Source of the DNA: Desulfobacteraceae bacterium
GTDB taxonomy: Bacteria > Desulfobacterota > Desulfobacteria > Desulfobacterales > JALSRD01
Assembly (NCBI GenBank): GCA_027061725.1
Contig: JAMOVG010000241.1
Coordinates: forward strand, 1 to 37,097
Reading direction: 5' to 3'
Length of the DNA stretch: 37,097 nt
This document shows positions 1-37,097 of the stretch, one piece after another. The position numbers and the translations under genes are program-made. The notes beneath the pieces are model-generated. The model did no database searches, was not told the origin of the DNA, and saw only the letters and a program-made list of their open reading frames with translations. Position 1 is the first letter of the stretch. Every line of letters begins with the position of its first letter.

Positions 1-76
1 CCGGCAACTGTCCCGAAAACGCATCCGTACCCCCGCGCGGACAAATGCCGTCGGCAACGGTTTTTTCTGCAGTCAT
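1..76 (-). CDS. Partial divergent gene, unknown product
   Basis: An open frame reads leftward from an ATG at 76 and leaves the window after 25 codons. A good ribosome binding site (GGAGGG) lies 3 bases before the ATG, which is why I call it despite its length. The visible start, MTAEKTVADGICPRG, matches no family I recognise. A regulator of the rightward operon would fit the divergent arrangement, but that is only a guess. The neighbouring sequence to the left would settle it. Confidence 0.4.
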   Translation of the reverse strand, partial: MTAEKTVADGICPRGGTDAFSGQLP

Positions 77-126
77 CAGCCCTCCATGCGAGTTCATGCG
101 GCCCCGGACTGAATGGCATTTTTTTC

Positions 127-155
127 TTGACTCACCTACGAAGTAGCTGTAATGT
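127..155 (+). promoter_or_regulatory. Candidate sigma-70 promoter with AGCT-N7-AGCT repeat
   Basis: TTGACT at 127-132 and TAATGT at 150-155 are 17 bp apart in an AT-rich stretch between the two divergent genes. AGCT occurs at 145-148 and again at 156-159. This also reads as an 11-bp direct repeat of GTAGCT that overlaps the -10 box. A repressor bound there would block the promoter, so an operator is plausible but not shown. Confidence 0.45.
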
Positions 156-212
156 AGCTTTTATATAACTTCTTTAATTACTGGCAATTCTCAACGGGGA
201 AGGATCGCGAGC

Positions 213-962
213 ATGCTGCTGGAAAACAGAAACGCCATCGTCACGGGCGGTTCCCAGGGAATCGGAACCGCCACGTCCCTTGAACTGGCCCGCGAGGGGG
301 CCAACGTCTGCCTCACCTACCGCCGGCATGAAGACGAGGCCCTCAAGGTTCGAGACCAGATCCGGGAAATGGGCCGCAAGGCGCTGGCCGTCAAATGCGA
401 CATCTCTTCCTTCGACGAGGCCCGCCAGGTGGTGGAAGCGGCTTTGGCCGAATTCGGCCGCATCGACATCCTGGTGAACAACGCCGGCATGAACTGGGAC
501 GGCGTCTGCTGGAAGATGAGCGAGGAGCAGTGGGACCGCGTCATCGAGGTAAACCTAAAGGGATACTTTAACTTCGTGCGCCATGTGGCCCCCCTGCTCA
601 AAGATCAGAAGTACGGCAAGATCATCAACATCACCTCCATAAACGGCCTGCGCGGCAAATTCGGCCAGAGCAACTACTCGGCCTCCAAGGCCGGCATTAT
701 CGGCTACACCAAGGCGCTGGCCAAAGAGCTGGGCGCCTTCGGCGTCAACGTTAACGCTGTCGCACCGGGACTAATCGAGACGGCCATGCTCAAAAACGCC
801 GAGGCCCGCGATAAGATCATCGAAATGGCCTTGGCCGAGATCGTGCTCAAGCGCGTGGGCCAACCCGAAGACCTGGCCAACATGGTGGCCTTCCTGGCTT
901 CGGACAAGGCGCGCCACGTCACCGGCGAGGTTATCAAGGTGGATGGAGGACAGTATATATAA
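213..962 (+). CDS. Short-chain dehydrogenase/reductase (FabG-like)
   Basis: A 249-residue classical SDR that oxidises or reduces a hydroxyl/keto group with NAD(P). The cofactor-binding TGGSQGIG lies at residues 11-18 and NNAG at 89-92. The catalytic set N114, S142, Y155 and K159 (YSASK) is complete, so it should be active. Length is normal for the family. GGGGAAGGA at 196-204 supports the ATG at 213. It is the first gene of an operon with a thiolase, a DUF35 protein and two crotonase-type genes. The likely substrate is therefore a 3-hydroxyacyl-CoA or alicyclic hydroxyacyl-CoA rather than an ACP-bound fatty acid. Sequence alone cannot fix the substrate. Confidence 0.9.
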   Translation: MLLENRNAIVTGGSQGIGTATSLELAREGANVCLTYRRHEDEALKVRDQIREMGRKALAVKCDISSFDEARQVVEAALAEFGRIDILVNNAGMNWDGVCWKMSEEQWDRVIEVNLKGYFNFVRHVAPLLKDQKYGKIINITSINGLRGKFGQSNYSASKAGIIGYTKALAKELGAFGVNVNAVAPGLIETAMLKNAEARDKIIEMALAEIVLKRVGQPEDLANMVAFLASDKARHVTGEVIKVDGGQYI

Positions 963-1027
963 TGATTCGATCTGATTGAATAACAAATCTAATTTTTTAC
1001 ATTGACCACTGAACAGGGGAGAAGCGA

Positions 1028-2194
1028 ATGGGAAAAGTTGCCATTATCGGTGTCGGCCAGAGCCCCTTTGTGCGCCAGTACCCGGGATCCATCCGCGAAC
1101 TGGCCTTCGAGGCTTTCAAGGACGCCATGGTCGACGCCCGGCTGACCACCGAACAGATCGACGCCTCGGTGGTCTGCTCGGCCCCGGAGTATGACAAGCA
1201 GCGCTCACCGGCCGGCGTCTTCGCCGAGTACCTGGGCCTCAACCCCCAGCCCACCTTTTATGTGGAGACCCTGTGCTCCTCTTCCAGCACCGGACTGCGC
1301 CTGGCCTACTCACTGGTGGCTTCCGGGCTGCACGACGTGGTGGCCGTGCTGGGCTTCCAAAAGATGTCGGAGATATCCTCTTCCGAGTCCCAGGAGCGCA
1401 TGGGCCGCGGCGCGGACATCCAGTGGGAGAGCCCTTTCGGCACCATGATGCCGGCCTACTACGCCATGTACGCCCAGGCCCACATGGCCACCTACGGCAC
1501 GTCTCCGGACGACCTGGCGCTGATCCGCGTCAAAGCCGCCACCTACGGACAGATCAACGAGCTGGCCGTCTACCGCAAGCCGGTCACCTTCGACATGTTC
1601 ACCGATCCGGAAAGCCGCATGACCGGGCCGGTGGCCAGCCCCCTGCGCGTCGGCGACTGCTGCGCCAACGCCGACGGCAGCTCGTGCGTCATCGTGGCCA
1701 GCGAGGAAAAGGCCCGCGCCTGGTGCGACAAGCCCGTCTGGATCCTGGGCCTGGGCGCCGCCACGGCCAGTGTCAACCTGGCCGGCCGGGATCTGTTCAC
1801 GGGCCTGGCCGTGGCCAAAGAGGCCGCCCGCCAGGCTTACGGGATGGCCGGCGTGGGGCCTGCGGACATCGACGTGGCCGAGGTGCACGACTGCTTCACC
1901 ATTGCCGAGCTGATGGCCTACGAGAACCTGGGGTTCGCCCAGCCCGGGGAGGGCCCCGAACTGATCCGCAGCAAGGCCACCTACAAGGAGGGCGAGATCC
2001 CGGTGAACGTTGACGGCGGCCTGCTCTCCAAGGGCCACCCCATCGGCGCCACGGGCGGTTCGCAGATCCGCACCATCGTACTGCAGCTGCGGGGCGAGGC
2101 CGGCGACATGCAGGTCAGGGACCCGGCCATCGGCCTGGTGCACAACATCGGCGGGGTCGGCCTCTACGGCAACGTGACCATTCTGGGGAGGTAG
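1028..2194 (+). CDS. SCP2-type thiolase (acyl-CoA acyltransferase)
   Basis: A 388-residue thiolase of the lipid-transfer (SCP-x) type, expected to cleave a 3-oxoacyl-CoA with CoA or to run the reverse condensation. The nucleophile is C83 in ETLCSSSSTG. VHDCF at 286-290 supplies H287 and C289, and SKGHPIGATG around H337 is the conserved histidine motif. The C-terminal CxG motif of classical FadA thiolases is replaced by HNIGGVG, as is usual in this subgroup, so this is not a defect. The gene overlaps the ribosome binding site of the DUF35 gene that follows. Such thiolases often work as obligate complexes with a DUF35 subunit, as BbsB does with BbsA in anaerobic toluene degradation. Confidence 0.9.
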   Translation: MGKVAIIGVGQSPFVRQYPGSIRELAFEAFKDAMVDARLTTEQIDASVVCSAPEYDKQRSPAGVFAEYLGLNPQPTFYVETLCSSSSTGLRLAYSLVASGLHDVVAVLGFQKMSEISSSESQERMGRGADIQWESPFGTMMPAYYAMYAQAHMATYGTSPDDLALIRVKAATYGQINELAVYRKPVTFDMFTDPESRMTGPVASPLRVGDCCANADGSSCVIVASEEKARAWCDKPVWILGLGAATASVNLAGRDLFTGLAVAKEAARQAYGMAGVGPADIDVAEVHDCFTIAELMAYENLGFAQPGEGPELIRSKATYKEGEIPVNVDGGLLSKGHPIGATGGSQIRTIVLQLRGEAGDMQVRDPAIGLVHNIGGVGLYGNVTILGR

Positions 2195-2199
2195 CAATC

Positions 2200-2634
2200 A
2201 TGGCGAAAAGAGAACTCGACACGCGTTTTTCCAAATTCGGCACCGTCAGTTTCACGGCCACCACCAAGGTCAACGACTTCATCGACCATCTGGAAGACGG
2301 ACGCGTGACCGGTACCCGCTGCGCCGGTTGCGGCACCCGCTTTTTCCCTCCCCGCAGCGACTGTTTCAAGTGCCTGGACAGCGAGATGGAGTGGTTCGAC
2401 GTCTCCGGTACGGGCAAACTGGTCACTTACAGCCGCCTGCAGTATGCCCCGGTGGGGTTCGAGGGCGACCTGCCCTACTGCATCGCCCTGCTGGACTACG
2501 GCGACTACAAGGTCTTCGGCCGTATCGCCGACAGTGTTGCCGCAGAGGATATCCAGGTGGGCATGGCCATGAAGACGGTGGTCAACCGCCTGGAAAACGG
2601 GCAGCTGAATTACGTCTTCGAAAAGGCGGAGTAG
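2200..2634 (+). CDS. DUF35 OB-fold / zinc-ribbon thiolase partner
   Basis: A 144-residue protein with an N-terminal rubredoxin-like zinc ribbon (C41, C44, C55, C58) followed by an OB-fold (about 66-140), the standard DUF35 layout. GGGGAGG overlaps the thiolase stop and sits just before the ATG, so the two genes should be translated together. DUF35 proteins pair with SCP2-type thiolases or HMG-CoA synthases and form the CoA-binding part of the active complex. That makes this the probable second subunit of the thiolase encoded at 1028-2194. BbsA of the benzylsuccinate pathway is a described example of the family, but the substrate here is not known. Confidence 0.88.
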   Translation: MAKRELDTRFSKFGTVSFTATTKVNDFIDHLEDGRVTGTRCAGCGTRFFPPRSDCFKCLDSEMEWFDVSGTGKLVTYSRLQYAPVGFEGDLPYCIALLDYGDYKVFGRIADSVAAEDIQVGMAMKTVVNRLENGQLNYVFEKAE

Positions 2635-2758
2635 GGATCGGTCGGAGGCGGCTGGATGGATGGAACAAAAGGTGTAAAAGGGCAGAGGCACAAAGGGACA
2701 GAGCGTACGGAATTCCAAAGGTTATTTTTCGATACAAAGGCACTCCAAGAGGTGTGAC
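2635..2758. repeat. Purine-rich spacer with imperfect repeats
   Basis: This 124-bp gap breaks an otherwise tight operon. It is strongly purine-biased on the + strand and holds imperfect copies of a GGGCAGAG/GGGACAGAG unit separated by GCACAAA, around 2678-2703. There is no open frame with a ribosome binding site and no clear terminator. It looks like degenerate intergenic repeat sequence. Confidence 0.4.
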
Positions 2759-3529
2759 ATGGCAGCAGAGAAAACCGTTCGACTGGAAATCGCCGACCAG
2801 GTGGCACGTATCACCTTCGACCGGCCCAAGCACAACGTTTTCAACATCGATATGATCGAGGCCTTTAACGCCGTCCTGTCGGAGGTGGCCGCCGACAGGG
2901 AGCTCAAGTGCGCGGTCATCTTCGGTGCCGGCCCCAGCTGGTGCGCCGGCGTGGACGTGGGCGACCACAAGCCCGAAATGGTCGACCGTATGATTGCCAC
3001 TTTCAACCGCTCCTTCGAGATCATCGACACCATCGAGATTCCGCTGATGGCGGCCGTGCACGGCGCCTGCGTGGGCGGCGGCATGGAGTACGCCATCGCC
3101 TGCGACGTGGTCATCGCCTCGGAAAAGGCGGTTTTCGGGCAGCCCGAGGTGCGCCTGGGCTTCCTGCCGCCGTATGCCGCCATCCGGCTGCCCGAACTGA
3201 TCGGGCCGGCCAAGGCCATCGAGGTCTGCACCAGCGGCCGCGTCTATCCGGCCTCCGAAGCCCGGGCCATGGGGTTTGTCAGCACGGTGGCGGCCGCCGA
3301 GGCCTTCGAGGAGGCCGTGGAAAAGCGCATCGGCGCGTTTACGGCCAGCAGCCCGCTGATCCTGCGGCTCAACAAGCGCGCCGTCAAGCAGCACTACGGC
3401 ATGCCCTTCGGAAAGGCCCTGTCCTCGGTAGCTGACCTGTTCCTCAACGAGCTGATGAAGACCGAAGACACGGCCGAAGGTATCGCCAGTTTCTACGAAA
3501 AACGCAAACCCCAGTGGAAGAACCGCTAA
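2759..3529 (+). CDS. Enoyl-CoA hydratase, dienoyl-CoA hydratase-like
   Basis: A 256-residue crotonase-family hydratase. The oxyanion-hole region is AAVHGACVGGGMEYAIACD (98-116). Both acidic catalytic positions are present: E110, and E130 in FGQPEVRLG. Two local signatures differ from ordinary FadB/PaaF hydratases: AGVDVGDHKPEMVD at 63-76, and PPYAA in place of the usual PGAGG after residue 136. To my knowledge these resemble cyclohexa-1,5-diene-1-carbonyl-CoA hydratases (Dch/BamR) of anaerobic benzoyl-CoA degradation. The rest of that pathway (bamQ, bamA, benzoyl-CoA reductase) is not in the window, so I call only the subgroup. AGAGGTG lies just upstream of the ATG. Confidence 0.82.
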   Translation: MAAEKTVRLEIADQVARITFDRPKHNVFNIDMIEAFNAVLSEVAADRELKCAVIFGAGPSWCAGVDVGDHKPEMVDRMIATFNRSFEIIDTIEIPLMAAVHGACVGGGMEYAIACDVVIASEKAVFGQPEVRLGFLPPYAAIRLPELIGPAKAIEVCTSGRVYPASEARAMGFVSTVAAAEAFEEAVEKRIGAFTASSPLILRLNKRAVKQHYGMPFGKALSSVADLFLNELMKTEDTAEGIASFYEKRKPQWKNR

Positions 3530-3627
3530 CCGGGCTTTCCAGTGATGGTCCGTGTGGGTCTGTGGCCATTTCTCCGTCCGGCCCATCGGAAACGACTGAA
3601 ACAGCCGAGTCAAGAGGAGGTTCCTGT

Positions 3628-5667
3628 ATGTCCCAAATCAACAAGATCGGCGTCATCGGCGCCGGCAACATGGGCAGCGGCATCGCCCAGAAAATCGCCC
3701 AGGAGGGCATTCCGGTCACCATGGTGGACATCAAGCAGGAGTTCGTCGACCGCGGCATGGCCACCATCAAGAAAATGCTGGACGAGGGCGTGCAGCGCAA
3801 GATCTTCACTCCGGAAAAGGTGGCGGAAATTCTGGGGCGCCTGACCGGCGCCACCGACATCGCGGCCGTGGCCGACGCCGACCTGGTGATCGAAGCCGTG
3901 TTCGAGGACAAGGCCGTCAAGACGGACCTGTTTGAACGCCTGGACAAGGTCTGCGAACCCAAAACCATCCTGGCCACCAACACCTCCAGCTTCTATGTGC
4001 GCGACTTTGCGGAAAAGACCTCGCGGCCGGACCGCTTCATCGGCCTGCACTACTTCTTTCACCCGGCCAAGAACCGCCTGCTGGAGGTCATCCCCCACGA
4101 AGGCACCAGCCGCGAGACCCTGGAAAAGAGCCTGCTGGCCGCCCGGCTGCACGGCAAAACCGCCATCGTCGTCAAAGACGCCCCCGGCTTCGCCGTCAAC
4201 CGCTTCTTCGTGCCCTTCTTAAACGAGGCCGCGCGCATGCTCGAAGAGGGCGTGGCCAACATTCCCACCATCGAGGAGGCCGCCAAGAAGGCCTTCCGCA
4301 TCGGCATGGGGCCCTTCCTGCTGATGAACGTCACCGGTATTCCCATCGCCGTGCACGCCGCCACCACCCTGGGCAACGAATTGGGCCCCTTTTACGCCCC
4401 GGCCGAGATTCTCAAGGCCCAGATGGAAAAGGGCGAGAACTGGAACCTGGACGGCGAGGTGGACGAGTCCCGGCTCGAGCCCATCATCGATCGCTTCTAC
4501 GGCGTGTGCCTGGGCGTGGCCGCGGCCCTGGTGGACGAGGGCGTGGCTTCTATCGAGGACACCGACCGCGGCGCCAAGATCGGACTGCGCTGGATCGAGG
4601 GGCCTTTCGAGATCATGAACCGCATCGGCATCGACCGCACCTACCGCGTGGTCGGAGAGATCGCCGAACGTTACGACGACTTCAAGATGCCCGAAATCCT
4701 GGCCCGCCAGAAGGCGTTGGGCAAGCCCTTTGAATTCAACTTCGTGGACCTGGAGGTCAAAGACGGCATCGCCTGGATCACCCTCAACCGCCCCGAGGCC
4801 ATGAACGCCCTCAACCCCACGGTGGTGGACCAGCTGGAGGCGCGCTTCAACGAGGCCGAGTCCGACCCCCAGGTCAAGGCCATCGTCTTTCAGGGCGCCG
4901 GCAAGGCCTTCGTGGCCGGCGCCGACATCAAGTATTTCGTGGACAAGATCCGCGCGGGCCGCATCGAGGACATCGTGGCCTTTACCCGCCGCGGCCACGA
5001 ATTGCTGCTGCGCCTGGAGAACAGCGACAAGCTGACCATCGCCCTGCTCGACGGCCTTTCCATGGGCGGCGGCAGCGAGCTGGCCATGGCCTGCCAGGCC
5101 ATCGTGGCCACGCCGGCCGGCTCCATGGCCTTTCCCGAAACCGGTATCGGCATCTACCCGGGCCTGGGCGGCATGCTGCGCCTGGCGCGTCACGCCGGAC
5201 CGGAACTGGCCAAGTATTACACCTTCACCGGCGCCCCCCTCAACATGGCCGACGCCAAGGCCCTGGGCATCGTGGACGAGGTGGTCGAGCCGGCCGAGGT
5301 GGAGACCGCCGTCAAGGCACTGGTGCAGCGCGGCAAGACGGAAAAGTACCGCCCGGGACAGATCCCGGAACATCTTAAACCCCTGGCCGCGGCCTGCAGC
5401 CCGGAAAACGTCCAGCGCCTGCTGGCCGGTCAGCCTCCCGAGGGCGTGCCCGGGGACCTGGCCGCCAAACTGGTCAAGATCGTGGGCTACAAGGCCCCCA
5501 TCGCGCTGAAGCTGGCCAGCGAAATCATCGACGCACAGCAGGGCAAGTCCATTCCGGAGGCCGTGGAGATCGAGCTGGGGCACCTGCCCGAGATCTTCGC
5601 CACCGCCGATGCCCTGGAGGGGCTCTCCTCGCTGGGCCGCAAGCGCCCCGAGTTCAAGGGCACCTGA
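3628..5667 (+). CDS. 3-hydroxyacyl-CoA dehydrogenase / enoyl-CoA hydratase fusion
   Basis: A 679-residue bifunctional beta-oxidation enzyme. The N-terminal half is an NAD-dependent 3-hydroxyacyl-CoA dehydrogenase, with GVIGAGNMGSG at 8-18 and the catalytic pair H141 and E153. A helical dimerisation region follows to about 365. The C-terminal part (about 370-679) is a crotonase with both glutamates, E484 and E504, so both activities look intact. The domain order is the reverse of E. coli FadB. Reversed fusions are known in archaea, for example the crotonyl-CoA hydratase/3-hydroxybutyryl-CoA dehydrogenase of Metallosphaera, and in anaerobic bacteria. The frame is open upstream to 3514, but AAGAGGAGG at 3612-3620 fixes the start at 3628. 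It probably supplies hydration and oxidation before the thiolase. Confidence 0.92.
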   Translation: MSQINKIGVIGAGNMGSGIAQKIAQEGIPVTMVDIKQEFVDRGMATIKKMLDEGVQRKIFTPEKVAEILGRLTGATDIAAVADADLVIEAVFEDKAVKTDLFERLDKVCEPKTILATNTSSFYVRDFAEKTSRPDRFIGLHYFFHPAKNRLLEVIPHEGTSRETLEKSLLAARLHGKTAIVVKDAPGFAVNRFFVPFLNEAARMLEEGVANIPTIEEAAKKAFRIGMGPFLLMNVTGIPIAVHAATTLGNELGPFYAPAEILKAQMEKGENWNLDGEVDESRLEPIIDRFYGVCLGVAAALVDEGVASIEDTDRGAKIGLRWIEGPFEIMNRIGIDRTYRVVGEIAERYDDFKMPEILARQKALGKPFEFNFVDLEVKDGIAWITLNRPEAMNALNPTVVDQLEARFNEAESDPQVKAIVFQGAGKAFVAGADIKYFVDKIRAGRIEDIVAFTRRGHELLLRLENSDKLTIALLDGLSMGGGSELAMACQAIVATPAGSMAFPETGIGIYPGLGGMLRLARHAGPELAKYYTFTGAPLNMADAKALGIVDEVVEPAEVETAVKALVQRGKTEKYRPGQIPEHLKPLAAACSPENVQRLLAGQPPEGVPGDLAAKLVKIVGYKAPIALKLASEIIDAQQGKSIPEAVEIELGHLPEIFATADALEGLSSLGRKRPEFKGT

Positions 5668-5683
5668 AACACGTAGGGACTCC

Positions 5684-5710
5684 AGCCCCCGGGCGGCAAC
5701 GCCGGGGGCT
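5684..5710 (+). terminator. Hairpin between the fusion gene and iorA
   Basis: AGCCCCCGG (5684-5692) pairs perfectly with CCGGGGGCT (5702-5710) around a 9-base loop. Only a short TTTG follows. The stem is strong and the U tail weak, so partial termination is more likely than a full stop. It would lower iorAB expression relative to the upstream genes. Confidence 0.6.
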
Positions 5711-5751
5711 TTGTGCTGAAACCACCGATACCAAACCGCGAGGAAGCGACC

Positions 5752-7614
5752 ATGCACAAGCTATTGACTGACCAGCCCGGCAAAAAGATGATGCTCCTTG
5801 GCAACGAAGCCATCGCGCGCGGCGCCATCGAGGCCGGTGTGGCCGTGGCCACCACCTATCCCGGCACGCCGTCGTCGGAGATCTCCCTGAATCTTTTCCA
5901 GATGTCCCAGGAAAGCGACCTGTTTTTCGAGTACAGTACCAACGAAAAGGTGTCCATGGAGGTTGCCGCCGCGGCCGCCAACGCCGGCGTGCGCGCCATG
6001 TGCATGATGAAACACGTGGGCCTCAACGTGGCCGCCGACGTGCTCATGACCCTGGCTTACGTGGGCGTCAAGGCCGGCATGGTGGTGGTTACGGCCGACG
6101 ACCCCTTCATGTTCTCCAGCCAGAACGAGCAGGACAACCGTTTCTATGGCAAACTCTCGGGTCTGCCGGTGCTGGAGCCCTCTTCGGTGGATGAGGCGCG
6201 GCGCATGACAGCCTACGCTTTTGAGCTTTCCGAACAGCTGGGCGAACCGGTGATCCTGCGTACCACCACGCGCATTAACCATTCCTCGGGCATCGTGGAA
6301 CTCGACAAGATCATGCCCCCCAAAACAAAGGGTGACTTCACCAAGGACCCCATGAACCAGGTGCCGGTGCCGGCCGTGGCCCGCAAGCTGCACGTCAAAC
6401 TGCTGGAAAACTGGCACAAGGCCCGCGACATCGCCGAAACCTCGGATTTCAACATCATCGACGGCAAGGGGCCTGGCGGTATCATCTGCAACGGGGTAAG
6501 CTACACCTACGTGACCGACGCGGTCGGGGAACTGGACCTCGGCGACCGGGTGCGCGTGTTGCGGTTGGGCCTCTCCCACCCCATGCCCGAAAAGATGATC
6601 AAGGACTTTCTGGCGGCCAGCGACAAGGTGCTGATCGTCGAGGAGGGCGAACCGGTCATGGAGGAGGCCGTCAAGGCCTTTGCCCAGGAAGCCGGCCTGA
6701 CGCTGCCCATCCGCGGCAAGGCCGAAGACCTGTTCTCACGCCTCTATGAGTTCAATCCGGGAATGGTGCGCCAGTGCGTGGCCCGCTTTTTCGATGTGCC
6801 CTACACGCCGCCGGAGGTGCCGGACCTCTCGGACATCCCACCGCTGCCCAACCGGCCGCCCAACCTGTGCGCCGGCTGCTCTCACCGGGCCACCTACCTG
6901 GAGATCAAAAAGGCCGTGGCCGAACTGGGACTGGACACCATCTACCCCACCGACATCGGCTGCTATACCCTGGGCATGCTTCCGCCGCTGTCCATGGCCG
7001 ACTTCCTGCTGTGCATGGGGTCATCCGCCGGAACGCCGGGCGGTTTCGCCGTGGCCACCGACAAAAAGGTGATCTCCTTCATCGGCGACTCCACCTTTTT
7101 TCACTCCGGCATCCCGGGGCTGGTCAACGCTGTTTTCAACAACCACAACCACACCCTGGTCATCCTGGACAACGGCATCACGGCCATGACCGGCCACCAG
7201 CCCAACCCCGGCGTGGACATGTCGGTGTTCAACCTGCAGGGCTACGGCCGCATCTCCATCGAAAAAGTGGTCGAGGCCCTGGGGGTGCAAAAAATCGTCA
7301 AGATCAAGCCCTTCAAGCTGGCCAAAAGCATCGAGGCCATCAAGGAGGCACTTTCTTACGAGGGCGTGTCGGTCATCATCTCCGAGGAGCCCTGCGCCCT
7401 GTTCGCCCAGGCCTACAAACTCAAAAAGAAACGCGCCTTTTACATCAGCGACGCGTGCAAGAACCACCGCGACTGCATCAACCAGCTGGCCTGTCCGGCG
7501 TTTTACATCGAGAACGAGCGCGTGCACATCGACGAGGTGGCCTGCGTGGGCTGTGCGGTGTGCGCCCAGATCTGCCCGGAAAACGCCATCCGACCCGTCA
7601 AGAAGGCCGGGTAG
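5752..7614 (+). CDS. iorA: Indolepyruvate:ferredoxin oxidoreductase, alpha subunit
   Basis: The 620-residue large subunit of an arylpyruvate:ferredoxin oxidoreductase, which converts indolepyruvate or phenylpyruvate to the aryl-acetyl-CoA, CO2 and reduced ferredoxin. TYPGTPSSE near residue 35 opens the pyrimidine domain. CAGCSHR at 373-379 is the family cysteine motif, and GDSTFFHSG at 445-453 with the following asparagines binds thiamine diphosphate and Mg. The C-terminus is ferredoxin-like: C598, C601, C604, C608 (CVGCAVCAQIC) and an irregular second set including C569, C575 and C581. AGGAAG at 5741-5746 chooses the ATG at 5752, although the frame opens earlier. With iorB and the downstream ligase it suggests oxidative breakdown of aromatic amino acids, or the reverse. 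Confidence 0.95.
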   Translation: MHKLLTDQPGKKMMLLGNEAIARGAIEAGVAVATTYPGTPSSEISLNLFQMSQESDLFFEYSTNEKVSMEVAAAAANAGVRAMCMMKHVGLNVAADVLMTLAYVGVKAGMVVVTADDPFMFSSQNEQDNRFYGKLSGLPVLEPSSVDEARRMTAYAFELSEQLGEPVILRTTTRINHSSGIVELDKIMPPKTKGDFTKDPMNQVPVPAVARKLHVKLLENWHKARDIAETSDFNIIDGKGPGGIICNGVSYTYVTDAVGELDLGDRVRVLRLGLSHPMPEKMIKDFLAASDKVLIVEEGEPVMEEAVKAFAQEAGLTLPIRGKAEDLFSRLYEFNPGMVRQCVARFFDVPYTPPEVPDLSDIPPLPNRPPNLCAGCSHRATYLEIKKAVAELGLDTIYPTDIGCYTLGMLPPLSMADFLLCMGSSAGTPGGFAVATDKKVISFIGDSTFFHSGIPGLVNAVFNNHNHTLVILDNGITAMTGHQPNPGVDMSVFNLQGYGRISIEKVVEALGVQKIVKIKPFKLAKSIEAIKEALSYEGVSVIISEEPCALFAQAYKLKKKRAFYISDACKNHRDCINQLACPAFYIENERVHIDEVACVGCAVCAQICPENAIRPVKKAG

Positions 7615-7659
7615 CGGACCGGAACCCATAACCGTTCACTTCAAGACAGGATACGACCA

Positions 7660-8256
7660 ATGACGGACACGACAAGACTGATCATCGTTGCAGTGGGAGG
7701 ACAGGGCAATCTGCTGGCATCCGGTGTGCTCGCCGAGGCGGCCCTGCTGGCCGACATTCCGGTGCGCATGAGTGAGATCCACGGCATGGCCCAGCGCGGC
7801 GGCGTAGTGGAGTCGGCCATGGTGTTTGGCGACGCCCAGAGCCCCATCATCGCCGACGGCGAGGCCGACGTGCTGGTGGGTTTTGAGCCTTGCGAGACCC
7901 TGCGGGCGCTGAATAAGTGCAACACCGAAACGGTAGTGATCACCAACCTGGCGCCGCTGCCGCCCTTTACCGTGGCCATCGGCCAGGGGGTCTACCCCGA
8001 CATCGACCAGATACAGGAGCTGATCCGCAAAAAGACCGGCCGCCTGATCGCCCTGGACGCATCGGCCCTGGCGAAAAAATCGGGCAACGTGCGGGCGCTG
8101 AACATGGTGCTGCTCGGTGCGCTGATCCAGAGCGGCGTGCTGCCCCTGACCGCCGAGCAGGTTAAGGAGGCCATGCGCACCCGCACCAAGAAGGCCTTTC
8201 TGGAGTCCAACCTTAAGGCTTTCGACCTGGGGTTCGAGGCGGCGGCCGCGATTTAG
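7660..8256 (+). CDS. iorB: Indolepyruvate:ferredoxin oxidoreductase, beta subunit
   Basis: The 198-residue small subunit partner of IorA. It shows the gamma-type oxidoreductase domain signature AVGGQGNLLASGVLAEAA near the N-terminus and the EIHGMAQRGG motif around residue 45, both typical of IorB. Length is normal. It follows iorA by 45 bp without its own promoter, so the subunits are probably made together. The ribosome binding site is weak (ACAGGA). Confidence 0.93.
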   Translation: MTDTTRLIIVAVGGQGNLLASGVLAEAALLADIPVRMSEIHGMAQRGGVVESAMVFGDAQSPIIADGEADVLVGFEPCETLRALNKCNTETVVITNLAPLPPFTVAIGQGVYPDIDQIQELIRKKTGRLIALDASALAKKSGNVRALNMVLLGALIQSGVLPLTAEQVKEAMRTRTKKAFLESNLKAFDLGFEAAAAI

Positions 8257-8308
8257 CCGCAGACGACCGTTTTCCCGCTGTAGCGGCACAGACACAAGGA
8301 GGAGACCG

Positions 8309-9613
8309 ATGTGGAATAAGAAATTCGAGAGCATGCCCGTCGAAGACCTGCAGAAGTTCCAACTGGAAAAGCTCCGGGAAACCGTAGCCTGGGTCCAGAA
8401 GAGGGTGCCTTTTTACCGCAAGAAGTTCAAAGAGGCCGGTGTCAAACCCGATGACATCAAGTCCCTGGAGGACGTGGCCAAACTGCCCTTCACGGTCAAG
8501 ACCGACCTGCGCGACGAGTATCCCTTCGGCCTGTGCGCCGTACCCATGAAGGACGTTGTTCGTGTGCATGCTTCTTCGGGTACCACCGGCAAGCCGATCA
8601 CCGGGCCGTACACAGCTGCAGACATCGACATGTGGGCGGACTGCATGGCGCGCAACTTTGCAGCCGCCGGCGTCTCGGCCGAGGATATCGTGCAGAACGC
8701 ATACGGCTACGGGTTGTTCACCGGCGGCCTGGGCTTTCACCTGGGCGCCTCCACCATGGGCTGCACCGTGGTGCCCACCAGTTCGGGCCTCACCGAACGC
8801 CAGATCACCATTATGAAGGACTTCGGCACCACCGTGCTGTGCTGCACCCCGTCCTACGCCCTGACCATTGTCGAGCGTGCCGAGGAGATGCGGGTCGACC
8901 TAAAGGCTTTGCCGTTGCGGGTGGGTATCTTTGGTGCCGAGCCCTGGACTTCCCAGATGAGAAAGGAGATCGAGGCGCGCCTGGGTATCCGGGCAATGGA
9001 GGCCTACGGCCTGACCGAGCTGGGCGGACCCGGGGTGGCTTTCGACTGCGAGGCCCAGCAGGGCCTGCATATCAACGAGGACTACTACCTGGCCGAGATC
9101 GTGGACCCCGTGAGCCTCGAACCGCTGCCGCTGGGCGAAAAGGGCGAACTGATCTTCACCTCACTGCAGCGCAGGGCCATGCCCATGATCCGCTACCGCA
9201 CCAAGGACATCACGCGCCTGTACCGCGAAGAGTGCAGCTGCGGGCGTACGCTGCTCAAGATGGACAAGGTCTTCGGCCGCACCGACGACATGCTGATCAT
9301 CAGCGGCGTAAACGTCTTCCCCTCCCAGATCGAGGCCCTGCTGCTGGAGATCGAGGAGGTCGAGCCTCAGTACCGCCTGGTGGTGCGCAAGAAAGGCTAC
9401 TTGGATCAACTCATCGTGCAGGTGGAAGGCAAGAAGGAAATCTACGACGCCGGCAAGGAAAAGCGCTTCGAGGTGGAAGCCAAGATCGCCGGACACATCA
9501 AGGGCAGCATCGGCATCACCGTGGAGGTCGAACTGGTGGAGCCCAAGTTCATCGCCCGCAGCGAGGGCAAGGCCCTGCGCGTGGTGGACGAAAGGCCCAA
9601 ACAGCTGCGGTAG
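8309..9613 (+). CDS. paaK: Phenylacetate-CoA ligase
   Basis: A 434-residue AMP-forming aryl-acid CoA ligase of the PaaK type. The phosphate-binding loop HASSGTTGKP is at 87-96, the adenine-binding YGLTE at 233-237, the ribose/AMP aspartate is D300 in YRTKDITR, and the hinge GRTDDMLIISG starts at 323. A lysine in GKALRVVD near the end is the likely adenylation lysine. AAGGAGGAG lies just before the ATG. Paired iorAB and paaK genes are common: IorAB makes the aryl-acetyl-CoA and the ligase interconverts the acid and the CoA ester, possibly recovering ATP. Aryl-acid specificity is inferred from family and context. Confidence 0.92.
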   Translation: MWNKKFESMPVEDLQKFQLEKLRETVAWVQKRVPFYRKKFKEAGVKPDDIKSLEDVAKLPFTVKTDLRDEYPFGLCAVPMKDVVRVHASSGTTGKPITGPYTAADIDMWADCMARNFAAAGVSAEDIVQNAYGYGLFTGGLGFHLGASTMGCTVVPTSSGLTERQITIMKDFGTTVLCCTPSYALTIVERAEEMRVDLKALPLRVGIFGAEPWTSQMRKEIEARLGIRAMEAYGLTELGGPGVAFDCEAQQGLHINEDYYLAEIVDPVSLEPLPLGEKGELIFTSLQRRAMPMIRYRTKDITRLYREECSCGRTLLKMDKVFGRTDDMLIISGVNVFPSQIEALLLEIEEVEPQYRLVVRKKGYLDQLIVQVEGKKEIYDAGKEKRFEVEAKIAGHIKGSIGITVEVELVEPKFIARSEGKALRVVDERPKQLR

Positions 9614-9627
9614 ATTTTTTTGCTGAC

Positions 9628-9717
9628 AATAATGCAGGCTGCCCGTCCGCTCCGCCTCCCGCGATTGCTGGAAGTTACCGGAACCTGAATCGGCCTTCAA
9701 CGGGCGCCTGCATTATT
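9628..9717 (+). terminator. Long inverted repeat closing the aryl-CoA operon
   Basis: An arm at 9628-9646 (AATAATGCAGGC, a bulged T, then GCCCGT) pairs with 9700-9717 over 18 bp with no mismatch. T9716-T9722 forms the U tail. The 53-base loop is long for a plain terminator and itself GC-rich. It most likely ends the operon, but its size also fits a small palindromic mobile repeat used as a terminator. Confidence 0.7.
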
Positions 9718-9830
9718 TTTTTCAAGCATTCACCCCCGTCGTCCCGTCGCCGTGTCCGGGACAGCCCCACCCGGTTCCGGCGCGGGCAATGTCACTCGCG
9801 CCATGCTGTCCGCGCAGGGCGTCTTTTTGC

Positions 9831-9860
9831 TTGACCCTGCTCGACGCCAGCCGCTAAACT
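9831..9860 (+). promoter_or_regulatory. Sigma-70 promoter for the tandem-kinase operon
   Basis: TTGACC (9831-9836) and TAAACT (9855-9860) are 18 bp apart and lie about 50 bp before the first kinase start, after the terminator of the previous operon. The position makes sense and both boxes match well. Confidence 0.55.
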
Positions 9861-9909
9861 GAGGGCGTCGGTTGTCTGCAGGCATCCACTCTTTACCCGG
9901 TTGATCCGC

Positions 9910-12288
9910 ATGGCTTCAAAAACGCCCGAAAACGCCCCCCACCCCCCCGAGCCCGACATTGAGCTCGAGCGCTACCGTATGCTCATCGAGGAGGTGGCCG
10001 ATGGATTTTACGAAACCAACCTGCGGGGGGAATTCACCTTCTTCAACCGCGCGCTGTGCCGCATCTTCGGCTACCCGGGCGAGGAGATCCTCGGCCGCAG
10101 CTACCGGGATTTCATGGACGAGCAGAACGCCGGCATCGCCTACCGCAGCTTCAACCGCATCTACCGCACGGGCCGCAGCGTCACCGACATTGAGTGGGAA
10201 ATCCGCCGCAAGGACGGCCGGCGCCGCAGGCTGGAGATATCGGCCAAACTGATCCGCGACGAAAAGGGCAAGCCTGCGGGCTTCCGGGGCGTGGCCCGCG
10301 ACGTCACTCTCCGGCACCAGGCCCTGGAGGCGGTGCGCGAATCCGAGCGCTGCGCCATGGACCAGGTGCTCTCCAGTCGCCGGGCCCAGCGCCGTTACCG
10401 GGCACTGCTGGATTTTCTGCCGGACCCGGTCTACGTGCTCAACATGGAACACCGTGTAACCTACGTCAACCCGGCCTTCGTCAAGGTCTTCGGATGGACG
10501 CTGGAGGAACTCGAAGGTCGGCGCATCCCCTTTATCCCCCCCGACAAGGTCGAGGAAACCCGGGCCGGCACGCGGGAACTGTTCGAAAAAAAGGTCATCC
10601 ACGGCTTCCAAACGCGGCGGCTGACCAAGGACGGACGTCTCATCGACGTAGTGCTCGACAGTGCCGTGTTCTACGAGAAATCCGACCACCAGCCCTCGGG
10701 CCAGGTGGTCATCCTGCGCGACGTGACCCGTGAAAAGCGCGCCGAACGAACCAACGAGGCGCTGTTTCGAATCGCCACGGCGCTTCCCCGCTACCGGCGC
10801 CTGGACGACCTGCTGCAGTTTATCATCGGCGAGGTGCGCAGCCTGCTGGCCGTCAAGGGCGCCTCGGTCATCCTGCTCGATGAGGAGAAACAGGAATTCT
10901 TCATCCGCGTGGCCTCCTACGACGACTCGACCACCGGCCGCAGGATGCGCGAGATCCGCTTTCCGGCCGACCGCGGTGTGGCCGGCCACGTGCTGCGCAC
11001 GGGCAAGCCCCTGATCGTGCCCGACACATCCAAAAGCCCCTACTTTTTCAAACGCGTAGACGACCAGGTGGGCTACCGCACGCTAAATATGCTGGACGTG
11101 CCGCTGCAGACGCCGGAGCGCACCATCGGCGTGCTGTGCGCGGTCAACAAAAAGGAGGGCGGCTTCGACGACGACGACGTCGCGCTGCTTTCCACCATTA
11201 GTTCGCTGGTGGCCCTGCCCCTGGAAAACGCCAGCATCAACGAAGCATTGAGGCGCTCCTACCAGGAGGTCAAGACCCTCAACCGCGCCAAGGACCGCGT
11301 CATCCACCACCTGTCCCACGAGCTCAAGACGCCGGTGTCGGTGCTCTCGGCCTCTCTCACCCTGCTGGAGAAGAAGCTTTCTTCCGGCGCCCGGGCCGGC
11401 GACTGGCGGCGGGTGGTGGCGCGCTGCCAGCGCAACCTGGAGCGGCTGCTGGCCATGCAGTACGAAATCGAGGACATCCTTCGCGAGCGGCGCTACGACA
11501 GCCACCACATGCTCAACACCCTGCTGGAAGCCTGCTCCGACGAACTCGAGACGCTGGTGGAGCAGGAGACCGGCGACGAAACCGTCGCGGCGCGCATCCG
11601 GCGGCGCATCGACGCGCTCTTCGGTCCCATGGAGGCGGTCAGCCGCGACATCCGGCTGGACCGTTTCGCCACCGACACCGTCGAACGGCTGCGGCAGCGT
11701 TTCGCCCGGCGAGCGGTGGCGGTCACGGTGGAAACGGAGCCGACGCGCATGGTGTGCATCCCCGAAGAAGTGCTCTCCAAGATCATCGAGGGTCTGGTGC
11801 GCAACGCCGTGGAGAACACCCCGGACGACGGGCGCATCGCGGTGCGTGTCGCAGACACCGCCGAGGGCCCCCGCCTAGAGGTTCAGGACTGGGGTGTCGG
11901 CATCACCGCGGAGAACCGCCGCCTGATTTTCGAGAACTACTTCTCTACCCGTGAAACCATGGATTACGCCACACGCAGCCCCTACGAATTCGAAGCCGGC
12001 GGCAAGGGCTTCGACCTGCTGCGCATGAAGATTTTTTCGGAACGCTACGGCTTCGACATCCGACTGGACTCCCGGCGTTGCACTTTCCTTCCCGGCGACG
12101 CGGACCGCTGCCCGGGAAAAATTGCGGACTGCCCTCACTGCGCAAAACCGCAGGACTGCTTCGCGTCCGGCGGGACCACCGTGACGGTACAGTTCCCGCC
12201 GGCACCGCAGGACCCGCCGCAAAGCGGGGAGCCCACCGTCGGCGATGCGAATGATTCACCGTCAGGCAAGGACAACGCACGCGCATGA
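9910..12288 (+). CDS. Soluble PAS-PAS-GAF sensor histidine kinase
   Basis: A 792-residue cytoplasmic kinase with no membrane segment. Order: PAS (about 20-135), PAS (about 160-275), GAF (about 290-440), a HisKA domain with H470 in HLSHELKTPVS, a roughly 100-residue helical stretch, and an ATPase domain with the N box (RNAVENTPDD) and G1 box (DWGVGIT). Between the G2-like region (GGKGFDLLRMK) and the last strand sits a cysteine cluster: C724, C734, C741, C744, C750. It could bind metal or sense redox. No ribosome binding site is clear; a TTG at 9901 is an alternative start. The stop overlaps the next kinase start (ATGA). Confidence 0.9.
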   Translation: MASKTPENAPHPPEPDIELERYRMLIEEVADGFYETNLRGEFTFFNRALCRIFGYPGEEILGRSYRDFMDEQNAGIAYRSFNRIYRTGRSVTDIEWEIRRKDGRRRRLEISAKLIRDEKGKPAGFRGVARDVTLRHQALEAVRESERCAMDQVLSSRRAQRRYRALLDFLPDPVYVLNMEHRVTYVNPAFVKVFGWTLEELEGRRIPFIPPDKVEETRAGTRELFEKKVIHGFQTRRLTKDGRLIDVVLDSAVFYEKSDHQPSGQVVILRDVTREKRAERTNEALFRIATALPRYRRLDDLLQFIIGEVRSLLAVKGASVILLDEEKQEFFIRVASYDDSTTGRRMREIRFPADRGVAGHVLRTGKPLIVPDTSKSPYFFKRVDDQVGYRTLNMLDVPLQTPERTIGVLCAVNKKEGGFDDDDVALLSTISSLVALPLENASINEALRRSYQEVKTLNRAKDRVIHHLSHELKTPVSVLSASLTLLEKKLSSGARAGDWRRVVARCQRNLERLLAMQYEIEDILRERRYDSHHMLNTLLEACSDELETLVEQETGDETVAARIRRRIDALFGPMEAVSRDIRLDRFATDTVERLRQRFARRAVAVTVETEPTRMVCIPEEVLSKIIEGLVRNAVENTPDDGRIAVRVADTAEGPRLEVQDWGVGITAENRRLIFENYFSTRETMDYATRSPYEFEAGGKGFDLLRMKIFSERYGFDIRLDSRRCTFLPGDADRCPGKIADCPHCAKPQDCFASGGTTVTVQFPPAPQDPPQSGEPTVGDANDSPSGKDNARA

Positions 12289-13118
12289 AAATCTTTCGCC
12301 ATTCAAAAAAACCGGCAGAACCCCCGGCGCAAGACCGGCCGGTGGACTTTTTCCGCGAGCTGCAGATCGAGTTTCTGATCCATGAACTCAAGGGCCCCGT
12401 TGCGGTCATCGAGACCGGCGTGCGCACCCTGCTGGAGCGTCGCGACAAGTTCGGCCCCCTGTCCACCAAGCAGGAAAAGACCCTCAAACGCGTGCTGCGC
12501 AACACACGCAAGACACGCCACATGATGAACAGCCTGCTGGAGATCGGCCGTTCCCAGGCCGGCTGTTTCGCCTGTGCAGCCTTCGACCCGGCCGCCGTTA
12601 CCCTGGAAACGCTGCTGGAGGTGCTGGAGATCACCCTGGGCAGCCTGGCCGACCAGATCCCCCTGGAGGCCGACCGCGGCCAGTTGGCGGCCTTTCTGGA
12701 GGGAAACGGCATCCACCTGGCCGTCGATCCCGGGGCCGACAGCGCCCAGGTGATGCAGGACGAGACCAAGTTCCGCCAAATCGTGGGCAACCTGATCGGA
12801 AACGCCCTCTACCACCGCCGGGAGACCGTCAACATCCGCTTGCAGCGGCGGGGCGACGACCTGGTCATCGAGGTCGCCGATGACGGACCCGGCATCGCTG
12901 CCGAACACCACGATCTGGTTTTCAGGCGCTACACCCAGGTCAAGACCGACGGTGAGCTCAAGCGCCGCGGACACGGCCTGGGGCTGGCCGGCGCACGGGT
13001 GCTGGCGCGCGGCATGGGCGGTGACATCCAGCTGGAGAGCACGGAGGGCCACGGCGCCGTTTTCCGGCTGATCCTGCCCTGCACACTGACCACCGCAAGA
13101 CCCACACAGGAGGAGTGA
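12285..13118 (+). CDS. Small soluble histidine kinase
   Basis: A 277-residue kinase consisting almost only of catalytic parts. The phospho-acceptor is H33 in FLIHELKGPV. The ATPase domain has the N box (NLIGNALYH), G1 (DDGPGIA) and G2 (RGHGLGLAGA). There is no sensor domain and no membrane segment, so it probably takes its signal from the PAS-PAS-GAF kinase, with which it overlaps by 4 bp. They may form a mixed dimer, or this protein may pass phosphate on to the regulator that follows. It resembles a kinase core more than an Hpt protein, since the ATP-binding residues are kept. Confidence 0.85.
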   Translation: MKIFRHSKKPAEPPAQDRPVDFFRELQIEFLIHELKGPVAVIETGVRTLLERRDKFGPLSTKQEKTLKRVLRNTRKTRHMMNSLLEIGRSQAGCFACAAFDPAAVTLETLLEVLEITLGSLADQIPLEADRGQLAAFLEGNGIHLAVDPGADSAQVMQDETKFRQIVGNLIGNALYHRRETVNIRLQRRGDDLVIEVADDGPGIAAEHHDLVFRRYTQVKTDGELKRRGHGLGLAGARVLARGMGGDIQLESTEGHGAVFRLILPCTLTTARPTQEE

Positions 13119-13121
13119 TAG

Positions 13122-13679
13122 ATGTCGCAGAAAAAATCTTACATCGACGGCAAGCACATCCTGGCCGTCGACGACGAAGAAGACATCCTGGAAACCATCG
13201 AAGACATCCTGGACACGGCGCGCATCGACACGGCGCGCGACTACGACAGCGCCTTGGAAAAAATCCGCAACACCCGCTACGACCTGGCCATTCTGGACAT
13301 CATGGGCGTTAACGGCCTGAAGCTGCTCGAGGAAACCGTGGCCCGGGGCATCCCCACGGTTATGCTCACCGCCCACGCCGTGAACCCCGAAACGCTCATG
13401 GCCTCCATCCGCAAGGGGGCCATTTCCTACCTGCCCAAGGAGACCCTGGCCGATCTGGACACGCTGCTCAACGACCTGCTGGGTGCCCACGAACGCGGTG
13501 AGCCTCCCTGGAAACTGCTCTTTGACCGCCTGGGAGACTACTTTAACGAACGCTTCGGCGAGAACTGGAAACAGGAGCACAAAGATTTCTGGGCGGAGTT
13601 CAACCGCACTTTCCAGATCGGCCGCGGCATCCAGGAACGCCTCAAGCACGACAAGAACATCCTGGACAAGGGCATCTGA
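13122..13679 (+). CDS. Response regulator with non-DNA-binding helical tail
   Basis: 185 residues. A receiver domain covers about 10-125, with acidic D17/D18, phospho-acceptor D59 (AILDIMG) and K106. The remaining 60 residues are rich in tryptophan, phenylalanine and charged residues (for example ENWKQEHKDFWAEF) and contain no helix-turn-helix, GGDEF, EAL or other output I recognise. It probably acts through a protein partner. AGGAGG precedes the ATG and only 3 bp separate it from the kinase gene, so the two kinases and this regulator form one unit. Confidence 0.85.
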   Translation: MSQKKSYIDGKHILAVDDEEDILETIEDILDTARIDTARDYDSALEKIRNTRYDLAILDIMGVNGLKLLEETVARGIPTVMLTAHAVNPETLMASIRKGAISYLPKETLADLDTLLNDLLGAHERGEPPWKLLFDRLGDYFNERFGENWKQEHKDFWAEFNRTFQIGRGIQERLKHDKNILDKGI

Positions 13680-13724
13680 TCGAGCATGCCCGGTTTGTCC
13701 CTTTCTACCCGTGACAGGAGTCCA

Positions 13725-14498
13725 ATGGACACAGGTGAAACAGCGCTGGTTCTTGAAGACCTGCACAAACGGTTCGGCAGCCTGGAAGTTCTGAAGGGCG
13801 TTACATTATCGGCGCACAAGGGAGATGTGATCTCCATTCTGGGGTCCAGCGGATCGGGAAAGAGTACGCTGCTGCGCTGCATCAACCTGCTGGAAGTCCC
13901 CGACAAGGGGACCATCCGCGTGGGGGATGAAGAAATCCGGATGAAAACCAACCGCCGCGGCGAACGCGTTCCCGCCGACCGCAAGCAGGTTGAGAAAGTG
14001 CGCACGCGGCTTTCCATGGTTTTTCAGCAGTTCAACCTGTGGTCTCACATGACCATACTTCAAAACGTCATCGAAGCGCCCGTGCACGTCCTCAAGGTCC
14101 CCAAGGCGGAAGCCGTTCAGGTGGCCGAGAGATACTTGGAAAAGGTGGGCATCTACGACAAGAAAAACGCCTATCCGGCACACCTTTCCGGCGGACAGCA
14201 GCAACGGGCCGCCATTGCCAGAGCGCTGGCCATGGAGCCCGATGTAATGCTTTTCGATGAACCCACCTCGGCCCTTGATCCGGAACTCGTCGGTGAGGTG
14301 CTGCAGGTGATCCGCAAGCTGGCCTATGAGGGCCGCACCATGATCGTGGTGACCCACGAAATGGGTTTTGCCCGGGATGTTTCCACGCGGGCCATATTTC
14401 TAAATGAGGGGCGTATCGAAGAAGAAGGCGATCCGGGAGAAATCCTCGTTTCGCCCAAAAGCGAACGCTTCCGCGCGTTTCTGGACTGCTCCATCTAA
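13725..14498 (+). CDS. hisP: Basic amino acid ABC transporter ATPase
   Basis: A 257-residue ATPase of the polar amino acid uptake family. Walker A GSSGSGKS is at 40-47, the Q-loop Q101, signature LSGGQQQ at 154-160, Walker B VMLFDEP at 174-180, and the switch histidine in VVTHEMGFA. The stretch [18 protein letters not shown] and the ending (EEEGDP) follow HisP of the histidine/lysine/arginine/ornithine system closely. The frame opens at 13686, but ACAGGAG just upstream supports 13725. It starts 45 bp after the response regulator gene and may be co-transcribed with it. Confidence 0.9.
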
Positions 14499-14533
14499 TT
14501 TTATCAACCCGAAACCCAAAAGGAGGGAATGCA

Positions 14534-15322
14534 ATGCAGGGGAAAATGAAAAAGCTGGTTCTGATCTTTATTGTGGTTCTGCTGGCCTTCGCGGGAAACG
14601 CCCTGGCCAAGGAGTGGAAGGTGGTGCGCGTTGGTGTTGAAGGCGCCTACCCGCCTTTCAGCTGGGTTACTCCCGACGGCAAACTGGAGGGCTTCGACAT
14701 CGATATTGCCAAGGCACTGGTCAAGGCCATGGGCGCCAAGATTGAACTGGTGCCCCAGGACTGGGACGGCATCATTCCCGCACTGCTGGCCAAAAAATAC
14801 GATGCCATTATCGCCTCCATGTCCATTACCGAAGAGCGCAAAAAGAAAGTCGCTTTCACCAAAAAATATTACCAGACGCCTGCCAAGTTCATCGCCCGCA
14901 AGGGGCTGATCAAAAAGTTTTCCAGGGAAGCGCTCAAAGGCAAAACCATCGGTGTCCAGAGAGCCACTATTCATGACCGTTATCTAACCGACAACTATGG
15001 CAAGGACGTCACCATCAAACGCTACGGGACCCAGGATGAGGCCTATCTGGATTTGACCGCCGGCCGCTGCGACATGCTGCTTGCCGACAGCGTGGCGCTT
15101 AAAGAAGGATTTCTGAAAAAGCCCGAGGGAAAGGACTTCGAATTCGTGGGGCCCAATTTAACCGACAAGAAATGGTTTGGTGAGGGCGCCGGCATCGCCA
15201 TCCGCAAAGAGGACAAGGACCTGGTCCAAAAATTCAACGCTGCCATTGACAAAATCCGTGCCGATGGCACCTACAAAAAGATCCAGGACAAATACTTTGA
15301 TTTCGATGTTTACGGAGACTAG
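14534..15322 (+). CDS. Amino acid-binding protein (HisJ/ArgT type)
   Basis: A 262-residue periplasmic solute-binding protein of family 3. It begins with a signal peptide (residues 1-25, cleavage after ALA). RVGVEGAYPPFSW, GFDIDIAKAL and the ASMSITEERKKKVAFT stretch are typical of polar amino acid binders. Placed between HisP-like and HisQM-like genes, it should bind a basic amino acid, but the ligand cannot be read from sequence. AGGAGGG lies upstream. The hairpin after the gene suggests it is made in excess over the permeases. Confidence 0.88.
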   Translation: MQGKMKKLVLIFIVVLLAFAGNALAKEWKVVRVGVEGAYPPFSWVTPDGKLEGFDIDIAKALVKAMGAKIELVPQDWDGIIPALLAKKYDAIIASMSITEERKKKVAFTKKYYQTPAKFIARKGLIKKFSREALKGKTIGVQRATIHDRYLTDNYGKDVTIKRYGTQDEAYLDLTAGRCDMLLADSVALKEGFLKKPEGKDFEFVGPNLTDKKWFGEGAGIAIRKEDKDLVQKFNAAIDKIRADGTYKKIQDKYFDFDVYGD

Positions 15323-15356
15323 TGACGGCCCTGTCACTCTGAAGCAGAAACCTCGT

Positions 15357-15391
15357 CCTGCCCGTCGCCCAAAACACGACGGGCGGGTTTT
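15357..15391 (+). terminator. Attenuator hairpin after the binding-protein gene
   Basis: CCTGCCCGTCG (15357-15367) pairs with CGACGGGCGGG (15377-15387) with one G-T pair and a 9-base loop, followed by TTTT. Hairpins after the binding-protein gene are common in ABC operons and reduce permease expression or stabilise the upstream mRNA. Confidence 0.75.
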
Positions 15392-15408
15392 CCAGGGAAG
15401 CACGCTGC

Positions 15409-16098
15409 ATGTTTGATCTGTACGGTTACGGGCCCAGCATTCTGGAGGGCACCCTTCTGACCATTGAGCTATCGCTGGCCGCACTGGGCATCTCCCTGCT
15501 GCTGGGATTCATCGGTGCCCTTTTCAAGCTGTCGCGATCCCCGTTTCTGGAAGGCCTGGCCCGACTCTACACCACCATCATCCGGGGCATTCCGGACCTG
15601 GTTCTCATGCTGATCGTTTTTTTCGGCGGGCAGGTTTTCATCAACCGCTATGCCCCCCTGCTGGGCTTCAACGGATATATCGACATCAACCCCTTCATCG
15701 CCGGCGTTCTGACCATCGGATTCATTTTCGGCGCTTATATGACCGAAACATTTCGCGGCGCGATTCTGGCGGTTCCCGCAGGCCAGCTGGAAGCCGGGTT
15801 CGCCTACGGGCTTTCCCGCCTGCAGGTTTTCTTCCGCATACTGCTGCCCCAGATGATCCGCCACGCTATTCCCGGATTCGGCAACAACTGGCTGGTGCTG
15901 GTCAAAACGACGGCACTGGTTTCCATCATCGGACTGGACGACATGGTCCGCAAAGCGGCGCTGGCTGCCGGCGCAACCCGCAAACCGTTCACCTTCTACC
16001 TGGTGGTGGCGCTCAATTACCTGGCCATCACCTCTGTATCCGTTTACCTGCTCAACTGGATGGAAAAACGGTACAGCGCAGGAGTCATCAAGGCCTGA
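15409..16098 (+). CDS. hisQ: Basic amino acid ABC permease (HisQ type)
   Basis: A 229-residue inner-membrane permease with about five membrane segments. IRGIPDLVLMLIVFF, TLGFIFGAYMTETFRGAI-like spacing and PGFGNNWLVLVKTTALVSIIGLDD correspond closely to HisQ. The cytoplasmic EAA-type loop begins near QLEAGFAYGLSR and would contact the ATPase. It starts 17 bp after the attenuator hairpin, with a weak ribosome binding site. It pairs with the permease encoded next. Confidence 0.88.
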   Translation: MFDLYGYGPSILEGTLLTIELSLAALGISLLLGFIGALFKLSRSPFLEGLARLYTTIIRGIPDLVLMLIVFFGGQVFINRYAPLLGFNGYIDINPFIAGVLTIGFIFGAYMTETFRGAILAVPAGQLEAGFAYGLSRLQVFFRILLPQMIRHAIPGFGNNWLVLVKTTALVSIIGLDDMVRKAALAAGATRKPFTFYLVVALNYLAITSVSVYLLNWMEKRYSAGVIKA

Positions 16099-16101
16099 TA
16101 C

Positions 16102-16812
16102 GTGGACTTTTCAATTATCGCTGACAGTTTCGGCCTTTACATCCAGGGTCTGAAAACCACCCTGCAACTGGTTTTCATTTCCCTGGCCATCGGGCTGAGC
16201 ATGGCCGTTCCGCTGGCGGTTTTCAGGACATCGAAAAACCGCCTGATATCCGGCCCCGTCCGGGCATACGTCTATTTTTTCAGGGGAACCCCCCTGTTGG
16301 TGCAGATGTTCATCATCTATTACGGCCTGGGACAGTTCGAGATCGTGAGGACCAGTTTTCTGTGGGTCTTTCTCAAAGAGGCCTATGTGTGTGCCCTTCT
16401 GGCCTTCACTTTGAATACCGCCGCCTACACGACCGAAATCATCCGGGGCGGTATCGCGGGGACGCCCATCGGTGAAATCGAAGCGGCCAAATCCGTGGGC
16501 ATGTCCAGGGGGCTGATGTTCCGCCGCATCATCCTGCCGGGGGCCTTCCGACGGGCGCTGCCGGCCTACAGCAACGAAGTGATTTTCATGCTGCACGGAA
16601 GTTCCCTCGCCAGCGTGATCACCATCATCGACATCACCGGTGCGGCCCGCATCGTCAATTCACGCTACTACAGCCCCTATGAAGCCTTTCTGACGGCAGC
16701 GGTTTTCTATATGGCCATAACGTTTACGCTCGTCTGGCTCTTTAAGAAGCTGGAGCACAGATGGTACGCCCATCTTCGCCCCCAGGAACACAGCGCCGCA
16801 GCTGCCGCCTGA
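16102..16812 (+). CDS. hisM: Basic amino acid ABC permease (HisM type)
   Basis: A 236-residue permease partner. YFFRGTPLLVQM, LAFTLNTAAYTTEI and the loop GEIEAAKSVGMSRG followed by RRALPAYSNEVIFMLH match HisM closely. It starts with GTG only 3 bp after the HisQ-type stop, so translation is coupled. Together with the other three genes it gives a complete importer (ATPase, binding protein, two permeases). Confidence 0.88.
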   Translation: MDFSIIADSFGLYIQGLKTTLQLVFISLAIGLSMAVPLAVFRTSKNRLISGPVRAYVYFFRGTPLLVQMFIIYYGLGQFEIVRTSFLWVFLKEAYVCALLAFTLNTAAYTTEIIRGGIAGTPIGEIEAAKSVGMSRGLMFRRIILPGAFRRALPAYSNEVIFMLHGSSLASVITIIDITGAARIVNSRYYSPYEAFLTAAVFYMAITFTLVWLFKKLEHRWYAHLRPQEHSAAAAA

Positions 16813-16846
16813 CAGACTTCTGCGCCATCCGATGGAGGCCACCGCC

Positions 16847-17989
16847 ATGCCGACGAAAAACATAGAACGCATCGTCCTGCCGCCTTCCGCCATGGGAGAC
16901 CGCAAAGAGCTGTGCGTCATTACCTATGGCGCCGATAATTCGGGCCAGAAAGCCTACCTCCAGGCCGGCTTGCATGCGGATGAATCCCCGGGTGTCATGG
17001 CCATGCACTGCCTGATGGCGTTGCTCGACGAGGCCGATCGGCAGGGCCTTATCCAATCGCAAATCGTGCTTGTCCCGGTGGCCAACCCCATCGGCGGCGC
17101 CCAGTGGGATCATGACCGCCTGGTGGGAAGATACGATCGGGCCACCGGCGTCAATTTCAACCGCGGCCACCTGGAGCTGATCGACCCGGTGGCCGAAAAA
17201 ATCGCCGGCCGCCTGGCCGACGATGCAAATCATAATAAACGGGTGATCCGTGCGGCCCTGGCGGAAGCCATCGCTGCGGTCTCTGCGAAAGACCAGGCCG
17301 GCCACCTGAAGAAGTTATTGCTGTCACTGGCTTATGATGCCGATATCGCGTTGGATCTCCATTGTGATGAGCAAGCCTTGCTGCATGTCTACCTGGGCAC
17401 CCCCCTGTGGCCCGCAGCCGCCGATCTGAGTGCCCAGCTCGGCGCGGCCGTGACCCTGCTGGCCAGCGATTCCGGTGGAAGCCCCTACGATGAAGCCCTG
17501 AGCAAGATATGGTGGCAACTGCCGCAGCGCTTTCCGGAGTACCCCATCGAGCCCGCCTGCCTGGCGGCGACGGTGGAGCTGCGGGGAATCGGCGACGTCA
17601 GCTATGATTACGGGCGTAACGATGCCCAAAACATCTTCCGTTTCCTGCAAAGGCGCGGGTATATCGCCGGAACCGCGCCTCCACTGCCGCCGCTGCCCAA
17701 AGAGGCTACTCCGCTCAGGGGCGTGGAGCACGTCACCGCTCCCAGTCCGGGGGTCGTGGCGTTTCTGAAAAAACCGGGGGAAGTGCTCCGCGCCGGTGAT
17801 ATCGTCGCCCACATCATCAATCCCGTCGCCCGCAGCAGGGACGAAAGGGTGGTCGACGTCAAAACCGGGTCCGGGGGACTTCTCTTCGCTCATATCGCGG
17901 ACCGATGGGCGAGGCCCGGCAGAATACTGGCAAAAATCGCCGGGGACACTCCCATCGATGGCAAGGGGCCCCATCTGTTGACGGACTAG
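16847..17989 (+). CDS. AstE/AspA-type deacylase (M14-like)
   Basis: A 380-residue zinc-dependent deacylase of the succinylglutamate desuccinylase/aspartoacylase family. QAGLHADESPG carries the metal-binding HxxE, and DLHCDEQ holds the later histidine. VNFNRGHLEL is a family signature. The C-terminal 90 residues look like a beta-sandwich (SPGVVAFLKKPGEVLRAGDIV) found in larger members. GGAGG at 16834-16838 favours the ATG at 16847 over the one at 16832. It ends the HisPJQM-like operon, so the imported compound may be an N-acylated amino acid that this enzyme deacylates. The substrate is not known. Confidence 0.82.
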   Translation: MPTKNIERIVLPPSAMGDRKELCVITYGADNSGQKAYLQAGLHADESPGVMAMHCLMALLDEADRQGLIQSQIVLVPVANPIGGAQWDHDRLVGRYDRATGVNFNRGHLELIDPVAEKIAGRLADDANHNKRVIRAALAEAIAAVSAKDQAGHLKKLLLSLAYDADIALDLHCDEQALLHVYLGTPLWPAAADLSAQLGAAVTLLASDSGGSPYDEALSKIWWQLPQRFPEYPIEPACLAATVELRGIGDVSYDYGRNDAQNIFRFLQRRGYIAGTAPPLPPLPKEATPLRGVEHVTAPSPGVVAFLKKPGEVLRAGDIVAHIINPVARSRDERVVDVKTGSGGLLFAHIADRWARPGRILAKIAGDTPIDGKGPHLLTD

Positions 17990-18019
17990 AAGGGCAGCCG
18001 AACCATTGCCGGTAGATTT

Positions 18020-18079
18020 CGGGGTCTTTCTTGGAATCGGCAGGATGGGCGGAAAAGGGTTTCCAAACCCCGTGAAACC
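18020..18079 (+). other. Structured region with alternative hairpins
   Basis: CGGGGT (18020-18025) and TTGGAA (18031-18036) pair with TTCCAA (18061-18066) and ACCCCG (18067-18072), giving 12 bp with a 5-base bulge. GGTTTC (18058-18063) can instead pair with GAAACC (18074-18079), and the two foldings exclude each other. No U tail follows. It may end the deacylase operon or act in the leader of the next. Confidence 0.35.
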
Positions 18080-18216
18080 ATGTATCTTCTTTTTCTGTTG
18101 CGCCATCTCAGCAGTACACGTCCACAACATTCCGTAGACGGTGGGTCTTTTCCCCCGGAAGAGAAAACGCTTTTTCCCGGAATCGTCAACCCTTAACCCA
18201 CGAAAAGGAGGACCCC

Positions 18217-19116
18217 ATGAGAAAACTGTTTTTATCCGCTTTTATCGCCTGCCTGGCCTTATTTCTGCTCAGCGGACCGGTGCTGGCCGGCTCCACCATG
18301 GATCGCATCGAAAAGACCGGCAAGATCAAACTGGGGTTCCGCGAGGGCTCCATCCCCTTTGCCTACATCGACCCCAAGGTGGGCAAGCACGTAGGCTTTT
18401 CGGTGGACATGGCCGGGTTGCTGGCGGAAAACCTCTCCAAGCGCTTCGGTAAGAAAATCGAGATCGAGCCCTTTACGGTTACCGTCAAAACCCGTATCCC
18501 CATGGTGGTAAACGGTACCGTGGATGTCGAGATGGGATCCACCACCTATACCGCCAAGCGGGAGGAGGTGGCCGATTTCAGCCTGATCTTCTTCTTTTCC
18601 GAAACCACGTTTCTGGTGCCAAAGGATTCGGGGATCAAGACCCTGGCCGACCTCAACGGCAAGCGCATCGGTGCGGCAAGAGGCTCGACCAACCTTCAGG
18701 CCATTGAGAAGCTTGTCAAGGAGGGAAAGTTCAAACCAGCCGATATCCTGGTGGTCGAGACGCATCCCCAGGGCATGCTGGCTTTGAAAAGCGGCAAAAT
18801 CGATGTCTATTCCACCGACCGCAGCCTGCTGGAGGGGTTGCGCATGAAAGATAAAAATCCCGACAAATGGACGACGGTTGATTTTGCCATCGCCTACGAA
18901 CCCTACGCCTATATTGTTCGCGAAAACGATTCGGACTTCCGTGATTTCGTCAACAACACCATCGTGTGGTCCATCAAGACCGGCAAGTTTTTCGAACTCT
19001 ACGAAAAATGGATGGGTCCCAAGGGCGTGGTCCCCATCAAGATGTCCCAGGCCTACAAGGACTACCTGCAGATGATCGTTTACCCCATCTCCGACGGGTG
19101 GTGGAAGAAAAAATAG
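18217..19116 (+). CDS. gltI: Glutamate/aspartate-binding protein (GltI type)
   Basis: A 299-residue periplasmic binding protein with a signal peptide (about residues 1-24, cleavage near VLA-G). MDRIEKTGKIKLGFREGSIP, TRIPMVVNGTVDVEMGSTT and AKREEVADFS line up with GltI of E. coli (HRESSVPF, RIPLLQNGTFDFECGSTT), so the likely ligand is glutamate or aspartate. AAAAGGAGG precedes the ATG. It heads a complete four-gene importer in the order gltI-J-K-L. Confidence 0.88.
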   Translation: MRKLFLSAFIACLALFLLSGPVLAGSTMDRIEKTGKIKLGFREGSIPFAYIDPKVGKHVGFSVDMAGLLAENLSKRFGKKIEIEPFTVTVKTRIPMVVNGTVDVEMGSTTYTAKREEVADFSLIFFFSETTFLVPKDSGIKTLADLNGKRIGAARGSTNLQAIEKLVKEGKFKPADILVVETHPQGMLALKSGKIDVYSTDRSLLEGLRMKDKNPDKWTTVDFAIAYEPYAYIVRENDSDFRDFVNNTIVWSIKTGKFFELYEKWMGPKGVVPIKMSQAYKDYLQMIVYPISDGWWKKK

Positions 19117-19128
19117 GAGCCTTTCGCC

Positions 19129-19845
19129 ATGGGCCTGACATACGAATTCGACTGGGGGGTGCTCTGGCGGTACCCCTACGGCATGTGGCTGCTCAAGGGG
19201 CTGGGGCTGACCATCGCCATCGGAATGGCGGCGTGGATCATCGCCCTGGCGCTGGGCATTCTCATCGGAACCCTGCGCATCACGCGCTACCGGCTGCTGC
19301 GGTGGTTCGGCACGGCCTACGTAGAGGTGCTGCGCAACATTCCCCTGCTGGTCCAGCTTTTTTTCTGGTTCTATGCCGGGCCCATGCTTTTCGGCGAAAC
19401 CCTCTCCCGGAAGATCAACCACATTTCGGGCCTCAATATCTGGGTGTCCATCATCGGCATCGGCCTCTACACCGCCTCGCGCGTGGCGGAACACGTGCGG
19501 GCGGGATTCGCCTCCATCGGGCGTGACCAGTACCAGGCCGTACTGTCCACCGGCATGACCCAGATACAGATGTATCGTTACGTGATCATCCCCTACGCCC
19601 TGCGGCTGATCATCCCGCCGCTGACCACCGAGTTCCTGACGGTTTTTAAAAACACCTCCATCGCCATGACCATCGGCGTCGCCGAACTCACTTTTCAGAG
19701 CTACCAGATCGACGCCGACACCTTCCACGGACTGGAGGCCACCACCGGCGCCATGTTCATCTACCTGATCCTGGGCATCACCGTGGTCAAGTTCATGAAC
19801 ATCGTGGAGAAGAAGTACAAAATCCAGGGACTGGTGGGGAGGTAG
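19129..19845 (+). CDS. gltJ: Glutamate/aspartate ABC permease (GltJ type)
   Basis: A 238-residue permease starting 12 bp after gltI. The start YEFDWGVLWRYPYGMWLLKGL, the segment YVEVLRNIPLLVQLFFWFY and the loop ASRVAEHVRAGFASIGRDQ are characteristic of GltJ. The last part (TGAMFIYLILGITVVKFMNIVEKKY) is a terminal membrane segment with a basic cytoplasmic tail. Confidence 0.87.
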   Translation: MGLTYEFDWGVLWRYPYGMWLLKGLGLTIAIGMAAWIIALALGILIGTLRITRYRLLRWFGTAYVEVLRNIPLLVQLFFWFYAGPMLFGETLSRKINHISGLNIWVSIIGIGLYTASRVAEHVRAGFASIGRDQYQAVLSTGMTQIQMYRYVIIPYALRLIIPPLTTEFLTVFKNTSIAMTIGVAELTFQSYQIDADTFHGLEATTGAMFIYLILGITVVKFMNIVEKKYKIQGLVGR

Positions 19846-19848
19846 CCC

Positions 19849-20505
19849 ATGTTTGACGCTGTCGGCCGAAATTTCGGCTTCCTGATGGGCGGCCTGTGGG
19901 TAACTTTCCAGCTGTCCTTTTTCGCGCTGACGGGCGGGATCCTGCTGGGAATGATAGTGGGCCTGGCCCGCCTGTCCAAGAAGCCCTGGATCTACTACCC
20001 GGTGACCGCCTATGTCAATTTTCTGCGCAACATTCCGCTGATCCTGGTCATCTTCTGGTTCTACTTCGTGATGCCGATCCTGGTGGGGCGCTCCATCGAT
20101 CCGTTTCCATCGGCGGTAATTTCCTTCATCATTTTCGAGGCTACCTACTTCGGCGAAATCTTCCGCGCCGGATACCAGACCATCAGCAAGGACCTGGTGA
20201 ACGCGTCCTACGCCACCGGCATGACCTACTGGAAGACGGCCCGTTACATCACGATTCCCATCGCCTTCCGGCGCATGCTGCCCAGCCTGATCACCCAGTC
20301 CATCGTTACCTTTCAGGACACCAGCCTGGCCTTCGTGATCGGGCTTCGTGAACTGGTGCGGCGCACCTCCATTGTAGACAATCTCGAGGTGCGGTCCATC
20401 GAGCTTTATGGGTTCGCAGCGCTTGTCTACCTGGTGGTCTGCCTGATCGGCTCGCAGATCAGCCACTACTTCGAGGAAAAGGGCAGAAAGGCCAGCATCA
20501 TATGA
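19849..20505 (+). CDS. gltK: Glutamate/aspartate ABC permease (GltK type)
   Basis: A 218-residue second permease, 3 bp after gltJ, with about five membrane segments. [18 protein letters not shown] and [23 protein letters not shown] form the conserved membrane segment and ATPase-contacting loop. It overlaps gltL by 4 bp (ATGA), so translation of the two is coupled. Confidence 0.87.
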
Positions 20506-21227
20506 TCGAAATCAAGAAGCTGAACAAGTGGTTCGGGGATTTTCAGGTATTGGTGGACGTCGACGAGGTCATCGAGCGGGGCCAGACAGTGGTTATCTGC
20601 GGCCCCAGCGGTTCCGGCAAAAGCACCCTGCTGCGCTGCATCAACGGCCTCGAACCCTTTCAGAAGGGGGACGTCACAGTGGACGGCGTTTCGGTAGCCG
20701 ATCCCAAGACGAACCTTTACAAACTGCGCGAAAAGATCGGTATGGTGTTCCAGCGCTTCGAGCTGTACCCGCACATGACCGCCCTGCAGAACATCACCCT
20801 GGCACCCATGAAGGTGCGCAAATGGTCCCGCAGGAAAGCCGAGGAGAAGGCGCGCCAACTGCTGGAACGCGTCGGTATACCGGACAAGGCGGATGTCTAT
20901 CCCGCCAACCTGTCCGGTGGACAGCAGCAGCGGGTGGCCATCGCCCGCGCCCTGGCCATGGAACCGGATTACATGATGTTCGACGAGCCCACCAGCGCTC
21001 TGGATCCCGAGATGATCAAGGAAGTGCTGGACGTGATGATCGACTTGGCCAAGGGCGGCATGACCATGCTGTGTGTGACCCACGAAATGGGTTTCGCCCG
21101 GGAAGTGGCCGATGAAATTCTTTTCATGGACCATGGCCGCATTGTCGAACGCGGTACCTATGAAGGATTTTTCAACAACCCCAAAACCGATCGGGCCAAG
21201 GAATTCCTGGCCCAGATCCTCGACTGA
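20502..21227 (+). CDS. gltL: Glutamate/aspartate ABC transporter ATPase (GltL type)
   Basis: A 241-residue ATPase with Walker [10 protein letters not shown]-loop [12 protein letters not shown], signature LSGGQQQR, Walker [15 protein letters not shown] and switch histidine in VTHEMGFA. The Q-loop phenylalanine-glutamate pair (QRFELYPH) is typical of GltL rather than HisP, which fits the acidic amino acid binding protein in this operon. Confidence 0.9.
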
Positions 21228-21284
21228 CGCGATGATACCGCGCCCCGCGGATCCGGTTCCATCGCCCTTTTCCGGGGGGACGCC

Positions 21285-22232
21285 ATGAACACCGGCAAGT
21301 GGTTCCTGCACCCCATCCTGATCTTCATCCTCTCCATCTTCGCACTGGTCGCTTCGCTGTTTCTCTACATCTACTGGTACATGGAGGCCAGTGTGCAGAT
21401 GCGGGCGGTCATCGAGCGCTTTCACATCGACAGCGGCCAGGTGCTGACCTCGCAGGCCTGGACGGTTATCGTGGTGCTCTCGCTGCTGGTGGGCATCATC
21501 CTGATGGGCATCTTCTCCATATTCGTCTACGGACAAAAGACCTTTCAGCTCTACCGCCTGCAAAACAACTTCATCAACAGCTTTACCCACGAACTCAAGA
21601 CGCCGGTGACTTCGCTGCAGCTGTTCCTGCAGACCCTCGGCAAGCACGAGCTCTCCCGCGAGGACCAGCTCAAGTACGTCCAGTACATGCTGGCGGACGT
21701 CAGCCGGCTGTCGGAAAACATCGACCGCATCCTCAACCTGGCGCGCATCGAGAGCAAAAGTTACGTGCACGAGTTCGTGGACGCCGACCTGCTGTCCACC
21801 ATCAAGCGCTTCTTCCAGGACAACGTCCACCTGTTCCGCGACTGCCGGGTGCGCGTGCACCCGCCGGCAAAACCGCTGCGCCCCTACCGCATTCACCCGT
21901 TGCTCTTCGACATGCTGCTGATGAACCTGGCCACCAACGCGCTCAAGTACAACGATTCCGATATGCCGCGCATCGACGTCCGCTTTCAGCACCGGGGCCG
22001 CAAACTGTTGATTCACTTCCAGGACAACGGCATCGGCATGGAGCACAGGGAAATCCCCAAAATCTTCCGCAAATTCTACCAAATTGGGCGCACGGACGAC
22101 ATGAGCGCCAAGGGCAGCGGCATCGGCCTGTACCTGGTGCGCACCATCGCACACATTCACAAGTGGCGGGTGGCGGCGGACAGCGACGGCATCGGCCACG
22201 GATCGGTCTTTACCCTGATACTGCCCGCCTGA
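21285..22232 (+). CDS. Membrane sensor histidine kinase
   Basis: A 315-residue kinase with two membrane segments (about 8-30 and 59-82) and a periplasmic loop of only about 28 residues, too small for a ligand domain. H102 in SFTHELKTPVTSLQ is the phosphate acceptor. ATPase motifs: MNLATNALKYND (N), DNGIGM (G1), FRKFYQIG (F) and GSGIGLYLV (G2). It likely works with the OmpR-type regulator next door. Such small kinases often sense the membrane or a partner transporter, and the Glt importer 57 bp upstream is an obvious candidate. Confidence 0.88.
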   Translation: MNTGKWFLHPILIFILSIFALVASLFLYIYWYMEASVQMRAVIERFHIDSGQVLTSQAWTVIVVLSLLVGIILMGIFSIFVYGQKTFQLYRLQNNFINSFTHELKTPVTSLQLFLQTLGKHELSREDQLKYVQYMLADVSRLSENIDRILNLARIESKSYVHEFVDADLLSTIKRFFQDNVHLFRDCRVRVHPPAKPLRPYRIHPLLFDMLLMNLATNALKYNDSDMPRIDVRFQHRGRKLLIHFQDNGIGMEHREIPKIFRKFYQIGRTDDMSAKGSGIGLYLVRTIAHIHKWRVAADSDGIGHGSVFTLILPA

Positions 22233-22260
22233 AAGCACTGCCACCCGGACGGGAGACAGC

Positions 22261-22998
22261 ATGCACGGTAATCCAGTCAAAAGGATCCTGATCGTCGAGG
22301 ACGACGCCCACATCGCCGAAGGCCTCAAGCTCAACCTGCGCCTGCAGGGCTATGATGTTATGTGCGCCGCTGACGGCTCCGCCGGTCTGCAGCAGTGGAA
22401 AAAATTCCAGCCCCATCTCGTCGTGCTGGACATCATGCTGCCGGGCATCGACGGGCTGACAGTGCTGCAGGCCATCCGCCTGGAGGACGAGCGGCTGCCC
22501 ATCCTGATCCTGTCGGCCAAATCCGCCTCCGACGACATCGTCAAGGGGCTGTCCTACGGCGTGGACGACTACATGCCCAAGCCGTTCAACCTGGAGGAAT
22601 TCCTGTTGCGGGTAGAACGTCTGCTCAAACGGGCCGACTGGAACAGCGGGTCGCACGCGGGCGGCGAGACACCCCTAAAGCGTTTCGCTTTCGGGGAAAA
22701 CCGCATCGATTTCGAAACCGGCACGGCCGACTGCCGGCAAGGCCATGTCGTACTCACCGAGCAGGAGCTGCGGCTGCTGCGCCTGTTTGTCGCCAACCAG
22801 GGCAAACCCCTGTCGCGGGCCCGGTTGCTGGAGGTGGGCTGGGGGTACAGCCGCCGCATCACCAGCCGCACGGTGGACAACTTCATCGTACGGCTGCGCC
22901 GCTATTTCGAAGACGATCCCAGGCGGCCCGTCTTTTTCAGGAGCATCCGTTCGGTGGGCTACGTGTTCGACCCCGAACCACCGTCATCGTCCGGTTAG
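22261..22998 (+). CDS. OmpR-family response regulator
   Basis: A 245-residue regulator. The receiver domain (about 7-120) has E13/D14/D15, phospho-acceptor D57 (VVLDIMLPG) and K107 (MPKPF). A winged-helix DNA-binding domain covers about 140-240, with LTEQELRLLRLF and the RTVDNFIVRLRRYFEDDP recognition region. It follows the membrane kinase by 28 bp and forms a pair with it. Likely targets are the glt operon upstream or the flavoprotein gene downstream; neither is shown. Confidence 0.9.
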   Translation: MHGNPVKRILIVEDDAHIAEGLKLNLRLQGYDVMCAADGSAGLQQWKKFQPHLVVLDIMLPGIDGLTVLQAIRLEDERLPILILSAKSASDDIVKGLSYGVDDYMPKPFNLEEFLLRVERLLKRADWNSGSHAGGETPLKRFAFGENRIDFETGTADCRQGHVVLTEQELRLLRLFVANQGKPLSRARLLEVGWGYSRRITSRTVDNFIVRLRRYFEDDPRRPVFFRSIRSVGYVFDPEPPSSSG

Positions 22999-23196
22999 CA
23001 CCGCTTTCGCCTTCCCTTTCCCGTCTGCGGGAGAACCCCGTGTTTTGTAAAACTTTTGTCACAGGCCGGCTTTTGCTTGCGCCCCCCCCCCTTCTGACCT
23101 AATTTTGGCAGACAACCATCGGGGCATACCGCCTCGACAGAAGATCCCCGAGGGGCCTGTTCCACCACGGTCCCGGGACAGAAAGCGTCTTCGAAC

Positions 23197-24357
23197 ATGC
23201 ACTTGCCTCAACTGAAAATCGGCCACGTGGTCAGCCGTATCCCCATCGTTCAGGGGGGCATGGGTGTCGGCATCTCACTCTCGGGCCTGGCATCGGCCGT
23301 GGCCAACCAGGGCGGCATCGGCGTCATCTCGGCCGCCATGCCGGGCATCCACGAACCGGACATCGCCACCAACGGCGACGAGGCGCACATGCGGGTGCTC
23401 CGGCGGGAGATCCGCAGGGCCAGAGAGATGACCGACGGTGTCCTCGGCGTCAACATCATGGTGGCGCTGACCAACTACGGCGACATGGTGCGCACGGCCA
23501 TCGAGGCCGGCATCGACATCATCTTCTCCGGTGCCGGCATGCCCCTGGATCTGCCGGGATACCTCTCGGCAGACGACCGCACCCGGCTGGTGCCCATCGT
23601 CTCCTCGGGGCGCGCGGCGCGCCTCATCTGCCGCAAGTGGCAATCCCGTTTCGACTATCTGCCCGACGCCGTGGTAGTTGAAGGTCCCCGCGCCGGCGGC
23701 CACATCGGCTTCAAGCCGGAGCAGATCGAGGACCCCGCCTTTTCCCTGCGTCACCTAGTCGGGGATGTTCTAGCGGCTGTTGCGCCTTTCGAGGATCAGT
23801 CCGGGCAGGCCATACCGGTCATCGCCGCCGGCGGCATATATACCGGTGCTGACATGCACCGCTTTCTTTGCATGGGGGCGGCCGGCGTGCAGTTGGGGAC
23901 TCGCTTTGTGGCTACCTTCGAGTGCGATGCCGACCCGGCCTTCAAACAGGCTTACGTGGATGCCCGCCGCGAAGACATGGTCATCATCCAGAGTCCCGTG
24001 GGGATGCCGGGCCGCGCCGTGCGCAACCACTTCCTGGACGATGTTGACCTCGGCCACAAGGCCCCCTTCAAATGCCTGTACCACTGCCTGCGAAGCTGCC
24101 GGGGCCGCAAGAGTCCTTACTGTATTGCCATGGCCCTGGAAAACGCCCGCAGGGGACGTCTCGGCAGGGGCTTTGCTTTCGCCGGGCAGAACGCCTACCG
24201 CATCGATAAAATCATTTCCGTCAGGGCCCTGATGGACTCGCTGATCGAGGGATTCGAGAAAGCGGCCGCAGCGGTCCAGGAGAGGATCGCGTCCCATGCT
24301 TCAACGCTTAAAGCCCCATGCCCTGGGGGTACTCTCACTGAGCCTGTATTTCTGTAA
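23197..24357 (+). CDS. Nitronate monooxygenase-like flavoprotein
   Basis: A 386-residue FMN-dependent TIM-barrel protein of the 2-nitropropane dioxygenase family. IPIVQGGMGVGIS starts the barrel, GPRAGGHIG is the flavin phosphate/catalytic region, and IAAGGIYTGAD followed by GAAGVQLGTRF is the FMN-binding end. An added segment has four cysteines, C293, C297, C301 and C309 (Cx3Cx3Cx7C), which might bind a metal or cluster. In anaerobes this family need not use oxygen, so the name describes the fold, not a proven reaction. The last 62 bp overlap the acyltransferase gene in another frame. Confidence 0.82.
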   Translation: MHLPQLKIGHVVSRIPIVQGGMGVGISLSGLASAVANQGGIGVISAAMPGIHEPDIATNGDEAHMRVLRREIRRAREMTDGVLGVNIMVALTNYGDMVRTAIEAGIDIIFSGAGMPLDLPGYLSADDRTRLVPIVSSGRAARLICRKWQSRFDYLPDAVVVEGPRAGGHIGFKPEQIEDPAFSLRHLVGDVLAAVAPFEDQSGQAIPVIAAGGIYTGADMHRFLCMGAAGVQLGTRFVATFECDADPAFKQAYVDARREDMVIIQSPVGMPGRAVRNHFLDDVDLGHKAPFKCLYHCLRSCRGRKSPYCIAMALENARRGRLGRGFAFAGQNAYRIDKIISVRALMDSLIEGFEKAAAAVQERIASHASTLKAPCPGGTLTEPVFL

Positions 24358-25276
24358 CACAATACTCTGGGCAACCCCACTGATGGTCTTTACGGCCCTG
24401 AAGATGCTGGTGCCCGTCAACGCATGGCGGCGGCTCTGCGGCCGCATCCTCAACAACTGCGCCACCTGCTGGGTGGGCGGCAACAACCTCAGCCAGCGAC
24501 TGCTGTCCGGCACCCGCTGGGACGTGCAGGGCCTGCAGGAGCTCGATAAAAACGGCTGGTACCTGGTGATCTCCAACCACCAGTCCTGGGTGGACATCCT
24601 GGTACTGCAGCGCATTTTCCACCGCCGCATCCCCTTCCTCAAATTCTTTCTGAAAAAAGAACTGATCTGGATCCCTATCCTGGGCCAGTGCTGGTGGGCG
24701 CTGGACTTTCCGTTCATGAAGCGCTACTCCAAGCGCTTTCTGAAAAAACATCCTCACCTCAAGGGCAAGGATTTCGAGACCACCCGCAAAGCCTGCGGGA
24801 AATTCAAGACCCTGCCGGTATCGGTGATGAACTTCGTGGAAGGCACCCGCTTTTCGCCCGAAAAACGGGCCCGACAGCAGTCGCCCTACCAGCACCTGCT
24901 CAAAACCCGGGCCGGCGGCGCCGCCCTGGTGCTGGGCACCATGGGGCAGCAGATGAACGCCGTGCTGAACGTCACCATCGTCTACCCCGGCGCTGTGACG
25001 TCTTTCTGGTCTTTCCTGTGCGGCCGCATCCGGCAGATCAGCGTGCGCGTCAACACCATCCCGGTTACCGACGCCCTGATCGGGGACTACGCCGCAGACC
25101 GGGCTTTCCGGGTCCACTTTCACCGCTGGTTAAACGGGCTCTGGGCCGCCAAGGACCAGTGTATTGAAGAACTGCTGCACCAGCCCCATCCCGCCGTCGC
25201 CGAAAACTCGGCGTCCGCCCCCCAGGGCTGTGCAGCAACAGCAGGCGCCGGCCAGGTCCCGGAAACCCTTTCCTGA
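24296..25276 (+). CDS. Membrane acyltransferase (PlsC/YihG-like)
   Basis: A 326-residue lysophospholipid acyltransferase-like protein. NHQSWVDI (near residue 94) is the catalytic HX4D motif, and VEGTRFSPEK the acceptor-phosphate motif. A hydrophobic segment lies at about 12-40. The pattern resembles E. coli YihG and the eukaryotic LPLAT subgroup more than housekeeping PlsC. GGAGAGG is upstream of the ATG, which supports the 62-bp overlap with the flavoprotein gene. The substrate (1-acyl-glycerol-phosphate or another lysolipid) is unknown. Confidence 0.82.
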   Translation: MLQRLKPHALGVLSLSLYFCNTILWATPLMVFTALKMLVPVNAWRRLCGRILNNCATCWVGGNNLSQRLLSGTRWDVQGLQELDKNGWYLVISNHQSWVDILVLQRIFHRRIPFLKFFLKKELIWIPILGQCWWALDFPFMKRYSKRFLKKHPHLKGKDFETTRKACGKFKTLPVSVMNFVEGTRFSPEKRARQQSPYQHLLKTRAGGAALVLGTMGQQMNAVLNVTIVYPGAVTSFWSFLCGRIRQISVRVNTIPVTDALIGDYAADRAFRVHFHRWLNGLWAAKDQCIEELLHQPHPAVAENSASAPQGCAATAGAGQVPETLS

Positions 25277-25767
25277 TTTTCTGCCGACCTACGTTTGATA
25301 GCGGCCGCACTCCACCTTATTTTTCCTCTTGTTTCCTGCCGGCTGCCCGGGCGGGTGGCCCTGCCTACGCCGACGCCATCTTGTGGCGTCAGACCGCCGG
25401 TCGTGTGGTTCAATCCTTCGCCCACAGCCGCCCTGTGTGGTGGTGCCTGGTGCTGCCGCCGCCGTCAGCACTGCTGATCTCCCGGGGGCTGAGTAAGGTT
25501 TCCTGGCCGTCCGGCGCTGCAACAGTGGATCAAGCGCCACCGCCACGGCGGGTACGTGGTTTTAATCGGTCGCCCGAAAGTTCAGGCTGGACACCGCGCG
25601 GCCCCGGTCTATGACCAGCCCTTCATGGGGGAGCGCATTACGCTGTGGCAAGCCGTAATCCTGGAGCGCGCCCCCGAGGTTCTCAACCAAGTGTAAAAGC
25701 GGCCACTAGCGCTCCCCTGTCGCACCTGCCGCCTTGAATTCCCGGGTTTCCTCTTTCCGGCCGGCTT
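25277..25767. other. 491-bp stretch without an intact gene
   Basis: Between the acyltransferase and the Usp gene no open frame has a start and ribosome binding site. A frame is open from about 25290 to 25500 (including AYADAILWRQTAGRVV), and a second frame from about 25490 to a stop at 25697 (including PALQQWIKRHRHGGYVV). These may be two parts of one frameshifted, decayed gene, but I recognise neither part. GC-rich DNA also gives such frames by chance. No terminal repeats or transposase motif are seen. Confidence 0.3.
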
Positions 25768-26220
25768 TTACTGCTTTACCAGGAATATCGAGCAGGGCAT
25801 CTTTCGCACCAGGCGTTGGTTTTCGTGGTCGAAGAGGAACTTCTCCACGCGCCCCTCTTCGTGGGCCACCATGATCGCAAGATCGATTTTCTCCCTCTTC
25901 ACCAGTTTAATCACTTCGTTGGTCATGGCCCCCTCGGTGACCAGTTCGGTCACCTTGACGGGATTGTTGAGATCCTGTTGCTCCTCGATCATGCGGTCCA
26001 GTTTTTTGCGGGTCTTTTCGGCCATCAGGCGATACTCTTCCTGGATGGTTCCCAGGGGAATGCACAGGTTCCAGCCGGCCATGCTGAAAGGGTCGGTGAA
26101 AATATGGGCCACGTATAACTCGGCACCCAGCATTCGCGACAGGTCCAGGCCGTATTGAATCGCCTTGTGACAATGGGCCGTGCTTCTGCTGATGACCAGA
26201 ATGCGTTTGATGTCTTTCAT
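25768..26220 (-). CDS. Universal stress protein (UspA family)
   Basis: A 150-residue single-domain Usp: beta-alpha start MKDIKRILVISRS, then the closing strand SIFLVK. The ATP-binding pattern Gx2Gx9G(S/T) of the nucleotide-binding class is lost: the region reads VAHEEGRVEKFLFDHENQRL. It is therefore probably of the non-ATP-binding UspA type. GGAGA precedes its ATG at 26220. A sigma-54 promoter about 90 bp upstream with paired upstream sites suggests control by the NtrC-type regulator encoded at 28070-29437. Confidence 0.9.
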   Translation of the reverse strand: MKDIKRILVISRSTAHCHKAIQYGLDLSRMLGAELYVAHIFTDPFSMAGWNLCIPLGTIQEEYRLMAEKTRKKLDRMIEEQQDLNNPVKVTELVTEGAMTNEVIKLVKREKIDLAIMVAHEEGRVEKFLFDHENQRLVRKMPCSIFLVKQ

Positions 26221-26320
26221 GGTGCTCTCCTTTCTTCACCCGGCCGCGCAACCGGTCGAATGCTTTTCGCGCCGCAGCGCATCAGCGGGTGTTTTGCTTA
26301 TCACCCTGCTCTATTCAATC

Positions 26321-26336
26321 AGCATAAGCCGTGCCA
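26321..26336 (-). promoter_or_regulatory. Sigma-54 (-24/-12) promoter for the Usp gene
   Basis: On the minus strand the sequence is TGGCAC-GGCTT-ATGCT, against the consensus TGGCAC-N5-TTGCW. The invariant GG and GC are exactly 10 bases apart and only one other position differs. It points at the Usp gene, with a predicted start near 26310 and a leader of about 90 bases. An NtrC-type activator is encoded about 1.7 kb away. Confidence 0.7.
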
Positions 26337-26360
26337 GCCGGACGGGCGATGAGCGTTATT

Positions 26361-26377
26361 CCCACATGAGATGTGGG
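26361..26377. promoter_or_regulatory. Perfect palindrome CCCACAT-GAG-ATGTGGG
   Basis: Seven-base arms with a 3-base centre lie 25 bp upstream of the Usp sigma-54 promoter, about -51 to -67 from its predicted start. The element could be a protein operator, or the first hairpin of a small RNA that ends at the terminator at 26434-26459. An AT-rich run follows it. Confidence 0.45.
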
Positions 26378-26414
26378 ATCGATTTGAATTATTTTTTAGC
26401 TATTTATTTCCGCA

Positions 26415-26423
26415 TGTTATGAT
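26415..26423 (+). promoter_or_regulatory. Candidate extended -10 promoter for the kinase gene
   Basis: TGTTATGAT is an extended -10 (TGN followed by TATGAT) on the + strand with no good -35. Transcription would start near 26430 and meet the hairpin at 26434-26459 almost at once, then cross the paired upstream sites before the kinase gene at 26610. If real, expression would depend on escaping that hairpin. Confidence 0.35.
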
Positions 26424-26433
26424 ACGACGATGT

Positions 26434-26459
26434 AAAATCCGAGCTTCGTCGGATTTTTT
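26434..26459. terminator. Bidirectional intrinsic terminator
   Basis: AAAATCCGA (26434-26442) pairs perfectly with TCGGATTTT (26449-26457) around GCTTCG, followed by further T's to 26459. The A-rich left arm gives a U tail on the opposite strand too. No annotated gene ends here, so it terminates either an unannotated short RNA or an aborted leader of the kinase operon. Confidence 0.7.
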
Positions 26460-26480
26460 CAGGCGGCCCCCGGACGGCGG

Positions 26481-26510
26481 GGCAAATTGCCTCGGCCGAG
26501 GCACGGCGCC
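26481..26510. promoter_or_regulatory. Paired GGCA-N3-TGCC sites upstream of the Usp gene
   Basis: GGCAAATTGCC (26481-26491) matches GGCA-N3-TGCC perfectly, and GGCACGGCGCC (26500-26510) matches at all but one position. Centres are 19 bp apart. A 16-bp palindrome, TGCCTCGGCCGAGGCA (26488-26503), overlaps both. They lie at about -176 and -195 from the predicted Usp start, a normal place for enhancer sites of an NtrC-type activator. The same 13-mer pattern occurs at 29455-29487. Confidence 0.6.
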
Positions 26511-26609
26511 GCGCCGACCGCTGTTTTACAGCCCCCTCGATTTGTGATAGGTGTCTGGTGCTGAATTCACTTTCGGCGATAACGATACCAACCTGCCGGG
26601 AAAAGCGCG

Positions 26610-28088
26610 GTGAGAATTGCAACCCGTTTCATGGGGGTCGTTTTTCTGGGAATGCTGCTGCTGCTGACGCTGGATGCCTACCTGTCCGTGCGCCGGGACA
26701 TCTCCCTTTTTGAAAACACCATGCGGCGCAACGGGCTGCTGTTTGGCCGCACCGTGCGTGAGGCCGTGCAGGACGCCTGGCGGCGCGACGGCATGCAGGC
26801 GGCCCTGGCCTTCGTGCGCCGCGTCGGTCGGCAGCCCGACCACATGCGCATCCGCTGGGTGCGCCTGGACGCACCGCCTGGGGATCCGCAAGCCCCCCGG
26901 GTGCCCCCACAAAAGCGGATCTCTGCAACAAAAGGGCAGCCCTTTTCGGTCCGTTGGGAAAACGGCGGAAAGAGCGGCCTGCTGGTGACCTATGTCCCGC
27001 TGGCGGTCCCCGGCGCACCTTCCTGCGCGCTGGAGGTCTCCCAGTCGCTTTCCGGGCTGTACGCCTACATCCGCACGCGGGTGCTGCGGTCGGTCTTTCT
27101 GGTCCTCCTGCTGGCGGCCTTCAGCGGCGTGATGCTGTGGGTGTTCGGCCGCAGGGTCCTCGGGCGGCCCCTGGACGCACTGGTAGCCAAAACCCGTCGC
27201 ATCGGGGCGGGGGATTTTTCCGGCCCGCTGCACTTTCACGGCCACAACGAACTGGCCACCTTGGCCGAGGCCACCAACGAAATGTGCCGCCAGCTGGCCC
27301 GCACGCGTGACGAGCTGCGCGGGGAAACCGAGGCCCGCATCCAGGCCATAGAGCAGCTGCGTCACTCCGATCGCCTGGCCACCCTGGGACGGCTGTCGTC
27401 GGGCATTGCCCACGAACTGGGGACACCGCTCAACGTGGTGTCCGGCCGGGCCCGCATGATCGCCTCCGGAACCCTGTCAACGGAGGAAATGCAGGAAAGC
27501 GCCCGCATCATCGACGACCAGGCCCGGCGCATGACGGCGCTTATCCGCCAGCTGCTGGACTTCGCCCGGCGCAGGCCGCCCAATAAGACCTGCGTCGACT
27601 TGAAGCGCCTGGCCGAACAGGTGCTTCAAGTGCTCGACACGGAGGCGACCCGCAAGAAAGTCCGGCTGGTGTTTCAGCCGGCCAGGGACAATCCCAAGGT
27701 GCGCGTCGACGCTTTTCAGATACAGCAGGTGCTCACCAATCTGGTGGTCAACGCCATCCAGGCCTCTTCCGAGGGCGGCGCGGTTGACGTCCGGGTGAAG
27801 CCGCAGACGCCTCCTTCGAAGGGCGGACCGTCGGAGGTCCGTCGGTACATGACCCTGCAGGTGGAGGACCAGGGAGGGGGCATTTCTCCCGAGGACCTGA
27901 AAAACATCTTCGAGCCTTTTTTTACCACCAAGAAAGCCGGGCACGGAACGGGACTGGGCCTGTCCATCGCCCAGGGCATCGTGGAAGAACACGGTGGCTG
28001 GATCGGTGTCGACAGCCAGCCCGGGCAGGGCACCTGTTTCACGGTCTGGCTGCCAGTGGAGGAAACCCCATGCACGGAAGCGTCCTGA
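26610..28088 (+). CDS. Membrane sensor histidine kinase for the sigma-54 regulator
   Basis: A 492-residue kinase with membrane segments at about 5-24 and 160-179, a periplasmic sensor region of about 130 residues of no recognised family, a HAMP linker (about 180-235), and HisKA with H268 in GIAHELGTPLNVV. ATPase motifs include NLVVNAIQAS, DQGGGIS and GTGLGLSIAQGIV. The architecture is that of ZraS/AtoS-like kinases. It starts with GTG (an ATG seven codons later is possible) and has a weak ribosome binding site. It overlaps its regulator gene by 19 bp. Confidence 0.9.
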   Translation: MRIATRFMGVVFLGMLLLLTLDAYLSVRRDISLFENTMRRNGLLFGRTVREAVQDAWRRDGMQAALAFVRRVGRQPDHMRIRWVRLDAPPGDPQAPRVPPQKRISATKGQPFSVRWENGGKSGLLVTYVPLAVPGAPSCALEVSQSLSGLYAYIRTRVLRSVFLVLLLAAFSGVMLWVFGRRVLGRPLDALVAKTRRIGAGDFSGPLHFHGHNELATLAEATNEMCRQLARTRDELRGETEARIQAIEQLRHSDRLATLGRLSSGIAHELGTPLNVVSGRARMIASGTLSTEEMQESARIIDDQARRMTALIRQLLDFARRRPPNKTCVDLKRLAEQVLQVLDTEATRKKVRLVFQPARDNPKVRVDAFQIQQVLTNLVVNAIQASSEGGAVDVRVKPQTPPSKGGPSEVRRYMTLQVEDQGGGISPEDLKNIFEPFFTTKKAGHGTGLGLSIAQGIVEEHGGWIGVDSQPGQGTCFTVWLPVEETPCTEAS

Positions 28089-29437
28089 TCGTCGACGACG
28101 ACGAGAGCATGTGCCAGATGCTGGAAATGGACCTGCGGCAACGTGGGTTCGAGCCGAAGTGGTGCCTGTCGGCTGACGAAGCCTTGGCCCTGCTGGAAAA
28201 CGATGTTTTCGACGTCATGCTGACCGATCTGAAACTGCGGGGAATGAGCGGCATCGAACTGTGCCGCCGCATGGCCGAGAAGCGGCCGGATATGCCCACC
28301 ATCGTCATCACGGCCTTCGGCAGCATGGAAACCGCCATCGAGGCCATGCGCGCCGGCGCCTTCGATTTCGTCACCAAGCCCATCGACACCGACTTCCTGG
28401 CGCTGGCCCTGCAGCGGGCCGTCCGCCACCACGACCTTCAGGAAAAGGTGCGCCTGCTGAGCATCCGTTCCCGGCAGGTGAAGGCCTTCGACGACCTGCT
28501 GGGCGAATCCGACGAGATGAAGACGCTGTACGGCGAAATCGACCGAGTGGCAGACATCGACGCCGCCATCCTGATCACCGGCGAAACCGGCACCGGAAAA
28601 GAACTGGTGGCCCGGGCGCTTCACAACCGCGGCCACCGCAAATCGGGGCCCTTCGTGACCGTCAACTGCGCGGCGCTGCCGGCCAACCTGATCGAAAGCG
28701 AGCTTTTCGGGCACGTCAAGGGCGCTTTCACCGACGCCAAGGCATCCCATAAAGGGCTCTTTCTGCAGGCCGACGGCGGGACTCTCTTTCTGGACGAAGT
28801 CGGCGATTTCCCCCTGGACCTGCAGGGCAAGCTGCTGCGGGTGCTGGAGGACGGGTCGGTGCGGCCCGTAGGCGCGGATTACCAGACCGAATTCGACGTG
28901 CGCATCATCGCCGCCACCCATCGCGATCTGGAGACCGCCGTGCGCAAAGAGCGCTTCCGGGAGGACCTTTACTTCCGGCTTAACGTCATCCAGCTGGAAC
29001 TTCCGCCTCTGCGCGACCGCGGCACCGACATCCTGCTGCTGGCCCAGCATTTCGTGGAGCATTTTGCCATGCGCTTCAACAAACATGTCACCGGCATCAC
29101 CCGCTCGGCCGCCGACAAGCTGCTCTGCTACCGCTGGCCGGGCAATGTGCGCGAGCTCAAGCACTGCATCGAGCGGGCCGTGGCGCTCACCCGCTACGAC
29201 AAGATCGCCGTGGAAGACCTGACCCCCAGGGTGGCCGCCAGCGACAAGACCAATATCCTAATCCCGGACGACTTTTTCAGCGATCTGCCGCCGCTCGGTG
29301 AGGTGGAGCGGCGCTACATCCTGCACGTGCTCGAGGCCACCGGCAACAACCGTACCAAGGCCGCCCGCATCCTGGGGCTGGACCGTAAGACCCTCTACCG
29401 CAAGCTGCAGGAATACCGGCCCAAGGAAAACGCCTGA
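28070..29437 (+). CDS. NtrC-family sigma-54 response regulator
   Basis: 455 residues in three domains. The receiver (about 3-120) has D10/D11, phospho-acceptor D53 and K103. The AAA+ domain (about 140-375) has Walker A GETGTGKE at 171-178, the sigma-54 contact loop GAFTDA at 218-223 and Walker B GTLFLDE at 237-243. A Fis-type helix-turn-helix closes it (ATGNNRTKAARILGLDRKTLYRKL). The contact loop differs from GAFTGA by one residue, but the key T and F are kept. It is co-transcribed with the kinase. Its gene lies between two sigma-54 promoters, which are its likely targets. Confidence 0.93.
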   Translation: MHGSVLIVDDDESMCQMLEMDLRQRGFEPKWCLSADEALALLENDVFDVMLTDLKLRGMSGIELCRRMAEKRPDMPTIVITAFGSMETAIEAMRAGAFDFVTKPIDTDFLALALQRAVRHHDLQEKVRLLSIRSRQVKAFDDLLGESDEMKTLYGEIDRVADIDAAILITGETGTGKELVARALHNRGHRKSGPFVTVNCAALPANLIESELFGHVKGAFTDAKASHKGLFLQADGGTLFLDEVGDFPLDLQGKLLRVLEDGSVRPVGADYQTEFDVRIIAATHRDLETAVRKERFREDLYFRLNVIQLELPPLRDRGTDILLLAQHFVEHFAMRFNKHVTGITRSAADKLLCYRWPGNVRELKHCIERAVALTRYDKIAVEDLTPRVAASDKTNILIPDDFFSDLPPLGEVERRYILHVLEATGNNRTKAARILGLDRKTLYRKLQEYRPKENA

Positions 29438-29454
29438 ACCATCGCCGGCCGGAC

Positions 29455-29487
29455 GAGGCATTCTGCCGGGACGGGGCAAAATGCCTC
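29455..29487. promoter_or_regulatory. Paired GGCA-N3-TGCC sites upstream of the hibernation-factor operon
   Basis: GAGGCATTCTGCC (29455-29467) and GGCAAAATGCCTC (29475-29487) are near-perfect inverted copies of one 13-mer, each containing GGCA-N3-TGCC. Their centres are 18 bp apart. They lie at about -186 and -168 from the predicted start of the sigma-54 promoter at 29622. As RNA the pair could also fold into a hairpin after the activator gene, but no U tail follows. Confidence 0.6.
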
Positions 29488-29621
29488 GCCGCGACATTGC
29501 CCTCCAATCGGCTGCAGCTCTCCCTACTTCCGTTCCGGCACCCATCATCCAACACACCAACTATCCGTTTTTACTTAGTTTCGCTTCTATCGTGGAGAAC
29601 CCCTTTAATTTCCCAAATAAC

Positions 29622-29637
29622 TGGCACACCTTTTGCT
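29622..29637 (+). promoter_or_regulatory. Sigma-54 (-24/-12) promoter for the REC-HPF gene
   Basis: TGGCAC-ACCTT-TTGCT matches the sigma-54 consensus at every conserved position, with GG and GC 10 bases apart. The predicted start is near 29648, about 60 bp before the gene at 29710. It probably drives that gene and the HtrA protease gene after it. Confidence 0.85.
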
Positions 29638-29709
29638 GGTTTGCACCGGCAGACATTTGCCACAATCCGAGCAGACGGCGTGACAGCGACTCCGCCGGGG
29701 AGGTCGTCT

Positions 29710-30576
29710 ATGGGAGAGAAGACGAGACACGGAACAAACGGAAAGGGGAAACAGCGGACATCCGATGGACAGCACACATTCCGTGTCCTGCTGGCTGACG
29801 ATGACCTTGAGTTTCGCAAAATGGTGGCTTGGTACCTGCGCAGGGAAGGCTTCGAGGTGGTCGAGTGCGCAGACGGATACTGCCTGGAGAAGCACATGGG
29901 GCTCACGGACCTGCCGGACCCCGCCGACCGCTTCGACGTGGTGGTGGCCGACAACCGCATGCCCGGTCCCAGCGGTCTGCAGGTGCTTGGAGCCGCCGCA
30001 CGTTATGAATGCGGGGTTCCATTCATCCTGGTGACGGCCTTCGCCGACGAAAAAACCACCGCCGAAGCCAGGCGCCTGGGGGCCGCCCAGGTGATGTCCA
30101 AGCCCTTCGATATCGAGGATCTGATCGAGGAGGTGTGCCAGATTGCCCCCATCAGCCTGTTCGTCAGCACCCCGGTGTCCTTCCTGGAGGAGGACGCCGG
30201 GGGAACGCCGGGCTTCACCCTCGACATCTCCTACCGGCACCACCACGGGTCCGGGTACATTGCCACCGTCATTCGGCACTACGCCGCCAAGCTCAACCCG
30301 CTGGCCAGGCACATTGACCTCTGCCGGGTGGTCGTCGAATGCCTGGGGCGATCCAGGCAGCCCACCACCCGTTACCGGGTGTGCATTCACCTGGCTACCC
30401 AGGTGGGCCCCGTGGTTGTGGAGCATGACTCCGATATGGGCGCCAGCTTCGAAAACCTGTACCTGGCCATCAAAAGGGCCTTTACCGCTGCCGGCCGGCG
30501 CCTGGAACACGAACTGGGTAAGCACCAGCATCATGATCACCACAGAACGCACCGCAAACCGGCGCTCGGTATATAG
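29710..30576 (+). CDS. Response regulator fused to HPF/RaiA-like ribosome hibernation domain
   Basis: 288 residues. After a short basic start comes a complete receiver domain (about 23-145): D30-D32, phospho-acceptor D81 (VVVADNRMP), T109 and K131. A linker leads to a domain at about 168-270 whose pattern follows the HPF/RaiA (S30EA) family: LDISYRHHHGS, a long first helix, CRVVVECLGRS, YRVCIHLA, PVVVEHD, then ENLYLAIKRAFTAAGRRLE. The tail is histidine-rich (272-281). GGGGAGG at 29697-29703 sets the start at 29710; the frame is open back to 29497. The HPF part should bind the 30S decoding region and silence ribosomes, perhaps switched by phosphorylation. The fold call is from pattern only. 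Confidence 0.8.
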   Translation: MGEKTRHGTNGKGKQRTSDGQHTFRVLLADDDLEFRKMVAWYLRREGFEVVECADGYCLEKHMGLTDLPDPADRFDVVVADNRMPGPSGLQVLGAAARYECGVPFILVTAFADEKTTAEARRLGAAQVMSKPFDIEDLIEEVCQIAPISLFVSTPVSFLEEDAGGTPGFTLDISYRHHHGSGYIATVIRHYAAKLNPLARHIDLCRVVVECLGRSRQPTTRYRVCIHLATQVGPVVVEHDSDMGASFENLYLAIKRAFTAAGRRLEHELGKHQHHDHHRTHRKPALGI

Positions 30577-30635
30577 GCCGCTGTCGCCACAGGCGGTGCC
30601 CAACACCAAAATACAGGAACAAAGGAGAAGGCAAA

Positions 30636-32123
<1,488 letters not shown>

Positions 32124-32142
32124 GGCGTACAAGCGCGGCTTC

Positions 32143-32164
32143 TCCCGCCGCACCGCCGGCGGGA
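32143..32164 (+). terminator. Hairpin after htrA without U tail
   Basis: TCCCGCCG (32143-32150) pairs with CGGCGGGA (32157-32164) around a 6-base loop. No T run follows, so a Rho-dependent end or a simple mRNA-stabilising hairpin is as likely as an intrinsic terminator. Confidence 0.35.
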
Positions 32165-32264
32165 CCGCCCCGGCGGCCATGGGCCTCTCCCCTCCTGCGG
32201 CCGCCGCAGGACAGTGCACATCGAAACACCCGGTAGATGAGAATCCATCCCGGGCGCCTTTTTC

Positions 32265-32293
32265 TTGACAACGCCGTCGATATGCATTGAAAT
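32265..32293 (+). promoter_or_regulatory. Sigma-70 promoter for the ChrB-domain gene
   Basis: TTGACA (32265-32270) and TGAAAT (32288-32293) are 17 bp apart and about 80 bp before the gene at 32372. The -35 is perfect and the -10 matches at four of six positions. Confidence 0.6.
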
Positions 32294-32371
32294 TCCGCAT
32301 ATCCGGCCTCGGTTGGGGGCCGGCGATCTGCTTCATCACCTGGATCCCGGAGTGCCGAAGAGGAGCGCCCC

Positions 32372-32809
32372 ATGAAATGGATTACCCGATCCCACGTACA
32401 CGTCGACCGCGTGGCCTGCCCCTGGCTGATCACCCGCTTCATTGACTCGGATGCCGAGTTCCTGTTCGTACCCAAAAGCTGCGTGCTGGAGGTCGCCGCC
32501 AGGGAAAAAGGTATCGCTTTTGACACACCGGGGGCCGAACTGCACCACCGTGACGGCCTTTGCACCTTCGATGTCATCATCGAAGCGTACGAACTGACCG
32601 ACAAGGCGCTGCTGCGCATGGCACGGGTCATCAACGCTGCCGACACCGACCGCCTGGAAGCCGATCCGCTGGCCGCCGGCTTCGAGGCCATCGCCGTGGG
32701 CTACAGCCTGCGCTATCCAGAAGACCTGCAAAACATTCAGCGGCAGTTCGAGGTCTACGACGCCCTGTACGCCTGGTGCCGGCTGGACGCGGCCCGCGGC
32801 AAAGCCTGA
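32372..32809 (+). CDS. ChrB-domain (chromate resistance) protein
   Basis: A 145-residue protein equal to the C-terminal domain of ChrB. KWITRSHVHVDRVACPWLITRFID, AEFLFVP, a CTFDVIIEAYELTDKALL stretch and DALYAWCRLD are the family signature. The N-terminal DNA-binding part of full ChrB is absent, so it is not expected to regulate transcription by itself. GAGGAG precedes the ATG. It is followed within 10 bp by an MFS transporter gene rather than the chromate exporter gene chrA, so a role in chromate resistance is uncertain. Confidence 0.85.
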   Translation: MKWITRSHVHVDRVACPWLITRFIDSDAEFLFVPKSCVLEVAAREKGIAFDTPGAELHHRDGLCTFDVIIEAYELTDKALLRMARVINAADTDRLEADPLAAGFEAIAVGYSLRYPEDLQNIQRQFEVYDALYAWCRLDAARGKA

Positions 32810-32817
32810 TTCGAGTC

Positions 32818-34086
32818 TTGGCACGGCGCAAAGACACCGCTTCCCCCACGCGCACGGCGCGCATCTCGGGATTCCTGGGTCTGCAGCGCAGCACCGTGGG
32901 CGTGCTGGCCATGGTGGTGCTGGTGGGCATGGGCGAACGCATGGCCGAGCGCTTTCTGCCCATCTACCTGATGGCCCTGGGCGGCGGCGCCGTGGTCATC
33001 GGCCTGCTGCAGGCCATGGACAACCTGCTCTCGGCGCTGTACTCTTTTCCCGGCGGCTACCTTTCCGACCGCATCGGCACCAAGCGCGCCCTGCTGGTCT
33101 TCAACCTGGTTTCCATGGCCGGGTTCACGCTGGTAATCCTGGTGCCGGCCTGGCAGGCCGTGCTGGCCGGGGCGGTGCTCTTCATCTCGTGGTCGGCCAT
33201 CTCGCTTCCGGCCACCCTGAGCCTGATCTACCGGGTGCTGCCGCAGCACAAACGCACCATGGGCGTCAGCATGCACTCCCTGGTGCGGCGCATCCCCATG
33301 GCCCTGGGTCCGGTCATCGGCGGCGTCTTCATCGGCCTGTGGGGCGAACGCGAGGGCGTGCGCCTGGCTTTCGTAGCGGCCCTGTTGATGGCCGCCGTGG
33401 CCCTGATGCTGCAGCAGCGCCTGATCGAGGACGACCGCGGAAAGGCCGCCGAACCCTGCGGACTGGCCCCCGAAAAGAACCCGCTCAAACTGCTGCGGCT
33501 GATGAATCCCGCCATGAAGGGGCTGCTGCTCACCGACATCCTGATTCGCTTCTGCGAGCAGATCCCCTACGCCTTCGTGGTGGTCTGGTGCATGAAGGTC
33601 ATCGCAAACCCGGTGTCGGCCGTGGAATTCGGCCTGCTGACCTCCATCGAGATGGCCACCGCCGTGCTGGTCTACATCCCGGTGGCCTACCTCGCCGACC
33701 GCAGCACCAAAAAGCCCTTCGTGCTGATTACTTTCGTCTTTTTCACCCTCTTTCCCCTGGCCCTCCTCCACGCGCAGTCCATGCAATGGCTCGTGGCGGC
33801 CTTTGTTCTGCGGGGGCTCAAGGAATTCGGCGAACCCACCCGCAAGGCCCTCATTATGGACCTTTGCCCGCAAAACTGCCGGGCCGGCATGTTTGGCCTC
33901 TACTACCTGATCCGCGACACCGTGGTGGCCTTCGCCGCCCTTGGCGGTGCCTTCCTCTGGCAGATCAGCCCGCGCACAAACCTGCTCACGGCCTTCGCCT
34001 TCGGTGTCCTCGGCACGCTGGTTTTCGCCGTCTTTGGCAGCGATATGCCGATTCCACCCGGCGACCGCCCCGCCGATAACGATTGA
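32818..34086 (+). CDS. MFS transporter
   Basis: About 422 residues with about 12 membrane segments. The loop between segments 2 and 3 carries GGYLSDRIGTKRALL, the classic MFS motif A. A second copy-like loop, AYLADRSTKKPFVL, follows the midpoint. The start is uncertain: TTG at 32818 is the first in-frame codon after the ChrB-domain stop, but the frame continues upstream and an ATG at 32911 would remove part of the first segment. There is no clear ribosome binding site, so translation may be coupled to the upstream gene. The substrate is unknown. Confidence 0.85.
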   Translation: MARRKDTASPTRTARISGFLGLQRSTVGVLAMVVLVGMGERMAERFLPIYLMALGGGAVVIGLLQAMDNLLSALYSFPGGYLSDRIGTKRALLVFNLVSMAGFTLVILVPAWQAVLAGAVLFISWSAISLPATLSLIYRVLPQHKRTMGVSMHSLVRRIPMALGPVIGGVFIGLWGEREGVRLAFVAALLMAAVALMLQQRLIEDDRGKAAEPCGLAPEKNPLKLLRLMNPAMKGLLLTDILIRFCEQIPYAFVVVWCMKVIANPVSAVEFGLLTSIEMATAVLVYIPVAYLADRSTKKPFVLITFVFFTLFPLALLHAQSMQWLVAAFVLRGLKEFGEPTRKALIMDLCPQNCRAGMFGLYYLIRDTVVAFAALGGAFLWQISPRTNLLTAFAFGVLGTLVFAVFGSDMPIPPGDRPADND

Positions 34087-34129
34087 AAAAAACTGCCGGG
34101 TATGAATTCCGGCGGCCTGATCGGCCAGG

Positions 34130-34157
34130 TTGACAATAAATGATTGATTTTTATCAT
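34130..34157 (+). promoter_or_regulatory. Sigma-70 promoter for the DnaJ-like gene
   Basis: TTGACA (34130-34135) and TATCAT (34152-34157) are 16 bp apart in an AT-rich gap, about 90 bp before the gene. The match is strong, and nothing like a sigma-32 heat-shock site was seen. Confidence 0.6.
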
Positions 34158-34248
34158 ATGAATGCAATAAATAACGCCCCATGCAGAGGCGTGGAGATAA
34201 ACTACACCCACCGGGCACACGGGTTCCTTTGCGCTGAGGAGATCCGCC

Positions 34249-34935
34249 ATGGCAAAGAGCTATTTCGCCATTCTCGGCATTTCACCGGATGCCAGCATAG
34301 ACGAAGTCAAAAGCGCTTATCGCCGGCTGGCCAAGGAATTCCATCCCGACCGCTGCCCCGGCGGAGACGAAAAATTCTGCCAGATCCAGGAAGCCTACAA
34401 TGTACTGGGGGACAGCCGCCGGCGGCGTGAATACGAAGAAAGCCTGCGCGGCACCCGGCCGGCCCCGACGTCGCGGTTCAGCCGGCCCGGGCCCGAGCCG
34501 CGGCGGTCGATGCGCGTTCGGCGCCAGGCAGAAGACCTGGTTCCCAACCGCTTTTCCGGCCGCTTCGGACCGGGCATCGATGAAGTCCCCAACCGCCGAC
34601 GGCCTTTCCGGGGTCGTCACCGGCGGCAATTCGGTCTGCGAACCGACCTCTGCGTGGAAGTACCCCTCACAGCAGCCCAGGCGCAGCGCGGGGGCCGTGC
34701 GCGGGTCGTGGTACCGGTGCAGGCCGTCTGCCCTGCCTGCCGCGGCGATGGTGAGTGGTTTCTGTTCGAGTGTCCGCGCTGCGCCGGCAGGGGCACCGTG
34801 GACGCCGAAATCCCTCTGTCGGTGCCTTTTCCGGCGGGCCTCGAACACGACTACGACGTGACCATTTCCCTGGACCGTTTCGGCGCGGGCGACATTCGGC
34901 TCAGGGTGACCTTCAGGCCGCCGGGACGCTTCTAG
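34249..34935 (+). CDS. Short DnaJ-like co-chaperone
   Basis: 228 residues. A J domain (about 4-66) with HPD at 32-34 should stimulate an Hsp70 ATPase. It is followed by an arginine- and proline-rich linker (70-128) and a cut-down substrate-binding part. Only two CxxC motifs remain (C161/C164 and C175/C178), half the four repeats of DnaJ's zinc region, with a short beta region after them. It is therefore neither a full DnaJ (about 375 residues) nor a CbpA. GAGGAG precedes the ATG. Confidence 0.85.
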   Translation: MAKSYFAILGISPDASIDEVKSAYRRLAKEFHPDRCPGGDEKFCQIQEAYNVLGDSRRRREYEESLRGTRPAPTSRFSRPGPEPRRSMRVRRQAEDLVPNRFSGRFGPGIDEVPNRRRPFRGRHRRQFGLRTDLCVEVPLTAAQAQRGGRARVVVPVQAVCPACRGDGEWFLFECPRCAGRGTVDAEIPLSVPFPAGLEHDYDVTISLDRFGAGDIRLRVTFRPPGRF

Positions 34936-35068
34936 GGCTCTGTCGGCTCCCATCTGCGAAAGACACGAAACCGGCCAGGCGCCTGACGGGACTACAGAAG
35001 CTCCCCGGCAAAGCCGCTTGCGGCCCGGACCGTCCGCTGATCTGCCCGCACAGCCATCTGATTCCGAT

Positions 35069-35096
35069 TTGACACCCCCGGTCAGCCCCTTACACT
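35069..35096 (+). promoter_or_regulatory. Sigma-70 promoter of the CoA-transferase pseudogene
   Basis: TTGACA (35069-35074) and TACACT (35091-35096) are 16 bp apart, about 50 bp before the old GTG start. Its survival suggests the gene decayed recently. Confidence 0.45.
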
Positions 35097-35146
35097 GCCC
35101 CGTCAGCGCAAGGCGTTTTCCAGGACCTAAACCGGAGGTTCCCGCC

Positions 35147-35754
35147 GTGCCGCAAGAAAGAATCGCTATCCCAGACAGATCGACAAAGTTACCGACCCGG
35201 CCAGCGCGGCCCGCTACATCCAAGACGGCACCAACCTGTTTATCTCCGGCTTCACCGCCGGATACCCCAAGCTGACTCCCAGGGAACTGGTCCGCCGGGT
35301 GCAGTCCGGCGAGCTCTTCAGGATCAACCTGTTTGCCGGTGCCTCAACCGGCGCCTTTGTGGACGGCATCCTGGCCGAGGCGGGGCCGGTCAACTGGCGG
35401 CGCCCGTACATGAGCGACCGCACCATGCACGCCATGATCAACCGGGAGCAGATCCACTTCAAGGACGATCACCTCTCGCGCCTGTCCGCCCAGGTGCACG
35501 CCGCCTCCGGTTCTGCCATGACCCTTTCGCACAGGCCGCGGGAACGTTTTTTCCAGGAACTCTACCGCTACCGCGAAAAGGTGGTGTTGCGACCGGTGGG
35601 AATCTCCAACTCGCCGGAGGTGATCCAGCGCCTGGGGGTCATCGCCATCAACACCGCCATCGAGGTGGACATCTCCGGCCACGAGCCGCACCTGCTGGAC
35701 GAGGCCTTTGCTTTCCATCAGCGCTTCATGGCCAGGGGCAATATGGGCGGGTAG
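35147..35754 (+). pseudogene. Broken acetyl-CoA hydrolase/CoA-transferase
   Basis: Remnant of an acetyl-CoA hydrolase / acyl-CoA:acid CoA-transferase. GGAGG (35134-35138) and GTG (35147) begin the frame MPQERI. The family frame continues one base out of register from about 35165 (YPRQIDKVTDPASAARYI), which one lost base would explain. The N-terminal part (DGTNLFISGFTAG) runs to EQIHFKDDHLSRLSAQV. The sequence then jumps straight to the far downstream region YREKVVLRPVGISNSPEVIQRLGV, losing the central block with the catalytic glutamate. After AIEVDISG the conserved C-terminus is missing too. The product should not be active. Confidence 0.78.
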
Positions 35755-35808
35755 CCGCGATGGGTCCCGTCGTTCGCTTGGGAATGCCGGGGGCAAGTGG
35801 AATTTTGT

Positions 35809-35837
35809 TTGACATTATATCGGTTATCGTTTACGAT
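35809..35837 (+). promoter_or_regulatory. Promoter and operator-like palindrome for the PadR gene
   Basis: TTGACA (35809-35814) and TACGAT (35832-35837) are 17 bp apart. ATCGT-TT-ACGAT (35826-35837) is a palindrome lying over the -10, a likely site for autorepression. Transcription would start at about 35844, one base before the ATG at 35845. Confidence 0.5.
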
Positions 35838-35844
35838 TGTCGTT

Positions 35845-36183
35845 ATGAAGTCTGAGGACAAAAGTGCCCTCGCCCGTGAAATTCTGCTGGGCTTCTGGAA
35901 GGTCCACATCCTGCACCATGCCGCCAGCGGCCCCGTGGTGGGGCAGTGGATGCTGCAGGAACTGCGCCGCCATGGCTATGATGTGAGTCCCGGGACCATC
36001 TATCCCCTGCTGCACCGCATGCAGCGGCGCGGCTGGCTGCGCTGCGAGGTGGATACGGCGGCCGGACCGCGGGCCCGACGGCATTACTTCCTGACCGACA
36101 GGGGGCGGAAGGTGTTGCGCTTCCTCACCCGCCAGGTGGACGAACTGTACCGGGAAGTGGTCGCGACGAAAACCGCAACGTAG
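35845..36183 (+). CDS. PadR-family transcriptional regulator
   Basis: A 112-residue winged-helix repressor. GYDVSPGTIYPLLHRMQRRGWL is the PadR recognition helix and wing, and RRHYFLTDRGRKVL the following strand and helix. It is of the short PadR class, with only one dimerisation helix at the C-terminus. No ribosome binding site precedes the ATG and the predicted transcript starts at the ATG, so translation may be leaderless. An earlier in-frame ATG at 35797 lies upstream of the promoter and is unlikely. It is followed by an MFS exporter gene, which it probably represses. Confidence 0.87.
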   Translation: MKSEDKSALAREILLGFWKVHILHHAASGPVVGQWMLQELRRHGYDVSPGTIYPLLHRMQRRGWLRCEVDTAAGPRARRHYFLTDRGRKVLRFLTRQVDELYREVVATKTAT

Positions 36184-36209
36184 CGGCAACATTTGGGAGG
36201 ATGGATCCC

Positions 36210-37097
36210 GTGGAGAAACCGAATCGGCCGGAGAATGCGTCCAGAAATGTCTTTTACCTGGGCCTGGTGTCGCTGTTCACCGACCTGTCCAGCCAGATGA
36301 TCTACCCCCTGGTGCCCGCCTTCCTGGCCGGCATGGGGGTCTCCAACACCATTATCGGCGTGATCGAGGGCGTGGCCGAGAGCACCGCCAGCCTGCTGCG
36401 CACCGTGTTCGGCCGCTGGTCGGACCGGCTCGGCCAGCGCAAGCTCTTCATCTTCATCGGCTACGGCCTGTCGGCCGTCTCCAAGCCGTTTCTGTACCTG
36501 GCCAACTCGTGGCCCACGGTGCTGGCGGTGCGCTTTTCGGACCGCGTGGGAAAGGCCGTGCGCACCCCGGCACGCGATGCACTCATCTCAACCTCGGTCT
36601 CCGCCGGACGCAAGGGCCTGGCCTTCGGCTTTCACCGCGCCATGGACCGCACAGGCGCCATCGGCGGTCCGCTGCTGGCCATGCTGGTGCTGCACCTCTT
36701 CGCCGGCCGCGCCGACAAGGTGCGCCTGGTTTTCCTGTTTTCGGTCATACCCGCGCTGCTGGCCCTGGTTTTCATCCTCTTCGCCAAAGAGACCGCCGCC
36801 CAGGTCAGGGCCCAGGATGCCGGCAGGGGCAGCGGCATGGACAGCCCGGCCTTCATCATCTTTCTGGTGGCCTCTATTTTCTTTTCGCTGGGCAACGCCT
36901 CCAACGCCTTTCTGATCCTGAAAGCACGCGAGGCCGGCCTGAGCATGGCACTGGTGCCGGGCATCTGGGTGTTTTACAACATCTTCTGCACCGTTTCCTC
37001 ACCGGTTTTCGGCTCCCTTTCGGACAGGGTGGGCCGCGCCCCGGTTATCATGGCCTCCTTCATCTACTACGCCGTCGTGTACGCTCTTTTCGGCATC
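36210..37097 (+). CDS. MFS transporter, partial (runs off the window)
   Basis: 296 residues are visible and the frame is open to the window end. Membrane segments are clear, and GRWSDRLGQRKLFIF is the MFS motif A. VRTPARDALIS and GLAFGFHRAMDRTGAIGGP are typical of a drug/metabolite exporter subgroup. GGGAGG at 36195-36200 is well placed for GTG at 36210; the in-frame ATG at 36201 would leave no spacer. Its position 26 bp after a PadR gene suggests an efflux pump induced by its substrate. Confidence 0.85.
   Translation, partial: MEKPNRPENASRNVFYLGLVSLFTDLSSQMIYPLVPAFLAGMGVSNTIIGVIEGVAESTASLLRTVFGRWSDRLGQRKLFIFIGYGLSAVSKPFLYLANSWPTVLAVRFSDRVGKAVRTPARDALISTSVSAGRKGLAFGFHRAMDRTGAIGGPLLAMLVLHLFAGRADKVRLVFLFSVIPALLALVFILFAKETAAQVRAQDAGRGSGMDSPAFIIFLVASIFFSLGNASNAFLILKAREAGLSMALVPGIWVFYNIFCTVSSPVFGSLSDRVGRAPVIMASFIYYAVVYALFGI

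Follow-up and report, generated by a model that had tools for sequence, protein, structure and literature searches.

Could a sensor kinase reach the ribosome through a response regulator that carries a ribosome hibernation factor as its output domain? Hibernation factors are usually described as being controlled by the amount made. The question is raised by one gene on contig JAMOVG010000241.1 of a Desulfobacteraceae bacterium (GCA_027061725.1), of which we analyzed positions 1-37,097 of the forward strand (the window, 37,097 nucleotides). A first-pass annotation had read this gene as a complete receiver followed by an HPF/RaiA domain at residues 165-275. The gene and its parts are as follows.

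29697..29703, + strand: Shine-Dalgarno-like GGGGAGG, 6 bases 5' of the ATG at 29710 (from the sequence)
29710..30576, + strand: receiver-HPF fusion gene, 288 aa (open frame; PF00072 and PF02482 matches; full-length relative P0002)
29785..30135, + strand: receiver (REC) domain, residues 26-142 (PF00072; beta-alpha fold in the full-length model)
30145..30213, + strand: inter-domain linker, residues ~146-168 (low pLDDT in part; aligned in both fusions)
30214..30546, + strand: HPF/RaiA (S30AE) domain, residues ~169-279 (PF02482, PDB profile and fold)
30523..30552, + strand: HQHHDHHRTH, His-rich tail at the C-terminal end of the HPF domain (from the sequence)

The fusion is one open frame, running from the ATG to a stop codon ending at 30576. 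In a Pfam scan, residues 26-142 matched PF00072 with an E value of 1.4e-18, and the residues of phosphorylation are all present (acidic pair D31/D32, D81, T109, and K131), so that the receiver is indeed complete. Three residues before K131, the usual aromatic switch residue is absent and a valine is found (V128; residues 128-131 lie at 30091-30102); the related single-domain receivers also mostly lack it. Residues 149-160 of the linker had a pLDDT below 50 in the full-length model, whose pTM of 0.55 does not allow the mutual placement of receiver and HPF domain to be read. The Pfam scan gave no match to a C-terminal cold-shock domain, the protein stopping about 10 residues past the HPF helix, nor did it find the C-terminal dimerization domain of long HPF. 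No CBS module was detected at the N terminus, where the receiver lies instead.

We then asked whether the C-terminal domain belongs to the HPF family. Searched with PF02482 (Ribosomal_S30AE), the whole protein gave an E value of 0.003 (18.7 bits) and the C-terminal domain alone 4.1e-4 (21.4 bits), slightly under the Pfam cutoff of 23.7 bits. The family match that the first-pass annotation had named as a check fell short for the window copy, but it was obtained with the HPF part of a second fusion protein, P0002, which scored 33.5 bits. The NCBIfam yfiA model responded weakly to the fusion (E value of 0.0068), and a search of PDB sequences with the single domain returned a sole match, the ribosome hibernation factor 9t0z (E value of 0.0017). 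Every one of the 22 aligned domains matched PF02482, the best with an E value of 1.7e-23. The profile derived from these 22 domains recovered 31 PDB sequences at E values of at most 0.001, nearly all of them named as HPF, RaiA, or protein Y types; Coxiella HPFcold ranked first (7.7e-35), followed by HPF, RaiA, YfiA, and plastid pY.

The structural evidence points the same way. Modeled with AlphaFold2 (mean pLDDT of 81), the domain has the topology beta-alpha-beta-beta-beta-alpha. Foldseek placed HPF/RaiA structures in its top 32 rows with a probability of 1.00, and VIA-align placed them in its top 33 rows with Z scores of 15.2 to 8.6, the first unrelated fold following at 8.1. The structural similarity on which the annotation had made its reading depend was therefore found, so that the outcome it had named as refuting did not occur. 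Its residue range is off by no more than a few residues, the domain spanning about 169-279. When 291 genomes of the order were searched with the domain, 30 had a match; these relatives look like HPF proteins, and in many of them an extra C-terminal part was recognized by eye as being of the cold-shock type. Among stand-alone proteins, those nearest to the fusion's domain are short HPF and HPFcold-type proteins from the same order and phylum. Profile, fold, and relatives together confirm that the C-terminal domain is an HPF/RaiA domain.

P0002 is encoded in genome G259, which belongs to another family of the order, and it has the same architecture as the window fusion. The two proteins share 38-40% identity over receiver and HPF domain, their linkers can also be aligned, and P0002 retains the equivalents of D31/D32, D81, T109, and K131, so that all catalytic receiver residues are found in both. 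The His-rich tail, possibly metal-binding, is missing from P0002. To count such fusions, as had been suggested, we searched samples of 291-389 genomes from the order and 395 from the phylum, together with the 24 genomes of the G259 family and the 2 of the window's family (the samples overlap). HPF-domain matches were examined for a receiver encoded in frame with them. Of the several hundred genomes of the phylum, two carried a fusion. No third fusion was found in the sampled genomes, although copies with very different receivers or in other phyla could escape this search, and the one other genome sampled from the window's genus and family had none. A widespread REC-HPF family is thus ruled out in the order, phylum, and family samples. 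A scan of genome contigs matched only the receiver part. On another contig, the genome of the window encodes a separate canonical HPF (G000:C248) adjoining an rpoN-like gene; because of this, the fusion is an addition and not a replacement. The canonical protein belongs to the same family, PF02482, but unlike the fusion it is free-standing and has no receiver.

Does the fused domain still bind ribosomes? It is basic (pI of 9.8, net charge of +7), while the receiver part is acidic (-7). At positions conserved in at least 90% of the domain alignment, the window copy keeps 8 of 9 residues and has S for T at the ninth. Among the 14 columns that are basic in at least 60% of the relatives, it has K or R at 7: R176, position 189 in the first helix, K194, R206, R263, K271, and R279. 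R176, K194, R206, R263, K271, and R279 are kept as basic positions in both fusions. Two others have been lost in both, namely position 191 (Y191 in the window, M in P0002), basic in 18 of 19 stand-alone relatives, and position 225 (C225 and T), basic in 17 of 19. We looked in PMC5620043 for the rRNA-contact residues of HPF and did not find them there. The fusion pair also sits on a long stem in the HPF-domain tree, and ribosome binding may thus have changed. From the sequence, we consider it likely that the domain binds the ribosome, perhaps in a weakened or altered manner. A weaker intrinsic affinity tipped by the receiver would fit a switch, and a loss of ribosome binding would fit as well.

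The latter corresponds to the strongest of the alternatives, in which the HPF domain has been repurposed, keeping its fold but giving up the ribosome to serve as a dimerization, RNA-binding, or protein-binding output. The long stem, the two near-invariant basic residues lost in both copies, and the score of the window copy below the Pfam cutoff all favor this, and HPF proteins can bind other partners, as reported for S. aureus HPF and YwlG (PMC9522360). However, the retention of 8 of the 9 highly conserved positions and of six conserved basic positions common to both fusions argues against it, as does the G259 copy, which passes PF02482. We regard repurposing as unlikely, though it deserves to be taken seriously.

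The surroundings of the gene bear on how a ribosome-binding output would be controlled. The following features flank it.

26610..28088, + strand: sensor histidine kinase, HAMP-HisKA-HATPase (Pfam)
28070..29437, + strand: NtrC-family response regulator, REC - sigma-54 activator - Fis HTH (Pfam)
29622..29636, + strand: sigma-54 -24/-12 promoter-like site TGGCACACCTTTTGC, located 73 bases 5' of the ATG (pattern match)
30636..32123, + strand: DegP/HtrA-type protease with two PDZ domains (Pfam Trypsin_2, PDZ_2)

A histidine kinase, an NtrC-type sigma-54 activator, a single-domain receiver, and a DegP-type protease form a recurring locus in the phylum, for which we know of no name. The four genes were found in G052, G522, G567, and G715, as read from the sequence with a Pfam check for some members; the corresponding stretch of the window is 26610-32123. 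G379 has the kinase, the NtrC regulator, and the single-domain receiver and lacks degP; in G055 (L081:5315-6397), a YfdX-like gene, just below the Pfam cutoff, occupies the degP position. The single-domain receivers of this locus finish after the last receiver helix and carry no HPF domain. In the window, the locus receiver is fused to HPF, while G259 has a single-domain receiver and the receiver-HPF protein in tandem, upstream of degP. The best other matches to the fused receiver are single-domain receivers with 35-43% identity at this same locus position. Trees group the two fusions as a clade by their HPF domains (support of 97/96) and, with moderate support (80/91), as sisters by their receivers. 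Taken with the shared locus, a single fusion event is the simplest explanation, and a single origin is well supported for the HPF part and moderately for the receiver part.

The gap that separates the fusion from the activator gene contains the site TGGCACACCTTTTGC. Nowhere else in the window is the -24/-12 sigma-54 pattern matched exactly, and none of 500 shuffled versions of this intergenic region reached such a match. In the same gap, good sigma-54 sites are present in G259, G379, and G715 and weaker ones or none in G052, G522, and G567. A promoter-like site of this kind next to a sigma-54 activator gene points to regulated synthesis of the fusion. The proposal of the first-pass annotation that a kinase would switch ribosome silencing directly is plausible, but its addition that no new transcription would be needed gives only half of the picture, synthesis probably being controlled too. 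Control at this locus is most likely twofold, with synthesis governed through sigma-54 and activity through phosphorylation. A one-mismatch sigma-54-like site was also seen at 26322-26336 on the - strand; the gene downstream of it, which diverges from the kinase gene, encodes a universal stress protein (25768-26220, - strand). One-mismatch matches are expected by chance. The main text of a D. vulgaris sigma-54 regulome paper mentions neither DegP nor a hibernation factor.

The promoter-like site also favors a second alternative, in which the output does bind ribosomes but is not gated by phosphorylation. Sigma-54 transcription would then be the sole control, and the receiver, descended from the single-domain receiver of the locus, would act as a phosphate sink or be a bystander. 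In most genomes, the receiver at this position has no output domain, so its original role needs no HPF. Nevertheless, both fusions have retained all of the phosphorylation residues, and G259 keeps a single-domain receiver beside the fused one, consistent with a distinct role for the latter. We consider this reading improbable. As to an artifact, either an assembly or frame error merging two genes or a chance likeness of the C terminus to HPF, the division of the genome into 410 contigs and the Pfam score below the cutoff speak for it, but the independent fusion in G259, at the same locus of another genome and with an alignable linker, rules out the former, and profile, fold (Z score of up to 15), and that second fusion rule out the latter, leaving this explanation a negligible chance. 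The architecture is thus confirmed as real and rare, and it lies within a coherent signaling locus.

Fusions of HPF domains have been described before, so that the statement that these factors are normally free-standing holds with a qualifier. HPFcold (Coxiella CBU_0020; ribosome-bound in PDB 9T0Z), an HPF domain joined to a cold-shock domain, sits in the tRNA cleft of the 30S subunit, and HPF-SigE is cited as another fusion (PMC13392368). HPFcold has the same fold as our domain and is its nearest PDB sequence, but it has no receiver, whereas our protein has an N-terminal receiver and no cold-shock domain. In archaea, a CBS-HPF fusion named HibA acts as a hibernation factor; its CBS module binds AMP, ADP, and ATP, AMP best, and nucleotides hardly changed the ribosome states (PMC13324472). 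Similarly to the present fusion, HibA combines an N-terminal module of an often-regulatory kind with a C-terminal HPF/RaiA domain; it differs in being archaeal and in having a nucleotide-binding CBS module where our protein has a two-component receiver. Response regulators with non-DNA-binding outputs likewise join a receiver to an effector domain. Our search of the open-access literature, which is weak evidence of absence, found neither an HPF output among response regulators nor a description of a receiver-HPF protein, and the main text of a survey of response-regulator domains (PMC4558063) does not mention ribosomal outputs. The fusion is an extension of two known kinds of protein, the HPF fusions and the response regulators with unusual outputs.

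We propose the following scheme. The adjoining kinase and NtrC-type regulator would sense a stress, probably related to the envelope, and the regulator, through sigma-54, would turn on the receiver-HPF gene and probably degP, which may be cotranscribed with it. The same kinase would phosphorylate D81 of the fusion, and this would alter, in one direction or the other, the access of the HPF domain to the tRNA/mRNA cleft of the 30S subunit. Translation would then be damped while damaged envelope proteins are removed. That the protein is a response regulator with an HPF/RaiA output, induced through sigma-54, phosphorylated by the kinase, and damping translation during envelope-protein clearance is a view to which we give even weight for and against. 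Counting against it are the two lost basic residues and the long stem, the missing aromatic switch residue, the pTM of the full-length model, and the occurrence of the fusion in just two genomes. The more specific claim that the histidine kinase directly and reversibly gates hibernation, by phosphorylating the receiver fused to HPF in a stress locus that makes DegP, we put forward tentatively, with somewhat less than even confidence.

Overall, the fusion suggests a direct route by which a sensor kinase could silence translation. If so, it would connect an environmental sensor to the ribosome directly, rapidly, and reversibly, as a two-component output with the ribosome itself as its target, and a single aspartate would offer a simple experimental on/off handle for hibernation. 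A two-component member would then join the growing set of HPF fusions formed by HPFcold, HPF-SigE, and HibA.
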